Assembly (NCBI GenBank): GCA_027371845.1
Contig: DAHXLD010000017.1
Coordinates: 1-60,201, forward strand
Direction of reading: 5' to 3'
Length of the DNA: 60,201 bases
DNA from: Candidatus Saccharimonadota bacterium
Lineage (GTDB): Bacteria > Patescibacteriota > Saccharimonadia > Saccharimonadales > UBA4665
Part shown: one piece after another, positions 1 through 60,201 of the stretch
Layout: each line of letters begins with the position of its first letter
Position numbering within the stretch: the stretch's first letter is position 1
The notes under the pieces: model-generated
Databases searched by the model: none
Told to the model about the DNA's origin: nothing
What the model saw: only the letters and a program-made list of their open reading frames with translations
Position numbers and translations under genes: made by a program

Positions 1-932
1 TGTGGTGTATGCCAGTTTAATCTTCTTCTGGGTTTATTGTTTAACTCCCAGGCAATGTTATCTAGTTCTTTTTGAGTTAGATTTCGAATGTCACTTCTCT
101 TAGGTAAATAGGCTCGTAACTGACGATTACTATTCTCATTAGCTCCTCGTTGCCAGGAGCTATAGGGATCAGCAAAATAGACAGATATACCAAGTGCTGT
201 GGTAATTAATTCATGCTTTGTAAACTCACTACCATTGTCAAAGGTTATAGTATGGGCAATATATCCATTAAGCTTCTTAATAACAGCCTCTGCAGTTAAG
301 AGAGCTGTTTTTTGATTTAACTTAGTAAAGGCCACTAAACTACTAACCCGCTCATTGACGGTATTAATAGCATGTTTATGGGTATAGACTACACTATCTC
401 CCTCCCAGTCACCAAGACGACTTTTTTCGTCTACTATCTGTGGTCTTTGATGAATAGATACCCTATTAGATATTCTAGATTTCTGAGCTGATCGACCTTT
501 ATGCTTGGTTCTTCTTTTCTTTCCTTGACGTAGATACTGGTATAACTTCTCGGCAATAGCCCAGGGACTAGAGTATATCCATTTGTAGATAGTTTCAGCA
601 CAAGCGATTAGCTTGAATCCTTCGCCAGCTAATCTACCAGCAATCATACTTGGATCCCAACCTTTCTGAAGACAGTCAACAATCCAGCTTCTTAGTCGAT
701 AATTAGCTGGATGATCTAATTTGGGTATTTGTCTACAGTGTTTTCTATTAGTCTCATAAGCAACCTGGGCTACCCAGGCTCGGTAGATTCTACTACCGTC
801 TAATCCTTTCTTAATCTCTCTACTAATAGTAGATGGATTTCTACTTAGTTTGATAGAGATCTGTTTGTTTGTATAATTCTCTTGGAGTAAGATCTCAATC
901 TTACCCCTATCTGCAGCCGTTAGGTGCTTCAT
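1..932 (-). CDS. IS30 family transposase, C-terminus truncated by the window edge
   Basis: Manual reverse-strand translation MKHLTAADRGKIEILLQENYTNKQISIKLSRNPSTISREIKKG...GDWEGDSVVYTHKHAINTVNERVSSLVAFTKLN...ITFDNGSEFTKHELI...YFADPYSSWQRGANENSNRQLRAYLPK; IS30 HTH plus DDE core (DWEGD, FDNGSEF, NENSN). Confidence 0.93.
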   Translation of the reverse strand, partial: MKHLTAADRGKIEILLQENYTNKQISIKLSRNPSTISREIKKGLDGSRIYRAWVAQVAYETNRKHCRQIPKLDHPANYRLRSWIVDCLQKGWDPSMIAGRLAGEGFKLIACAETIYKWIYSSPWAIAEKLYQYLRQGKKRRTKHKGRSAQKSRISNRVSIHQRPQIVDEKSRLGDWEGDSVVYTHKHAINTVNERVSSLVAFTKLNQKTALLTAEAVIKKLNGYIAHTITFDNGSEFTKHELITTALGISVYFADPYSSWQRGANENSNRQLRAYLPKRSDIRNLTQKELDNIAWELNNKPRRRLNWHTP

Positions 933-1000
933 AGTTAAATCCTCCTAGATTTATTATTATGAATTTATTCTAACGGTTGCATTTGATAATGGAACTCTGA
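1..1000 (-). mobile_element. IS30-family insertion sequence, partial; candidate terminal inverted repeat near 974-1000
   Basis: Transposase ORF plus IS30-like terminus (ggttgcatttgataatggaactctgag) upstream of the gene; the other end is outside the window. Confidence 0.55.
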
Positions 1001-1117
1001 GAGAAATTTTTTAATTTCTAGATTAGATTATATCCTAAAGTTTAATCTCAGTTTTAAAGAGGTTAATATTTTTAAAACAAGACTAAACTTTAGAGTGTTG
1101 TTTTTAGTTAATTAAGC

Positions 1118-1123
1118 TATAAT
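1118..1123 (+). promoter_or_regulatory. -10 box TATAAT eight nt upstream of the DedA ATG; possibly leaderless
   Basis: TATAAT at 1118-1123, ATG at 1132. Confidence 0.5.
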
Positions 1124-1131
1124 TTAGACTA

Positions 1132-1752
1132 ATGTTTAACGTCAATGAAATAATTCAGTCCGGTGGCTTATGGCTTATTGGACTCTTTTTATTTTCTGAA
1201 GTAGGGCTCTTTTTAGGCTTCTTCCTACCTGGGGATACTTTATTAATAGCTGGTGGAATTTTTGCCATGCAGGGCAAGTTCTCACTTTGGTCAGTTATAA
1301 TTGTAGCCTTAATAGCTGCCATTTTAGGCGATAGTACGGCTTATTTAATTGGTCGAAAATTAGGAAGAAGAATATTTAATAAAAAAGATAGTGTTCTTTT
1401 TGACGCTAAACACGTTAAGAAGGCCGAAGATTTTTATCAAAAATACGGATCAAAAGCGGTTTTGATTGCTCACTTTATTCCAGTTATTAGAACTTTTAAT
1501 CCTTTGGTTGGGGGTGTGGCTGAAATGCCTTATTCTAAATTCTTAATCTATGACGCTATAGGGGATAGTGCCTGGGCTATTATTGTGACTCTTATCGGAT
1601 ATTATATCGGAAGTCGAATCCCTCACGTTGACCACTATATTCTTGGAGTAGTTGGTTTAGTGGTAGTGGTCTCATTAGGACCAACGATTTATCATTTTAT
1701 TATTAAGAGATACTTAAAGGCTCGAAAAGCTAAAAAAGCCTTAAAGCCTTAA
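1132..1752 (+). CDS. DedA/VTT-domain family membrane protein
   Basis: ORF with FLPGDTLL...GDSTAYLIGRKLG...HFIPVIRTFNPLVGGVAEMPYSKF motifs of the DedA family. Confidence 0.92.
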   Translation: MFNVNEIIQSGGLWLIGLFLFSEVGLFLGFFLPGDTLLIAGGIFAMQGKFSLWSVIIVALIAAILGDSTAYLIGRKLGRRIFNKKDSVLFDAKHVKKAEDFYQKYGSKAVLIAHFIPVIRTFNPLVGGVAEMPYSKFLIYDAIGDSAWAIIVTLIGYYIGSRIPHVDHYILGVVGLVVVVSLGPTIYHFIIKRYLKARKAKKALKP

Positions 1753-4563
1753 ATACTGAGCCGTATAGCCCTTTTGTTTAATAATCTCCTCTGGTGTCCC
1801 TTTGGCTATGATTTGACCCCCTTGATCACCACCCTCTGGCCCCATGTCGATAATATAGTCGGCGTTCTTAATAACATCCAGATTATGCTCAATAACGATC
1901 ATGCTATTACCAGCATCAACTAAAGCATGTATTACGCTTAATAGTCTTTTAACATCGTCAAAATGAAGTCCTGTTGTTGGCTCATCTAAAATATATAAGG
2001 TTTTACCGGTCGGTCTTCTGGACAATTCCGAGGCCAGTTTAATGCGCTGCGCTTCACCACCACTTAAGGTTGTGGCGGGCTGTCCTAGTCGAATATACCC
2101 TAAACCAACCTCCACTAAGGTCTGAAGTTTCCTTGAAACCGAAGGAATACTGGCAAAGAATTCTAAGGCTTGTTCACAAGTCATATTTAATATTTCACTA
2201 ATATCTTTGCCCTTATAATGAACCTCTAAAGCTTCTTTATTGTACCTTTTGCCGTGACAAACTTCGCAGGTTACGTAAACATCTGGTAAAAAATGCATTT
2301 CTATTTTTATAATTCCATCACCTCGACAGTTTTCGCAGCGTCCACCTTGCACATTAAAACTAAATCTTCCGGGCATATAGCCTCTTAATTTTGCCTCGGG
2401 AACCGAAGCAAAAAGTTCTCTAATTGGAGTAAAAAGACCAGTGTAAGTAGCTGGATTAGACCTTGGCGTTCGACCAATTGCTTCCTGATCGATAATTATA
2501 GCTTTATCGAGATTATCTATCCCCTCAATATCTTGATGTCTTCCTGGTACGCTTGAGGCGCGATGAAGTCTAGCTAATAACTCCTTGGCTAAGATGTCAT
2601 TAATTAAACTTGACTTGCCAGATCCCGAGACGCCACTAACAACCACTAACTTGCCTAGAGGTATATGAACATCAATATTCTTGAGATTATTTTCAGTTGC
2701 CCCTTTAATAACTAATTCTTTCTGATTGCCAGCTCGTCTTTTTTTAGGAGTTTCGATTTTTTTAGAACCATTCAAGTATTGAGCGGTTAAGCTTTTGTTA
2801 ATTTTTAAAACCTCTTCTAAGGAACCGGCTGCTACAACATGTCCACCATGGATACCAGCCCCAGGACCAATGTCGATTAAGTAATCGGACGATCTGATGG
2901 TTTCTTCGTCATGCTCAACAACTATAACGCTATTACCGATATCTCTTAAGTTCTTTAAGGTATTAATAAGTTTAGCGTTATCCCTTTGGTGTAAGCCAAT
3001 AGATGGTTCGTCTAAAACATAAAGTACTCCCATTAAGCCCGAACCGATTTGAGTAGCTAATCTAATTCTCTGGGCCTCTCCTCCACTTAAGGTATTGGCG
3101 CTTCTAAGTAAATTAAGATAATTTAAACCAACGTCGTTCATAAACTTGAGACGAAAACTAATTTCTTTTAAAATTAGGCTAGCTATCTGCTGTTCCTTGT
3201 CTGTTAACTTAAGGTCGTTAACCCAATTAATGGCTTCGTTAATATTTAAACTACAAACATCCATGATTGATTTATCTTTTATTTTAATTGCCAAGACTTC
3301 TGGTTTAAGTCTAAGACCATGGCAAGCATGACAAGGTTTTTCTTGCATATATTTTTCAATATCTCGTCTTATGAAATCGCTTTCTGTTTCTTTATGTCTT
3401 CTTTCTAAGTCAGGGATTACCCCTGAAAATGTCGTTTCAAAACTACGCCCACTGCCAATACTAATACGATATTTATCACTACCAGTTCCGTATAAGATCT
3501 TATCTATAATATTTTTTTTTAATTGGCTAGTTGGAACATGCAAACTGAATTTATATTTGTCGGCCAGAGCTTGTAGTTTCTTAGTGTGCCAATTATCGGC
3601 ATTGATTCGGTTATATGGCCGAATTGCTCCTTCGGCAATTGTTAAACGTCCATTAGGTATAACCAATTCAGGATTTACTTCTAACCTGGAGCCTATCCCG
3701 GTACAAACAGGACAAGCTCCTTGGGGTGAGTTAAAACTAAATGATCTTGGTTCAAGTTCTGGAATAGCAATATCTGGATGATTTACACAAGCGTAAAGTA
3801 AGCTAAAGGTCTCAATTTTATTTGAGTTATGTTCTAAGACGGCTACTTTATTCTCAGCAATTTCTAGAGCTTGTTCAATAGCTTGAACTAATCTATTCCT
3901 ATTCTCCAAGTTATTAATAAGCCTATCTACTACTATTTCAATATTATGACGATAATTCTTGTCTAATTCCGGGAATTCTTCAAGGGTATAGATAATACCG
4001 TCAACTCGAACCCGAGCATATCCAGCTCTAAGATACTTTTCGCTAATATGTTCAAAAGCTCCTTTTTTATCCGATACTATGGGAGCTAGAATTACTAATC
4101 TTTGGTCCCTGTAGTCAGTTTCAATCTGTTCAATAATACTTTGAGAAGTTCTTTTCTCAACCGCCAAGCCATCTATCGGACAGTGCGGAACACCAATTCT
4201 AGCAAAGAGTAGTCTTAGATAGTCATAAATCTCAGTCACGGTAGCTACGGTTGAACGTGGATTTCGGCTAGTAGATTTTTGATCAATGCTTATAGCCGGA
4301 CTTAATCCGTCTATCTGGTCAACATCGGGCTTCTCCATAACACCCAGGAATTGTCTTGCATAGGAACTTAAACTTTCAACATATCTTCTTTGTCCTTCGG
4401 CATAAATCGTATCAAAAGCCAGAGATGATTTTCCAGAACCACTTAAACCAGTCATAACGACTAATTTATTTCTAGGAATTTCAAGGTCTATATCTTTTAA
4501 ATTATGCTCTCTTGCACCTTTGATAATAATTTTTTCAGCCATTTTATACCTCGAATTTGACAT
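1741..4563 (-). CDS. uvrA: Excinuclease ABC subunit A
   Basis: 940 aa; two ABC cassettes (GLSGSGKSSLAFDT, GVSGSGKSSLINDI), LSGGEAQRI twice, zinc motifs CPVC and CENC...CEVC. Confidence 0.98.
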   Translation of the reverse strand: MSNSRYKMAEKIIIKGAREHNLKDIDLEIPRNKLVVMTGLSGSGKSSLAFDTIYAEGQRRYVESLSSYARQFLGVMEKPDVDQIDGLSPAISIDQKSTSRNPRSTVATVTEIYDYLRLLFARIGVPHCPIDGLAVEKRTSQSIIEQIETDYRDQRLVILAPIVSDKKGAFEHISEKYLRAGYARVRVDGIIYTLEEFPELDKNYRHNIEIVVDRLINNLENRNRLVQAIEQALEIAENKVAVLEHNSNKIETFSLLYACVNHPDIAIPELEPRSFSFNSPQGACPVCTGIGSRLEVNPELVIPNGRLTIAEGAIRPYNRINADNWHTKKLQALADKYKFSLHVPTSQLKKNIIDKILYGTGSDKYRISIGSGRSFETTFSGVIPDLERRHKETESDFIRRDIEKYMQEKPCHACHGLRLKPEVLAIKIKDKSIMDVCSLNINEAINWVNDLKLTDKEQQIASLILKEISFRLKFMNDVGLNYLNLLRSANTLSGGEAQRIRLATQIGSGLMGVLYVLDEPSIGLHQRDNAKLINTLKNLRDIGNSVIVVEHDEETIRSSDYLIDIGPGAGIHGGHVVAAGSLEEVLKINKSLTAQYLNGSKKIETPKKRRAGNQKELVIKGATENNLKNIDVHIPLGKLVVVSGVSGSGKSSLINDILAKELLARLHRASSVPGRHQDIEGIDNLDKAIIIDQEAIGRTPRSNPATYTGLFTPIRELFASVPEAKLRGYMPGRFSFNVQGGRCENCRGDGIIKIEMHFLPDVYVTCEVCHGKRYNKEALEVHYKGKDISEILNMTCEQALEFFASIPSVSRKLQTLVEVGLGYIRLGQPATTLSGGEAQRIKLASELSRRPTGKTLYILDEPTTGLHFDDVKRLLSVIHALVDAGNSMIVIEHNLDVIKNADYIIDMGPEGGDQGGQIIAKGTPEEIIKQKGYTAQYLRL

Positions 4564-4666
4564 ATTATTATAGCTCGAAATAAAGAAAAAAGATAGACTA
4601 GTTTAGAATATTCCTCCTATAACTATCACTAGAACGGATTAAATTACAAAATATGTATAAATATTG

Positions 4667-4695
4667 TTGACATTGCTACCAGTTGGTTGTATATT
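4667..4695 (+). promoter_or_regulatory. Strong sigma70-type promoter: TTGACA, 17 bp spacer, TATATT
   Basis: TTGACA 4667-4672; TATATT 4690-4695; followed by a purine-rich SD (aagggggagaa) before the ATG at 4724. Confidence 0.75.
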
Positions 4696-4723
4696 TATAT
4701 TCCAAACGTTTTAAGGGGGAGAA

Positions 4724-4927
4724 ATGCAAACTTTTTTCGTATTGGGTTTAATTCCCGGGACAAATATTCAAATTAATTTTTTTGTGTGGTTAATAATTAC
4801 CACTATTATTCTTGGCTATTTAGCTAATGGGTACATTAACTATTTAAGATTCGTTAATAAGTACGTTAGAGAGATTGAAAGACCCGGGCCAAAACCTGCT
4901 AGCTCTTTTCATACTCGCTTAAAATAA
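4724..4927 (+). CDS. Small membrane protein of unknown function
   Basis: 67 aa ORF with one hydrophobic helix, strong promoter and SD; converges on and overlaps sbcB by 29 bp. Confidence 0.7.
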   Translation: MQTFFVLGLIPGTNIQINFFVWLIITTIILGYLANGYINYLRFVNKYVREIERPGPKPASSFHTRLK

Positions 4928-6308
4928 GGTTGGCATAGGCCTTAAGATCTTCAATAATCTTCGATTTTTTATAATTTTTTTGGGATTCTTTTATCTCTAA
5001 AAGAAATTTATCATAATTAGACAATCCTTCGTTTTTAGTAAATAATTTTTGTTTTAGATGTTTTTTCCAGATTATTTTTTGATCTGGGTTTAATTTATCT
5101 TGATAGTTATAGGCCATAAATAAAACATATAAATCATTTAAGGCCTTATTGTTAAAACTTATTTTCCTAAAAGGGTCTTTTAAAATTAAAGCTTTTTTGA
5201 CCTGGTCGTTAACTGAGTCAAAACTTCCGTATAGGTTCTCATTAATTAATGGTGGGCTAGATTTTTGATCTCTCTTTGAATTTAAGATTTTACGGGCTTC
5301 AAGAACTTTTGGCAAAAGGACATCTTTATACTCTAATAGTTTAGCGTAATTTAATAGGCATTCCTTTTTATTAATCGAAAGCCTTTTTTCAGAATCCTTA
5401 TCTAGGGTTGAAATCGGAGCAAAAGCTGGACAGCGATTTAACTTAACTGTCTTAAAGGGTAATAAGTATTTTTTTTGACTAGGGTCATAGATCCATGATT
5501 CAGTTAATTGTTTTACGGTAAGCTTTAAATATTGGCTTGGATCTTGTCTAAGATCATAAACTAAGGCACTCGAAGGTTCATTAAGATCTAGATCCATTAA
5601 AGCCACGAGTGTCGTATTTAAATATTGGCCCATAAAATGGCTAGAAGTATAAATAAATGTCTGGTTGTTCTTTAAGAAGTTTGTAACACTTTTTTTGGTT
5701 CGTAATTCTTTTAAGTAATTAAATAGTTTGGGTTGTTTTGAATGAATTAACCTAACAACTTCAATAGTTGCTAAGACATCGCTTAAGGCATCATGGGCTC
5801 TTGAATGATTCAAATTATTGGCTTTAGTTAGAGTCTCAAGCTTATTAGTTGGTTGACCTTTATCGTCTAAGGGCCAAGTTATGCCTTCTGGTCGAAGAGC
5901 CCTAGTCATACGAACTAAATCTAATATATCCCATCTAGAATTATTCTTATCCCAGTGCCATTTATATGGATCGCTGAAATTACGATAATTAAGATAACGA
6001 ATGAATTCATCATCAAATCTAATATTGTTATAGCCAACAAAAATAGTGTCTTGGGTATTAATCTCATTATTAAATATTTTAAGAAACTCGAGCTCTGTTA
6101 AGCCTTTTTGCAGAGGAGATATCCCAGTTAAGAGAAGAGCTTTAACGCTAGGTAAACAATCATTTGGTAATTTTATTTTTAAATTAAAGGGCTTTTTAAG
6201 AGGTTTAAAATTTAGGTCTGTTCTCTGGCCAGCAAATTGCATAATACGATCAGACCTAGGAGAAAGACCGCTAGTTTCTAGATCATAAAAAAAATATGTT
6301 GCAGGCAT
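4899..6308 (-). CDS. sbcB: Exodeoxyribonuclease I
   Basis: FFYDLETSGLSPRSDRIMQFAGQRTD, FVGYNNIRFDDEFIRY, HSRAHDALSDVLATIEV: ExoI DEDD exonuclease motifs. Confidence 0.95.
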   Translation of the reverse strand: MPATYFFYDLETSGLSPRSDRIMQFAGQRTDLNFKPLKKPFNLKIKLPNDCLPSVKALLLTGISPLQKGLTELEFLKIFNNEINTQDTIFVGYNNIRFDDEFIRYLNYRNFSDPYKWHWDKNNSRWDILDLVRMTRALRPEGITWPLDDKGQPTNKLETLTKANNLNHSRAHDALSDVLATIEVVRLIHSKQPKLFNYLKELRTKKSVTNFLKNNQTFIYTSSHFMGQYLNTTLVALMDLDLNEPSSALVYDLRQDPSQYLKLTVKQLTESWIYDPSQKKYLLPFKTVKLNRCPAFAPISTLDKDSEKRLSINKKECLLNYAKLLEYKDVLLPKVLEARKILNSKRDQKSSPPLINENLYGSFDSVNDQVKKALILKDPFRKISFNNKALNDLYVLFMAYNYQDKLNPDQKIIWKKHLKQKLFTKNEGLSNYDKFLLEIKESQKNYKKSKIIEDLKAYANLILSEYEKS

Positions 6309-6309
6309 T

Positions 6310-7587
<1,278 letters not shown>

Positions 7588-7622
7588 CTAAGGGTATCCG
7601 ATTTAAGAAATAAATTCTAGGG

Positions 7623-8768
7623 TTATTTTGAAATGTAATTCGGGAACGAGCTTACCGGTACCCATCCGCTATATCCAACTCGACCCCACCCAGCTAGGCC
7701 ATTCATGTCTGAAAACTTTATCATAGATCCATCACTTGAAACGGCATCAACGATGGCAACATGACCTTCTCCGCCAAAAGCATAGGGCGTTTGAGCAATT
7801 GCTCCAACCGTCGGTCTTGAACTAACATTCCATCCACTCAAGGTAGCATAATAGGCCCAGGTAATGGCATTTCCCCAATTAGTTGGAACAGCTACCTTTG
7901 AAGCTGCATACCAAGTACAATAACCATAATCATAGCCATTGTAGCCATAGCTGGGTCCATTCCAGGCATAGCCTATTCCATAAGACGACTGTTGAACAAT
8001 GTTACCGTTTGGTATAATGATTTTTTCTCCCGGCCATATACCTTTTATCTCGGCGTCATTATAGGCAATAATCTGAGCTGCACTGGCGTTATACTTTTGA
8101 GCTAAAGAAGCAACCGTATCGCCAGACTTAACAATATATACAATACCGTTAACGGGCGGTATTAAAAGATTCTGTCCAGGAATTAAAGAATTACTTCTTA
8201 AACTGTTTGACCATTCGATACTATTAGAAGTTACGCCAAATTTTTGAGCTAAAGAAGCAACCGTATCGCCAGTTTGAACTTTATACGATATTATATCGGC
8301 TCGAGATTTTAGGGCAGTGGTTGTAATCTGAGGTTTTGAAATGACATTGTTGGTTGTAGCAGCCATAGCAATTTCAGCATTTTGAGAATCCGCCTGGTTA
8401 GCAATAGAGGTAGTTTCCGGGAGATTAGTGGCTCTGGCAACTGTTAGGGCAATATTAGCTGAAGCTACCTGATCTAGGGGGCTAGCAACTAAGCTAGTGC
8501 TCTGAGTATTTGAACTGGAATTAATATTACTAGCGTTGGAAACATTGGTAATTAAAAATATTCCTAAGATTGCTAAAACGAGAATATTAATTGAAAAGAA
8601 TATAACCCTTGTCTTAAGCTGAGTTTTTTTGTTTTTTTCTTTTTTAGAAACATTTTCATCTATCAAAGATACTCTTTTTTTAAGATCAGAAATAATACCA
8701 AGGGAATTAAACTTCCCCAGGTTATTTTTTAATTTAATATTGGGCTTATCCATGCCTCGTAATAACAA
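7623..8768 (-). CDS. LysM and CHAP domain cell-wall amidase/endopeptidase
   Basis: N-terminal TM, two LysM repeats (YKVQTGDTVASLAQKFGV; YIVKSGDTVASLAQKYN), C-terminal CHAP (YCTWYAAS...GHVAIVD). Confidence 0.92.
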   Translation of the reverse strand: MLLRGMDKPNIKLKNNLGKFNSLGIISDLKKRVSLIDENVSKKEKNKKTQLKTRVIFFSINILVLAILGIFLITNVSNASNINSSSNTQSTSLVASPLDQVASANIALTVARATNLPETTSIANQADSQNAEIAMAATTNNVISKPQITTTALKSRADIISYKVQTGDTVASLAQKFGVTSNSIEWSNSLRSNSLIPGQNLLIPPVNGIVYIVKSGDTVASLAQKYNASAAQIIAYNDAEIKGIWPGEKIIIPNGNIVQQSSYGIGYAWNGPSYGYNGYDYGYCTWYAASKVAVPTNWGNAITWAYYATLSGWNVSSRPTVGAIAQTPYAFGGEGHVAIVDAVSSDGSMIKFSDMNGLAGWGRVGYSGWVPVSSFPNYISK

Positions 8769-8865
8769 GATTAATTATAGTCTTTAATAAAGAAAGTATT
8801 TTTTAAAAGTAACTAACTATAACGTTCTAATTATATCAAGTTGAGGATTGATCCTCAAGCGCATC

Positions 8866-9594
8866 TTAATCTTGTTTTGGTGAAATATGTTTTATTATTT
8901 TTAAAAGATAGGAAAAATCCTTCTGGTTTAATCCTGGGATAGTTGAGAACCGTCCAGACTCAAAAGCTTCACGAAAAGCTTTTTTAGAAAAAGCCTGATC
9001 AGGGTATGACTCTAAAGACGCTCCTACTTTCTTTATCATCCCTATAATGCGACTTATTTGTTTTGGCTTGGTCCCTAGGTTTTGGAAATATTCTTGAAGT
9101 TCATAAAATGCTGCAATGTCATCACCTAAGTCTGGCTCGTTATTCTTAACCCTTTCGGAATTATCAAAAGTGGCAAAACGAACTATGGCTTGAGATTTGT
9201 CGGGTAAATCAGATTTTATAAAAAAACCACCCTCAGCTATAAGAGAAGACATCCCGATCGACTCACCGTCACGATCTTTTTTATCAAATTCAAGAGAAAT
9301 AATATTTAAATGGGACCTACTACTTAAAATTTGAGCCATCTCAGCCCTTTTATCTTCTTGATCGGTAGTTATAGCTACGGGTATTTCTGGATTAGGACTA
9401 ATGAGTCTAGCAACGCTTTCTAAAGTTACATTAAAATTCCCTAAAGTAAATTGAGGAAAAGCCTGAGCCTCTTCCAAGTCCCCGGAAACTACAAATAAAT
9501 TAATCCCGACCGAAAGTCTTCCCAAGACTTCAATAAGCTTTGGGTTAATCCCATTAAATTCTGGTCTTAGAATTTGTCCATTTTCTACGCTCAT
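8866..9594 (-). CDS. Hypothetical protein
   Basis: 242 aa ORF in operon-like context; no family recognised. Confidence 0.75.
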   Translation of the reverse strand: MSVENGQILRPEFNGINPKLIEVLGRLSVGINLFVVSGDLEEAQAFPQFTLGNFNVTLESVARLISPNPEIPVAITTDQEDKRAEMAQILSSRSHLNIISLEFDKKDRDGESIGMSSLIAEGGFFIKSDLPDKSQAIVRFATFDNSERVKNNEPDLGDDIAAFYELQEYFQNLGTKPKQISRIIGMIKKVGASLESYPDQAFSKKAFREAFESGRFSTIPGLNQKDFSYLLKIIKHISPKQD

Positions 9595-9630
9595 TACATA
9601 AAATGTTATATCATTTGTGTTAAGTTTTGT

Positions 9631-10680
9631 CTAGTTCCCGCAAAGCTTGTGACAATATTGGGCCGTATTGGCTTGTTGTTGAGTTAGAGTATTCGAAAAA
9701 TAGGTTACTCCACTATCACCAGTAACAAAATAGAGCCAATTGGTAGGCGCTGGATGAGTAGCAGCATATAGTGAAGTAGAGTTAATCGTGCTAATTGGAG
9801 TAGGGGGCAAGCCAGGATGCAACAAGGTATTATAAGGAGAGTCGTAACTCAAACTTGGAGTTTGATTATTAACCAATGATCCGTAGTAAGCCGTAACGTC
9901 CGATCCTAAGTTCATTGATTGTTTAAGTCTACTTAGAAACACCTGAGCTACTTGAGCTTGATCTGATGGTTTACTAACTTCCTGATCAATGATAGAAGTT
10001 AAAATTAGCCCCTGATAAGTCGATAGGCCTTCACTGGCAAAAGCAGCTTGAACTTTTGGCGTTAAATGGGCCGACATTTCATTTAAGGATTCGGTTATTA
10101 TGGTAGTTAGGGGGGTGCTTTTATTTCTTTGGAAGGAATCTGGCCAAAGTAAGCCCTCCATCGAGTTAACATTACTTGGAACAAACTCCATAATCTTTAA
10201 GTTCCTGTAATTATTAATATTTAAAGCGTTATTGATGTCACTTAAGCTGTAGCCGTCTTTAAGTAGATCAGTTTTAAGCTTAAAAATATTAGTTCCGGGT
10301 AGGATGGTTACTAGATTCGTAGCTATCCTGCCTGAGACTATGTTTGATATTATTTGTTGAGTAGTTTCGTTGGGATAAAAGATGTAAGTACCAGCCTGAA
10401 GACTATTTGAAAAGTTTTGGCTATTTATGTATAACTGAGCGGCCCAAGAGCTTCTAATGACATGATCCGAGGATAGTTGATCAGTAATCTCTCGAACGCT
10501 ACTGCCTTTAGCAATATCTACCGATACAGGTCTTTGACTAGAGCTATAAGGTTTTAATAAGCCATAATAATAATTTCGGACTAACACACTACCGGTCATA
10601 AAGACTATAATTATTACAATAATTAATATCCACACTCTTTTCGGAATTCTTCTATACTTTCGATTTTTTTCAAATTTCAT
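9631..10680 (-). CDS. mltG: Endolytic murein transglycosylase (YceG-like)
   Basis: N-terminal TM; LTSIIDQEVSKPSDQAQVAQVFLSRL...LGSDVTAYY...YNTLLHPGLPPTPISTINSTSLYAATHPAPTNWLYFVT. Confidence 0.96.
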   Translation of the reverse strand: MKFEKNRKYRRIPKRVWILIIVIIIVFMTGSVLVRNYYYGLLKPYSSSQRPVSVDIAKGSSVREITDQLSSDHVIRSSWAAQLYINSQNFSNSLQAGTYIFYPNETTQQIISNIVSGRIATNLVTILPGTNIFKLKTDLLKDGYSLSDINNALNINNYRNLKIMEFVPSNVNSMEGLLWPDSFQRNKSTPLTTIITESLNEMSAHLTPKVQAAFASEGLSTYQGLILTSIIDQEVSKPSDQAQVAQVFLSRLKQSMNLGSDVTAYYGSLVNNQTPSLSYDSPYNTLLHPGLPPTPISTINSTSLYAATHPAPTNWLYFVTGDSGVTYFSNTLTQQQANTAQYCHKLCGN

Positions 10681-11099
10681 ACTATTAAGTTTCCCTTAAG
10701 ATAATCTTCTAAAATTATGGCGGCAGCAAGTTTATCTACGTCTTCTTTAAGATAATTCTTGGATTGTTCTCTTAAAATTTCTTCGGCTTTTTGAGATGTT
10801 AGAAATTCATCCTCATAATCCACTTCCAATTGTAATCTAGACTTTATCTGATTGGCAAAATCTTTTACTTTTAAGGTTTGAGCGGTATCTTTTGAATCCA
10901 TATTTCGAGGTAAACCAATGACTAATCTAGAGATATTGTGTTGTTTAACTAAACTACTTAAGTTTTCAAAGAATTTTGAATCGTTTTTTATTGTAATTAA
11001 AGCTTGAGGTAAATAGACTGGATAAGTTGCTAGGGCTACTCCGACTCGGACATCGCCCACATCTAAAGCTAGTAAATTGAGTGATTCGGTTTTTAGCAT
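10677..11099 (-). CDS. ruvX: Putative pre-16S rRNA nuclease / Holliday junction resolvase (YqgF)
   Basis: LALDVGDVRVGVAL, LVIGLPRNMD, VDYEDEFLTSQKAEEIL. Confidence 0.95.
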   Translation of the reverse strand: MLKTESLNLLALDVGDVRVGVALATYPVYLPQALITIKNDSKFFENLSSLVKQHNISRLVIGLPRNMDSKDTAQTLKVKDFANQIKSRLQLEVDYEDEFLTSQKAEEILREQSKNYLKEDVDKLAAAIILEDYLKGNLIV

Positions 11100-12841
11100 T
11101 AGTTAACGGTTTTGGTTGGCTTAGCTATATGGACCTGGATTTTACTTGGATTATTAGGGGCGCTCGAAACATAGAATGGACTTAAAGTAACCTTTACGCT
11201 GGTTACGTTACTATTACCTTCTACTATGCTTTTAATCTGGGCTATCTTTTTGCCCTCAGACTGAGTTTTGATTAGATTGACGTTAATATTTGGTCCCACT
11301 ACCGCGGTAGTCTGAACGGTAATTTGAGTTGGATTAGTATTGCCGTTTGTAAACGAAAAATTAGCGTTGCTTATCCCAGTGCTTAAAACACTTTCGGAAC
11401 TACCGACTTGAGAGACAACATTGTTATTAAGAAGGGTATTTAAATCTTTTTTAAAGACCCCGTACATAGTATAGGTAATACTTTCAGTTACGGTCACACT
11501 TGAATTTTGTGAGCCTACTTGATTATTTTCGGATACAGTTGGTTGAGAAGCGTTAAAGGTCATTGATATTGGGAAGTAACCGTCTTGAGTAAGTTGAGAA
11601 GATAGCTTGCTTTTAGTTGAATTGCTATTTGGAGATATCTTATTCTGAGCATTGGTTATATCGTTTTGACTTACTACGGTTATTATATTGTCTGTACCAC
11701 CACTAGCTCCACCAGTTGCCGAAAAACCACTTGTATAGCCCGGAACATTAAACGAAGTATTATTGTTTTGGGTGTTATAGGAGCTACCGCCTTGTTGGGC
11801 GGTTATATTAACACTGTTAGTCGTATAATTAACACATGTCCCTTGTGCATTTCCAACAGGATTAAATGTTGCGGTAGAATTAGTTACATAGGTTAAATTA
11901 TTTTGAGTTATGCCCGTTCCAGCAGGAATCGGACTTGGAGCAACAAATGGACCTTGAGTATAACAAGCCGTAAAGGTAACTTGTCCGGTAGCTTTTGTAC
12001 CATTGTTTTGTTGTCCCGATGAATTAACTGTGGCTGAATAGGTTTTAGTGACCTTAACTTGTTTAGCCGGAACGGTATTAGAGGCTAGATTTAGACTAGA
12101 AGTAGAAGGATCCATGGTAAAGCTTACATTTGCGTTAACATTGGATGAATCGGTGCTAATATCGATGGTGGCGGAAGGTAAGACGCTTAAGGCCACATAA
12201 CCTAAAATTCCGATCAAAAGAATAAGAATCACTAAGACACTAATAATCTTAAACTTTCTAAAGTTTGGTATTTTAATCTTTTCTTTTTTATCTTTCTTGG
12301 TCTTCTTGGGCTTAGGTTCGCTAGTTTGGTCATCATTACTTTGGTTGTTTAATTCAGTATTATCCAAATCGATTGTATCTAAATCTTTGTCTAGCTTAGT
12401 TTTAAGACTCCCAAGAGGTTCACTTGGTGAAAGTTGAGCAATAGTCTTTGCTCCAGAGTTCTTAAGATCCAAATCTTTATCTAAAGTCTCATTTTGATCT
12501 ATCATCAAAGGTTCGTCTTCGTCGGCTTCAATGATTGATTCATTAAAAACAGGAGCACTTGGAATTTCAGGTTTACTGTTAAGAGTTTTAGCGACAAATA
12601 AACCAACCCCTCCAGCTAACGGCAATAAGTTGGCTTCACTTGTTACTAACACTACTTTCTTATTAGCTTCTTGGCTTTTTCTTTTTAAAAGCTTCATGTT
12701 AACGGTACTTTGAAAAATACTAGGTCTTTTAGGAAGTACTAAAGCGATCACTTTGGCGCTAGAATCTAAAACTTTATCTATGACGTTTGTTATCTCGTCA
12801 TCGACATCTACATATATGGTTGTTTTTGATTGTTCGGCCAT
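11099..12841 (-). CDS. Membrane-anchored protein with possible baseplate-J-like region
   Basis: 580 aa; cytosolic N-domain, acidic linker, one TM, Ser/Thr/Asn-rich extracellular domain; directly downstream of the PilM/FtsA-like gene. Confidence 0.7.
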   Translation of the reverse strand: MAEQSKTTIYVDVDDEITNVIDKVLDSSAKVIALVLPKRPSIFQSTVNMKLLKRKSQEANKKVVLVTSEANLLPLAGGVGLFVAKTLNSKPEIPSAPVFNESIIEADEDEPLMIDQNETLDKDLDLKNSGAKTIAQLSPSEPLGSLKTKLDKDLDTIDLDNTELNNQSNDDQTSEPKPKKTKKDKKEKIKIPNFRKFKIISVLVILILLIGILGYVALSVLPSATIDISTDSSNVNANVSFTMDPSTSSLNLASNTVPAKQVKVTKTYSATVNSSGQQNNGTKATGQVTFTACYTQGPFVAPSPIPAGTGITQNNLTYVTNSTATFNPVGNAQGTCVNYTTNSVNITAQQGGSSYNTQNNNTSFNVPGYTSGFSATGGASGGTDNIITVVSQNDITNAQNKISPNSNSTKSKLSSQLTQDGYFPISMTFNASQPTVSENNQVGSQNSSVTVTESITYTMYGVFKKDLNTLLNNNVVSQVGSSESVLSTGISNANFSFTNGNTNPTQITVQTTAVVGPNINVNLIKTQSEGKKIAQIKSIVEGNSNVTSVKVTLSPFYVSSAPNNPSKIQVHIAKPTKTVN

Positions 12842-14173
12842 TTATACGCTCAACATCTTATCTAATTTATCCCTTATTGATTGGTTACCATCGGTATTAA
12901 AGTCTGAAGTATCAAGTCCGACTCTTAAGAGTCCCATGGCGGTTATAAAGGTATGGTCATTTATTTGACCGGTTTGATCTACAATTCCAACAACTTGCTC
13001 CGGTTTGATATGGTGGACGCTCGGTTTTTTAGTAAAGGGTAATTCTTTATACCAACTTGATTGTTCAAGCTTATCGATCAGCATATCTAGAGACGATCCT
13101 CCTCCACATAGAAACATTCTGTGGGGTAAGTGGTCTAGCTTATCGAATTCGCTTAAAGCTAATTCTATCCCACTAACCCAAGTATCGGAAGTCCTTTCAA
13201 GAGCAGATTCAATAATTGGTCTCTTTTGAGTGGCAATTTCATTGGAAGAAAGTTTAATCTTTAATTCCTCGGCTTGAGCAAAGCTAATGCCTAATTCTTT
13301 TTCAACACCTCTAGTAAACGCTCGGCCTCCAATGCCAAACATCTTTGTACCCTGAACTCCACCTTCGTTAATAACAGCTATATCGGTTGTCCCTCCTCCT
13401 ACGTCCATTAAGATCGCACTAAGGTTTTGCGATGAATCATTGCCGATTACGGCTCTTGAGACAGCGAAAGGCTCAGCCGCTACCGCTAACAGATCTAGAT
13501 CGAGTTCTTGGGCGGTCTTTTCAAGTGCACCAATATGAATCAGAGGGGCAAAAGCTGTATATAGTTGAATCACGACGTCTCTACCCTGAAAACCAATTGG
13601 GTTATTTATTGGGTAACCATCAATTTCAATACTCACTAAGGCACTGTTTACAAGTCGCACATCAACGTTTTTACCACCAAGCTCTAAGACAAGTTGTTGC
13701 TTGGCTCTAGCTTCAGAACGTTCTTGAACAAGAGAAATAATCTTTTCCATTTCAACGGCATCGATGGCTAGAGTAGGATCTTTTCGAGATACCCTAACAC
13801 TATTGGTTGTCCCCTTGACAAGTTCTCCAGCTATCCCTAGGATAGCAGTTCGAGCACTTACCCCTGCTTGTTTCTCGGCTTCACTTAAAGCTTTGTCACA
13901 ATTTTCAACAACGGCTGCAATATCGGCTATAGCTCCGGCTTGCATATCTGTTAAAGCTTGATGTTGTCGTCCGACACCAATAATTTCAAGGGTTCCAGGA
14001 TTATCGGTTGAAGTCTTGGCTATTAAAGCCTTAACGTATTCAGTGCCAATATCTAAACCGACTAGATATTGTTCTTTGAGTCTCTTGTTTCGAAGTGAAC
14101 TACCTTTTTTTGAGGCTTTGTTCAATGCGAGTTGAGCTAGATTCCTTGAACTAGTTTTAATTTTTTCTAGCAT
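12842..14173 (-). CDS. PilM/FtsA-like actin-fold protein (SHS2 domain)
   Basis: LVGLDIGTEYVKALIA, LMDVGGGTTDIAVINEGG, MFLCGGGSSLDML. Confidence 0.9.
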   Translation of the reverse strand: MLEKIKTSSRNLAQLALNKASKKGSSLRNKRLKEQYLVGLDIGTEYVKALIAKTSTDNPGTLEIIGVGRQHQALTDMQAGAIADIAAVVENCDKALSEAEKQAGVSARTAILGIAGELVKGTTNSVRVSRKDPTLAIDAVEMEKIISLVQERSEARAKQQLVLELGGKNVDVRLVNSALVSIEIDGYPINNPIGFQGRDVVIQLYTAFAPLIHIGALEKTAQELDLDLLAVAAEPFAVSRAVIGNDSSQNLSAILMDVGGGTTDIAVINEGGVQGTKMFGIGGRAFTRGVEKELGISFAQAEELKIKLSSNEIATQKRPIIESALERTSDTWVSGIELALSEFDKLDHLPHRMFLCGGGSSLDMLIDKLEQSSWYKELPFTKKPSVHHIKPEQVVGIVDQTGQINDHTFITAMGLLRVGLDTSDFNTDGNQSIRDKLDKMLSV

Positions 14174-14240
14174 ATCTAATAGTTTAACATAAGTTTGATC
14201 AATTTTATCCCTTAAGAATTAAAATTTGCTTAAGAAAAGT

Positions 14241-16124
14241 CTAGATAAGAGCAGCCTTTATCCTTCGAATCCCAGAAGAGCTTGATTCTTCTTTTAAAAT
14301 CTTAAATTTTTTACTGTTTTCTTTTAAAATAGCGGTGTGTTCAACATGAGGACCGCCACAAATTTCGAGACTAAAAGGTTTTAATGATCCTTTGGCCTGC
14401 ATTCTATAGACTTTTACTTTTTGGCCATACCTGTCACCAAATGCTCCAAGGGCGTGTAATTTATTCATAGCTTCTTTGGTGTCGTGCTCTTCCCACGTTA
14501 TTACTAAATCTTTGTCTATTTGGTCATTCACAATTTTTTCAACTCTAGCTATTTGGTCTTTGGTCATTTTTTCGGGATGAGAAAAATCAAAACGTAATCT
14601 TTCTTCGGTTATATTACTTCCGTGCTGAACAACATGTTCTCCTAATACCTCTCTTAGGGCTTGGTACATTAAATGAGTAGCTGTGTGATATTTTTTATGA
14701 ATAAGAGTTTGGCCCCCTAAACCACCCTTAAAAGTCCCCTTAGTGGCTGTTTGACTTCTTTTACGTTGTTGCTCCAATAAATCTAAATATTCTTCCCGGT
14801 AGTCAGCTTTAAGTTTAATATCTCTACTAAAAGCTTCTTCTAGGCTTAACTCGTAAGGAAAACCAAAAGTATCTTGCAATTTAAATAGATCAGCTCCACT
14901 CAAACCTTTATTCTCAAGTTTATTTAACTCTCTTAGCCCCTTTCTTAAGGTCTGTCTAAAAATATTCTCTTCTTTTTCAAGTACTTCAATAACTTTTTGT
15001 TTGGAGTCTTTAATTTCTGAATAATCCGGTTCGTATAAAGATAAGATTAGCTGACTAATCTCGGATATGAACTTATCTTCTATGCCTAAATTAAAACTAA
15101 ATCTTATAGCTCTTCGAAGTAAACGTCTCATGACATAGCCTTGTTCCTTATTGCTCGGAACAACTCCATCGATAGCCAAAAAAACAGCACCCCTTAAATG
15201 GTCGGCTATTATTCTCATCGAATTAGTTTCAGATTCGTAAGATTTAGATGATAGCAATTCTAATTTCTGAATAATTGGATAAAGAAGGCTGATCTTAAAA
15301 ACGTCTGGGCTGTTGATTGCAGCCGCCGATATCCGCTCTAAGCCTCCACCGTAATCAACATTTTGTTTGGGTAATTTAATAAAACCATCTGATGTTTTTA
15401 AATATTCCATGAAAACCGAATTACCAAGTTCGATATATCGCCCGCAATCACAATTAAAATGACAATTTGGACCGTATTTGGGATTATGTTCAACTTGAGG
15501 GAATAAATAAAAGACCTCAGTGTCAGGCCCTCCGGGCTCGTTGAGGGGCATGTCGTCGGGCTTTCCGGATCTACTCCACCAATTTTTATCGGAGTAATAG
15601 AGAATGCGAGCTCCTTTTGTCCCCTCTTGATAACCTTCTTCTTCACTACCAATCTCGGCTTGAGCATAATCTATATTGGCTTTTTTAAACAGATCGGCCC
15701 ATATCCCGGCACTAACTTCATCTTTAGGAATTTTATGCTTAGAATCTCCAATGAAACAAGTAATATATATTCTATTTGGGTCTAGCCCAACTTCTTTAGT
15801 TAAGAATTCAAAGAACCATTTTATTTGATCTTTTTTAAAATAATCTCCGAGACTCCAATTACCGAGCATTTCAAAGAAAGTCGTATGACGATTGTCCCCT
15901 ATTTCCTCTATATCCTGAGATCTTAAGCATGTTTGACTATTGGTTAAACGATTCCCTTGAGGGTGCTCTTCACCCAATAAGAAGGGAATTAAGGGTTGCA
16001 TTCCGCTGCCAGTAAAAAGAGTCGTCGGATCATTCTGGGGCACCAAAAGAGCCCGAGGGATAATCTTATGTCCTCGTTTTTCGAAAAAGTTCAGATAGGC
16101 TAAACGTATCTTTCTAGCATCCAT
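14241..16124 (-). CDS. alaS: Alanyl-tRNA synthetase, short form lacking C-Ala
   Basis: Class II core (FTGSGMQPLIPFLLGEEHP...HTTFFEMLGNWSLGDYFK), editing motif HTATH and CGGPHVEHT; ends at residue 627 without a DHHA1/C-Ala region. Confidence 0.96.
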   Translation of the reverse strand: MDARKIRLAYLNFFEKRGHKIIPRALLVPQNDPTTLFTGSGMQPLIPFLLGEEHPQGNRLTNSQTCLRSQDIEEIGDNRHTTFFEMLGNWSLGDYFKKDQIKWFFEFLTKEVGLDPNRIYITCFIGDSKHKIPKDEVSAGIWADLFKKANIDYAQAEIGSEEEGYQEGTKGARILYYSDKNWWSRSGKPDDMPLNEPGGPDTEVFYLFPQVEHNPKYGPNCHFNCDCGRYIELGNSVFMEYLKTSDGFIKLPKQNVDYGGGLERISAAAINSPDVFKISLLYPIIQKLELLSSKSYESETNSMRIIADHLRGAVFLAIDGVVPSNKEQGYVMRRLLRRAIRFSFNLGIEDKFISEISQLILSLYEPDYSEIKDSKQKVIEVLEKEENIFRQTLRKGLRELNKLENKGLSGADLFKLQDTFGFPYELSLEEAFSRDIKLKADYREEYLDLLEQQRKRSQTATKGTFKGGLGGQTLIHKKYHTATHLMYQALREVLGEHVVQHGSNITEERLRFDFSHPEKMTKDQIARVEKIVNDQIDKDLVITWEEHDTKEAMNKLHALGAFGDRYGQKVKVYRMQAKGSLKPFSLEICGGPHVEHTAILKENSKKFKILKEESSSSGIRRIKAALI

Positions 16125-16160
16125 AAATATTTTTTAAATTTTGTTAATCCTTAAAGATAA

Positions 16161-17207
16161 TTAAACTATTATTCCTCCGCCAATACAATATCCCTGATCA
16201 TAAAAAATAGCCGACTGGCCTGGCGAAGTAGCTTTTAGGGGTTCCTGAAGTTTAACGGTCGCTTTAGTTTTATTAATTTCAAGATAACACTTAACAAGGG
16301 GTGCCCGATGGCGGATACGAACGTCTATTAATTTATTGCTAACATCATAATTTGAATAGGTTTCATAATAATTCTCTAAATTTAATTGATCGGACCATAA
16401 TTTTTGATCATCTAGCTTATTGGTGACGTAAACAATATTTTCTGAAACGTCTTTTCGAATAACATAATAAGGCAAACCGCTAGCAACTTTTAAACCATGT
16501 CTTTGCCCTATTGTATAAAAGATAGCCCCTTCGTGTTGTCCGACCACTTGGCCTTCTTGATCTATAATGGGGCCTTCTTCTTGATCTCCTAGCTCACTAA
16601 TTAAAAAGTCCTTAATACCGACTTCACCTACAAAGCAAATTCCCTGAGAATCCTTTTTATTATAGGTTGGAAGATTGTATTCTTGAGCTAACTTTCTAAC
16701 GTCTTTTTTTAAATAATCCCCAATTGGCATAAGGCTTTTAGAAAGTGCCTCCTGACTCATTCGATAGAGGAAATAAGTTTGATCTTTATTTTGATCCTTA
16801 GCCATCATTAAGTGATTATTCTTAATTCGAGCATAATGTCCGGTTGCCACCAAATCAGCTCCTTGGCTAATTGCTGTATCGAGAAATAATTTAAATTTAA
16901 TCTCTTGGTTACACATAATATCTGGGTTTGGCGTTAAGCCTGCTTTATACGCCTCAATCATGTAATCAACAACTTTTTTACGATATTGTTTCTCAAAATC
17001 GAAAACTTTAAATGGTATATCAAGGTTTACGGCAACTCTCTTAGCATCTCGATAATCTTCTTTCCAGGGACATTCATATCCTAGAATATCTTTTGTCCAA
17101 TTTTTCATATAGACACCCACCACCTTAAAACCTTCTTTTTTTAGAAGAGCGGCCGTTAGTGAACTATCCACGCCTCCCGATAAACCAACATAAACAATCT
17201 TTGACAT
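16161..17207 (-). CDS. mnmA: tRNA-specific 2-thiouridylase
   Basis: GLSGGVDSSLTAALLK, NPDIMCNQEIKF, ATGHYARI, DQTYFLY, DSQGICFVGE. Confidence 0.97.
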   Translation of the reverse strand: MSKIVYVGLSGGVDSSLTAALLKKEGFKVVGVYMKNWTKDILGYECPWKEDYRDAKRVAVNLDIPFKVFDFEKQYRKKVVDYMIEAYKAGLTPNPDIMCNQEIKFKLFLDTAISQGADLVATGHYARIKNNHLMMAKDQNKDQTYFLYRMSQEALSKSLMPIGDYLKKDVRKLAQEYNLPTYNKKDSQGICFVGEVGIKDFLISELGDQEEGPIIDQEGQVVGQHEGAIFYTIGQRHGLKVASGLPYYVIRKDVSENIVYVTNKLDDQKLWSDQLNLENYYETYSNYDVSNKLIDVRIRHRAPLVKCYLEINKTKATVKLQEPLKATSPGQSAIFYDQGYCIGGGIIV

Positions 17208-17239
17208 CTGTTAAGTTTAACATTTTATGATGTAAATTA

Positions 17240-17593
17240 TTAGATGTCTAAAAAAACATTAACTTGATCTCTTTTAACATGCATAAGTCCGCCATTAATA
17301 GAGATGTTTTGGATTTGGCCAGTAGTAGTTCTAATAGACACTTCGCAAGGTTTTAATATGCAGATAAAGTTATGGTGTTTAGGTAGAATGTCGAAAGGAC
17401 CAGTTTCATTAACCGCACTAATACTAAAAGCCTCGTTATCATAATAAACACTGAAAGGGCTTGATACCAAGACTCGAAGCTTTTCTTTTTTAGGATCAAC
17501 TTTTTTGAGAATATCTTTTAGGGCTAGATTTTCGTTTTTATCTTCTTTAGACAGATTATCTATAAAATCTGACCCTGCTTTAAGATCGCTCAT
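17240..17593 (-). CDS. atpC: F-type ATP synthase epsilon subunit, beta-sandwich domain only
   Basis: VLVSSPFSVYYDNEAFSISAVNETGPFDILPKHHNFICIL; last ORF of the atp cluster; no C-terminal helical hairpin. Confidence 0.88.
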   Translation of the reverse strand: MSDLKAGSDFIDNLSKEDKNENLALKDILKKVDPKKEKLRVLVSSPFSVYYDNEAFSISAVNETGPFDILPKHHNFICILKPCEVSIRTTTGQIQNISINGGLMHVKRDQVNVFLDI

Positions 17594-18891
17594 ACTATTA
17601 TTTCTTCAATGCTTTTTAGTGTTTCTTCTAGGCTGAAATATTCACCTTTTACTCCTGTTAACTTATTCATAACGTTTAAGTTTTGAGCAAAGTTTGTGAT
17701 TAGCCTTTTAGCTTTATTGTAATCAGCTCGATCGCTAGGACTAAGTTCACTCTCTCCAATGATCGCAATTATAGATCTTAGAGACTCGTATTTCTTAAGC
17801 AAAGCTTGGACTTGAATACTTAAGAGATAATGCCTATCTCCAACTATTTCCGGCGTTAAGAGTGAAGAAGAAGTGCTATTTAAATCGACGGCTGGTCGAA
17901 TTCCCTGTTCAGCAACTTTTCTGGACAAAACAATGATTGAATCCATTTCGTGTTGAATCATCTGCACGGCTGGATCGGTTATGTCATCAGCAGGAACATA
18001 GATAGTTTGGACGGAAGTAATTGAGCCGTTTTCGTTGGAAGATAATCTATCTTGAAGGGTTTTAACGTCACTAAAGAATGTTGCTCCATATCCCCCTTCG
18101 TTCGGGACTTGCTCCAAAACCGTAGAAAGTTCATTACGGGCCTGAACATAGCGATACATATTATCGGCAAAGAATAAAACGTCTTTTTTATCATTGTCTC
18201 GAAAATACTCAGCCGCTGTAGCAGCCGTCAAACCGATTAAGGATCGCTGAATAGGGTTTTCATTGGTTTGAGCAAAAAAGAGAGCTGAATTTTTTAACAA
18301 ATCGTTTTCTTTAAGTGTTAACCATAGTTCATGCCCCTCTCTAATGCGTTCACCCATTCCACTAAAAATAGATAGGCTGGAAGAGCTTTTAGAGGTGTTA
18401 TTAATAAGCTCCATGGTTAGTACGGTTTTACCAACTCCAGCTCCTCCAATAATCCCAATTTTACGACCCTTAACAAATGGTGTAAAAAAGTCAATGACTT
18501 TTATCCCAGTTTCCATTATTTGGGGTTTGGCTATTTTATATTGATCGCTTTTTTTAGCATAATCATGGATGCTTTTCTTGGGAACATTGTCTCGAACTGG
18601 TTCAAGTCCATCTAAAGGTTGTCCAAAAGTATCTAAGACTCGTCCAATAATTTGATCACCTACCGGAATCTCTATTGTTTGAGAAGTTCCTTCAACTTGC
18701 TGGCCTGTTTTGAGACTAAGATCAGAATTGAGATTTAAGCAATAAGCAATCTGATTATCTTCAAAATGCTCAACCATTAATCTTGTCTTGTTATCGTTTA
18801 AGACTTCTAAAAGTTCATTTAATTCTGGGGGATTATCGTCAAACTGAACCTTAACAACCAATTCCTTAACTCCAATTATTACTCCTGGCAT
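17590..18891 (-). CDS. atpD: F-type ATP synthase beta subunit
   Basis: GGAGVGKTVLTMELI, GMGERIREGHELW, ITSVQTIYVPADDITDPA. Confidence 0.96.
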   Translation of the reverse strand: MPGVIIGVKELVVKVQFDDNPPELNELLEVLNDNKTRLMVEHFEDNQIAYCLNLNSDLSLKTGQQVEGTSQTIEIPVGDQIIGRVLDTFGQPLDGLEPVRDNVPKKSIHDYAKKSDQYKIAKPQIMETGIKVIDFFTPFVKGRKIGIIGGAGVGKTVLTMELINNTSKSSSSLSIFSGMGERIREGHELWLTLKENDLLKNSALFFAQTNENPIQRSLIGLTAATAAEYFRDNDKKDVLFFADNMYRYVQARNELSTVLEQVPNEGGYGATFFSDVKTLQDRLSSNENGSITSVQTIYVPADDITDPAVQMIQHEMDSIIVLSRKVAEQGIRPAVDLNSTSSSLLTPEIVGDRHYLLSIQVQALLKKYESLRSIIAIIGESELSPSDRADYNKAKRLITNFAQNLNVMNKLTGVKGEYFSLEETLKSIEEIIV

Positions 18892-19748
18892 TAGTGGGCT
18901 CCTTTCTGAGCTAATCTAAATGCATTAGTAATTTCTCTCAAACGCTGATCTTTTAAATTTCTTTTAGCACGATTAAGGTTTAGAGTGATACTTTCTCTTT
19001 CATCAAGAGCTAAGTGATTAGAGGTGCTCATTGCTTTAAACCGAGAAGCAAATTGGGCTAACTTAGAACTTAGAATTAGTTGACTTAAAGCAATTTGAAT
19101 CATAGACTTTTCAAGATGAGCGGCTACTTCATGGGTATTCGGCTCAAATATATAGTTATGTTTGCTGATCGTTTCCTCGGTTTCTTTTTCAATGTTTATT
19201 TTAACGGCTTCACTTAAATCAATACTTTTTACTTCTTGGTGCATTAAAGTAATGTAGCTCTGGTAGTAAACAGTCGTTTTAGGATAATTCTGTAAGATTT
19301 TAAGAATCGGTTGAGTGTTTATGTTTTGATCAACCATTGGCAATTTAAAGTATCTTAAGTAATCAACATTTTTCTGAGCTAACTGGATGGCTCCATGAAA
19401 ACCGATCACAATAACATCATGTTTTTTAGGATCGTAATTCTCTAACATATAATTAACCAGTTTTAGATCGATGTCTCCACTAAATCCTCCTTCAGCCGTT
19501 ATGATAATAAAAAGATCTTTATCTGAAAGAAGATGTTCATTACCAACTATCCGCCCATAATTAAACTCTTGCTCAACCCTTAGTAACCGATATATTCTCC
19601 AAAGTTCATTAAAAAATTTAGTAGCTACCGATACTCTTTGTTTAGTCTGAGCAACTTTCAGACTAGCTATTCCCTCAAAAGCACTAGTCAGCTCAACTAA
19701 TACCGATACTCCTTCTTGGTCCTTTTTGAGTTGATCTAGTAGGTTCAC
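18891..19748 (-). CDS. atpG: F-type ATP synthase gamma subunit
   Basis: Position between alpha and beta; gamma-like coiled-coil ends with C-terminal NHLALDERESITLNLNRAKRNLKDQRLREITNA. Confidence 0.9.
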   Translation of the reverse strand: MNLLDQLKKDQEGVSVLVELTSAFEGIASLKVAQTKQRVSVATKFFNELWRIYRLLRVEQEFNYGRIVGNEHLLSDKDLFIIITAEGGFSGDIDLKLVNYMLENYDPKKHDVIVIGFHGAIQLAQKNVDYLRYFKLPMVDQNINTQPILKILQNYPKTTVYYQSYITLMHQEVKSIDLSEAVKINIEKETEETISKHNYIFEPNTHEVAAHLEKSMIQIALSQLILSSKLAQFASRFKAMSTSNHLALDERESITLNLNRAKRNLKDQRLREITNAFRLAQKGAH

Positions 19749-21226
19749 GTTTTAACCTCCTGTATGGTAGGGTTGCTTTTAGGGGCAGCGTGATAACTAA
19801 CGTATTTATTTTTAAGCTCAGTCAGGATTTTATCAAAATCAGATGCAATTCTATATTTATTAGCGCTTTCTTTAATGCCATTCTTAAGTTCTTCAATATC
19901 CAAATGATCGCCTAGGCTAAGGGACATTATCAAACTTAGTATTAACTGTTGTTCTATTAAACTATATGAAATACTTGGCGGTTGATTAAAGCTGCTTAAA
20001 ATCAAGTCACCTAAGAATAAAGCCTTGCGCGACAAGTCACTTAATTCACTCCCAAAATGCGAGAATTCCTTAGCTTCTCTGTAGTCAGCTAAGAGTCTTA
20101 AGACGTCAACGGCTATCTTCTTCTGTCTTTCGTTATGCCCTAAGCCCCCCGCTCTGGTAACACTCAAACCAAGATTAAGAGCAGGACGAAAACCATTTCT
20201 AAAAGTATCCATGTCTAAGATCCATTGACCATCTGTTATTGACATGATATTAGTTGGCAAATAAGCTGTAATATCTCCGTTGGCAACATGAGCAACCGGG
20301 ATTGAAGTTAAACTCTTTTTACTTGAATTGAGTCTTCCGGCCCTTTCGAGTAATCTAGAGTGGGCGTAGAACATATCTCCAGGATAAGAATCCCGTCCCG
20401 GACTTGAACCCGAAAGCAAAGAGATTTCTCGATAGGCATGAGCGTGTGAAGTTAAGTCGTCGTATACCACAATAACGTCTCGATCTTTTTTAAGCCAAAG
20501 ATACTCAGCCATTGAGCAGGCAACATATGGAGCAAGATAATTCAAAACTAAAGAATCGAAAATAGTTGAAACCACTACTATGGTATTATCGATGCCACCA
20601 TTTTCAGAAAGTCTATTAATAATAGCATCAACATCAATTTTTCGTTTAGCAATTAAGCAGTAAACGACGATTTGATCTGTTTTTTGTTGATTTATGGCAA
20701 TTTGGGAAGCAAAAGTAGACTTTCCAGATTTAGCATCCCCTAAAAGAGCCATCCTTTGACCTTTAACAATTGGAAAGACACTGTCTACAACCATAATCCC
20801 GGTTTCAAGTTGCTCGCTCAAGAGCTCTCTTGAATCTATATTGGTGGCCTTATTAAAAATAGCCCAAGCACTATCGGCAACAATAGGACCCTTGCCATCA
20901 AGAGGTTCAGTGTTTACGCTTATGATACGTCCAATAAAATCTTCTCCCACTTTCGTTAAAAGTTGATCGTGTTGAATCACGGCTACTGTTCCGACCTTAA
21001 GCTCCTTTTTACCCATATGCATTACTTTGGTTGAGTTGCCGTCGACTTCACTTACAAACCCTTTACTACCGTCTTCGAATAACACTAAGGAGTGGACATT
21101 ACAAGGCTGAAGCCCCCTAACTCTTACCATAAATTTATTAACAGCCACGACTTCACCTACAGGATTTTTAGACTCCAATAGTTTTTTAAAATGAGCTCTA
21201 TTTTGTAGCACTTTAATTAGCCTCAC
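19745..21226 (-). CDS. atpA: F-type ATP synthase alpha subunit
   Basis: GDAKSGKSTFASQIAINQ, SPGRDSYPGDMFYAHSRLLERAGRL, RPALNLGLSVTRAGG. Confidence 0.96.
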   Translation of the reverse strand: MRLIKVLQNRAHFKKLLESKNPVGEVVAVNKFMVRVRGLQPCNVHSLVLFEDGSKGFVSEVDGNSTKVMHMGKKELKVGTVAVIQHDQLLTKVGEDFIGRIISVNTEPLDGKGPIVADSAWAIFNKATNIDSRELLSEQLETGIMVVDSVFPIVKGQRMALLGDAKSGKSTFASQIAINQQKTDQIVVYCLIAKRKIDVDAIINRLSENGGIDNTIVVVSTIFDSLVLNYLAPYVACSMAEYLWLKKDRDVIVVYDDLTSHAHAYREISLLSGSSPGRDSYPGDMFYAHSRLLERAGRLNSSKKSLTSIPVAHVANGDITAYLPTNIMSITDGQWILDMDTFRNGFRPALNLGLSVTRAGGLGHNERQKKIAVDVLRLLADYREAKEFSHFGSELSDLSRKALFLGDLILSSFNQPPSISYSLIEQQLILSLIMSLSLGDHLDIEELKNGIKESANKYRIASDFDKILTELKNKYVSYHAAPKSNPTIQEVKT

Positions 21227-21695
21227 TTATTTTTTTAACTAAAAGCTCTCTTTTATCTCGTAGAATGCTTCCTAAACTAAAATCAAAATATTTATTAGTG
21301 GATCTTAATATAAAGCCAACCCCTAATGAATTGTTTAATCCGGTAGTTACTAAAACATTAGGATCAATATTTTTTCTAAGCCATTCAATTAATTTATTTA
21401 GGATCATTTCACTAGCAGATTGATTAAAACTGAAATGTAAAACTTTTCCGTTTGTTTGTAAGTCTTTTAAAAAATTTTTAAGGTTATTAAAATCTTCTCT
21501 ATTGGTAATTTTTAAATCGTTGTTTTTAATAAGTTCATCTAAGCTAAATGACAAGTTTATGTCCCAAGCTTGATCATCTCCCCTGATGCGATGTTCCGAA
21601 ATAGTATCTTCAACCTTATCCAATTCTCGCAATATTTTTCTTAGCTGGGAAGGCTTCTGGATTGATTGGGATAAAAACATGTCTTTAGATGCCAT
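21213..21695 (-). CDS. atpH: F-type ATP synthase delta subunit
   Basis: Position upstream of atpA; C-terminal GVGFILRSTNKYFDFSLGSILRDKRELLVKKI. Confidence 0.8.
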   Translation of the reverse strand: MASKDMFLSQSIQKPSQLRKILRELDKVEDTISEHRIRGDDQAWDINLSFSLDELIKNNDLKITNREDFNNLKNFLKDLQTNGKVLHFSFNQSASEMILNKLIEWLRKNIDPNVLVTTGLNNSLGVGFILRSTNKYFDFSLGSILRDKRELLVKKISEAN

Positions 21696-22320
21696 GATTT
21701 AGGTCCTCAATAATTTCTTGTTTGTTTTGTTCTAGTTCGCCCAGAATATAATCTAGTTGATCGTCAAGGTCAATCTGATCTCCAATTGCTTCAATCAGAT
21801 AGTGGTTAACAATATCAGTCATGTTCTGTTCTAGTCTCGTAATCAGTTTTTGTTTTTCACCATCAAGTTCTTTTTTGACTTCTTCGGTTATATTCTTCCT
21901 CTGATCTTCGAGTGCATCCAGAGTTTTTTGAATCGAATCAATAGCTAATTGCTTAGCGTCACTTATTGATTGCTCGTATTTTGAAAACTCTTCTTTTAAG
22001 GTCGTACTGATTTCAGATTTCATAAATTCGTTTAGCTGAGAAGTCGTTAAACGAAGATCTTGTTGAAGAAACATGGCATTTTCGCCAATAATCTTTTCAA
22101 AATGAAGTCGGCCTCTATTTCTAAGTTCTTCTCGAAATTCTTTGTTAAATATATGTTCAACATCTACCTCTGGTGTCCTACCTAAGGTTTCCAGTAATTC
22201 ATTTTTAGGGTTCTTCTTTTGATTTTTTAGTATTTCAGTTAACTTATAGGCTAACCAAATAAAGGCCAAAGTAAACGCTGATAAGATTGCAACAATGGTA
22301 TAGACCCACCAAATATTCAT
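21685..22320 (-). CDS. atpF: F-type ATP synthase b-like subunit
   Basis: N-terminal TM plus long charged coiled coil; first gene of the atp cluster. Confidence 0.72.
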   Translation of the reverse strand: MNIWWVYTIVAILSAFTLAFIWLAYKLTEILKNQKKNPKNELLETLGRTPEVDVEHIFNKEFREELRNRGRLHFEKIIGENAMFLQQDLRLTTSQLNEFMKSEISTTLKEEFSKYEQSISDAKQLAIDSIQKTLDALEDQRKNITEEVKKELDGEKQKLITRLEQNMTDIVNHYLIEAIGDQIDLDDQLDYILGELEQNKQEIIEDLNHGI

Positions 22321-22391
22321 TAATTATTACCCACCATCTGTAATGTACCTTATGCTTATATTCTTAAATTATACCTTGATTTTAAATAATA

Positions 22392-23540
22392 CTAAATATT
22401 TTCTTTGAGATATTTTACGATGGCGATAAGATCTTTCTCGTTAGTAAAACGACCCAAAGTTATTCTAATACTATTCTTTATCTGTTGATCAGATAGCCCG
22501 ATAGCTTTTAAAACATGAGAGGGGGCATCATTTGAGGCATTACAAGCTGAGCCTGAAGCGATCATTACTCCCAAATTATCTAACTTCATAATAAGAGTTT
22601 CGTTATCTATGCCGTCTATAAGAAAATTGACGTTATTAGATAAACGATTTTTTAAAGAGCCATTAAGTTTTACTCTGTCGCTATAATTAAGCATCTGATC
22701 AATTAATAGATCTCTTAATTTAGTCAGTCTTTGGGATTCTTCCTTTCTATCTTTTTGAACTATTTGTAAAGATTTGGCAAAACCCACTATAGCTGAGGTA
22801 TTCTCAGTGCCCGATCTTAATGAGAATTCCTGACCACCCCCTTCTATTAAAGGGTTGATGGTAAGATTTGAGTTGATAAATAGTATTCCGCTTTGTTTGG
22901 GCCCGTATATCTTACAGCCATTCAAACTCATCATATCTAAACCTAATTTAGAAACTGATAAACTTAAGTAGTTGGCGGCCTGACAGGCGTCGCTATGAAA
23001 GTATAAGGGAGTTTTATTACCTCTTTTAATTCGATCTTTTTTAACGTCTTTAATGAGTTCGGAGATTTTCTTAATAGGTTGGATGCTACCTATTTCGTTA
23101 TTAACATACATAATGCTAATTAAAACCGTTTGATCATCTATTAGTCTTTTAAGCTTGGATAGATCGACTACTCCTAGTTTATTTACTGGACAAACTTTAT
23201 GATCATATCTTGAGGCAGGCTTTAAAACAGAATCGTGTTCAATGGCTGATACGATTAAATTCTTATTTTTATGTTTATCCATTAGCCCTTTTATGGCTAA
23301 ATTATTAGATTCGCTACCGCCAGCCGTAAATATTATTTCTTTAGCTCTAGCGTTTAAGGTTTTAGCCACTTGTTGTCGAGCTTCTTTAATGGCTTGCTTA
23401 ACTTCAATTGATTTTAAATAAATAGAAGAAGGGTTATAGAAATTATCTCTTAGATAAGGTTCCATAGCCCTAAAAACTTGATCTAATAAAGGGGTGGCAG
23501 CCGCATAGTCTAAATAGATGGCAGTCTTAGCGGTTTTCAT
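22392..23540 (-). CDS. Cysteine desulfurase (IscS/NifS family)
   Basis: IYLDYAAATPL, FTAGGSESNNLAIKG, HSDACQAANYL, GCKIYGPKQSGILF, RSGTENTSAIVGFA, SGSACNA. Confidence 0.95.
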   Translation of the reverse strand: MKTAKTAIYLDYAAATPLLDQVFRAMEPYLRDNFYNPSSIYLKSIEVKQAIKEARQQVAKTLNARAKEIIFTAGGSESNNLAIKGLMDKHKNKNLIVSAIEHDSVLKPASRYDHKVCPVNKLGVVDLSKLKRLIDDQTVLISIMYVNNEIGSIQPIKKISELIKDVKKDRIKRGNKTPLYFHSDACQAANYLSLSVSKLGLDMMSLNGCKIYGPKQSGILFINSNLTINPLIEGGGQEFSLRSGTENTSAIVGFAKSLQIVQKDRKEESQRLTKLRDLLIDQMLNYSDRVKLNGSLKNRLSNNVNFLIDGIDNETLIMKLDNLGVMIASGSACNASNDAPSHVLKAIGLSDQQIKNSIRITLGRFTNEKDLIAIVKYLKENI

Positions 23541-23546
23541 GTTAAC

Positions 23547-23930
23547 CTAGGCTATTATTGATTGGTATTTGAGGTTAACTAAATTAACGTATTTTTTAAT
23601 TGCTTGGATTAAATTTGTAGTTTCTTCTTTTGATAAAAGCTTATTGGGACCATTATTCTGAGATTTAAGGATACCGCCTTTTGGTCTTAAAACATACTTA
23701 GTCATTACCGAATTATAGCCATTATTATCTTTCCAGGCTTCATGCCATATCCAAGTCTTCTGGTCTAAACAAAAGAATTCCCTTTGGTGACCCTTAGGAA
23801 TATCGCCGAATAAATTCTTACCGACTTCTGATTCAAATTTGATTAATTTTCTCTCGATCGAAAGCCGCTTTTTGTTGTCATTAAAGATGATTTTTGAAAG
23901 TATTGACATCTTAGGCGGCCCTCTCTTCAT
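23547..23930 (-). CDS. Hypothetical protein
   Basis: 127 aa ORF in tight cluster; overlaps the next ORF. Confidence 0.7.
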   Translation of the reverse strand: MKRGPPKMSILSKIIFNDNKKRLSIERKLIKFESEVGKNLFGDIPKGHQREFFCLDQKTWIWHEAWKDNNGYNSVMTKYVLRPKGGILKSQNNGPNKLLSKEETTNLIQAIKKYVNLVNLKYQSIIA

Positions 23931-24153
23931 TATAAATATTTTCTAGTCTGGCCTTAATGTCAGCTAACTGTCCGCTAGTCTCAGGTGGTAATTCTTCAAT
24001 TTTGGGAGCCTCACTAACAACAGGATTAACGTCTATGTCTGTACCTTCTATATGCTCAACAATAGCTAATGCTCTATGAAGTTCATTAAGTCTAACTTCA
24101 ATAGCTGATGACCATTCAGGATCTTGTAATAAAGATTCAAATCTATTTCCCAC
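23911..24153 (-). CDS. Hypothetical protein
   Basis: 80 aa ORF, acidic, operon context. Confidence 0.6.
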   Translation of the reverse strand: MGNRFESLLQDPEWSSAIEVRLNELHRALAIVEHIEGTDIDVNPVVSEAPKIEELPPETSGQLADIKARLENIYNEERAA

Positions 24154-24186
24154 GTGCCCTACCTTTCAATAATAAAATTAACGTCT

Positions 24187-24996
24187 TTAAACTCCAAAAA
24201 AACGCCTAGCGTTGTCGGTAGTTTTAAAGGCTATTTCTGCTAAATGCTCACCCCTTAGTTCAGCCAAATAATCTGCTATTATTCGGATGTTTTTAGGCTC
24301 GTTTATCTTACCACGAAAGGGGTTAGGAGTCAAGTATGGTGAATCAGTTTCTAAAACTAGACTATTTAAGGGAATAGCTTTAAAAAGCATAGTTTGATCT
24401 TGGTCTTTGGTAAATGTTGAAATCCCATTTACACCTATTAAGAAATTTCGTGTCAAAGCTTTGTTAAGATTGTCAAAGTTATCTGTAAAACTATGCAATA
24501 TTGCCCTAAGTTCTTCCCTAAAACGATCCAAGATCGGCCAAAAATCATCAAAAGCTTGTCTAACGTGAAAAATTAGAGGTAGATTATATTTTATAGCCAT
24601 TTCGATTTGAAACATTAAAACTTCTTTTTGGGCGTCATGATCTGAGTGATTATAGAAATAATCTAAACCACATTCTCCGATTGCAACAACTTTTTTTTGA
24701 TTTAATAATTTTTCAAATTGTATTTTAGAGTTTTTTATTTTTAAAAAGCTATTAGCTTCGTGAGGGTGAATGCCAACCGACGAATAGATATTCGACTGTT
24801 TTGAAGATAAGTTTATAGCTTCAAGGGAATCTTCTAAGGTACAACCCACTGTTATTAGGGTCTTGACTCCTTCTTTTTGAGCGTTAGCTATTACCTCTTT
24901 AATTGTAACTTTAGACTTCGCCCAAAGACTAGTGGTACTATCCCCCGAATTACTCTCAATCGATTGAATGTGACAATGAGTATCGATAAAATCCAT
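24187..24996 (-). CDS. tatD: TatD family deoxyribonuclease
   Basis: DTHCHIQ, SVGIHPHEA, AIGECGLDYFY, FHVRQAFDDF, LVLETDSPYLTP. Confidence 0.96.
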   Translation of the reverse strand: MDFIDTHCHIQSIESNSGDSTTSLWAKSKVTIKEVIANAQKEGVKTLITVGCTLEDSLEAINLSSKQSNIYSSVGIHPHEANSFLKIKNSKIQFEKLLNQKKVVAIGECGLDYFYNHSDHDAQKEVLMFQIEMAIKYNLPLIFHVRQAFDDFWPILDRFREELRAILHSFTDNFDNLNKALTRNFLIGVNGISTFTKDQDQTMLFKAIPLNSLVLETDSPYLTPNPFRGKINEPKNIRIIADYLAELRGEHLAEIAFKTTDNARRFFGV

Positions 24997-25014
24997 GATT
25001 AAATCTTTGTTGGC

Positions 25015-26448
25015 TTACTTTGTTTTCGGAAATAATATTTCAATTTTATTGGGAATTTTTGTTTGGTTGAAAAGATTAATTATTTTAACTGAAGTATCTG
25101 GCATAAATGGCTCTAGAAGATTACCAATTTCTAGAATTGAACTTATTAAATATGAGAATATTTCTTTTAAGTGGTCAAGATCGTTTTCTTTAGCTATAAC
25201 CCAAGGTTTAGTTTCTTCGATGTATTGATTTAAACCTCTTACCTGTTTCCAAACCTCCTCAATGGCTTGATCAATGTGAAACTCGTCAAAAGCTGTTTCG
25301 TAATTTTTAATATCATGTTCGGGCGGTATCTGTTCTGGAATTTCGGAATTTAAATATTTTTGAACCATTGAAGCTGTTCTTTGAATTAAATTACCAAGTT
25401 CATTGGCAAGCTCATTATTATAGACTTCTTCAAAATTATCCCAACTAAAATTACCGTCGGAAGAGCTTGGAATATGTCTTAAAAAATAATATCGATAAGC
25501 ATCAACGCCATGTTTAGCAACTATATCTTTTGGGGCTATAACATTTCCTAGAGATTTTGACATCTTCTTACCGTCAACTTCAACAAAACCATGAGCATAT
25601 AGGCTAAGCGGTAAATCAAGCCCGAGACTCATAAGCATAGCCGGCCAATTAGCGGCATGAAACCTAATAATATCCTTGCCAACTATTTGGATGTTAGCCG
25701 GCCAGAATTGTTTAAAATCTAAATGCTCAGGATATCCCAGAACCGTTATGTAATTCATTAAAGCTTCAAACCAAACATACATAACCTGAGAAGAATCACC
25801 TGGGACATTAATCCCCCATTTAATTTTATCTTTCGGCCTTGAAATGCTTATATCTTCAAGTCCCTTGTCAAATAAAGCTAGGACTTCATTTCTTCTAGTT
25901 TTAGGATAAATCTTAAACTTATTGTTTTTGATAGCCGTATAAACTTCTTCCGAATATCTACTAAGTTTAAAAAAATAGTTTTCTTCCTCGATTTTTTCAA
26001 ATGGCCGGTTATGATTTGGGCAAATGCCATTATTCGCTCGAACTTCAGTCTCACTAAAATAGGCCTCATCTCCGGTACAATACCAACCTATGTAATTCCC
26101 TTTATAGATATCTTTCTCGAGTTTTTGCCAGATAAGTTGGGCCCTTTTAATATGAGCTGGATCGGTCGTTCTAACAAATCTATTATTAGAAATATTAAGA
26201 AGTCTAGTTAAGTTTAAAAATTCTCCACTAATCTTATCGGCCAGTTCTTGAGCCCCAATACCTTGAGCCTGAGCTTTCTCGTCAATCTTACCGCCATGCT
26301 CGTCTGTCCCGGTAGAGAATATGACTTGTTTATTTTGTTTTCTAGCTCTTCGGGCATAAGCGTCAGCTACTAAAAACTCTAGAGCATGTCCCAAATGAGG
26401 AACATCATTAACATACGGGATAGAAGTTGTTACATAGAACTGATTCAT
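25015..26448 (-). CDS. metG: Methionyl-tRNA synthetase
   Basis: TSIPYVNDVPHLGHALEFLVADAYAR, GTDEHGGKI, DGKKMSKSLGNVI. Confidence 0.97.
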   Translation of the reverse strand: MNQFYVTTSIPYVNDVPHLGHALEFLVADAYARRARKQNKQVIFSTGTDEHGGKIDEKAQAQGIGAQELADKISGEFLNLTRLLNISNNRFVRTTDPAHIKRAQLIWQKLEKDIYKGNYIGWYCTGDEAYFSETEVRANNGICPNHNRPFEKIEEENYFFKLSRYSEEVYTAIKNNKFKIYPKTRRNEVLALFDKGLEDISISRPKDKIKWGINVPGDSSQVMYVWFEALMNYITVLGYPEHLDFKQFWPANIQIVGKDIIRFHAANWPAMLMSLGLDLPLSLYAHGFVEVDGKKMSKSLGNVIAPKDIVAKHGVDAYRYYFLRHIPSSSDGNFSWDNFEEVYNNELANELGNLIQRTASMVQKYLNSEIPEQIPPEHDIKNYETAFDEFHIDQAIEEVWKQVRGLNQYIEETKPWVIAKENDLDHLKEIFSYLISSILEIGNLLEPFMPDTSVKIINLFNQTKIPNKIEILFPKTK

Positions 26449-26485
26449 TAATCTTATTTTATAATAAAAAGGCCGTTAGTTTAAA

Positions 26486-27736
26486 CTATTCTCTTCTGTC
26501 TACATAATTTCGGCAAAAATCTTCAAAAATAGCGTTTGTCCAACCAAAACCATCTTGCGACGGATAAACCCCTTTAAATGGAGGTTTTTCGGGAGTTACG
26601 ACATTATATTTTTCAATAAAGTTTTTGTGATCAATAAACCAGTTTAGATTATTCTTAAGCCACTTTATAGCAATAGTTCGAGCCTCTTTATGATAACCAT
26701 ATTTTTCTAACCCCCTTACAACAAATAGGTGTAAAGGAGCCCATCCGTTAGGATAGGCCCACTGAGTGGGCATTGATCCTAAGACAAATTGACCAACCGG
26801 CAAGGTATCGGTCGTAGCAAGACCTCCCTTATATTCAAAACGTTTTAAATGTTTAACTAGGTCCTTTGCCATAGAATCGTTAACCATACCGGCCCAAAGA
26901 GGAACATAAGCCGCCAAAGAATAAATCTGTCCCTTTTTGTTTTTTAGGTAGTTATAGTCAAAGTAGAATTTCTTATTTTTATCCCACATTAAATCATTGA
27001 TGGTTGCTTTTCTTAGATTAGCCACGTCTTCCCAACGACCAGCTTCCCGGCCATTTGCTAATAACTTGGCAGCTTTTGAAAAATCCATTTCGTATTTAAA
27101 CAAAAAAGCGTTTAAATCAATCGGCAGGAAATTTAAGGCTCGATGATTAAATCTGGGTGTCATGTCCCATCCACTTTCAGCTTCAGCCAAATCGTGTAAT
27201 AAATTAGCATCGGTATATCTAGATAAGTTTTTATAAACATTCCTAAGATTAGGTTTTGTAGTACCCATCCAAACGTTATGATATTCTTTTTTAGCAACTT
27301 CTATTTTATCCTTTAGCCAAGTTTTATCCATTTTATAGCTGTTATAGATATCGAAAATTAAAGAAGTTAAAAGAGGAGGTTGAGATCGACCCATAAGAAA
27401 GGTTCTTGAAGCGTTAGGAATAATACCAAATCTATTGAATAAATAGATCAGGTTATCTAGTATCCCTAATACCAAATCTTTATGTTCCTCATCTAAGAGA
27501 CCCTGTACGATAAAATAGCTATCCCAATAATACATTTCATTGAAATCGAAACCTAAATTAGAGGTAATTGAAGGAACAATGTAAGGTTTTGGTAAACCGA
27601 GCAGGCTTTCGTCGTCCTTTGGGTGATAACAAGCTAACTTTTTCCAATAATCTTTTATATAGTCCCGAGCAGGCTGGACCTCTTCTTCGGTTAAATTTAT
27701 ATCCGATCGAAAAGAAACTAATTTTTTTAAATTCAT
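26486..27736 (-). CDS. Trehalase-like glycoside hydrolase (GH37)
   Basis: FDFNEMYYWDSYFIVQGLL, ESGWDMTPRF, QWAYPNGWAPLHLFVVRGL, KYNVVTPEKPPFKGVYPSQDGFGWTNAIF; no signal peptide. Confidence 0.9.
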   Translation of the reverse strand: MNLKKLVSFRSDINLTEEEVQPARDYIKDYWKKLACYHPKDDESLLGLPKPYIVPSITSNLGFDFNEMYYWDSYFIVQGLLDEEHKDLVLGILDNLIYLFNRFGIIPNASRTFLMGRSQPPLLTSLIFDIYNSYKMDKTWLKDKIEVAKKEYHNVWMGTTKPNLRNVYKNLSRYTDANLLHDLAEAESGWDMTPRFNHRALNFLPIDLNAFLFKYEMDFSKAAKLLANGREAGRWEDVANLRKATINDLMWDKNKKFYFDYNYLKNKKGQIYSLAAYVPLWAGMVNDSMAKDLVKHLKRFEYKGGLATTDTLPVGQFVLGSMPTQWAYPNGWAPLHLFVVRGLEKYGYHKEARTIAIKWLKNNLNWFIDHKNFIEKYNVVTPEKPPFKGVYPSQDGFGWTNAIFEDFCRNYVDRRE

Positions 27737-27965
27737 TAGTTATATTTAACAAGGTATTTACTAATTAGTCATTAGTTTTTATTAATTAAGTTTAGTTAAT
27801 TCAGATTTAATGACATAATTGTAATAATTAAAGTTTTAAAAAAGTTAAGGTCTTGTCTTTTAAATACCTAGTTTTTCTAAAGAATCCCAATAATAATTTT
27901 AATACTAGATTAGACCAATATTCATTTGGTGTTTGCCGAAATTATTAAAGCTAAATCGATAAGTT

Positions 27966-28000
27966 TTTTTACAAAAATGACCCCAATATTTGAGGTCAAA
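27966..28000 (-). terminator. Rho-independent terminator downstream of the tmRNA
   Basis: On minus strand TGACCTC-AAATATT-GGGGTCA (7 bp stem, plus coordinates 27978-27998) followed by TTTTTGT. Confidence 0.7.
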
Positions 28001-28011
28001 ATTCTATTATT

Positions 28012-28409
28012 TGGTGGAGCTGCCGGTGATTGCAACCGGGTCCGCTAGTTTAATTCATTAAATGTCTACAGGCATAGTTAATTTAAATCCTATATCTAAA
28101 TAAAAATTAACAAAAATTAGACAAGTTTCCTTATATTGGTCTTAGCATTAAAAATAAAGGAAAAATCTTTAATGAGCATCCAAAAGATATAAAGCGCTTA
28201 ATCAAAGTTTGGAGCTTTTAATTAAGCACTGCCTTTAATATACAAAGGCTGGTGCGAAAGGAGCAAATACGTTAGCAAAAGAGCTTTTAATACTTGCGGC
28301 TAAATCGCTGATTCTAGATTTTGCATCTAAAAGTTTTTGCCTATAACGCTGACAAGCGACCTGCAAATTTAATTATTAAAATCCAACGTCGAGCTTTTGA
28401 TTCAGCCCC
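28012..28409 (-). ncRNA. ssrA: Transfer-messenger RNA (tmRNA)
   Basis: Minus strand 5' GGGGCUGA pairs with 3' CAGCUCC-A-CCA as a 7 bp acceptor stem with a G3-U wobble; T-arm CCGGU/UGCAAUC/ACCGG; resume-like UUUUAGAU-GCA at nt 86; in-frame tag ORF ending UAA; promoter and terminator at the correct distances. Confidence 0.9.
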
Positions 28410-28420
28410 ATCAATAAATA

Positions 28421-28449
28421 ATTATACCATAACTAAGTAATGCTTGCAA
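28421..28449 (-). promoter_or_regulatory. tmRNA promoter: TTGCAA, 17 bp spacer, TATAAT
   Basis: Minus strand -35 TTGCAA (28444-28449) and -10 TATAAT (28421-28426), 12 nt before mature tmRNA nt 1. Confidence 0.75.
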
Positions 28450-28472
28450 TTGTGATATTTAGGTTGTATAAT
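28444..28472 (+). promoter_or_regulatory. Promoter of WhiB-like gene: TTGCAA, 17 bp spacer, TATAAT
   Basis: TTGCAA 28444-28449 (palindromic, shared with the tmRNA promoter); TATAAT 28467-28472; ATG at 28481. Confidence 0.75.
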
Positions 28473-28480
28473 ACTTTTTT

Positions 28481-28756
28481 ATGAGATTTAAACCTAGCCA
28501 AAATTTAAGCGACATGGTCTCTATAGAAGATTATGGAGATAAACTTTGTACAGGTATGAATCCAGGTATTTTCTTTCCTCCAAGTGAAGAACAAATACGA
28601 GAAATGGGTGATAACGTGATCGAGTTTCCCGGAATGACTGAAAGAGCCCAGGAGATCTGCGGTCGTTGTATTTGTAGCTGGGTTTGTTTTTTAGCGGCCG
28701 ACTTACGGGGCGCTGAAGAAGGTATCTTTGGTGGGGTAGATTTTAGTCAACTTTAG
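28481..28756 (+). CDS. WhiB-like Fe-S family protein
   Basis: 91 aa; LCTGMNPGIFFPPSEE, CGRCICSWVC (CxxCx5C), ADLRGAEEGIFGGVD (WhiB GI[W/F]GG turn). Confidence 0.85.
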   Translation: MRFKPSQNLSDMVSIEDYGDKLCTGMNPGIFFPPSEEQIREMGDNVIEFPGMTERAQEICGRCICSWVCFLAADLRGAEEGIFGGVDFSQL

Positions 28757-29522
28757 AAAGTAAATTATACAATTTAATCCACGTTTCTAGATCAAGTTCT
28801 TGAGCTCGAGCTTTTAGGTTTATATTTAATAACTTAAAATTAATTAGTAATTCCTCTTTATAGCCTCTTTTAAGATTATTAAAAAGGGTTTTTCTTTTTG
28901 AAGAGAAACCCATTTTAATTAATTTAAATAATCTCTCAGAATTAAAATCATCTAGAGGCAAACTATTTTTTGGTTCTAATATAACAAGGTTGGAGTCTAC
29001 TTTGGGGGCTGGACTAAATGCTTCACGGCCGACAAAAGGCCCCTTAAAAACGTCAAAATAATACTGGGTTATAACGCCTAAAACCGAATAATTCTTTGCC
29101 TTGGCTGAAAGTCTTTCGGCTATTTCTTTTTGAACCAGAAGAATTATTTTGGTTGGTTTGTTCTTTAAATTAGCCAGGATTCGAATAAGATTAGAAGTCA
29201 GATAATAAGGGATGTTAGCAACTATCTTGTAATTTAATGGTAGATTATTAAAGTTGAATTTTAGAATACTTTCATTATGTAATTCTAGGTTGCTAAGTTT
29301 TAAATCTCTAAGCATTTGAAATAGTTTAGGATCAATTTCAACTGCAATAACATGACATTTTTTAATAAGTCTTAAGGTTAAATTACCGGTTCCTGGTCCA
29401 ATTTCTAATACATGATCATCTTTGGATAATTCTGCCAAATCAACGATCTGATCTAAAATGACTTGATCAATTAACCAGTGCTGGCCCAAGCTCTTATTGG
29501 TTTTTATTTTACCAATTTCCAT
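28743..29522 (-). CDS. rsmA: 16S rRNA (adenine1518-N6/adenine1519-N6)-dimethyltransferase
   Basis: KSLGQHWLIDQVILDQIV, VLEIGPGTGNLTL, VANIPYYLTSNLI, FSPAPKVDSNLV. Confidence 0.97.
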   Translation of the reverse strand: MEIGKIKTNKSLGQHWLIDQVILDQIVDLAELSKDDHVLEIGPGTGNLTLRLIKKCHVIAVEIDPKLFQMLRDLKLSNLELHNESILKFNFNNLPLNYKIVANIPYYLTSNLIRILANLKNKPTKIILLVQKEIAERLSAKAKNYSVLGVITQYYFDVFKGPFVGREAFSPAPKVDSNLVILEPKNSLPLDDFNSERLFKLIKMGFSSKRKTLFNNLKRGYKEELLINFKLLNINLKARAQELDLETWIKLYNLLSKVD

Positions 29523-30786
29523 TATTTATCCAATGAATATAGGCATTATACCATCCACCATATCTAGAATTAGCATAAGAATTACACCACTCTAACTGGG
29601 TAATGGGATTAGTTGCCCAATCAGATCCAGCGCTAGACATTTTATAACCTGGGGTTGCTTGACATAATCCGTATCCATTAGGAGTATAGGCGTTATCGGG
29701 AATGGCTGGACAATAATGTTCTCCCTGAGCTTTAGTTGGGCACCACCCAGATTCATGACTAATGATATAGTCAGCGTATTGATAATCAGTAGAAGATATG
29801 CCCGCTAAAGCCATATCCCCTTTTATGCCGCTTAGGCTGGTTCCTTCAACCACTATTTCAGTAACTGGTTGAATAGTTATAATCGTCTGAAGACTAGTAG
29901 TATTGACTACAATCTTATTTTGGGTTTGATCTTCGTAGGTAATGACCTCCTGTCCAGCCGAACCTTGCTGTCTAATAGCACTGGTGCCATAAGCTAAGCT
30001 CGAAGAATAAATTGTCTGGATTGGCATTGGAATAGCTTGGGTAATGGTCGTAATTTTTATTCCCTGTCTGACAATATAGACTACTTGATTCGAAGTAATG
30101 GGAGAGTTCAAGGCGGGCAATACTTTATCTTTTGGAGCTAACTTAATATGCTCCTTTTTTATAAGCTCGGCGACCGTTTTAGCGTGGGTTCTAATTAGGA
30201 TATTTTTACCATACAGGTTGAGGTTGATAGGAGTGGCTGGATTAATGATTATACTTTGACCAATAACTCCGCTTTTTAAAAAGTTGGTTGATGGCGTGGC
30301 CGAAACATAATCTTCTGGGTAGACATTAACCCCCGATTGCTGAACGACTGCTCTTGGAGTTGTGGCAGCTGAATAGGTGAAGACTACCCCGCTGGGCGTA
30401 TCGATCGCAACCGGTTTAGCCCTAAAAATATTTATTCTAAAATCATCCTGGTTTATTTCTGTATTTAAAGCGGGTTCAACAACGTCCCCATGATGTAAAA
30501 TGATCTTAAGTTTTTTCAAAAGTATACCAACAGTTTTATCTTTAGTTGGAACAACTTGTTGCACCCCATCATGAGAAATAATTACTATTTTAGAATTAGA
30601 TATAACTCTTATTGTCCTTGTGTTCTGGATAAAATGATAAAGGACTAAAGTCATTAGACTTAGAGATATTATCGTAATAACCGGGACCTTAACTCCTGGA
30701 TGTTTAATAATATGTTTAAATCTTCTAAACTGGCGTCTTTTAAATCGTACTAGCTTATATAACAATGATCTTTTATTTAGTCTCAT
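29509..30786 (-). CDS. Rpf/YabE-like cell wall protein with DUF348/G5-like and lytic transglycosylase-like domains
   Basis: N-terminal TM, DUF348-like repeats, G5-like segment (EVITYEDQTQNKIVV...), C-terminal YIISHESGWCPTKAQGEHYCP...GYGLCQATPGYKM...WCNSYANSRYGGW; adjacent to rsmA. Confidence 0.85.
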   Translation of the reverse strand: MRLNKRSLLYKLVRFKRRQFRRFKHIIKHPGVKVPVITIISLSLMTLVLYHFIQNTRTIRVISNSKIVIISHDGVQQVVPTKDKTVGILLKKLKIILHHGDVVEPALNTEINQDDFRINIFRAKPVAIDTPSGVVFTYSAATTPRAVVQQSGVNVYPEDYVSATPSTNFLKSGVIGQSIIINPATPINLNLYGKNILIRTHAKTVAELIKKEHIKLAPKDKVLPALNSPITSNQVVYIVRQGIKITTITQAIPMPIQTIYSSSLAYGTSAIRQQGSAGQEVITYEDQTQNKIVVNTTSLQTIITIQPVTEIVVEGTSLSGIKGDMALAGISSTDYQYADYIISHESGWCPTKAQGEHYCPAIPDNAYTPNGYGLCQATPGYKMSSAGSDWATNPITQLEWCNSYANSRYGGWYNAYIHWINNGNW

Positions 30787-30859
30787 ATGATAACAGACGT
30801 AGAAATTAGATAGTTGGGAAAGAATAATTAGCTACGCGCTTAATTAATTGTATCAGATA

Positions 30860-31333
30860 TTAAGATTTAATTTTTAATTTTTGAACAAAGATTATGGTCT
30901 GATCTTCAAATAAATTAGGATTTTTAATAATATCTTTAACCTTAAACCATTTAATATCTACAATTTCTAGTTTTTTAACTATTTCGGTTGCTGGTTTTTG
31001 GTTAAAAGTTGTCTTATAAAATATCAAGAAACGCCTAAAGATTAAATATTTATCAGTGTATTGAGATACTTTAACAATATTTTTATTCCCAAGATTAATG
31101 CCAGTCTCTTCATAAACTTCTCTTTTAACAGATTCTAGATCGCTTTCTTTCCTCTTAATGCCCCCGCCCGGGAAACCCCACTTATTATCTGACAACCAAG
31201 ATTTAACCATTAAGATTTGATCATTGCATACTATTGCCACTCTACTTCGCCTTGAGTTATTCAAAAGTAAATAAATTATAGGTTTTGAAAATGCAAAGAT
31301 GACGTTTCCCGTTCTTAAGAAAAGTTCTCTCAT
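30860..31333 (-). CDS. NUDIX hydrolase
   Basis: GFPGGGIKRKESDLESVKREVYEETGINLG Nudix box. Confidence 0.95.
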   Translation of the reverse strand: MRELFLRTGNVIFAFSKPIIYLLLNNSRRSRVAIVCNDQILMVKSWLSDNKWGFPGGGIKRKESDLESVKREVYEETGINLGNKNIVKVSQYTDKYLIFRRFLIFYKTTFNQKPATEIVKKLEIVDIKWFKVKDIIKNPNLFEDQTIIFVQKLKIKS

Positions 31334-33459
31334 ATCTTCTCAATCTTGGCAAAACTTAAATTTATTTTTTTAAGACCCTTACCCTTAAAATAAATAGCGG
31401 CAAAGTCTCCTTCAAGTTCCATTACGGTACCTCGGCCAAAATAATCGTGATTTATTTGATCGCCAATATTTAATTCAGGGAGAATCCAAACTTCGTCGTT
31501 CGAAGGCTTTAAATCTTTAGGCTCAAACGAATAATAGGGTTCTTTATCTTGCAAAAACTCAGCATCAATATCTTCTAAGAAACGACTAGGCGGATTATGT
31601 TGAATACCTCCGTAAAGCATTCGAGAAGCTGCATAAAGCATATAAAGTTCTTTCTTCGCTCTGGTCATACCAACATAACAAAGCCTTCTTTCTTCCTCCA
31701 TTTCGCTAGCCTCATATAAGGATCTCGAGTGTGGGAATAATGTTTCTTCCATGCCGCACATAAAGACAATTTCAAATTCTAATCCTTTGGCCGAATGTAG
31801 TGTCATTAAGGTTACAGAATTCTTAGAATCCTTAATGGAATCTAGATCAGATATTAAAGCAACTTCTTCCAAGAATCCGGATAAACCAAGTTCTTGATAT
31901 TCACTGGCCACACTCAGTAACTCTTTAACGTTTTCTTTACGGGACTCTCCCTGAACGGTACCATCATCTAGATACCTATAGTAGTCCAGTCTTCGAATTA
32001 AGGAATCTATTAAACCGCTCAACTGAGTTGTGCCCTCAATCTTTCTTAAGCTACTTAATATATCGAAAAGACTACTCAATCCTTCTTGGGCTTTTTTAGA
32101 CAAGTCCTGACATTCATTAATTAACTCTAGAGCCCTTAAAATGCTCCCCTTCTGTTCAGCAAACTCCCAAAACATATTTAAATTTTTAGGTCCTAGAGAT
32201 CTTCTCGGGACGTTAATAATCCTTTCTAAAGATGCCCTGTCTTCGGGTTGATAGATTAATCTTAGATAAGCGATTATATCTTTTATTTCTTTTCGTTCAT
32301 AAAACTTAACCCCTCCAACAATACGATAATTAACCCCGTGCCTTACAAAAGCTTCTTCTAAAGATCGGCTTTGAGCATTTGTTCGATAAAGTACGGCAAA
32401 ATCATTTAATTTTCGATGCCCTAAATTAAGACCCTCTTTAATCTTATTAATGATGAAATCAGCTTCGGCTCTTTCGTTATTAACTTGAACGACCTGAACT
32501 GGTTGACCGCTAACTTGATCGGTCCATAATTTCTTATCGCTCCTATTGTCGTTTTTGGAAATAACGGCATAAGCCGCATCAAGAATTTCTTTTGTGGATC
32601 GGTAATTTTGTTCCAATTTAATAATTTTGGTGTTTGGAAAGTCTTTTTCAAAATTTAAGATATTTCTAAAATCAGCCCCTCGCCAACTATATATGCTTTG
32701 CCAGTCATCGCCCACTACGGCAATATTAAGATTTTTGGAGCTTAATAGTTTAACTAACTTATACTGAGAGGCATTGGTGTCCTGATACTCGTCTATTAAT
32801 ATGTATTTGAATTTATCTTGCCACTTCTTTCGAACTTCTCGATGTTGGCTAAATAATTTGACGGTTTTCGATATTAAATCATCAAAGTCTAAAGCGACAG
32901 CAGTTTTTAATTCTTTTTCATATTTAGGATATATTTCAACGGCAATCTTTTGAGTAGGATTAAATGCTAGGTTTTTTACTTCCGAGGGTTCGAGCATTTC
33001 GTTCTTAGTGTTACTAATAAAATTAAGAACTTCTCTTTTAGAGTATTCCTTTTCGCTTATACCCATATTCTTAAAAATTCTTTTAATTACTGAAAGTTGA
33101 TCACTTTCATCGAATATCACAAAGTTTTTAGGTATTTTTAAAAACGTACCATCTTCTCTTAAAATTCTTACACATATGCTATGGAAGGTTCCCATAAACG
33201 GCATGAAATGATAGTTGTTTGGAGTTTTTAATAAATTAGATATCCTTTCTCGCATTTCACTTGCAGCTTTATTGGTAAAAGTAACGGCTAATATTTGATC
33301 AGGGGTAGCTAGATGCTCCAAAAGAATATAGGCTATTCTATGAACTAAGGTTTTAGTCTTACCACTGCCAGCTCCTGCCTGTATCAATAAAGGACCTTCA
33401 GTTGAGGTAACGGCATCTTGTTGTTGGCTATTTAAGCCAACTAATAAGTCTTCAAACAT
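31330..33459 (-). CDS. UvrD/PcrA-type superfamily 1A DNA helicase
   Basis: LNSQQQDAVTSTEGPLLIQAGAGSGKTKTLVHRIAYIL, FDDLI, LIDEYQDTNASQY, GDDWQSIYSWRGAD, TLHSAKGLEF, VGMTRAKKEL. Confidence 0.97.
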   Translation of the reverse strand: MFEDLLVGLNSQQQDAVTSTEGPLLIQAGAGSGKTKTLVHRIAYILLEHLATPDQILAVTFTNKAASEMRERISNLLKTPNNYHFMPFMGTFHSICVRILREDGTFLKIPKNFVIFDESDQLSVIKRIFKNMGISEKEYSKREVLNFISNTKNEMLEPSEVKNLAFNPTQKIAVEIYPKYEKELKTAVALDFDDLISKTVKLFSQHREVRKKWQDKFKYILIDEYQDTNASQYKLVKLLSSKNLNIAVVGDDWQSIYSWRGADFRNILNFEKDFPNTKIIKLEQNYRSTKEILDAAYAVISKNDNRSDKKLWTDQVSGQPVQVVQVNNERAEADFIINKIKEGLNLGHRKLNDFAVLYRTNAQSRSLEEAFVRHGVNYRIVGGVKFYERKEIKDIIAYLRLIYQPEDRASLERIINVPRRSLGPKNLNMFWEFAEQKGSILRALELINECQDLSKKAQEGLSSLFDILSSLRKIEGTTQLSGLIDSLIRRLDYYRYLDDGTVQGESRKENVKELLSVASEYQELGLSGFLEEVALISDLDSIKDSKNSVTLMTLHSAKGLEFEIVFMCGMEETLFPHSRSLYEASEMEEERRLCYVGMTRAKKELYMLYAASRMLYGGIQHNPPSRFLEDIDAEFLQDKEPYYSFEPKDLKPSNDEVWILPELNIGDQINHDYFGRGTVMELEGDFAAIYFKGKGLKKINLSFAKIEKI

Positions 33460-33500
33460 CTCTTTATTCTAGCAATTTTTTAAATTAATTTACTATTATT

Positions 33501-34304
33501 TTAGAGTTTAATTAGGCCTGAACTTGAAGCGACATAAAGCCATACAGCAATTAAGGCTAAGCTTAATATTATGCCCGCAATCACAAAATGTTTTGTTTTT
33601 CTTTTCTGAGATCTATTTATTGGTAAGAAATATTGTTTACTTTCGACCATTCGATCAATCTCTAGTTGTCGTTGCTGTTCTTCCTGCTCTTTAAGCTGAG
33701 CAAGTTTTTCTTCACTAGACTCATTAACTTGTTTTTTATTTATTAAAGAGTTGTTAGAGTATTCCTCATTTGGCTCTAAAGAAGCGTTCTCGTTAGTTGT
33801 CGTATCGTTTTTAGGAGGCTCGTTTTTTTCATCGGTCGGTTCGGGGGTATTAGTTATCTCAATGTTCGAATCTTGATCTTTGATGGTAGGGGTTACATTT
33901 TCTTTTAAGTCTTCAGTTGTCTCTTCTACGACGGGTTTTGAATCACCTTGTTCTTGTTCTTGTTGCTGGGAGCTTTGAGAATCAACAATGTTTAAGCTAC
34001 TATCTGCATTTTGATCTTGATTAAGCTGATCTTGGTCCTTGTCAACTGGGTTTTCTTTTAGGTTGTCTCGAATTGGCTCAATATTAATCTTTCTGGATAA
34101 AGTCTTTGGAAGCTCAGGCGGTCCCGTAGGCTGTTCCTGGCTAATCGTATCATCCATATCTACATTGGAGTTATCGCTTATCATAGGGTCTTTTAAAATA
34201 GGCTTGGACTTAATTATTATGTTCTTAGAAGATTCTGATGGTTTAGTTGAACCAGGATTAGAAACATCCATTACTTTTTTGTCATTTTTATTGTTTAGAG
34301 CCAT
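33501..34304 (-). CDS. Disordered acidic protein with C-terminal TM anchor
   Basis: 267 aa, Q/E/D/N-rich low complexity, one C-terminal hydrophobic helix. Confidence 0.7.
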   Translation of the reverse strand: MALNNKNDKKVMDVSNPGSTKPSESSKNIIIKSKPILKDPMISDNSNVDMDDTISQEQPTGPPELPKTLSRKINIEPIRDNLKENPVDKDQDQLNQDQNADSSLNIVDSQSSQQQEQEQGDSKPVVEETTEDLKENVTPTIKDQDSNIEITNTPEPTDEKNEPPKNDTTTNENASLEPNEEYSNNSLINKKQVNESSEEKLAQLKEQEEQQRQLEIDRMVESKQYFLPINRSQKRKTKHFVIAGIILSLALIAVWLYVASSSGLIKL

Positions 34305-35081
34305 TTACTCTTTTCCCCTTATTAAATAAGCTTTGTTAATAATTTTCGCGAATTCTAAATAATTCAAACTAGCGCCCCCAATTAAAGCGCCATCACAATT
34401 CTCTAGGGCTAAATAGCCTGAAACGCTATCGGGATTAACGCTTCCTCCATATAGAATCCTGACTTCTTCGGCTACTTTTGAGCCATAAAGTTCAGATATT
34501 TGATAAACTATAAAGTCAATAACTCTTTGGATATCTTGAGGTTTAGCCACCTCTCCTTGAAATGTACTTATAGCCCAAATCGGTTCATAGGCTATCACAA
34601 TGCCTCGAACTTCTTCGGCCGTTAAATTACTTAAGGCCGTTATCAACTGATCGTGGATTACTCTTTTAGTTTCACCGGCTATTCTTTCAGCTTTGGTTTC
34701 ACCAATACATAAAATTGGAGTCAGACCGTTACGATAACAAGCCGAGACCTTATCTCTAACGGTTTCTAAATCTTCATGAAAGTATAATCGTCTTTCGCTA
34801 TGACCAATTATGACGTACTTAACTAGATCTCTTAACATCGTAAAGCTAACTTCTCCAGTAAAAGCTCCCTCGTCCTTAAAGTAAGCATTTTGAGCAGCCA
34901 GTTTAATTTTGCGGTGATCTACCTCTAAACTCAGTGGTTGAATTGCTAAAAAAGAAGGAGCAATAACAACCTCAATATTACGATGAACCGGAACTTCTTT
35001 ATTAAAACGGTTTATATATATACTCGCTGAAGAGACGTTGAGGTGCATTTTCCAATTGGCTACGATAAGATTTTTCTTCAT
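34305..35081 (-). CDS. tpiA: Triosephosphate isomerase
   Basis: VANWKMHLN, IIGHSERR, AYEPIWAIST, ILYGGSVNPD, GALIGGASL. Confidence 0.97.
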   Translation of the reverse strand: MKKNLIVANWKMHLNVSSASIYINRFNKEVPVHRNIEVVIAPSFLAIQPLSLEVDHRKIKLAAQNAYFKDEGAFTGEVSFTMLRDLVKYVIIGHSERRLYFHEDLETVRDKVSACYRNGLTPILCIGETKAERIAGETKRVIHDQLITALSNLTAEEVRGIVIAYEPIWAISTFQGEVAKPQDIQRVIDFIVYQISELYGSKVAEEVRILYGGSVNPDSVSGYLALENCDGALIGGASLNYLEFAKIINKAYLIRGKE

Positions 35082-35124
35082 AATGCTATTCTAATATTTT
35101 AACAAAAAGCTTAAGTATTTTATA

Positions 35125-36408
35125 CTATTTATCTAATAGCGCCTCGACCCCGGGCAATTTATGGCCAGACATAAGTTCTAGACTAGCTCCTCCGCCCGTA
35201 GATAAGTGATTAACGGCGTCATTTAGGTGACGACTCTCAATATATCCAACGGTATCCCCTCCACCTACTACGCTAAACGGTTTTTTACCAAAATCTCCCA
35301 TTAAAGACTGAATTATTAAATCTGTACCGTGAGCATACGGCCCAACTGGATCATGATAACCCTGTACTTCTGTTACTCCCATTGTTCCATTCCATATTAA
35401 GGTATTAGAAAGTTGCAATGCTCCAGCAATAAAAGCTCCGCTAAATGGTCCTATGTCTAAAATTAGTTCATCCTCGGCTATCTTAGCTGTTTGAATAGAA
35501 GGTTTTTTAGGATAAGATTCGATGTCAGATATTACGTTGGTAGACCAATCAACAATTCTAGTATTAATATTTGGAGCCATTTTTTTAGAAACAACTCCGT
35601 CAAACGGTAAACAAAAAATAAAATCTCTAGCTTTTTTAGTTTTTGCAACTTTGGCTAAAATATCTTTGGCAATTGGAATATCTTGCTTATCATAAATACT
35701 TCTTCCAATTTCTATCCCAAGGGCCGCTAAAAAAGTATTGGCCATGGCTCCTCCGATAGCCATAAAATCGGCTATTTCAACAAATCTGTTAATTATGTCT
35801 ATCTTATCTGATACTTTAGCTCCTCCAACAATAGTAGCTAATGGCCTTTTGGGGTTCTTTAAAACTTCGCTAATTATATCGACTTCTTTCTCTAACAAGA
35901 ATCCAGCAACCGAGGGTAATTCCTTGGTGATTGCCGAAGTTGAAGCATGGGACCTATGGACTACTCCAAAAGCATCTTGAACAAATACTTCAGAATATTT
36001 AGCTAATTCATGAGCAAAGTTTTGGTCGTTATTCTCTTCTTCTTTATGAAAACGGAGGTTTTCCAATAACAATATATGGCCACTAGTCAACTTTTGTTTG
36101 GCGTTCTCAACCTTGTCGCCGATACAGTCCGTCACAAACTCAACTGGTTTATCTAATAACTCCTGAAGTCTTTTAGCCACCGGAAAAAGACTGAATTCGG
36201 GATTAGGTTTTCCTTGAGGACGCCCTAAATGAGAACATATTACTATTTTGGAATTTTGGTTAAGTAAATATTTAATTGTATCTAAAGATTGAACTATCCT
36301 ATAATCGTCAGTGATCTGACCATTTTTAATAGGAACATTATAATCAGTCCTGAGCAATACAGACTTACCTTTTAAATTAATATCCCTAATTGTTTTTTTT
36401 ACGAACAT
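35125..36408 (-). CDS. pgk: Phosphoglycerate kinase
   Basis: LRTDYNVPI, CSHLGRPQG, LLENLRFHKEEE, VVGGGDTVGY, STGGGASLELMSG. Confidence 0.97.
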   Translation of the reverse strand: MFVKKTIRDINLKGKSVLLRTDYNVPIKNGQITDDYRIVQSLDTIKYLLNQNSKIVICSHLGRPQGKPNPEFSLFPVAKRLQELLDKPVEFVTDCIGDKVENAKQKLTSGHILLLENLRFHKEEENNDQNFAHELAKYSEVFVQDAFGVVHRSHASTSAITKELPSVAGFLLEKEVDIISEVLKNPKRPLATIVGGAKVSDKIDIINRFVEIADFMAIGGAMANTFLAALGIEIGRSIYDKQDIPIAKDILAKVAKTKKARDFIFCLPFDGVVSKKMAPNINTRIVDWSTNVISDIESYPKKPSIQTAKIAEDELILDIGPFSGAFIAGALQLSNTLIWNGTMGVTEVQGYHDPVGPYAHGTDLIIQSLMGDFGKKPFSVVGGGDTVGYIESRHLNDAVNHLSTGGGASLELMSGHKLPGVEALLDK

Positions 36409-36505
36409 CCCACCCGTTTTCTTTACTTTTACTGTATTTAATTATTACACATCCAAATTTAATTTTCTATTTATAATATGTTCGGATGATTAAAGAACTA
36501 TTATC

Positions 36506-36997
36506 TTAGGGCATTTTGTCGTGGATAAAATTATATTTGAATATTTGATTATTATTAATTATCCGAGTATCGACTTCATCATAACCGACCCTATTCATTT
36601 CACTAATCGTAAAACTAGTTTGGTTAACTTTAATAACGAAGGCAACGTGTCCTAAACCTCCCGGAGCATTAGGGTCCTGCATTATAGACCCAATAGTTGG
36701 AGTTTGATTAACTAAATAACCGGCTTTAATGGCATTTTTAGCCCAATCAATGGCATTGCCCCAATTATTAGGAATAGGATCCTTTAATTTAAATCTGAGT
36801 AAATAAACCCAATAAGTACAGTTTCCAAAAGCATATTTGTCATTTGAAAGAATCGGACCCGTATATATATAAATGTTTTGATTTTTGAAATATTTATTAT
36901 CTAGAGCTGATAGATTAGTAATTGAAGAAAGAGTAATTACTGGCAACAACACCACTAGAAACATAACAGTACTAATAATTAATACTGGATGTTTCAT
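36506..36997 (-). CDS. Secreted CHAP domain protein
   Basis: Signal-like N-terminus; FGNCTYWVYLLR...NNWGNAIDWAKNA...GGLGHVAFVI; resembles the CHAP of 7623-8768. Confidence 0.85.
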   Translation of the reverse strand: MKHPVLIISTVMFLVVLLPVITLSSITNLSALDNKYFKNQNIYIYTGPILSNDKYAFGNCTYWVYLLRFKLKDPIPNNWGNAIDWAKNAIKAGYLVNQTPTIGSIMQDPNAPGGLGHVAFVIKVNQTSFTISEMNRVGYDEVDTRIINNNQIFKYNFIHDKMP

Positions 36998-38694
36998 TTA
37001 GATTGACTCATTATTTCAAACGGATCGGTTGTTATTATGGGGTGTTCTTTTAAGGATGACATTATTCTAACGGCTACGTGAGCTTGATCAACAATCATTA
37101 AAGCTTCGCCTTTATCAGAATTCAATAAGTAGTTATACTCATACTCGCTTAAATTAAAATCTTTAAATACCTCCTTGATAGTGGTGCTATCCTGGCGCAT
37201 TAAGATTCGAAGAGAGCTCTGAGAAGCTATAACTTTCCCAAAAGGATTATTCAAAAAGTCACTAGCTTGTTGAGAGATAATATTAACTCCAAGAAAATAT
37301 TTACGGGCTCTTCTAACTAAGCCAGAAATAAATTTAGCGCTTGCTTTATGTTCTAATAATATCCAGGCTTCATCTATAACAAGAAGGCTCTTTTGGGTTT
37401 TGTTCTGAACTTTTGTAGTGACAAAGTTTGAGATTATTATCATCATAATTGGCCTAATGTTTTCAGACAAATCTTTAATATTAAATACAACCAATCGATT
37501 GTTTAAATCAATATTCGTTTTTTTATTAAAAATGTCTTTAAGTGATCCATTGACAAATTTTTCCATTCTTTTAGCAAATTTGTCTTGTTTCAATTTAATT
37601 AGAATTAAATATAGATCCTTAAGTAACGGCTCTTTTAGAGATTTCGAATTATATATTTGAAGTAAAGCTTTATCTAAGGCCGCCTTTTCGTCACTACTCA
37701 AACCGTCGACCATCAAACTAATCACCGCCATAAGATCTTGGATACTTTGATTGGCATTCTTTTTTAAATGCTTCCCCTTCAATACATCTAAGGGATTAAT
37801 GACGTCTTTAGAGTTAGCCGAAATCTTTATATAACTACCCCGAACTGAGTCGCAAATTTCTTGATATTCATTTTCAGGATCAATAACTATTACATTAACT
37901 CCGTCACTAAGTTGCCTTAAGATTTCAATTTTTGAGAGATAACTCTTACCGCTTCCCGATTGAGCAAAGATTATTGAATTGGCATTCTGAAGTTTAAATC
38001 GATCAATAATTACTAAAGAATTGTTACTTCTATTGACGCCGTAAATAACGCCACTAGAATGGGCTAATTCATTAGACATAAAAGGAAAGGTTAAAGCCGA
38101 TGAACTACTATCTAAATTCCTTTTTATATTTAGTTCGTCATCGGCTCTTGGGAGTATGCTTTGCAAGGCCTGTAACTGTCGATAACGAGCAATTTTTACA
38201 AAAAATAATTTTGACGACAAGGTAGATTCAAGAATATCTGTCGTTTTATTAAGATTATTTAAAGAATCAGCTCTTAAGGCAATATATATTCCAATTTGAA
38301 ATAATTTTTGTTGGCCTCTTAAAATTTTATCTCTTAAGGTGACGGCCGACTCTAAAGGGTCGGTAATCTCAGAACCGATTATCTTACCATCGGTAATCAT
38401 CGATCTTTTTATCGATTCGAGTTCAGTTATTTTTCTGTTTAGTTTGGGTAGAGCATTAATAGAGGCTATTTCTTGAAAATGATAACTAACATCGCAGTCA
38501 TAGGGAAAACTTATCAGATCATCTAACCAGCCACTCGATGCTACGAACGGATATCCTAACAAATATAAAGTTCTAATGTAAGTATTATCTAAAACTAGAT
38601 GATCAATATCTTCGTAAAGTCCACTATAAGAAAATCTTTCAGTTATATGTTCTTTACCCTTAAATAAGAGATCCTTTTTATAGATTTTAGTCAT
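36994..38694 (-). CDS. VirB4/TraC-like T4SS ATPase, ATPase part
   Basis: NSIIFAQSGSGKSYLSKIEILRQ, VNVIVIDPENEYQEIC, LLVIDEAWILLEH, GVNIISQQASDFL. Confidence 0.92.
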   Translation of the reverse strand: MTKIYKKDLLFKGKEHITERFSYSGLYEDIDHLVLDNTYIRTLYLLGYPFVASSGWLDDLISFPYDCDVSYHFQEIASINALPKLNRKITELESIKRSMITDGKIIGSEITDPLESAVTLRDKILRGQQKLFQIGIYIALRADSLNNLNKTTDILESTLSSKLFFVKIARYRQLQALQSILPRADDELNIKRNLDSSSSALTFPFMSNELAHSSGVIYGVNRSNNSLVIIDRFKLQNANSIIFAQSGSGKSYLSKIEILRQLSDGVNVIVIDPENEYQEICDSVRGSYIKISANSKDVINPLDVLKGKHLKKNANQSIQDLMAVISLMVDGLSSDEKAALDKALLQIYNSKSLKEPLLKDLYLILIKLKQDKFAKRMEKFVNGSLKDIFNKKTNIDLNNRLVVFNIKDLSENIRPIMMIIISNFVTTKVQNKTQKSLLVIDEAWILLEHKASAKFISGLVRRARKYFLGVNIISQQASDFLNNPFGKVIASQSSLRILMRQDSTTIKEVFKDFNLSEYEYNYLLNSDKGEALMIVDQAHVAVRIMSSLKEHPIITTDPFEIMSQSK

Positions 38695-39350
38695 TACTTA
38701 CTCCGTTCAATTATTAAAGAATGGTATTCATCATAGTCTTTTAAAGTTTTAACGGGGTATAGACGAGCTTCGGTAAAATTATAAAAGCTATAGAATAAAT
38801 CAATTATTTCGAGAGTATTTATTATTCTCGATGAGATATTTAGTTTAGCTAAATTTTTAGATATGAGTTCTGAGCGAAGTTTCAATTGTTGTTTAATGTT
38901 TTCGAAATCAGTTTTATAACTTAAATCTAAGGGTACGATAATGTAAAAAGATTTATTTAATATTTTATTAGATTTAATTAGTTCATTAATAAAGGATTTT
39001 TGATCTTCAAGTTGTTCTTTATAGATAGAATCACTTTCTAAACTAATTTTTGAATCAATAGTCTCTAAATAGTCTTCAATGTTAGTTTGACGAGTACGAA
39101 TTAATATTTGAATGCTAAAATTTAAAGAATTTAAAAAACTTTCATAATTATCGATAACATTATCCTGCTCAAATTCACTTTTAAGTTGAAAATTAATTGA
39201 AGATACTTGGATTATTTGTCGATATTTATTTTTATTAATCTTTAGAACGCCGTCTTTTATGTCCGAAATGTCTATTTGTTTTTTAGAAGAGCTTAAACTT
39301 TTATTATTTAATAAATTGAACATAAACTCCTCCTTTCTTCCCGTAGCCAT
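38694..39350 (-). CDS. VirB4 N-terminal-domain-like (TraC-like) protein; start probably internal
   Basis: Position between PrgI and VirB4 ATPase; INKNKYRQIIQVSSINFQL...SIQILIRTRQTNIEDYL resembles N-terminal VirB4 regions. Confidence 0.65.
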   Translation of the reverse strand: MATGRKEEFMFNLLNNKSLSSSKKQIDISDIKDGVLKINKNKYRQIIQVSSINFQLKSEFEQDNVIDNYESFLNSLNFSIQILIRTRQTNIEDYLETIDSKISLESDSIYKEQLEDQKSFINELIKSNKILNKSFYIIVPLDLSYKTDFENIKQQLKLRSELISKNLAKLNISSRIINTLEIIDLFYSFYNFTEARLYPVKTLKDYDEYHSLIIERSK

Positions 39351-39744
39351 AAGAAAAACTCAACTTTTTAAGGTTGTTTAACGAAGTATGATTAAGCTTT
39401 TGCGACCTTTCAGAAATTTTATTAAAACTTAGATCTTCTATAGGTTGATCATCTCTAATCAGAACAAAAGTTTTAGGTCTAAATTTATAGCCTAAAATAA
39501 GGCTTAAATATTCAATCAAAATGTGTCCTTTATACTTAAAAGATAAGGGCGTGATGATTAAGGAAAGAATAATTGCGATAATCATTTTTAAAAACGTAAA
39601 CTTAGCAAGTGGAGGTATAATTAAAAAAATAATCATCACTAAAATTAGATTAACGACTAGGATAATAATTTGCTTTAAGTTTAAAAAAGAGGTTATTTTA
39701 TCCTCGACAGACGTTATTTGAGCCGGTATGACTGTACTTCTCAT
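39304..39744 (-). CDS. PrgI family T4SS membrane protein (VirB3-like)
   Basis: QITSVEDKITSFLNLKQIIILV... two TM helices ...YLSLILGYKFRPKTFVL. Confidence 0.8.
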   Translation of the reverse strand: MRSTVIPAQITSVEDKITSFLNLKQIIILVVNLILVMIIFLIIPPLAKFTFLKMIIAIILSLIITPLSFKYKGHILIEYLSLILGYKFRPKTFVLIRDDQPIEDLSFNKISERSQKLNHTSLNNLKKLSFSYGYGKKGGVYVQFIK

Positions 39745-41063
39745 CTATTTACTCCCTCCCGCACGCTAACGTTAGGACTTGAGGAATTTAGACTACCCGA
39801 GTTATTAGAATTATTTGGAGTATCTTGATTATTTTTTTGGTTAAAAGCTTGAGACATCGAATTAAAAGGCATTGAAGTACCATAACTTAAATTCAAAACC
39901 ATTCTTTGGCTTAACTTTCTGGCCATTCTGGGAACAACGCTAATAACAGCCAGCTCGGCTAAAACACCCTGGGTTTTGATTAAAGCAAATAAAGCAGCAA
40001 GTCCAAGTACTAAGGCCATTAGTGGGCTCAAATTAGAGCTATTAGAATATATACCAACTAACAATGAGGCTGCTAGTTCAATGATAACGACATGAACAAA
40101 CAGTACAAAAACAACTGATACATATTTTTTAATCATGGAGATTGCCGAATCTCGAAATCCTGGAATCAGAAAACAAAGTATAACTATAGGAGATAGTACA
40201 GCGCCTAAATAAATTGTAATTAACCGGCCTAAATAAAAGATTAATAGAATAATGCTTAGTATTAAGAATATTAACATTATTAAAAGTATTGCCAGACTAT
40301 AGCCACTCGTTGTACCAACGATTGTTTCTAGAGCTTTCCAAAAATTGTTAATAATATTACTACTGGATATCGCTTTAATCATAATATTAGATATTTGAAT
40401 TAAATAATCGATTAAATATATTGAAAAATTCATAAACATAAAAGTTACTAATATTTGAGGTAATAGCTCTCTTAGGTCTACACTTTTAAACCCTAAACTG
40501 GTTGAGGTAATGATTTTTAAACCTATTAAGGTAATGGCAAGAATTAAAAGCCCGTCAGCAATCCCTAAACAAATTAACCAAAGTTTTAAAACGGCCGTAT
40601 TGGTGCTCACTAAAGGCGTGGCTTTTAAAAAGTAGGCTAAGGCGGCTATAAAAGGTATCCCGATCGTCTCAATGATACTGCCCAATACTCCGCTAATAGT
40701 TTTTATAACGATATCAATTAATCCATTAGAGGATTTGTTAGTTTTAATTGCACTAATAGAAGGAATACTGGTTGCTTGATGGTTATTAACGGGTCCGTAG
40801 GTATTTATTAAAAAATTGCTAATAAAACTCGCACTAATTACGATTACTAGCCCAATTAAAGCATTCTTTATAATTTTTTTGGATTTTTCTAATTTTTCAG
40901 GGCTAGCCGAAGACGTTATGTAATTAAAGGCACCTATTACCAAGAATAATACTGACAGTAAAGAACCGATTACCCCAAAAGTCTTAATAATAGGAGAAAG
41001 TGAGCTCACAACATAACTATAACTAGATGCGAACGTAAAAATATTAAACAATTTATCCCCCAA
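39741..41063 (-). CDS. VirB6/TrbL-like polytopic protein with N-terminal pilin-like domain
   Basis: Polytopic C-terminal region; N-terminal FNYITSSASPEKLEKSKKIIKNALIGLVIVISASFISNFLI matches the adjacent pilin-like ORF. Confidence 0.75.
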   Translation of the reverse strand: MGDKLFNIFTFASSYSYVVSSLSPIIKTFGVIGSLLSVLFLVIGAFNYITSSASPEKLEKSKKIIKNALIGLVIVISASFISNFLINTYGPVNNHQATSIPSISAIKTNKSSNGLIDIVIKTISGVLGSIIETIGIPFIAALAYFLKATPLVSTNTAVLKLWLICLGIADGLLILAITLIGLKIITSTSLGFKSVDLRELLPQILVTFMFMNFSIYLIDYLIQISNIMIKAISSSNIINNFWKALETIVGTTSGYSLAILLIMLIFLILSIILLIFYLGRLITIYLGAVLSPIVILCFLIPGFRDSAISMIKKYVSVVFVLFVHVVIIELAASLLVGIYSNSSNLSPLMALVLGLAALFALIKTQGVLAELAVISVVPRMARKLSQRMVLNLSYGTSMPFNSMSQAFNQKNNQDTPNNSNNSGSLNSSSPNVSVREGVNR

Positions 41064-41400
41064 AAGAACTCGTCGCTAAATTTGTAATAATACTAGAAAT
41101 CACAAAAGCAGCTATTGTTATAGAAAGCCCGATAGCAGAATAAAAAATGGTTCGTTTAGCTTTTTCAAGTCGATGAGGATTTCCAGAAGAAGTAATATAG
41201 TTAAATCCTCCCAAAACAAAATAAGCGGTTGCTACTAAACCAGCCAGCCCCGCCATGATTTGGATTATTCCTTTAATAAAACTGGATATTTGGTTTACAT
41301 TCGGACCCGTTGATATGGCATAGGTAGTTCCTTCATTAAGAAACACGATTATTAAAACTAGGTATACTCTGGTTATTTTAGTTCTTAATATTTTAAACAT
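41053..41400 (-). CDS. VirB2/TrbC-like pilin (Mbov_0395-type conjugal pilin-like)
   Basis: Two-TM 115 aa protein GGFNYITSSGNPHRLEKAKRTIFYSAIGLSITIAAFVISSII. Confidence 0.75.
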   Translation of the reverse strand: MFKILRTKITRVYLVLIIVFLNEGTTYAISTGPNVNQISSFIKGIIQIMAGLAGLVATAYFVLGGFNYITSSGNPHRLEKAKRTIFYSAIGLSITIAAFVISSIITNLATSSFGG

Positions 41401-41560
41401 TTTGCTCCTTAAAAATATTAGATTACTTTTAAGAATAAAAATGCTTTTAAGTTATATCATCCTTAAGCGGTTTTATTTATTAAAAAAAGATTAAAATTAA
41501 GAATAGATAAGATTAAATTATAGTAAATTTAGCTACTTTATTTTATTTAATAAAAATTAT

Positions 41561-42664
41561 CTAACCACCAACATAACCCGCTACGTATTGAAAAACAAAA
41601 TAAGACCAACAAATAGTAGTTAATATTAAACTCGCCGTTAATAGTTTTGGTTTATTTTTTAAATAATCGTAAATCATGAACTGCATTGGAAAAGCCATCA
41701 ATAAATACCTGTTAAACCCTCCAAATTGATTCCCCAGAATTGGAATGAGTAAAAATGAAAGACTATAAACACTAAAACTTTTTCGCCGTGTCCACCAATA
41801 TTTGGCCGACATTATAAGCAGGATTACAAACAATAGACTAATCGGATTTAAGCCTGTAATCAATTCAAGGTATTTATGATTTAACCAGCCTTGGGACTTT
41901 TGCGAGGCCAAAAAAGCTAAAGGAGAATTAAACTTATATTTTAAATATAATAAATAGGAAATAATTGAGCTTAAGGCCAATACCGTATATCCTAGAATTT
42001 TTCTTATATTCTCCTTATTTTCAAACATTATTAAAATAATTAAAAAAATTACTAAAATAGCATCAATGTTAGTAATAGCTAAGAGTAAAGAGCTTAGTGA
42101 GCTTAAAAAATATTTCTTTTTGAGAGCAAAATAAATTGCTGACAGAGCTAAAAAAGCAAATAAACTTTCGGTGTAGGTAGCAACTAAAAATACAGCTGTT
42201 GGGAAAAATAGAAAAAATAATAAATAATTTAAAATTGAAAAGTTATCTTTTTTATTAAACTCTAGTTTTAATATTTTTATATAAAAATAAATTGCTAAAA
42301 CTAAAGAAATCCAAGATATGATTAAAGCACTATCGAGATACGAATGAACAACTTGAGCTAAAAAATGAATTAAAATTGGATAGAGAGGAAGAAAAATTGT
42401 TAAAGAAGCGTTGCTATAGGAACTTCTTGCGACCTTTAAATAATTAGGTCCATCCCAATTAGATAAAATCTTTAAGGGGTTATTTGGCTCAAGCAAATAG
42501 TGAGCGGCTGGATCGGGATTCTTAATAATGACCTTATTGTTATAAAAACCAATAAAAAATACCAAAAGAATTAGACTAAGAGCTAATAAGAAAGCCAAGA
42601 ATAATTCTTTATGATTAATAGTTTTTAATATTTTTTTGAATTTAATTTCCATAAAATTCATCAT
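41561..42664 (-). CDS. Polytopic mannosyltransferase-like (PIG-V/GT-C type) protein
   Basis: Multi-TM; NWDGPNYLKVARSSY, FFPTAVFLVATYTESLFAFL. Confidence 0.8.
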   Translation of the reverse strand: MMNFMEIKFKKILKTINHKELFLAFLLALSLILLVFFIGFYNNKVIIKNPDPAAHYLLEPNNPLKILSNWDGPNYLKVARSSYSNASLTIFLPLYPILIHFLAQVVHSYLDSALIISWISLVLAIYFYIKILKLEFNKKDNFSILNYLLFFLFFPTAVFLVATYTESLFAFLALSAIYFALKKKYFLSSLSSLLLAITNIDAILVIFLIILIMFENKENIRKILGYTVLALSSIISYLLYLKYKFNSPLAFLASQKSQGWLNHKYLELITGLNPISLLFVILLIMSAKYWWTRRKSFSVYSLSFLLIPILGNQFGGFNRYLLMAFPMQFMIYDYLKNKPKLLTASLILTTICWSYFVFQYVAGYVGG

Positions 42665-42706
42665 CTTAAGAATAAATACTTTTTACTGATTTTAAACTGA
42701 AAACTT

Positions 42707-43582
42707 TTATTTGTCATTAAGTTTGATTCTTTTATTAATATGAAAAACTAAAATCATTATTCCAAGAATTAAAAGATATATTAAAAATACCGATCGATCG
42801 ATAATGTTAGCTAGGATTATACTTGAATTAGATAAATGACTTAAATGTCTCGTTAAGATTAAAAAAGCCTCTCTTATCCCTATTGCGCCTGGTGTTAAAG
42901 AAACAAAAATGGTTAAAGCAGCACTTCCTGAATATGTTAAGGCGTTTCTAAAAGAAACTGTTTTATCGACACTATGAAGTTCAATTAGATATATTAGGGT
43001 TTGTAAGAGTAATTGTATAATCGTGATAATAACTAGATTAATAATATTTTTCGAATTAATATTTAACTTGGAGTTTTCTTTTTTTAGATAAATCCTAACC
43101 GCCAGTATGGTAGCTATTATAAAAACGATTGATGCGGCTGAAGCTAAAAGTATGGATTGACTGCCAAATAAAATAAAGAGGATTGAAATTATTAGATATA
43201 TGGCAAAATATATGGCAGTTGCTAAGGTAAAATCGATTGCTTTAATCTTATGTTTTGTCTTTAAATAATATCCTCGATATATAGGGCCTGTTTGACCTGG
43301 TACAAAAAAGTTCATAAAAATCGAATAACAGTTTAAGAGCAAATTATCTTTAAAATTTAATTTAACCTTTAAAAGTTTTACGGTGAATTCAAATACAAAT
43401 ATGAGCACAAAGAGCATCAGTATATAAAGGCCTACAATTAGAAGTATTAATAAGGGGGAGATTTTTGTTAGATAAGTGATTAAATTTTTATGATTTGCCA
43501 AATAGTAGACGGCGGCTAAAATAGTCGCTAAAATAATAAGAACACTAATTAACGGTTTAAACTGTTTAATACTTTTAAACAT
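42707..43582 (-). CDS. Lysylphosphatidylglycerol synthase TM / UPF0104-like flippase protein
   Basis: Polytopic; FFVPGQTGPIYRGYYLK, SLTPGAIGIREAFLIL. Confidence 0.8.
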   Translation of the reverse strand: MFKSIKQFKPLISVLIILATILAAVYYLANHKNLITYLTKISPLLILLIVGLYILMLFVLIFVFEFTVKLLKVKLNFKDNLLLNCYSIFMNFFVPGQTGPIYRGYYLKTKHKIKAIDFTLATAIYFAIYLIISILFILFGSQSILLASAASIVFIIATILAVRIYLKKENSKLNINSKNIINLVIITIIQLLLQTLIYLIELHSVDKTVSFRNALTYSGSAALTIFVSLTPGAIGIREAFLILTRHLSHLSNSSIILANIIDRSVFLIYLLILGIMILVFHINKRIKLNDK

Positions 43583-43659
43583 AATAGTATTTTAACTCAA
43601 AAGAAATGAAACTTTATTTAGAATATTTTAAGCTTTACTTGGGATAATCTTAATTATTA

Positions 43660-45189
43660 ATGAAAAAACGATTTATTGAACGTGTCAAAAATATTCTTGC
43701 AAGTAATAAATTCTTTGTTTTTGTTTTAATTCTTTTTGTCTTAGAGTCAGCCTTAATAGCTTTGACGGCGGCTTACCCCCAAGCCTTTGACGAGAATTTT
43801 CATTTTGGAATAATCAAAGTTTACTCTCATTACATTTCTCCCTACTTAACGTCTCAGCCACCAAACGCCGATGCTTTTGGAGCTTTAGCGAGAGATCCTT
43901 CGTTTTTGTATCATTACCTAATGAGTTGGCCCTATAGGCTAATTGAAGTGTTCGTTAAAACTCAAATTTATCAAATAATAATATTAAGATTTATTGATAT
44001 CGTCTTTTTTGCTGGTGGTTTATATTTCTTTAGAAAAGTTTTAATTAAATTTAAAATATCGAAAGCTCTAGCAAATCTGACAATTCTTCTTTTTATTTTA
44101 ATTCCGATTGTTCCACAATTAGCCGGACAAATTAATTACGATGATTTATTATTTCTTTTAATACCAATCAACGTCTTGCTAAGTTTTAAGATCTTAGATG
44201 AATTAAAGCAACAAAAAGCGAATTTTGTGTCTATAAGTGGCCTATTAATTTTAGCTACCTTAACTTCAATTGTTAAATATGCCTTTTTACCGATTTATCT
44301 AGCAATAGTCGTTCTAATGATTTATCAAGTATTTAAGAACTTTAAAAAACTTAGAATATTTTTTAAAGCATTATTAAAAAGCTTTATAAAAACTACATTA
44401 ATATTAAAAATCTTATTAATAATATTTATTATTTTAAGCTTATTCAGTTTCGCTGAAAGAGATTTAGTCAACTTAATAGAATATCATGCTATTGCTCCTA
44501 GTTGCAGTAAGGTATTAACCGTTAAGGAATGCTCAAGTTACAGTGTCTGGAAAGCAAATTTCGAACGACATAACGAAGTGCTTAAACACAAAGCCATTCC
44601 ATCTACCAATTTCTTTTTCTATATCGGTCAATGGTTTTACTGGATGTGGTATAGATTATTTTTTGCTATCAATGGGCCGAAACAAGAATTTAAGAATTAT
44701 CCTCCTCTACCCTTGCCAAGTGCTATTGGAGCCATACTTGGGGTATACGGACTGTTCATATTAATAAAATATATTAAAAGAATTCTTAAAAATAACAATT
44801 ATGCCCAGTTACTCTTCTTGATAAGCTTATTTTATCTTGTAGCCTTGATTATCCAAGGTTATATCTCTTACAAATATACGGCCGTTCTAGAAAATATGAA
44901 TGGCAGATATTTAATACCCATGCTAATACTATTACTCGCCTTGGTCTTAAGGGGTACATATTACGTCTTTAAGGGAAAGGCCTTCTTAAAAACTGTTTTA
45001 GCGATAGCTGTTCTAGTTTTATTTCTTCAAGGCGGAGGTGCCCTAACATATATTATTCGGAGTGATAGTAATTGGTATATACACAGTAAAAAGGTTACAA
45101 AGATAACTAAGATAGCCAAAAAAATTACCAAGAAAGTAATCGTCAAGGGTAAAAAAACATATTCAACTAATTTTTGGTTTTTCAATTGA
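43660..45189 (+). CDS. Polytopic glycosyltransferase-like (GT39/GT-C) protein
   Basis: Multi-TM; early acidic loop YPQAFDENFHFGIIKVY; YLIPMLILLLAL near C-terminus. Confidence 0.72.
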   Translation: MKKRFIERVKNILASNKFFVFVLILFVLESALIALTAAYPQAFDENFHFGIIKVYSHYISPYLTSQPPNADAFGALARDPSFLYHYLMSWPYRLIEVFVKTQIYQIIILRFIDIVFFAGGLYFFRKVLIKFKISKALANLTILLFILIPIVPQLAGQINYDDLLFLLIPINVLLSFKILDELKQQKANFVSISGLLILATLTSIVKYAFLPIYLAIVVLMIYQVFKNFKKLRIFFKALLKSFIKTTLILKILLIIFIILSLFSFAERDLVNLIEYHAIAPSCSKVLTVKECSSYSVWKANFERHNEVLKHKAIPSTNFFFYIGQWFYWMWYRLFFAINGPKQEFKNYPPLPLPSAIGAILGVYGLFILIKYIKRILKNNNYAQLLFLISLFYLVALIIQGYISYKYTAVLENMNGRYLIPMLILLLALVLRGTYYVFKGKAFLKTVLAIAVLVLFLQGGGALTYIIRSDSNWYIHSKKVTKITKIAKKITKKVIVKGKKTYSTNFWFFN

Positions 45190-45277
45190 AAAAAAACTGA
45201 AGGATTATAGAGGTTAGTTTTATTTATAACAGATTTTAGGCTATAATATGCTTTCATTAGCGAAAAAAGAGAGATTT

Positions 45278-46243
45278 ATGAAATTAGTAATTATGATTCC
45301 TTGTTTAAATGAGGAAAAAACCTTACCGTTAGTTCTTAAAACAATTCCAAAATCTATACCTAAAATCGATCAAATCGAAATCTTATTAATTGATGATGGG
45401 TGCGACGATAAAACGGTAGAAGTTGCTAAAAAATTTGGGGTAAAGCATTTTATTCATCACACCAAGAATCAAGGTTTAAGCCGATCATTTCGTCAAGGTT
45501 TAAATCGAGCTCTCGAAATGGGAGCTGATATAATTGCCTTAACCGAAGGAGACAATCAGTATCCTCAAGACAGGATCCCGGATTTAATAAAACCAATATT
45601 AGATAAAAAAGCTGATTTAGTTATTGGAGATCGTCAAACTCAAACAATCGATCATTTCTCATTATCTAAAAAGTTTTTTCAAAAGCTAGGAACCAGTATT
45701 TTGAATATGGCCGCCGGTACAAATATTCCTGATGCTATTAGTGGCTTTAGGGCTTATTCAAAACAAGCGGCACTACAACTTAATCCAGTAGCTGACTATA
45801 GTTGGGCAACTGAGACTACCATTCAAGCCGCTCACAAAGGACACAAAATCGTTATAATCCCAATTAAAACTAATCCTAAATTAAGAGACTCAAGACAATT
45901 CAAGTCTTCCTGGCAACATATTAGAAAATCGGCTATTACCATTATAAGAGCTTTTATAATGTATAAACCCTACGCTTTATTCTTTAGCCTTGGAACGTTT
46001 TTTCTAATCGTAGGTCTGATCCCGTTTATACATTATTTGTATTTAGTTATTACAACTAAAAATCCGTTTGGAGCACACCACCTTCAGTCTTTACTCCTGG
46101 GGGCAATCTTACTAATTGCGTCGTTTATTTCATATACCTTAGGAGTTATCGCCGATTTAATTAGAATAAATAGATCTCTTATCGAAAATCAATTAGAGAT
46201 CATAAAACAAGATCATATTAATAGTTTAAATAAAGCGAAATAA
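45278..46243 (+). CDS. Glycosyltransferase family 2 (dolichyl-phosphate mannose synthase-like); start moved from 45248
   Basis: MKLVIMIPCLNEEKTLPLVLK...IDDGCDDKTVEVA...ALTEGDNQYPQDRIPDLI...SGFRAYSKQAALQL; C-terminal TM pair. Confidence 0.93.
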   Translation: MKLVIMIPCLNEEKTLPLVLKTIPKSIPKIDQIEILLIDDGCDDKTVEVAKKFGVKHFIHHTKNQGLSRSFRQGLNRALEMGADIIALTEGDNQYPQDRIPDLIKPILDKKADLVIGDRQTQTIDHFSLSKKFFQKLGTSILNMAAGTNIPDAISGFRAYSKQAALQLNPVADYSWATETTIQAAHKGHKIVIIPIKTNPKLRDSRQFKSSWQHIRKSAITIIRAFIMYKPYALFFSLGTFFLIVGLIPFIHYLYLVITTKNPFGAHHLQSLLLGAILLIASFISYTLGVIADLIRINRSLIENQLEIIKQDHINSLNKAK

Positions 46244-46244
46244 G

Positions 46245-47405
46245 CTATTTGACAACCCACTTGCTGGTAGGATAGATAGTCTTTAAGTTTACTCGGTCCT
46301 TATATTTCAGGGTTATGTTTTGAACTTCATCCATTAAGCCTTCGTTTAAGGTTTTGGGCTTAAGTCCAAGTTTTAAGAATTTCGAATTATCTACCACTAA
46401 ATCATTTCGGGGGTCTTCTTTTCTTGGATTCTCGACATAGCTAATCTTTGCAGAGGTCTTTTTTGATATTAATTTAGCCAGATCACTTAATTTTCTGGTT
46501 TCGGTGGCTTGATTAAATATCGATGGTCTATCGCCTTTTTTGGGGGGATTATTAATAGCTATATTAATACACTTAACGGTATCTGATATATTTATGAAGG
46601 CTCTAGTTTGGCCACCTTTTCCATAAATTGTTAAGGGATGATTTATGGCAGCTTGCATTAAGAATCGATTTAAAACCGTTCCGTAATCTCCATCATAATC
46701 AAATCTGTTGATTAACTTCTTATCTAGTTTAGTTTCGTCGGTTTGAGTCCCCCAAACAATGCCCTGATGAAGATCGGTAATTCTTAAACTATCGTTTTTG
46801 CAGTAAAAACCAAACATCAACTGATCAAGAGTCTTGGTCATATGATAAACCGATCCTGGATTAGCTGGATGAAGAATCTCTTTTTCTTCTCTAGTTGTTC
46901 CAACTAAGACCTTTACATAACCTTCAGGTATAGGGTTCTTACCGGTCCAGCCGTAGCCGTATACGCCCATTGTACCTAAATGCACAATATGGCAATCTAG
47001 CCTAGTTTCGACAATGGCGTTTAGGATATTATGAGTTGCATTAACATTATTGTCGACGGTATATGATTTCGTTGAAGAATTCTTCATTGAATAAGGAGCT
47101 GAACGTTGTTCGGCAAAATGAACGACGGCCTCTGGTTTAAAGGATTTAAAAAGCTCTTTTAATTCAAAATAATTTTTAGCAATGTCTAGTTTATAAAAAG
47201 AAATCTTGTTTTTAGATATCTTATTCCAAGTTTTTATGCGGGTCTCAATATCTTCTATTGGGGTTAGGGAGTTTGTTCCAAGTTCAATGTCTATTTTCCT
47301 GCGACTAAGATTATCAACAATTAAAATCTTGTGTCCTTTATTTGACAAATGAAGAGCTGTTGGCCAACCGCAAAAACCATCCCCTCCAAAAACTATAATC
47401 TTCAT
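46245..47405 (-). CDS. sqdB: UDP-sulfoquinovose synthase-like SDR (SqdB/SQD1/Agl3 family)
   Basis: GGDGFCGWPTALHLS, VDNLSRRKIDIELGTNSLTPI, VHFAEQRSAPYSM, YTVDNNVNATHNIL, HLGTMGVYG, YHMTKTLDQLMFGFYCK, DLHQGIVWGTQTDET, NRFDYDGDYGTVLNRF, PLTIYGKGGQTRAFI. Confidence 0.93.
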   Translation of the reverse strand: MKIIVFGGDGFCGWPTALHLSNKGHKILIVDNLSRRKIDIELGTNSLTPIEDIETRIKTWNKISKNKISFYKLDIAKNYFELKELFKSFKPEAVVHFAEQRSAPYSMKNSSTKSYTVDNNVNATHNILNAIVETRLDCHIVHLGTMGVYGYGWTGKNPIPEGYVKVLVGTTREEKEILHPANPGSVYHMTKTLDQLMFGFYCKNDSLRITDLHQGIVWGTQTDETKLDKKLINRFDYDGDYGTVLNRFLMQAAINHPLTIYGKGGQTRAFINISDTVKCINIAINNPPKKGDRPSIFNQATETRKLSDLAKLISKKTSAKISYVENPRKEDPRNDLVVDNSKFLKLGLKPKTLNEGLMDEVQNITLKYKDRVNLKTIYPTSKWVVK

Positions 47406-47476
47406 TAATTTTCATTTTAACAAAAAATATGATTTAATTCAGCTAATCTTCACTTTCTTTAAGTTAAAATTTAGAT

Positions 47477-48160
47477 ATGAAAATATTAATAATCGAGGAC
47501 GAAACCAGAATTGCTTTAACCTTAAAAAAAACCTTAGAATTAGAAGATCATCAGGTAAAGATAGCTTTTGATTCAGATAAGGGGCTGGGTTTAGCTAAAG
47601 ATAAAAGTCTTGATTTAATCATTATGGATTTAATGCTTCCAGGAAAATATGACGGGATTAGTCTAACAAAACATCTTCGAAATATAAAAGTTAATACTCC
47701 AATTCTAATGTTAACAGCTTTAGATGATGTTAAAAATAAGGTTAAAGGATTAAGCTCGGGAGCCGATGATTATTTGCCAAAACCTTTTTCTTTAAGTGAA
47801 TTACAGGCTCGAATTAAAGCGTTATCCAAACGTCCCAAACAAATAGTAGGACCAATCTTAAAAATCGATGATTTAACTCTAGATACCTCTAGTAACATTG
47901 TTAAGAGAAACGGACAGGTCATAAAATTATCTTCAAAAGAATATAGGCTATTAAGTTATTTAATGTTTAATAAGAATCAGATAATTTCAAAAGATAAAAT
48001 TATTAGTCATTTATGGAATGATGAAAGCTTTGTGGTCAAAAATACTATTGAGGTTTATATCGGATACTTAAGGAAAAAAATAGACAAAGCATTTCCATTA
48101 AAACCCGAATTAATTCATACTGTAAGAGGTTTTGGATATAAAATAGGGCTTAAAAAGTAA
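47477..48160 (+). CDS. OmpR/PhoB-type response regulator
   Basis: Receiver domain (EDE...IIMDLMLPG...PFSLSELQARI) plus winged helix DNA-binding domain (TVRGFGYKIG). Confidence 0.96.
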   Translation: MKILIIEDETRIALTLKKTLELEDHQVKIAFDSDKGLGLAKDKSLDLIIMDLMLPGKYDGISLTKHLRNIKVNTPILMLTALDDVKNKVKGLSSGADDYLPKPFSLSELQARIKALSKRPKQIVGPILKIDDLTLDTSSNIVKRNGQVIKLSSKEYRLLSYLMFNKNQIISKDKIISHLWNDESFVVKNTIEVYIGYLRKKIDKAFPLKPELIHTVRGFGYKIGLKK

Positions 48161-48163
48161 ATA

Positions 48164-49141
48164 ATGTTTAAATCGGCTGTCTTAAAATTAACTCTTTGGT
48201 ATGTCATGCTTGCCCTGGCTTTAAGTCTAGCCTTTTCTACGGCTCTATACTTATTTGCTAATAAAGAAATTCAAGAAGGTCTTGATCACCAATATAGCGA
48301 ATTAACGAAAGCTGAAACCGATCAAGTTAAAAGTCCCTCTATTATCGGTAGTGAACTCAGAGTAAGTTCAGGGCACTTAGTTCTAGATTTTTTTTATTTA
48401 AATGCTTCGGTACTAGTTTTATCTAGCCTAGCTGGCTATTTTCTAGCCAAACGAACGCTAAAGCCCATAAAAGAAGCTCATTTAGCTCAAGTAAGGTTTA
48501 GCGAAGAAGCCAGTCATGAACTCAAGACCCCTCTAACTTCATTAAAAATAGCTACTGAGCTTGCTCTGTTGAAACCGAAGGAAAATCCTAAAGAACTAAT
48601 TAAAACCTTAAAAGATAATTTAAAAGATTTAAACACTTTAGATAATTTAATAAATTATCTTTTATTAATAGCTAGAGGAGAAAAAGAAGATCAATTTGAA
48701 GAGATTAATACCCAAGAAATATCCACTCAAGCTATTGAAAATATTAATCTTTTAGCTAAATCTAAAAAGATAAGAATAGACACTAAAGTAGCTAAGATTA
48801 ATCTAAAAGCTTCTAAATTCAAAATGATTCAACTGCTAAGTATATTATTAGATAATGCCATTAAATACAGCCCGCCTAAAAGTAAAATTTTATTTAATAT
48901 AAATAGGTCTAATAATCAGGTTATTATTAAAATTACCGATCAAGGTTATGGTATAGCAGAAGATGAGATCCCCCATATATTCGAAAGATATTACCGTTCT
49001 AAGGTCTTTAAATCCAAAAATGGTTTTGGGCTAGGACTTTCAGTGGCTAAAGATATTGTAAAAAAACACAAAGGGACTATTGAGGTTAAATCTAAAATAA
49101 ACAAAGGAACAAGTTTTATTATTAAGATACCCTTAAGTTAA
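48164..49141 (+). CDS. Sensor histidine kinase
   Basis: Two TM segments; H-box FSEEASHELKTPLTSLKIA; N-box LLDNAIKYSP; G boxes DQGYGIAEDEIPHIFERYYRS, GFGLGLSVAKDIV. Confidence 0.96.
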   Translation: MFKSAVLKLTLWYVMLALALSLAFSTALYLFANKEIQEGLDHQYSELTKAETDQVKSPSIIGSELRVSSGHLVLDFFYLNASVLVLSSLAGYFLAKRTLKPIKEAHLAQVRFSEEASHELKTPLTSLKIATELALLKPKENPKELIKTLKDNLKDLNTLDNLINYLLLIARGEKEDQFEEINTQEISTQAIENINLLAKSKKIRIDTKVAKINLKASKFKMIQLLSILLDNAIKYSPPKSKILFNINRSNNQVIIKITDQGYGIAEDEIPHIFERYYRSKVFKSKNGFGLGLSVAKDIVKKHKGTIEVKSKINKGTSFIIKIPLS

Positions 49142-49203
49142 AATGTAAGCTAAAATACAGCAAATAATATTTAAATAGCATTTGATTAAATAAAGAAAGA
49201 TAT

Positions 49204-49716
49204 ATGAGAAAATTTGTCGTTGGTATTGCTATATTAGGAATTTTTATCGTTTATAGTGTTGGGATAAGACATCAAAGGCCCGTTCTTGCTAAGCCTGCTT
49301 CGCTATCTAAGGGACAAAGCTCGTCATCGTCTTCCAGCGCTGCCTCACAAACTGCAACAACCTCTGGGGGGTCTAATACGGCTTCTAACACGTCTAGTGG
49401 GGGTTCTCAGACAGCCGCTTCAACCAATACGCACTATAAAGATGGAACCTACAATGGAAGTGTCGCTGATGCATATTATGGTCAAGTCCAAGTTGCTGTA
49501 ACGGTTAGTGGTGGTAAAGTCACAAACGTTAAGTTTCTTCAATACCCAAACTCCCATTCAACTTCAGTATATATAAATCAACAAGCTATGCCTTACTTAA
49601 AACAAGAGGCTATTCAATCTCAAAATTCAAATGTTCAGATAATTAGTGGGGCTACTTTTACATCGCAAGCTTTTATTCAATCATTGTCTAATGCTTTATC
49701 TAAGGCCAGTGCGTAA
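49204..49716 (+). CDS. FMN-binding domain protein (RnfG/NqrC-like flavin carrier), membrane anchored
   Basis: N-terminal TM, Ser/Thr linker, YKDGTYNGSVADAYYGQVQVAVTVSGGKVTNVKFLQYP...IISGATFTSQAFIQSLSNAL with SGAT flavinylation motif. Confidence 0.92.
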   Translation: MRKFVVGIAILGIFIVYSVGIRHQRPVLAKPASLSKGQSSSSSSSAASQTATTSGGSNTASNTSSGGSQTAASTNTHYKDGTYNGSVADAYYGQVQVAVTVSGGKVTNVKFLQYPNSHSTSVYINQQAMPYLKQEAIQSQNSNVQIISGATFTSQAFIQSLSNALSKASA

Positions 49717-50452
49717 AACAGAAATAATAATGGGAATGCCGATAACAATCGAGGTTGTTGATGTGGTTAGTGATAATATTTTTGACCAGATTTTTGGATA
49801 TTTTAAAGAAGTAGATAATAGATTTAGCACTTATAAAAGATCTAGTGAAATTAGTTTATTTAACAAGGGGACAATAAAAAAAGAAATGATTTCTAAAGAT
49901 TTAGATGAGATATTAAAGTTAAGTCAAAAAACCAAAGAAGAAACTTTCGGATATTTTGATATTAAAAAGAAAAATGGAAGATTTGATCCGTCTGGAATTG
50001 TTAAAGGTTGGTCAATAAGAAATGGAGCTCAAAAAATGTTAAAAGCTGGATACTCAAATTTTTTTATTGAAGCCGGAGGAGATATTGAAGCTCACGGTAA
50101 ACCAAAAGATATGTCATATTTCAGGGTTGGAATTAGAAACCCTTTTGATATTAATGCTATTGTAAAGGTAATAAAATTAAAGGACATGGGCATAGCTACT
50201 TCTGGTACGTACATTAGGGGGCAGCACATTTATAACCCCTTAAATTATAAAAAAGCCGATGAAATAGCAAGTATATCAGTCATCGGGCCTGATGTATATG
50301 AGGCCGATCGATTTGCCACAGCAGCCTTTGCTATGGGAGTTAGAGGAATTAATTTCATTGAAAATATGGTTGGATTTGAAGCCTATATGATTGACAAAAA
50401 AGGAATAGCAACCTTAACCAGCAAATTTGAAAGGTACACCGTTCATGCTTAA
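49709..50452 (+). CDS. apbE: FAD:protein FMN transferase (ApbE); probable GTG start 49709 instead of 49646
   Basis: MGMPITIEV, DNRFSTYKRSSEISLFNKG, FDPSGIVKGWSI, FFIEAGGDIEAHGK, IATSGTYIRGQHIYNPL, DRFATAAFAMG. Confidence 0.92.
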   Translation: MRKTEIIMGMPITIEVVDVVSDNIFDQIFGYFKEVDNRFSTYKRSSEISLFNKGTIKKEMISKDLDEILKLSQKTKEETFGYFDIKKKNGRFDPSGIVKGWSIRNGAQKMLKAGYSNFFIEAGGDIEAHGKPKDMSYFRVGIRNPFDINAIVKVIKLKDMGIATSGTYIRGQHIYNPLNYKKADEIASISVIGPDVYEADRFATAAFAMGVRGINFIENMVGFEAYMIDKKGIATLTSKFERYTVHA

Positions 50453-51965
50453 AAAATTAGATAGAATTATTGACAGTTTCTCAATGTATAGATTATTAAT
50501 TTATTATTTAGCAGGTTTACTGGGGGCTGCCTTTGTACTCGCAATCTTTAAGGACATAAGTTATAACCCTTTTTCCATTTTAGTGTCGAGTTCTATTTTA
50601 GTCGGAGCTAGTTATTTTATTAATAAAATATTAGCTAATTTTTTTGATGCACCAACTGGAAGTGATTCAGCAATTATTACCGGATTAATACTCGCTCTAA
50701 TAATTTCTCCTACTCTTGGTCTATATAATGTTATGTTCTTTATAAGTGCCGCTGGGCTAGCTATGGCATCTAAGTATATTCTGGCGGTTAAAAAGAAACA
50801 TCTTTTTAACCCAGCAGCCATCGCGGTGGTGTTAACAGCTTTTGGCCCCAAACAATCAGCTAGTTGGTGGGTAGGAACTGGAGTTTTATTACCCTTCGTA
50901 ATTATTGGTGGGATTTTGCTTGTTAGAAAGATTCATAGAGCTCGAATGGTTATTATCTATTTTATAGTCACCACTATTTCAACCATCTTTTTTGCTCTGA
51001 TCTCGAAAGTAAGTGTCGGAACAAGTATTTATGACATGATTTTTTCATCATCGGTATTCTTCTTAGGTTTTGTTATGCTAACCGAGCCATTAACTTCTCC
51101 CACCACCCAAAAGAAACAGTCCATTTATGCGGCAATCGTAGGGTTCTTACTGCCCCCACAAGTACATTTTCTAAATTGGTATACTTCTCCGGAGATTAGT
51201 CTAGTAATTGGAAATGTTTACTCGTTTATAGTAAGCCCTAAGGTTCGAATCTTGCCAACTCTAATTAGGAAGATCAGAACTACTCCAGACAGTGCAGATT
51301 TTATATTTGAGCCGGATAAGGATTTTAACTTTTTGCCGGGTCAATATATGGAATGGACTATACCCCATTTAAATACAGACTCTAGAGGTAATAGACGTTA
51401 TTTTACCTTAGCTTCCTCTCCAACTGAAACCAATATTAGAATTGGAGTGAAGTTCTTTAATAATGGGAGTAGTTTTAAAGAATCAATGTTAGCTCTAGAG
51501 GGTAACTCAATGGTATCTGCCGCCCATCTAGCGGGAGACTTTGTTATGCCTAATAACCCAAGAGAGAAACTTGCCTTTATAGCCGGAGGTATAGGTATAA
51601 CTCCTTATCGAAGCATGATTAAATATTTATTAGATAAAAATCAACGTCGAGACGTTGTGTTACTGTATTCATCCAAACACGTAGACGATCTAGCCTACAA
51701 GAGTATCTTTGATAAGGCTAAAAAAGAACTTGGTATTAGAGTTTTTTACTTCTTAACAGGTCGGAATCTAAAGTTAGACCAAGATAATTTTGTTGAGGGA
51801 AGAATAACCCCTGATCGAATTAAAGAACATATCCCGGACTTTATGGAAAGAACCTTTTACATATCTGGAACAGACTCCATGGTAATTGATACCAAAGAGA
51901 ATCTTATCAAGCTAGGAATACCCAAGAATCAGATTAAGAATGATTACTTTTCGGGTTATTCTTAA
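50445..51965 (+). CDS. Fusion of RnfD/NqrB-like membrane domain with ferredoxin-NADP reductase-like flavin/NAD domain
   Basis: N-half: TGSDSAIITGLILALIISP, KHLFNPAAIAVVL, FVMLTEPLTSPTTQKKQSIYAAIVGFLLP; C-half: FLPGQYMEWTI, NRRYFTLASSP, IAGGIGITPYRSMIKYL, YISGTDSMV. Confidence 0.9.
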   Translation: MLKKLDRIIDSFSMYRLLIYYLAGLLGAAFVLAIFKDISYNPFSILVSSSILVGASYFINKILANFFDAPTGSDSAIITGLILALIISPTLGLYNVMFFISAAGLAMASKYILAVKKKHLFNPAAIAVVLTAFGPKQSASWWVGTGVLLPFVIIGGILLVRKIHRARMVIIYFIVTTISTIFFALISKVSVGTSIYDMIFSSSVFFLGFVMLTEPLTSPTTQKKQSIYAAIVGFLLPPQVHFLNWYTSPEISLVIGNVYSFIVSPKVRILPTLIRKIRTTPDSADFIFEPDKDFNFLPGQYMEWTIPHLNTDSRGNRRYFTLASSPTETNIRIGVKFFNNGSSFKESMLALEGNSMVSAAHLAGDFVMPNNPREKLAFIAGGIGITPYRSMIKYLLDKNQRRDVVLLYSSKHVDDLAYKSIFDKAKKELGIRVFYFLTGRNLKLDQDNFVEGRITPDRIKEHIPDFMERTFYISGTDSMVIDTKENLIKLGIPKNQIKNDYFSGYS

Positions 51966-51976
51966 ATATCTACTAA

Positions 51977-52279
51977 TTAAAGACCGTTACTTTGAACGCT
52001 TAATTGTGATGAATCAGTATTATTGGAATAGATACTCGTTTGATTTAGTAGCTGATAAGCCGACGTTAAGCCAGTTTTAGACGTGATAGCTGGAGCGCTG
52101 GCAGTAGTAACAGGAGGTGACTTATAGGCAGCTTGCTTAACAACGTTACTGGTTGATGGAGCGAGAGAAGATTTATTAGCGTGCCATACATAGTAACCTA
52201 TACCGGCAATCGCTAACACTAATACTACTAAAAGTAATGTTTCTACTACCGAAAAGCCTGATTGTGATTTAATTTTCAT
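51977..52279 (-). CDS. Type IV pilin-like protein with class III prepilin signal
   Basis: MKIKSQSG|FSVVETLLLVVLVLAIAGIGYYVW. Confidence 0.82.
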   Translation of the reverse strand: MKIKSQSGFSVVETLLLVVLVLAIAGIGYYVWHANKSSLAPSTSNVVKQAAYKSPPVTTASAPAITSKTGLTSAYQLLNQTSIYSNNTDSSQLSVQSNGL

Positions 52280-52293
52280 ATATCTATATCCCC

Positions 52294-52875
52294 CTAATTT
52301 GCGTTACTTAGCGTTAAACCATTAGCCTTAGCAACGGCTACTATTAAATTCTTAATTGATGTTCGATAATTCTGTAAATCGGTTATTTCAGTCTTCATGT
52401 ATCCCTGGAAGGTTGTTACCATCCCTCTTGGACTATTAGCCGAACAAGAAAAACTAGCATTTACGTCTAGATTTGTTTGATCACTTAAAGCCTGTAATCG
52501 GGCCTGATTAATGTCTTGGACTAGTTGGGAGTAGTTAGTTACGCTGTGTTTTGAAGCTGAACTGTTATAGAAGTTCTCAACATTGGTTGCAATCTTATTA
52601 AATAAGGTAAGTTGATTATTAACCCTTGTTGTTACATTACTCATAATCTTAGTAATGGTAGCCTGTCGCTGTTGGCAAATTCGAGCTCGAGCTTGAAGTT
52701 GTGCTTGAGTTTTAACTTGTTGCTTCTGTTGAACGGTTGTTGAAACATTAGAAGTCGCAGTTTTTGCTACGACATTACCTGAAGTCGCTAAAGCCATTAC
52801 AGCAGAAGTACTACCTACGATCACTAGGCTAAATACAGCCCCGAAGATTGAAAAACTATTTAATTTTTTTCTCAT
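52294..52875 (-). CDS. Secreted/membrane-anchored hypothetical protein
   Basis: N-terminal hydrophobic signal; helical Gln/Asn/Thr-rich body. Confidence 0.75.
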   Translation of the reverse strand: MRKKLNSFSIFGAVFSLVIVGSTSAVMALATSGNVVAKTATSNVSTTVQQKQQVKTQAQLQARARICQQRQATITKIMSNVTTRVNNQLTLFNKIATNVENFYNSSASKHSVTNYSQLVQDINQARLQALSDQTNLDVNASFSCSANSPRGMVTTFQGYMKTEITDLQNYRTSIKNLIVAVAKANGLTLSNAN

Positions 52876-52943
52876 TTTTAGTTCCTTGATTAACTTTATC
52901 TTGTACGTTTATTTTATGCTTAAGCTTTAAGGTAGTCAACAAT

Positions 52944-53207
52944 TTAAATATTATTTATATTATGTTCCAAATATTCCTGATTGATTAAGTTGACTACGTT
53001 CTTGTATCCATAAGACTTGAGAAGCTGTTCGGCTAAGCTTGCTCGTCCCCCGCTACGACAATAAACTATTATCTGGTCATCGACTGAAAATTTTGCTAAT
53101 ACAAACTCTTTATCTGAGAATCTTGAAAGAGGAACGTTAATTGAGTCTTTGAAGTGGCCCAAACTAAATTCATGTGGTTCTCTCACGTCAACAATAACTT
53201 TGGTCAT
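52944..53207 (-). CDS. Rhodanese-like domain protein
   Basis: VDVREPHEFSLGHFKDSINVPL...IIVYCRSGGRASLAEQLLKSYGY. Confidence 0.95.
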   Translation of the reverse strand: MTKVIVDVREPHEFSLGHFKDSINVPLSRFSDKEFVLAKFSVDDQIIVYCRSGGRASLAEQLLKSYGYKNVVNLINQEYLEHNINNI

Positions 53208-53644
53208 TTAATTAACAACTTCTGTTTAATGTCCCTAAATTCTTGCATCTGTTCTTCCTGAAGATTGGCAATATAGGTTAAAGTTCGATGATCGGCTTCG
53301 GCTTTAGCTTGTTGATGATCTTGAATAACGTTCTGTCCAACCATAATTACCGGAAGTAACACCAACTGTAAAAAGTTTTGAGATATCCAAGCTATTAAAG
53401 TAATGAGACTTCCAGTTACAATCCACTTCGGGAAAAGAGATCGAAAATGAGAATCAAGTAAAACTAGAATTGCTGGAAGAGATAATAAAGATATAATTGC
53501 AAATAAATAGGCGCTCCACATTGAACCAACGATATTAGTAATCTTAACTGCTAATTTACTATTGAAATTTCCAGCCTGTCTTTTTTTCTTTAAAAAGAGG
53601 GTCTTAGGATGAATAACATGAATATTTTCTTTAAATCGTTCCAT
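53204..53644 (-). CDS. DUF1003-like membrane protein
   Basis: Two central TM helices followed by QNVIQDHQQAKAEADHRTLTYIANLQEEQ. Confidence 0.75.
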   Translation of the reverse strand: MERFKENIHVIHPKTLFLKKKRQAGNFNSKLAVKITNIVGSMWSAYLFAIISLLSLPAILVLLDSHFRSLFPKWIVTGSLITLIAWISQNFLQLVLLPVIMVGQNVIQDHQQAKAEADHRTLTYIANLQEEQMQEFRDIKQKLLIK

Positions 53645-53742
53645 AAATGATTACTTACGGTTATTATACGATATTTCTATTTTAAAATATTGTTTTTTAT
53701 TTTAAAACGCTTTTAATTAAAGTAACGATCGGAGTGGTAGCC

Positions 53743-54477
53743 TTATTCCTGCCTTCGGATGGTGGCGGCCCCTAAAATCAAGGCCACAACAGCAAAACAA
53801 GCAACTACAATTAAATCTCGGCTAAGAACATTCGTCCATGAAGAGCTAATTGTTACTTGTTTCATTGCATCCACGCTATAGGTTAAGGGCATAATATCCG
53901 CCAACCACTGCAGTGGTTTAGCCATTTCTGTTCGGGCGACAAATAGACCACACACTAATAACTGAGGGAAAATTAAGGCCGGCAAAAATTGAACTGCTTG
54001 AAACTCACTACTAGCGAAAGCACTTGTAAATAGGCCTAGAGCTGTTCCTAGAAAAGCAGCCAGAACAGCTACTATCATAGTCGTTATGCTTCCACCGATT
54101 ACAGTAACCCGCAATAATCCGAGCATAACCCCACTAGAAATCATTGCCTGTACAAGTCCCAATAAACAAAAAGCTATTGCATAGCCAAAAATAAAATCAG
54201 ATTTAGATATTGGCATCGTCATCAACCTGTTTAGAGTTCCACTGGAACGTTCTCTCAGAGTTACTATAGATGTTATTAGAAACATTATTATCATTGGAAA
54301 TATTCCAAGTAACATTGGTGCAATAGTGGCAAAAACTCTAGGTTCACCCTGAAAAACGTATTTAAGAATAGTTAAAAGTGCGGGTGGCACTATAAATAAC
54401 AAAGCTAACGTTCTACGATCATGTCCTAGCTGGCTTAAAACTCTTTTTGTAGTAGCAAGTGTTTTTATAAAACTCAT
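53743..54477 (-). CDS. ABC-2 type transporter permease
   Basis: LRERSSGTLNRLMTMPISKSDFIFGY...PQLLVCGLFVARTEMAKPLQWLADIMPLTYSVDAMKQV. Confidence 0.92.
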   Translation of the reverse strand: MSFIKTLATTKRVLSQLGHDRRTLALLFIVPPALLTILKYVFQGEPRVFATIAPMLLGIFPMIIMFLITSIVTLRERSSGTLNRLMTMPISKSDFIFGYAIAFCLLGLVQAMISSGVMLGLLRVTVIGGSITTMIVAVLAAFLGTALGLFTSAFASSEFQAVQFLPALIFPQLLVCGLFVARTEMAKPLQWLADIMPLTYSVDAMKQVTISSSWTNVLSRDLIVVACFAVVALILGAATIRRQE

Positions 54478-55199
54478 TCTTTATCTCCAACCAGCTTCAA
54501 AAAACTTTCTTCTACAGTTTTGGTACCCGTCCTGTGAAGCAACTCCGTTGGCGAACTGTGAGCAACTAGCCTACCGTCTCTTATAAGAACCAAATCATCA
54601 CATCTTCCAGCTTCTTCCATAGAATGACTAGAAATAATTAAAGTTGTCCCTTTGCTGGCTAAGTTACTAAATAAGTTCCAAAGTTTTTCTCGAAGCACCG
54701 GGTCTAATCCCACTGTCGGTTCATCTAGAACTATGAGTTTCGGAGAACCAATTAAAGCAACCGCCAGCGACACCCTTTGCTTCTGACCGCTCGACAGGTT
54801 ACTAACTAAGCTTTCAGATATATTGGTCATATCCACCAATCTGAGAACTTCTATTAGCATATCTTTTGCCGCTTTTCTAGAATAACCTGCCATTGTTATA
54901 AAATATTTTAGATTTTCTTTTACCGTGAGGTCAGGATAGACGGACAGTTCCTGCGTCATATAGTTGACTTGTTGGCGTAAGTCTTGAGAGCCTGCCAGCT
55001 TATCAAACACGGTTATCTCGTTTAGATTTATTCTCAAAGCTCCCACTATACACCGTATAAGGGTGGTTTTGCCGGCACCTGATGGTCCAATGAAACCAAT
55101 AGTTCTACCAATGGGCAATTCTAGGTTTATATTTTTAAGAGCTTTAAAATGTCCACCAAGTGTAACTGAGAGGTTTTTTACTTTTACTGAGTACTCCAT
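54474..55199 (-). CDS. ABC transporter ATP-binding protein
   Basis: GPSGAGKTTLIRCIVG, LSSGQKQRVSLAVALIGSPKLIVLDEPTVGLDP. Confidence 0.96.
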   Translation of the reverse strand: MEYSVKVKNLSVTLGGHFKALKNINLELPIGRTIGFIGPSGAGKTTLIRCIVGALRINLNEITVFDKLAGSQDLRQQVNYMTQELSVYPDLTVKENLKYFITMAGYSRKAAKDMLIEVLRLVDMTNISESLVSNLSSGQKQRVSLAVALIGSPKLIVLDEPTVGLDPVLREKLWNLFSNLASKGTTLIISSHSMEEAGRCDDLVLIRDGRLVAHSSPTELLHRTGTKTVEESFLKLVGDKE

Positions 55200-55227
55200 G
55201 ACCTAATCATACCAAATTACCCGAACA

Positions 55228-55347
55228 GAATCGAACTGCATTAACAGATTACAACAAGCTAAAATTAATTAATATATCAAATATTATACTTACCAATTAG
55301 ATTTGTGAGAGTCTATCAAGAGAAATAATTTAGCGGAACCGGCTACT
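55228..55347 (+). repeat. Cassette-boundary repeat element E1
   Basis: Starts gaatcgaact; ends GAAATAATTTAGCGGAACC, matching E6 GAAATTATTTGCTGGAATC. Confidence 0.6.
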
Positions 55348-56101
55348 CAAACTTCAAAATCAAAGCTTTGTGATCTGAAACAATATCGTCTAGAGGTTTA
55401 AATTCTTTAACCTTAACTTTATCATTAACAAAAATATAGTCACAGACTTCGGTTTTAAGCGTTAAAGAAGTTCTCGTTGTAGTTAGCCCCGCTTCAATAG
55501 GTAAATTTCTAAGCACCTTATTGATCTGTTGCATGGATTCACTGTCTGGCTCAAGATTAAAGTCTCCAGTTAGTATAATCTCGCCCTTCAAGCCCTTAAT
55601 GTATTCAACGATTTGATTGCATTGGCGCAATGTTTCTTCATTGCCCCTCTTATGATTGGGCACATGATGACCATGGTGAGTTAATATATGAAGTTGCCTT
55701 CCTTTGTTATCAATGGTTACATGTAATAAGTTCTTGATATTGTAGTCGTCACTTTCAAAATCAAAATCTTTTTTATATTCCAGACGTGTAAATACAGTGT
55801 CTTCATTCAAAATTTTATCTTTAGAAAAGATAGCATTGCCAAATTCTGCCTTCCTTCTCATGAATGAAAAGCTAAAAACGGGGGAGTAAGCAAGATTCAT
55901 GCTATAAAGCTTTTTAATTTTATCTACAGTTAAAAACAATCCTCCATTACCACCACCCTTAATTGACACAGCCTCTTGTAAACAGATTATGTCAGGTTGT
56001 TCCTGGACGATGAGGTCTAGGATTTGTTTTTCTAGTCTTCCGCCCCAAACATTAAGTTGCATTAATATCATTGCTATTATATTAACAAATAACCCTGGCA
56101 C
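55343..56101 (-). CDS. Endonuclease/exonuclease/phosphatase (EEP) family protein
   Basis: MQLNVWGG, QPDIICLQEA, HHGHHVPN, GEIILTGDFNLEPDS, VSDHKALILKF; likely start is an internal Met. Confidence 0.88.
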   Translation of the reverse strand: MPGLFVNIIAMILMQLNVWGGRLEKQILDLIVQEQPDIICLQEAVSIKGGGNGGLFLTVDKIKKLYSMNLAYSPVFSFSFMRRKAEFGNAIFSKDKILNEDTVFTRLEYKKDFDFESDDYNIKNLLHVTIDNKGRQLHILTHHGHHVPNHKRGNEETLRQCNQIVEYIKGLKGEIILTGDFNLEPDSESMQQINKVLRNLPIEAGLTTTRTSLTLKTEVCDYIFVNDKVKVKEFKPLDDIVSDHKALILKFE

Positions 56102-56125
56102 GATCGAACTATTTAATGGATTGGC
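56101..56125 (+). repeat. Partial cassette-boundary repeat E2 (5' motif only)
   Basis: cgatcgaactatttaa between the EEP and PQ-loop genes, same motif as E5. Confidence 0.45.
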
Positions 56126-56722
56126 TTAACTCTTGGTGGAAGTGATAAAAGCCAAGCTCTTTCTGCGATAAAGTATCATAATTACAAAACCTAGATTCGT
56201 AATAACCAGAGAAGCTGGATATATAATCGTGACGGCAGTAAACGTTTCTAGCGCAAAGATACTTATCAAGAACTTAATACCACTCATTGTATAAGTAAAA
56301 GCTGCTTCACTATAAGGTTTTGAATAAGATTTCCTGAGTGTAGGTATAAAGCCCAGTATATCTATTAGTGTAACTAAAATAATAGCTGTTAATGGATTCT
56401 TCGTAATAGCCCACAAAATAAGAGTAAGTCCCGCACCAGCAAGGCACAGCCAGTCAGTTAGAGGAAATTTAAGTTCGCCTTTTAACAAAGCTAGGGTAAA
56501 GATTGTAAAGCAAACTAATGTGGTGAATCCTGTCACCCATGCTCCTGCTCCACCCTTTCCAACAAGTTGGGCAACAAAAGCGATACCCGTTAGTACGCCC
56601 CAAACTAGCCAAGAGAATGTGTGTGGTTTGGTCTTACCATTAAATATAGTGGAAATATACGGTATATAGCCAATAACACCTACGCCAATCGCTATGACAG
56701 CTACAGCGTTCTTATATTTCAT
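56126..56722 (-). CDS. PQ-loop-like multi-TM protein
   Basis: IGVGVIGYIPYISTIFNGKTKPHTFSWLVWGVLTG and repeat IDILGFIPTLRKSYSKPYSEAAFTY. Confidence 0.72.
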   Translation of the reverse strand: MKYKNAVAVIAIGVGVIGYIPYISTIFNGKTKPHTFSWLVWGVLTGIAFVAQLVGKGGAGAWVTGFTTLVCFTIFTLALLKGELKFPLTDWLCLAGAGLTLILWAITKNPLTAIILVTLIDILGFIPTLRKSYSKPYSEAAFTYTMSGIKFLISIFALETFTAVTIIYPASLVITNLGFVIMILYRRKSLAFITSTKS

Positions 56723-56749
56723 CAGTTAAGCATAGCAGAAGACTTAGGG

Positions 56750-56858
56750 GAATCGAACTGAAACCAAATCAAGCGAGAACTGATAGCTAGGTAGAAGATA
56801 GTTAATGCAATAAGAGCATTAATTCCTGATACTGTTAAAGCGCTAGGAATTGAACTAT
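56750..56858 (+). repeat. Cassette-boundary repeat element E3 (divergent)
   Basis: Starts gaatcgaact, ends ggaattgaact, internal hairpin TTAATGC-aataaga-GCATTAA. Confidence 0.5.
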
Positions 56859-57030
56859 TTATAAATCTCTACAAAGCCGTACTTCAGTCAATCCACCTCA
56901 TTGTGCGTGTGGCGAAGTCTTGGCTATGTCAGTCGCCATATTAAAGTTATCAGCTTTGATAACTACATAACCACCGACTATATCGGTGTCTTGAACTAGT
57001 TTTGTAAGTTTCCCTATTGATAAACTCCTA
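56859..57030 (-). pseudogene. Remnant of a YCII/DGPF-like domain gene with in-frame stop
   Basis: Minus-strand translation RSLSIGKLTKLVQDTDIVGGYVVIKADNFNMATDIAKTSPHAQ*GGLTEVRLCRDL*, resembling the YCII pattern GGYyii-AdsldeA-eiAk-cPh--GG-vEVR. Confidence 0.6.
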
Positions 57031-57175
57031 CCTTATTGTGAAAATGCGATACCAGAATAATAAATATAGCTATTTTTTGTGTTTCTATCCATTTATTCCA
57101 CTCGCATTAGTATCTAAATTGCCAGGAATCTCTGGTGGTTAACCTATAAATAAGAAGGCATATTTTGATATTTCC

Positions 57176-57460
57176 CTATTTAGCTATAGCAGATTGTCGT
57201 TCTTCTTTAACTTTCTCGCTAAGATATACTTTCATTAATGACTGATATGGTACGTCTTTCTGATTAGCTATAGATTTTAAATCATACAATAGAAAGGCTG
57301 GTAAGCGTAATGAAATAACCTCCGTTGATGGTTTAAGGTTAGGAAACACAGTCTTTTCAGCCTTAGACCAATCAATATAATCTGTAGAGTCGTGAGTAGC
57401 CCAAAATTCTCTCTCTTCATCTTCAGTTTTAAACTGTGGAATCTTTTTCAGTTGTTTCAT
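57176..57460 (-). CDS. brnA: BrnA-type antitoxin (ribbon-helix-helix)
   Basis: Follows BrnT with overlap; IDWSKAEKTVFPNLKPSTEVISLRLPAFLLYDLKSIANQKDVPYQSLMKVYL. Confidence 0.9.
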   Translation of the reverse strand: MKQLKKIPQFKTEDEEREFWATHDSTDYIDWSKAEKTVFPNLKPSTEVISLRLPAFLLYDLKSIANQKDVPYQSLMKVYLSEKVKEERQSAIAK

Positions 57461-57740
57461 ATATAATCCTTTCTTTCTTATTCATATCTCTTGCCGATAT
57501 AATTCTTACCTTACTATTCCTTAATGTAAAAACCACAAAGAGTTTTCGACCCTTCTGGGTCTTTCCTAGTGCACTATATCTTTTTTCAGAAGCAGAATGC
57601 ACCTCATCGTCTTCAACAGTTATAGGCTCATTGTTAAATATATTTTCAGCTTCTTGCCATGTAACATTATGCTTCTCATAGTTTTTACTGAGATTACCGT
57701 TATCCCAATCAAATTTCATTGGTTTGATTAGTTCTCTCAT
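57429..57740 (-). CDS. brnT: BrnT-type toxin; likely start at internal Met (57719)
   Basis: MKFDWDNGNLSKNYEKHNVTWQEAENIFNNEP...RYSALGKTQKGRKLFVVFTLRNSKVRIISARDMNKKERIIYE. Confidence 0.92.
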   Translation of the reverse strand: MRELIKPMKFDWDNGNLSKNYEKHNVTWQEAENIFNNEPITVEDDEVHSASEKRYSALGKTQKGRKLFVVFTLRNSKVRIISARDMNKKERIIYETTEKDSTV

Positions 57741-57747
57741 ATTACTA

Positions 57748-57777
57748 AGTATATTGCATGAATATACATTATGTCAA
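57748..57777 (-). promoter_or_regulatory. brnTA promoter with embedded palindromic operator
   Basis: Minus strand TTGACA (57772-57777), 18 bp, TATACT (57748-57753); palindrome GTATATT-GCATG-AATATAC at 57749-57767. Confidence 0.65.
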
Positions 57778-57807
57778 TAAGAATGTGCTTGGAAATGACC
57801 TAAAAAC

Positions 57808-57954
57808 GATTCCGGAGTCTTGAAACAGATTTGGTAAAATGCAGAAACTAGCACATAGGCAGGTTATAATACCAGACTGTTATTTTAGTTTGGTGATCCC
57901 AAGGGGGTCCGATTTATAAACAAAGCATCTCGGAATTTATACGCTGGAATACGC
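57808..57954 (+). repeat. Cassette-boundary repeat element E4
   Basis: cagatttgg...ttTGGTGATCCcaagg...ATTTATA...TTTATACGCTGGAATacg; aligns with E5-E7. Confidence 0.7.
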
Positions 57955-57995
57955 TAATAATTGCTAATCCTCAAATGGAATGAGAGAATTATTTC

Positions 57996-58367
57996 ATGTC
58001 CGAATTATCTCCTGAAGTCAAGCAAGCGCTTACTCAAACATATGGGCCTGTGTTAGCACTATTCACGTTAAAACAAGTTCCACAAGGTGGTGCACCTGAT
58101 TTTATTAAAGAACAGTGGCTTGGCGTAGCACTCCCAATCCGTGAACAAAGCCTTGCTCAACTTGCTATAGGCGCTGTTCAATATTTCGATTTTCTCTCAT
58201 TCAATCAGATGCAAAATGACGACCCTGTTTCAGTAGTAGGCATTGAAGCAGTTCACGCGCTAGAAGAAGCTGAAAAATTTGAAGCAGCTGATTTCTGGCT
58301 TCCATATCAGGCTGGGCTTTTTATCTTTCGTGGTTACGAAGGTGAACTTGTAGCGCTTGAGGACTAA
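57996..58367 (+). CDS. Hypothetical protein
   Basis: 123 aa acidic ORF between two repeat elements. Confidence 0.75.
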   Translation: MSELSPEVKQALTQTYGPVLALFTLKQVPQGGAPDFIKEQWLGVALPIREQSLAQLAIGAVQYFDFLSFNQMQNDDPVSVVGIEAVHALEEAEKFEAADFWLPYQAGLFIFRGYEGELVALED

Positions 58368-58379
58368 CAGACCACTCAA

Positions 58380-58528
58380 GAATCGAACTATTTAACTGAT
58401 GGTATTCGGTGACAAACTTTTGAAACCTAAATTTATAGTCAAATCGTATCTGTAACTTACCTATGGTGATCCTGATTGAGACAAAATGGAACCTTATCTA
58501 TGATGAGATTATACGCTGGAATAAACTT
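58380..58528 (+). repeat. Cassette-boundary repeat element E5
   Basis: gaatcgaactatttaa...tATCTGTAActt...aTGGTGATCCTGA...GAGATTATACGCTGGAATaAACTtt. Confidence 0.78.
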
Positions 58529-58551
58529 TCGCCAGCCCCTAGTCCTTCGGC

Positions 58552-58722
58552 TTACTTGTAAAGTTGACTGGGTGTCCCGCAAGCAACAAACCATGCTACT
58601 GTTTCATTATCCGTAAGCTCGAAATGAGCTCGCCAGTCGCCTCCGAAGGCGATTGAGCGATAACCCCTTCCATTCACCATTCAGCGGATGATTATATAGA
58701 TCAGGATGTGGAGGTTGATAAT
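58552..58722 (-). pseudogene. Remnant of a RelE/YafQ-like toxin, N-terminally deleted and frameshifted
   Basis: Minus strand: DYQPPHPDLYNHPLNGEWKG in one frame, then GYRSIAFGGDWRAHFELTDNETVAWFVACGTPSQLYK* in the next; frames join by removing one G from an AAGGGG run; directly downstream of a RelB-like antitoxin. Confidence 0.72.
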
Positions 58723-58724
58723 CA

Positions 58725-59021
58725 TTACAAATTCTTAAAGAAATTGTCCAGTTCGGCTTCATTATTGATAGTTGTATAGTTACGGCCAGCTTTGCGGTCT
58801 GCTAAAGCTTCTCGCATAACCTTTTTAAGATACGGCGTAGGTTCAAGAGTAGGAGATAATACCACTCTACCTTCTTTGACTGCCTGCTTTAATATAACAG
58901 TTACAAAAGCGCTAACAGAAAAGCCAACAGAATTAGCAAATTCTGTAATCTCTTTCTTAGTCGTATCATCAGTTCTAATACTTAATAATGCGTTGCTCAT
59001 AATGATTACACTGTATGACAA
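58725..59021 (-). CDS. RelB/DinJ-type antitoxin (likely start at MSNALLSIRTD)
   Basis: MSNALLSIRTDDTTKKEITEFANSVGFSVSAFVTVILKQAVKEGRVVL. Confidence 0.87.
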   Translation of the reverse strand: MSYSVIIMSNALLSIRTDDTTKKEITEFANSVGFSVSAFVTVILKQAVKEGRVVLSPTLEPTPYLKKVMREALADRKAGRNYTTINNEAELDNFFKNL

Positions 59022-59055
59022 ACGTAATCTTCATGTCACGTCATAATATTATTCA

Positions 59056-59204
59056 CCGGAAGATATTTGGAACCTTAAAACAGAGGAGGTAAAAATATAG
59101 AGTTTAGCGAAAGGGCTAAACTCTATCTGTTATTGCAATTTGGTGAACCTAGACCAATCTATTTATAAGTGTTTGGTTAATGAAATTATTTGCTGGAATC
59201 AATT
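59056..59204 (+). repeat. Cassette-boundary repeat element E6 with perfect 12-bp stem (59097-59126)
   Basis: gatatttgg...ATAGAGTTTAGC-gaaagg-GCTAAACTCTAT...ATCTGTtAtt...TTGGTGAACCTaGAcc...GAAATTATTTGCTGGAATCAAtT. Confidence 0.78.
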
Positions 59205-59206
59205 AC

Positions 59207-59869
59207 TTAATATTGATTTAGCGCCCGATATTCTAACGCCTCGTCAACTTGGTGCTGTGTAGCAAATCCAGTATCCGCACCGATTCTTAGTAATTCGTCC
59301 ATCGTGAATATTGATAACAACCTTACACCTTCTTGAGCCATATTCTCAACACCCCCTTGTTGTCTATCAACAACTGTAAGCATATTGAAAACAAGTAGAC
59401 CACCGAGTAATGAAACTGCACGAATAAGTTTCTTGTTCCGACCACCTGAGGTATGGTCTTCATCAATAACAAGTTCTTCACCTTCAGAGTATTCACCATA
59501 TGGACCCAAAAAGACAGTTCTATCTGAAGCTTGTTCTTTTATAAATACTAATAGATTCTTGGGGTAGTTTTCATATAGTCTTGCATGGGCATCAGCTAAT
59601 GGCATTGCACCCTTAGGTACGCCAGCAATGCGCATTGGTCTGATAGGAGGACTTTGTGATTCACATATGTCATAAAACTCTTGCCCTACTAAAGAATAAA
59701 GTTCTGGCAATAATTCACTACCATCTTCACCTGGTTTTGGGTAATGAAGATAGTAGGGTGATAAGGGTAAGTCTGGGTTGTCTAGATGAGCCGATAACCG
59801 AAAAAACCCAAACTGAACCGAACCACTTCGATAATAAAGCTCTGCAATTTTTTCTCGGGCTTCTCCCAT
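59207..59869 (-). CDS. Orotate phosphoribosyltransferase-like (PyrE-like) protein
   Basis: RIAGVPKGAMPLADAHARLY, GEELVIDEDHTSGGRNKKLIRAV, VVDRQQGGVENMAQEGVRLLSIFTMDELLRI. Confidence 0.82.
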   Translation of the reverse strand: MGEAREKIAELYYRSGSVQFGFFRLSAHLDNPDLPLSPYYLHYPKPGEDGSELLPELYSLVGQEFYDICESQSPPIRPMRIAGVPKGAMPLADAHARLYENYPKNLLVFIKEQASDRTVFLGPYGEYSEGEELVIDEDHTSGGRNKKLIRAVSLLGGLLVFNMLTVVDRQQGGVENMAQEGVRLLSIFTMDELLRIGADTGFATQHQVDEALEYRALNQY

Positions 59870-59898
59870 TACTTAATATCTTATCAAAACCCAGAAGA

Positions 59899-60049
59899 GA
59901 ATCAATCTATTTAAGAGATTAGATTTGGCAATAAACTAATGTGTTATAAATTTATAACCAATTCTTATCTGTAATTCTCTCTTGGTGAACCTGACACCTG
60001 CCATATATAGAGAGTTAGTTAAAGAAATTAATAGGTGGAATCAACTTTT
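59899..60049 (+). repeat. Cassette-boundary repeat element E7 with 16-bp palindrome (59943-59958)
   Basis: gaatcaatctatttaa...GTTATAAATTTATAAC...tATCTGTAATTctctcTTGGTGAACCTGAcacc...GAAATTAATAGGTGGAATCAACTTTT. Confidence 0.78.
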
Positions 60050-60100
60050 GAATGTAACCTAAGAATTGCACTAATACGCAATAGGTGCTACTATCATTAA

Positions 60101-60201
60101 ATGGCAACAACTCAAGGAATAAAACTAGAAGAAAATACTCGCCAAAGACTAAAAGTTTTGGCAGAAAAGAAAAAGCATTCCCCCCATTGGTTGATGCGAA
60201 C
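60101..60201 (+). CDS. Ribbon-helix-helix (CopG/PutA-N-like) antitoxin-type protein, truncated by window end
   Basis: MATTQGIKLEENTRQRLKVLAEKKKHSPHWLMR... Confidence 0.75.
   Translation, partial: MATTQGIKLEENTRQRLKVLAEKKKHSPHWLMR

Follow-up and report, generated by a model that had tools for sequence, protein, structure and literature searches.

A one-piece tmRNA (ssrA) gene is located on the minus strand at 28409..28012 of the window, i.e., the whole stretch of 60,201 nucleotides of Candidatus Saccharimonadota DNA that was analyzed. The gene very probably gives a working tmRNA for ordinary trans-translation with a long tag typical of its lineage, and this tag would be read most likely by a ClpC-type unfoldase with ClpP. 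In the textbook account, SsrA tags are read by ClpXP. The phylum, which has tiny genomes, keeps tmRNA and SmpB almost without ClpX, and the order of the window is also without full-length Lon. Because ClpX is missing in the phylum and full-length Lon in the order, the tag reader must differ.

Identification of the tmRNA gene

The tmRNA was recognized by covariance search using cmscan. The RF00023 model matched 28409..28012 (-) in its whole length (model 1-374) with 68.0 bits and E 2.3e-24, where the gathering score is 47 bits. A minus-strand tmRNA had been proposed here from the letters of the DNA, and the search agreed with that proposal. The following features were assigned.

28012..28409, minus strand: tmRNA (ssrA), one-piece, 398 nt, CCA encoded; full RF00023 model and conservation in relatives
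28389..28402, minus strand: D-loop region AATCAAAAGCTCGA; AG replaces the usual GG (A at position 18), from sequence
28019..28039, minus strand: T-arm region with CCGGT-TGCAATC-ACCGG; T-loop UGC replaces UUC (G at position 55), from sequence
28235..28324, minus strand: tag frame, resume codon GCA 28324-28322, 29 sense codons, TAA 28237-28235, AKSRISDLAASIKSSFANVFAPFAPAFVY; sequence, comparative resume-codon calls, and frame statistics
28226..28255, minus strand: helix 5 hairpin GCAC-CA-GCCUUUG-UAUAU-UAAAGGC-A-GUGC; fold of -12.6 kcal/mol, z -4.1, homologues in two congeners
28421..28449, minus strand: putative sigma-70-like promoter TTGCAA-17-TATAAT with TG preceding the second hexamer; consensus scan, 10/12 matches
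27978..27998, minus strand: intrinsic terminator-like hairpin TGACCTCAAATATTGGGGTCA, then TTTTTG; consensus scan only

The acceptor stem, read from the sequence, has 7 bp (GGGGCTG/CAGCTCC) with a G3-U70 pair, and the end ACCA is encoded. The promoter-like site ends 11 bases before the 5' end of the tmRNA. Shuffles are expected to give about as many sigma-70-like sites as the scan found, and therefore the promoter call rests on position. The terminator-like hairpin with its T-run starts 13 bases beyond the 3' end.

The gene is conserved in relatives. RF00023 exceeded the gathering score in 45 of the 59 nearest genomes, several more had full-length matches slightly under it, and tmRNA is present in nearly all of the 59. 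SmpB, the partner protein, was found in 53/59, and the own genome of the window encodes it at G000:C5:4824-5240 (TIGR00086, 133.5 bits against a cut-off of 119.1). Two genomes of the phylum each carried two full-length tmRNA matches, i.e., G223 (contigs C3 and C97) and G168 (contigs C6 and C16); paralogy, a mobile element, or contamination may explain the second copies.

Compared with the E. coli-type one-piece tmRNA (RF00023), the gene shares the full covariance match, G3-U pair, CCA end, GCA resume codon, stop in helix 5, and SmpB. It differs in the tag of 29 aa, against the commonest 10, in the FVY end of the tag, and in AG/UGC in place of GG/UUC in the D- and T-loops.

Tag peptide

The resume codon GCA is preceded by TAGAT. 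The sequence-only reading had put the resume codon at 28324 after UAGAU, with 29 codons and a stop at 28237-28235, and both the sequence and the open frames of the relatives gave the same result. The open frame has no significance by itself, as it stays open in 15% of shuffles of the same stretch. In the window's order, the resume-codon frame is open for 16-35 codons in 54/54 tmRNAs, and the medians of the two remaining frames are 7.5 and 4 codons; these tmRNAs come from related genomes and are not 54 independent tests of the frame. The genus-level contig scan gave two congeners only. The sister species (G001) has the tag AKSRISDLAASIKGSFASVFAPFAPAFSY, with 26/29 residues identical to the window's, and the third congener (G002) has AKSIFSKVADLFRPLNFAPAFA. 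As far as sequences can tell, the tag frame is settled by this comparison among relatives, not by the single sequence.

The tags of the order (54 read) have a median of 26 aa. Elsewhere in the phylum, where resume codons were assigned by an automatic caller and a few low-scoring calls are uncertain (e.g., G134, G148, and G143), tags range from 9 to 35 aa with a median of 22. Bacterial tag lengths are generally 8-35 aa (PMC8012679), and the commonest length is 10 aa (PMC11915505). The length of 29 residues is thus normal for this bacterial group.

In the sequence-only reading, the peptide was a short canonical tag, AKSRISDLAA, with an abnormal extension of 19 residues. Its DLAA (residues 7-10) looks like a classical tag end, and the extension could be an accident, if a mutation or a sequencing error had removed the stop. 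This explanation is hardly credible. With 54/54 order tags at 16-35 aa, the length is not abnormal, and a stop right after the DLAA position, which had been named as the sign of a sequence error, was found in none of the 54. The layout is common to two independent assemblies, i.e., the window's (G000) and the sister species' (G001), and the conserved FAPA end falls within the supposed extension. In the phylum sample, 8 tags also have an internal LAA, which arises by composition. Sequencing error as the cause of the long tag is ruled out by the sister species and the whole order.

The lineage-typical long tag ends in a particular manner. The terminal residue in the order is Ala in 39 tags and Val in 9-10, and Tyr solely in the window's species and its sister. 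Terminal Ala accounts for approximately 95% of tags elsewhere in the phylum. Pro is at -4 in 40-46% of the tags, and Ala is at -5 in about two thirds. The window's tag ends in FVY, the sister species' in FSY, and another congener's in FAPAFA. By this sequence comparison, FVY represents a local variant of the tag end, unusual for the group. It is not an assembly error, because the sister species has a like end.

The final tag codons are contained in the helix 5 hairpin, and the stop lies on the 3' side of its apex. The apex reads GCCUUUG-UAUAU-UAAAGGC in the window versus GCUUUUGCUUA-AGAAA-UAAG... in G002. In the window's species and its sister, helix 5 is shorter at the apex, and two more codons precede the stop, which falls in the 3' strand. 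The comparison suggests that the shorter apex explains the terminal VY, i.e., the shortening would have moved the stop two codons downstream so that VY replaced Ala.

A gene kept for ribosome rescue alone, with a drifting tag of no role in degradation, was also considered. Several bacteria depend on rescue as the essential function and can do without tagging. In favour of drift, tags differ widely between genera, and FVY is unlike the common ending. Against this, the tag end is strongly constrained, i.e., terminal Ala or Val, Pro at -4, and Ala at -5, and two of the five codon differences between the window's tag and the sister species' tag are silent. Loss of the degradation role is therefore improbable.

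The tmRNA is proposed to act in the ordinary way. It would be charged with alanine via the G3-U acceptor stem and bound by SmpB. The charged tmRNA-SmpB would enter stalled ribosomes, and translation would resume at GCA (28324). The nascent protein would receive Ala plus AKSRISDLAASIKSSFANVFAPFAPAFVY, and the helix 5 TAA would free the ribosome. The tag would carry the parts usual in the long tags of the lineage, i.e., an alanine-rich segment with positive charge and, after it, the hydrophobic F-A-P-A end, with the local change of the last residues. Its likeliest reader would then be ClpP with the ClpC-type unfoldase, FtsH being the second candidate.

Proteolysis genes

In ClpXP-type tags, recognition depends on the terminal residues. 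The tag does not have the features of a ClpXP-type SsrA degron, i.e., its FVY end is not LAA-like and no ClpX is encoded. ClpX exceeded the cut-off in 0/59 nearest genomes, including the window's own, which is 66% complete, whereas 10/14 controls were positive. In the phylum, ClpX is absent in 191/193 genomes, and the two carriers share one family. Full-length Lon (TIGR00763) was likewise over the cut-off in 0/59 nearest genomes, with 8/14 controls positive. Matches to Lon_C (PF05362) were in frames of about 450 aa, which in the own genome is RadA, and about 510 aa, both too short, and matches to the Lon ATPase part fell mainly on FtsH. Lon as the tag reader was rejected, as the full-length protein is absent from the 59 nearest genomes.

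Besides SmpB and FtsH, the own genome encodes ClpP at L227:328-942 and, at L226:395-2884, a two-ring Clp ATPase of 829 aa whose gene adjoins radA. Two Clp_N repeats, a pair of AAA domains, and the LGF sequence were recognized in the ATPase, and a UVR-like middle stretch scored 20.1 bits, just below the Pfam cut-off of 21.5. Its best NCBIfam scores were ClpB and ClpA, both below cut-off. A matching ClpC equivalog is missing from NCBIfam, and the assignment to ClpC rests on the domains, whose predicted layout is that of ClpC. Among the nearest genomes, ClpP was found in 52/59 and FtsH in 56/59, and the ClpC-type unfoldase is as widespread as ClpP in relatives.

Since ClpX and full-length Lon are absent, a reader other than these two is expected. 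M. tuberculosis ClpC1P1P2 degrades GFP-ssrA (PMC4416901), and for this reason ClpCP is a reasonable candidate here; by analogy it would be the likeliest reader, with FtsH second. The proposed reader resembles that of Mycobacterium in combining a ClpC-type unfoldase with ClpP, but mycobacteria also have ClpX, which the window's lineage does not.

FtsH, or an unrecognised protease, could instead be the main degrader. FtsH degrades some SsrA-tagged proteins and favours hydrophobic C-termini, and the hydrophobic aromatic end of the tag suits it. The gene is in the own genome and in most relatives, and ClpX and full-length Lon are both absent. Yet ClpP and the ClpC-type unfoldase are equally widespread, the mycobacterial ClpC1P1P2 is a proven SsrA-tag reader, and Ala is the final residue of most of the order's tags, as in Clp-type degrons. 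The FtsH route is a real possibility, though the less likely one, and ClpCP is kept as the preferred reader.

The sequence-only reading had suggested a possibly different protease specificity, with mollicutes as an example, and an inventory of proteases as the check. The inventory was informative: the absence of ClpX and Lon, with ClpP, ClpC-type ATPase, and FtsH present, indirectly supports a non-ClpXP route, while the analogy with Lon fails. In mollicutes, Lon took over tag degradation (PMC8138137). The mf-ssrA of Mesoplasma florum is alike in its long tag and in a reduced genome without ClpX. The present lineage is unlike it in having no full-length Lon and in keeping ClpP and the ClpC-type ATPase.

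The ClpX-bearing family is composed of three genomes, and ClpX was shown in two of them. Its tags, i.e., AETTPLAIAA, ADNQSLRALPLAA, and ADNTGLRALPLAA, are short with IAA or LAA ends, E. coli-like. In the ClpX-bearing genome G095 (contig C109, L233), clpP, clpX, and lon are adjacent in an E. coli-like order. This pattern fits an association of long FAPA-type tags with a non-ClpX reader, as seen from a single ClpX lineage. Strict coupling of tag length to ClpX was unsupported, as tags are <15 aa in 20/136 genomes that lie outside the order and have no ClpX, and the ClpX group is one family. Tag length and Lon outside the order gave no useful difference either, i.e., medians of 20 with Lon and 22 without.

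Many genomes of the phylum have a frame, often of 350-400 aa, that matches only about 252-572 of the Lon model. Such frames, e.g., G158:C10:26710-27705 and G228:C6:69775-70746, have the ATPase domain without the protease part, and they sometimes co-occur with full-length Lon. In the literature on tmRNA tags or trans-translation of Saccharibacteria or CPR, nothing relevant was found; the coverage was incomplete and the negative is weak.

tRNA-like domain

In canonical tmRNAs, as in tRNAs, G18 and G19 of the D-loop contact U55 and C56 of the T-loop. The tRNA-like domain had been described as complete in the sequence-only reading. It is complete, but it is not canonical, because the D- and T-loops are without the GG/TTC elbow bases. 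The D-loop has AGCT at the site of the usual GG, and UGCAAUC forms the T-loop; GG and UUC are typical of tmRNA and not defining, and relatives share the change in both loops. A T-loop starting with UUC occurs in 1/54 tmRNAs of the order.

In the phylum as a whole, U55 accompanies D-loop GG in 93 cases versus 2, and G55 accompanies AG in 73 versus 7, as raw counts with related genomes included. In these aligned sequences, the change of D-loop G18 to A covaries with that of T-loop U55 to G, where position numbers follow the tRNA convention via the alignment. In the order, U54/A58 is also replaced by G54/G58 in 34/54. The AG/G55 state is also present in 15 families from outside the order, and one of these, f51, has GG/U55 as well. 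The AG/G55 elbow probably arose or reverted more than once. By analogy with known tmRNA and tRNA structures, A18 and G55 would form the contact. From a limited search, we know of no report of this elbow covariation. It is a change separate from that of the tag reader, in a contact usually deemed nearly invariant.

It is tempting, though doubtful, to consider these changes as a retuning of the whole system. In that case, the loss of ClpX, with long FAPA tags read by ClpC-ClpP, would go together with the repeated elbow switch from G18/U55 to A18/G55 and with G54/G58 for U54/A58 in many members of the order, possibly matched to SmpB or the ribosome.

ARAGORN detected no tRNA or tmRNA in the window, which makes plausible the earlier description of the gene as unannotated. 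In the order, ARAGORN found 3/48 tmRNAs versus 31/32 in other loci of the phylum, and the altered D- and T-loops probably account for the misses. Annotation based on this tool silently loses most tmRNAs of the order.

Neighboring genes

A trehalase-family gene (PF01204, 303 bits) at 26486..27736 (-) immediately follows the putative terminator of the tmRNA. On the other side, a small four-cysteine ORF at 28481..28756 (+), which diverges from the 5' end of the tmRNA, matched WhiB (PF02467, 29.6 bits against a cut-off of 23.6). WhiB is usually regarded as actinobacterial, and its place next to the tmRNA is odd here. At the same place in G002, there are two tandem ORFs with a similar cysteine pattern (L020:1901-2323 and 2323-2679).

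Follow-up and report, generated by a model that had tools for sequence, protein, structure and literature searches.

Results

Genes and promoter elements at the ssrA-wbl locus

We analysed a 60,201-nt stretch of DNA from a Candidatus Saccharimonadota bacterium (assembly GCA_027371845.1, contig DAHXLD010000017.1), hereafter the window; the genome to which it belongs is called G000. Near its middle the tmRNA gene, ssrA, and a gene for a small WhiB-like (Wbl) protein point away from each other, with the following features between and beside them.

28012..28409, minus strand: ssrA (tmRNA); Rfam RF00023, 68 bits, full length over model positions 1-374, CCA end
28421..28426, minus strand: TATAAT, predicted −10 element of the ssrA promoter; sequence reading and promoter scan; identical in the three genomes of the genus
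28444..28449, both directions: TTGCAA, predicted −35 element; sequence reading and promoter scan; likewise kept in those three genomes
28467..28472, plus strand: TATAAT, predicted −10 element of the wbl promoter; sequence reading and promoter scan; 8 nt before the ATG
28481..28756, plus strand: wbl, 91-aa WhiB-like protein; Pfam PF02467, alignment, matches to WhiB3 and WhiB1 in the PDB; putatively leaderless mRNA
28743..29522, minus strand: rsmA (ksgA), 16S rRNA dimethyladenosine transferase; Pfam PF00398

The identity of ssrA is supported by an RF00023 score well above the gathering score of 47, by GGGGCTGA at the 5' end and by the CCA at the 3' end; ARAGORN does not detect this tmRNA in the window. 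A candidate frame for the tmRNA tag, as we read it, lies within ssrA at 28235-28366 (minus strand) and ends in ...FAPFAPAFVY. The candidate tag ends in AFSY in a second genome of the genus (G001) and in ...FAPAFA in a third (G002), and those of the remaining relatives that were read finish in Ala; a tag lacking Ala at its end, if such it is, would be unusual. The rsmA gene runs in the direction of ssrA and is convergent with wbl, overlapping its 3' end by 14 bp. In the family, rsmA often adjoins ssrA on its upstream side, and the order rsmA-ssrA is found in relatives.

Two predicted promoters on one palindromic −35 element

Both direct reading and the promoter scan identified the palindromic TTGCAA as a candidate −35 element for either strand. 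On the plus strand it is followed by a 17-bp spacer and the TATAAT at 28467-28472, and on the minus strand by a 17-bp spacer and the TATAAT at 28426-28421. The initial annotation had described exactly this, a TTGCAA with a TATAAT 17 bp off on either side, one toward ssrA and one toward the Wbl gene, and it was correct to the base. Each promoter matches the consensus at 10 of 12 bases, and the two are the top promoter matches within positions 27000-30000. Whichever way it is read, TTGCAA agrees with TTGACA at only four of six positions, the palindrome retaining TTG and the final A in both directions. The ssrA promoter also has an extended −10 (TGG at 28429-28427, ahead of TATAAT), and for this reason is probably the stronger and busier of the two. 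Its −10 box ends 11 nt from the 5' end of the tmRNA as placed by Rfam. The distance between the two −10 boxes is 40 bp, and that between the predicted start sites about 65-67 bp. By sequence, these are opposed promoters with overlapping core elements, that is, overlapping divergent sigma-70 promoters, and we regard them as two credible sigma-70-type promoters that use a single −35.

Such an arrangement is far above chance expectation and is not a random string. With a looser pattern (ATTATA-N16-18-TTGNNN-N16-18-TATAAT), shuffling of the window gave 0.01 expected occurrences against the one found, which is readable on both strands; this pattern is present once in the 530-kb assembly. The composite with TTGCAA was absent from 12 simulated sequences of 530 kb. 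Since every gene needs a promoter, the question that counts is whether the sharing is special.

Apparently leaderless genes in the same genome

The short distance between the wbl −10 box and the ATG was compared with a sample of 377 kb of G000, comprising 347 genes. In this sample, TATAAT-like boxes peak 6-8 nt before the ATG (27, 20 and 15 genes; background about 7), as do exact TATAAT boxes (8, 9 and 7 genes; background about 1). About 62 of the 347 genes have a TATAAT-like box at this distance, and TTG is enriched ahead of these boxes at a spacer of exactly 17 bp (8/62, compared with 0-2 at other spacers). In the same sample, complete TTGCAA showed no special enrichment at 16-18 bp ahead of TATAAT. 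The pattern points to a class of genes that appear to be leaderless and to have promoters of the sigma-70 type. Because of the −10 peak at 6-8 nt and the TTG enrichment at 17 bp, the wbl promoter fits this functional class, which is strong circumstantial evidence that it is real.

Conservation of the ssrA promoter and drift of its mirror image

The comparison within the genus covers three genomes, the window's own, G001 and G002, some of them incomplete; the closest named record beyond these is distant, and a scan of genome contigs for close species by way of rsmA relatives found none. The ssrA arrangement TTGCAA-17-TATAAT is kept in all three. The mirror −10 on the wbl side drifts, reading TATAAT in the window, CATAAT in G001 and TAAGAT in G002. 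Conservation of the hexamer and of both −10 boxes had been put forward as a check on the proposed architecture; within these three genomes it was borne out for TTGCAA and the ssrA −10, and the mirror −10 was not conserved as a strong box. In G002, two tandem wbl genes lie at the equivalent position, with rsmA on one side and ssrA on the other. In G001, rsmA and ssrA are 125 bp apart with no wbl between them. As rsmA of G001 is 72% identical to that of the window and rsmA of G002 only 51%, the simplest history is that G001 has lost wbl. On the side that formerly led to wbl, the G001 spacer is conserved at 12 of 17 positions, compared with 9 of 17 on the ssrA side. This counts against the reading that we prefer below: the half may matter for ssrA, in an UP-like role, or the loss of wbl may be recent.

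These observations bear on a reading in which the ssrA promoter alone is of consequence: the TATAAT on the wbl side would be fortuitous, or decaying, or part of an A/T-rich upstream element boosting ssrA, with wbl weakly expressed or disappearing. The invariance of the ssrA core elements beside a drifting wbl −10 would fit this reading, as would the A/T-rich half that G001 retains after losing wbl and the departures of the Wbl protein from its family (below). Against it, the mirror box of the window is perfect, at 17 bp from TTGCAA and 8 nt from the ATG, as in the leaderless class, and the presence of wbl genes at the same place in G002 means that wbl is not a recent accident. We therefore consider this reading unlikely.

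Of about 60 ssrA neighbourhoods read across the order, no further one has a divergent wbl at ssrA; the usual upstream neighbour is rsmA or a MarR-like gene (names from sequence reading). In a second genus (g8; G227 and G270) a wbl gene does lie near ssrA, in a different arrangement: there it follows the ssrA 3' end at a distance of about 1.5 kb and so is on the opposite side of the gene. We also considered TTGCAA as a general −35 element of ssrA in the order and rejected it, as among these neighbourhoods it was found only in the three genomes of the genus and in G042.

A divergent member of the Wbl family

The wbl product matches the Pfam Whib family (PF02467) with an E value of 1e-6 and 29.6 bits, above the cut-off of 23.6, and the solved WhiB3 and WhiB1 structures match it weakly. 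In the alignment, C23, C60, C63 and C69 correspond to the four conserved family cysteines, with the C-x2-C-x5-C spacing. In these respects it resembles known Wbl proteins (PMC6282962, PMC10245118). It differs from them in its turn, in its C-terminus, which has neither a basic tail nor an AT-hook, and in its occurrence outside Actinobacteria. The G[V/I]WGG motif of the turn has been called universal in Wbl proteins (PMC6282962); here the turn is GIFGG, without the Trp, and in the second G002 copy it is GVFGG. By its profile, then, the protein is WhiB-like, divergent in the turn, and not a standard Wbl.

A 2018 review described Wbl proteins as exclusive to Actinobacteria (PMC6282962); against that statement, Pfam Whib is present in 115 of 295 genomes of the order, often in several copies. 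One such further wbl is found in G000 (C16, 19079-19369, minus strand; L069) and in G001 (C34, 23506-23793, minus strand; L068), head-to-head with a conserved neighbour less than 60 bp away. Its close-set divergent −10 boxes are 41 bp apart at L069 and about 29 bp apart at L068, with no TTGCAA.

Known Wbl proteins bind region 4 of sigma A, the part that reads the −35, and WhiB7 binds A/T-rich DNA adjacent to that element in its own promoter (PMC10245118, PMC6282962). By analogy, the Wbl of the window, which retains the four cysteines, could bind sigma region 4 at its own shared −35 and so bias the direction of the polymerase. With GIFGG in place of G[V/I]WGG and with no basic tail or AT-hook, we find such feedback highly improbable. 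Its fuller form, in which Wbl docked on sigma region 4 sets polymerase direction and tmRNA supply follows the state of an iron-sulphur cluster, is more improbable still.

A shared TTGCAA recurs between unrelated genes

The full composite, defined as both TATAAT boxes and a shared TTGCAA with spacers of 16-18, was searched for across the order with the reversed pattern as control. Among 247 genomes of the order, 7 carry it, at 8 sites in total, and within one genus 10 of 80 genomes have such a site; the control gave 0 in both searches. The sites that were read lie between divergent genes, for example secE, yebC, a membrane pyrophosphatase, a tRNA and short leaderless genes (names from sequence reading), and the flanking genes are unrelated to ssrA or wbl. 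In all, some fifteen sites besides that of the window have two genes, several of them apparently leaderless, that diverge from one predicted palindromic −35. An orthologous divergent leaderless pair in G200 and G235 (L105 and L107) shares TTTGCAAA, with an extended −10 of the TGTGNTATAAT type on both sides, and offers a cleaner case than the window for testing a shared −35.

Sharing of the −35 falls within a continuous range of compact divergent promoters. Among the 36 divergent pairs of G000 with gaps of 20-400 bp, start-to-start distances are 123 bp or less in 24, and further pairs of this genome have −10 boxes 39, 41, 45 and 48 bp apart. Among the matches listed, divergent pairs of extended −10 boxes show a flat distribution of spacings from 28 to 55 bp, with no peak at 38-42. 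A preferred 40-bp spacing of divergent −10 boxes was rejected: of the 75 sites listed, 4 fall at 38-42 bp, against about 13 expected from a uniform spread. Elsewhere in the window, at 47405-47477, another divergent pair carries TAAAAT boxes in mirror orientation, separated by 45 bp and each lying 6-8 nt from the ATG of its gene.

Discussion

Our literature search found nothing direct on Wbl proteins in Saccharibacteria or on divergent promoters that share a −35. The nearest known systems differ from the present locus in the element that is shared. Bacterial bidirectional promoters have so far been defined, by Warman et al., around a shared −10, with divergent start sites 7-25 bp apart (PMC12825309, PMC10268837). 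As in those E. coli promoters, one short sequence here would give two opposite transcripts, with the polymerase in a single orientation at once; by that definition the ssrA/wbl pair is not a bidirectional promoter, having its −10 boxes 40 bp apart, its −35 shared and its predicted starts far wider. At Pr/Pc of pLS20, overlapping opposed sigma-A promoters, one of which drives a regulator gene, bind polymerase exclusively, as we infer for ssrA/wbl, and the polymerase itself has been described as part of the switch (PMC4207663). There, however, the −10 of one promoter is proposed to double as the −35 of its partner, and the switch also involves a regulator protein and looping of the DNA (PMC4207663), whereas at ssrA/wbl the shared element is the −35 and no operator or regulator is known.

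The initial annotation had inferred mutually exclusive transcription, and from it that ribosome rescue and a redox-sensing type of regulator could be coupled reciprocally; in such a switch tmRNA and Wbl would be alternatives, tying rescue to the sensing of redox state or stress. The first part holds up in that, on steric grounds, simultaneous occupancy by two polymerases is very likely impossible. The second part does not follow. Any coupling of ssrA and wbl would depend on promoter occupancy, and five E. coli bidirectional promoters showed no measurable competition at basal activity, competition emerging only once one side was strengthened or activated (PMC12825309); exclusive occupancy thus does not imply coupling. 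In favour of a switch are the perfect, optimally spaced −10 box on each side of one −35 and the regulator gene on one side, as at Pr/Pc. Set against this, the mirror −10 is weak in G002, G001 has lost wbl and kept the ssrA promoter, the arrangement is not seen in the ssrA neighbourhoods read from other genera, and unrelated gene pairs use the same architecture. Taken together, these points make a reciprocal switch very unlikely.

Our preferred reading, which we consider probable, is that the locus represents a recurrent compact promoter architecture, a pair of housekeeping promoters facing away from a common palindromic −35, in which interference would at most be one-sided. The older and constrained promoter would drive ssrA. 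On the other side, the opposite face of TTGCAA and the mirror TATAAT would give a leaderless mRNA for the small Wbl. Region 4 of sigma could read TTGCAA from either side; a single holoenzyme would be bound at a time, in one orientation, and after each escape both directions would be open again. Absent further factors, the net result to be expected is that the busier ssrA promoter damps wbl, modestly at most and in one direction only. The layout itself most likely arose as genome compaction and leaderless genes pushed divergent promoters into each other.

A rescue/redox switch is thus unsupported by conservation, and the locus is better seen as a clean example of a compact promoter geometry, a shared palindromic −35, that recurs in a lineage of reduced genomes. 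If their start sites are confirmed, these sites would be natural templates on which to test whether competition between polymerase orientations alters expression.

Follow-up and report, generated by a model that had tools for sequence, protein, structure and literature searches.

Sulfoquinovose chemistry is known mostly from phototrophs, some proteobacteria and the Sulfolobales. The locus described here raises the question of what a seemingly working UDP-sulfoquinovose gene of actinobacterial kinship is doing in a tiny, probably host-dependent soil Saccharibacterium. The gene lies in a 60,201-nt stretch of DNA (hereafter the window) from a Candidatus Saccharimonadota bacterium (assembly GCA_027371845.1, contig DAHXLD010000017.1, positions 1-60,201), whose genome is labelled G000 in the analysis and is represented by a 66% complete assembly. 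An earlier note, made from the letters of the window, had placed a UDP-sulfoquinovose synthase homologue beside a membrane glycosylation island in a CPR cell. The source agrees with this description, as several genomes of the same family have been deposited as Candidatus Saccharibacteria (e.g. L077, L079). In the open-access literature we found no paper that connects Saccharibacteria, Patescibacteria or CPR with sulfoquinovose or sqdB; sulfolipid and Saccharibacteria were co-mentioned in passing only.

The SqdB reading frame and its active site

The open reading frame at 46245-47405 (minus strand, ATG start) encodes an extended SDR of 386 residues, assigned to UDP-sulfoquinovose synthase (SqdB) by homology, active site and phylogeny. 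All of the SqdB/SQD1 signature motifs quoted in the earlier note (GGDGFCGW, HFAEQRSAPYSM, LGTMGVYG and YGKGGQTRAFI) were recovered in its translation. A phmmer search against the PDB returned plant SQD1 (1qrr/1i24) as a full-length match (354 bits, E-values 1e-104 to 1e-105), while the next SDR families scored at most 42 bits. SQD1 is 47% identical to the window SqdB and shares its fold family, triad and sulfite-site residues; the window protein differs in having Val148 for a glutamate and a three-residue insert after the YG of LGTMGVYG. The best NCBIfam family was UDP-sulfoquinovose synthase (NF041015), with a score of 356 bits against a curated cut-off of 575. This shortfall was not counted against the assignment, since SqdB proteins of known bacterial type also fall short (S. 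meliloti, 332 bits; Prochlorococcus, 328; an actinobacterial MAG, 336) and the cut-off was passed in just one of 14 control genomes. The family appears to have been built around the Sulfolobus enzyme Agl3.

The active site was compared in an alignment of 85 bacterial homologues. Residues H96, Q100, G147, Y149, Y187, H188, K191, Q266 and R328 were invariant, T145, M146 and R101 nearly so, and the window SqdB retains every one of them. It also contains the GxxGxxG nucleotide motif (G7-G10-G13) and the SDR triad T145/Y187/K191, which in SQD1 is T145/Y182/K186 (PMC4388408). The putative sulfite-site residues H96, Q100, R101 and H188 were invariant in a bacterial SqdB alignment. In Agl3, residues His95, Arg101, Met145, Tyr182 and Lys186 are essential, and Glu147 and Tyr148 are important for dehydration (PMC4388408). 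The first three of these have counterparts in H96, R101 and M146 of the window protein, while the Glu147-Tyr148 acid pair is replaced by V148-Y149, both SQD1 and Agl3 having the glutamate. The earlier note had made its assignment depend on the sulfite-transfer residues, and neither these nor the triad have been lost; the one change, glutamate to Val148, is found in 85 of 85 bacterial homologues, including rhizobial copies that precede SqdD and Prochlorococcus copies that precede an SqdX-like GT4. Valine is therefore a class trait of bacterial SqdB and marks no loss in the window lineage.

These comparisons bear on the idea that the protein is an SDR that has drifted to another UDP-sugar reaction, resembling UDP-glucose 4-epimerase or a 4,6-dehydratase, and has lost sulfite addition. 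Such drift would fit the replacement of a glutamate that Agl3 needs for efficient dehydration, the missed NF041015 cut-off and the failure to find a sulfite source in G000. However, the same valine is present in SqdB proteins of sqdBD operons, which miss the cut-off as well (328-336 bits), and the sulfite-site residues do not vary in the bacterial alignment, so that we regard the drift as improbable. By all available sequence tests, the open reading frame is a genuine bacterial SqdB within a CPR lineage, and its product very probably makes UDP-sulfoquinovose. In the proposed reaction, SqdB would oxidise UDP-glucose at C4 via bound NAD+, form a 5,6-ene and add sulfite.

Kinship and distribution of the gene

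SqdB proteins from S. meliloti, R. sphaeroides, Prochlorococcus and soil actinobacteria fall within the same clade as the window SqdB; the copies compared are 55-65% identical to it over their full length and have an identical active site, including Val148. In a careful, thinned IQ-TREE analysis, the window sequence and 18 others from the Saccharibacteria family formed one clade (support 98/95) whose sister group (99/97) came from soil actinobacteria (Streptosporangiaceae, Acidimicrobiaceae, Catenulispora and Kitasatospora), with both groups sitting inside bacterial SqdB. A quick, larger tree left SQD1 outside the bacterial SqdB clade and gave the window SqdB and its congener a more basal position, separate from the remaining CPR sequences; a second copy from G404 also stood apart. 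We read this basal placement as long-branch or composition pull, and a single clade of all CPR copies was not rejected by the AU test (p 0.25). The second G404 copy (L062:562-1824) is divergent, being 59% identical to the window SqdB and located on a separate long branch, and may represent another acquisition.

The trees thus position the window enzyme among SqdB proteins with an SQDG-operon context (SqdD lies downstream in the rhizobial members), a sulfonating type, and not in a non-sulfonating SDR subfamily. Its place in the careful tree identifies it as a bacterial SqdB and no orthologue of Agl3, although the trees took in no Agl3 sequence. Kinship with Agl3 has accordingly been abandoned: the two enzymes belong to the same reaction family, but the window SqdB lacks Glu147 of Agl3, falls far below the NF041015 cut-off and scores on that family like rhizobial and Prochlorococcus SqdB (356 versus 332 and 328 bits).

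Distribution of the gene is patchy. A scan of 379 genomes across the phylum detected an orthologue in one other genome, from the same family; SqdB is present in 20 of 93 genomes of the family and 21 of 392 of the order. Most simply, sqdB would have been acquired laterally from a relative of soil Streptosporangiaceae/Acidimicrobiaceae. The known hosts of Saccharibacteria are actinobacteria. The GC content of sqdB (0.358) is close to that of its contig (0.347), indicating that it is a resident gene. Contamination by an actinobacterial contig was ruled out by the same-genus copies, the resident GC content and the conserved T4SS and other neighbours. A search for phage relatives found none.

Partners of SqdB and the sulfolipid alternative

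Elsewhere in bacteria, SqdB is encoded beside SqdD (rhizobia) or beside an SqdX-like GT4 (Prochlorococcus, Micrococcaceae); these labels rest on position by SqdB, on family and on the established sqdBDC and sqdB-sqdX operons (R. sphaeroides: PMC11346425). In contrast, no SqdD or SqdX partner was found for the window SqdB, which lies, in a CPR genome, beside a polyprenyl-phosphate GT2/GT-C island. A Prochlorococcus SqdX query found no orthologue in the 21 SqdB-positive genomes, 13 of which are at least 90% complete. Its matches were GT4 background, with E-values of 1e-12 to 1e-19 (8e-15 at best in the 66% complete G000), and the best of all, in G439 and G404, reached 1e-28, against about 1e-107 for true SqdX pairs. 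Likewise, a S. meliloti SqdD query found an orthologue in none of the 21 genomes, while in many loci of alphaproteobacteria the same query detects SqdD next to SqdB. The lack of an SqdX/SqdD-type synthase, which the earlier note had reported for the locus, therefore extends to the window genome and 20 SqdB-positive relatives.

Because the known enzymes leading from the sugar donor to sulfolipid are absent, the destination of sulfoquinovose becomes a testable question. One answer would be a sulfolipid, either SQDG or a lyso or polyprenyl analogue, made by a non-orthologous glycosyltransferase such as a GT4 and perhaps drawing on host diacylglycerol. SQDG synthesis is the known role of this type of SqdB (R. 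sphaeroides sqdBDC, PMC11346425), and the final step is already catalysed in bacteria by either of two unrelated enzymes, SqdX and SqdD. The GT4 proteins, of which there are several, could be unrecognised sulfolipid synthases, and the two relatives with the 1e-28 matches come somewhat closer to SqdX than the rest. Nevertheless, neither known synthase has an orthologue in any SqdB-positive genome, and in nine genomes the neighbour of SqdB is a polyprenyl-phosphate GT2 and no SqdX or SqdD homologue. On balance, a sulfolipid appears rather unlikely.

The substrates of the reaction were also considered. UDP-glucose would be provided by the genome's own GalU-like enzyme: the UGPase named in the earlier note as a partner to look for has a GalU-like representative in G000 and in relatives, scoring 240.8 bits in G000 against a cut-off of 326.8 that is passed by 5 of 14 control genomes. 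Searches of the 66% complete G000 assembly yielded no sulfite-generating pathway. PAPS reductase (CysH) is encoded in two of the 93 family genomes, G381 and G383, both of them SqdB-positive, and their congener G382 has neither gene. Sulfite could be supplied via CysH in these two relatives, and would otherwise come from the host or the environment.

Several further sulfur-related genes were observed. CysH of G383 and G381 (149-159 bits, ECG motif kept) lies next to a paralogue of the window GT-C enzyme and in the same orientation (L183:4402-6733 and L182:3852-6931, respectively). A full sulfate-to-sulfite operon in these genomes was rejected, as CysH has queA and tgt for neighbours and the APS-kinase matches are weak. 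An SDR that distantly resembles SqdB (about 31% identity, with His96 changed to Asn and Arg101 to Pro) occurs in G485, G383 and G384, beside or close to a class V PLP enzyme similar to cysteine desulfurases (L063:8757-11206, L064:969-3451 and L066:8799-12160). All three of these genomes also carry SqdB (chance about 1e-4, kinship ignored). In the window itself, a single-domain rhodanese with a CRSGGRA motif is encoded at 52944-53207, 5.5 kb away from SqdB. Rhodaneses are able to liberate sulfite from thiosulfate; as a sulfite source here the protein is possible but unsupported.

The glycosylation island and its proposed link to SqdB

Four neighbouring genes encode membrane glycosylation proteins, and profiles and GT-C folds confirm the earlier description of them as a PIG-V-like, a UPF0104-like, a GT39-like (here GT-C) and a DPM-like GT2 protein. 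The last of these, at 45248-46243 (plus strand), is a polyprenyl-phosphate glycosyltransferase of AglJ/DPM type (PF00535, 84 bits; TIGR04182, 97 bits). The 509-residue GT-C membrane glycosyltransferase at 43660-45189 (plus strand) has no Pfam match. Its AlphaFold model (pLDDT 84.9) adopts a PMT/ArnT/ALG12-like fold, the best VIA rows having Z 17-19 and rmsd 4.1-5.7 over 320-393 aligned residues: ALG12 (Z 19.2, rmsd 4.3, 320 aligned), Pmt4 (18.5, 4.2, 385) and ArnT (17.6, 4.9, 338). The DE motif of this protein, D44-E45, is invariant. A UPF0104/LPG_synthase_TM flippase-like membrane protein is encoded at 42707-43582 (minus strand; PF03706, 64.8 bits, cut-off 33.4). At 41561-42664 (minus strand) lies a second GT-C membrane protein, PIG-V-like, which scores below the PF04188 cut-off (19.3 versus 22.4 bits) and whose model (pLDDT 76) has a GT-C fold (VIA Z up to 18.7, rmsd 4.6 over 299 residues).

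GT2, flippase-like protein and GT-C together have the make-up of a system for lipid-linked glycosylation outside the cytoplasm. The same three kinds of protein stand side by side in three-part polyprenyl-phosphate systems (a GtrB/DPM GT2, a flippase and a GT-C enzyme, e.g. ArnT or PMT), but the window island is orthologous to no characterised one. Type IV secretion/conjugation-like genes (PF18895 pilin, conserved neighbours) adjoin the island at 36506-41400, and the pilin gene is the direct neighbour of SqdB in G439 and G432.

The island is real, as the earlier note had it, but it is not dedicated to SqdB. Of the 93 family genomes, 81 encode GT2 but only 20 encode SqdB, and the idea of a dedicated island that includes SqdB was rejected on this ground. 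GT2 and GT-C genes are adjacent, or nearly so, in the absence of SqdB in G440, G427, G414, G405, G409, G451, G149, G457 and G443, and G409 (L175) keeps the window order T4SS-PIGV-UPF-GTC-GT2 with no SqdB. Since most of the family has the island but no SqdB, the island would normally use another sugar, and SqdB is an optional add-on beside a family-wide GT2 island.

SqdB adjoins GT2 in nine genomes, in two orientations. In the window genus the two genes are convergent; in the window itself, 1 bp separates their stops and they are not co-transcribed. In G386, G450, G404 and G219, SqdB is directly upstream of GT2 on the same strand; in the last three of these the genes overlap by 4 bases (GTGA/ATGA), which amounts to translational coupling. 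The order SqdB-pgi-GT2 is seen in G416 and G419. The intervening gene there is a glucose-6-phosphate isomerase on the same strand (L055:6827-10716, tested; L067:2340-5781, a homologue of equal length). SqdB is located away from GT2 in about half of the genomes that carry it. The SqdB tree requires at least four adjacency changes, and the distances of SqdB and of GT2 show only weak congruence (Mantel r 0.33, p 0.011); the pairing has thus either been retained and lost repeatedly or originated on more than one occasion. Either history suggests a functional tie. No column of note in the GT2 alignment splits SqdB-linked from SqdB-free copies.

The same data can be read in another way, with SqdB as a laterally passed accessory gene that lies near the island by chance and whose product enters a capsule or secreted polysaccharide via unlinked glycosyltransferases. 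The patchy distribution, the weak congruence and the many genomes in which SqdB is away from GT2 are all consistent with such a gene. However, SqdB repeatedly lies next to this same GT2, in two orientations and in some genomes translationally coupled to it, which would be unlikely under random placement among several hundred genes, and we consider this alternative quite unlikely.

We instead favour a model in which a laterally acquired SqdB delivers its product to a surface glycoconjugate, and give this explanation as a whole about an even chance. Its sequence-level basis comprises the enzyme family, the active site, the phylogeny, the anatomy of the island and the absence of SqdX and SqdD orthologues in the data. 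The neighbouring polyprenyl-phosphate GT2 and GT-C enzymes would use UDP-sulfoquinovose and place a sulfonated sugar on a surface glycoconjugate, the use by GT2 and the acceptor both being presumed. That UDP-sulfoquinovose feeds such a glycoconjugate rather than classical SQDG is a tentative conclusion, just short of evenly balanced. Agl3 makes UDP-sulfoquinovose for glycoconjugates (PMC4388408), and the earlier note had held an Agl3-like role in surface glycans to be at least as likely as sulfolipid synthesis; the surface-glycan part of this proposal draws support from the missing SqdX and SqdD and the recurrent GT2 adjacency, and may be right as to destination, whereas the kinship with Agl3 does not stand. 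More speculatively, the route in some Saccharibacteria may run from SqdB to UDP-sulfoquinovose, with the adjacent GT2 loading polyprenyl phosphate and GT-C transferring the sugar outside, so that sulfoquinovose is displayed at the surface. Such a route would give the episymbiont a sulfonated, permanently negative coat by way of a gene common to its likely host phylum. An SqdB that is sister to soil-actinobacterial SqdB, in a reduced epibiont genome with neither SqdX nor SqdD, poses a concrete question about episymbiont surface chemistry.

Two other features of the window were recorded. A flavin-based electron-transfer locus at 49204-51965 encodes an FMN-binding protein, ApbE and a fusion of an NQR2/RnfD-like membrane domain with a ferredoxin-reductase-like domain, and is kept in L170, L171, L186 and L045. 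A tmRNA (RF00023, 68 bits) missed by ARAGORN is located at 28012-28409 on the minus strand.
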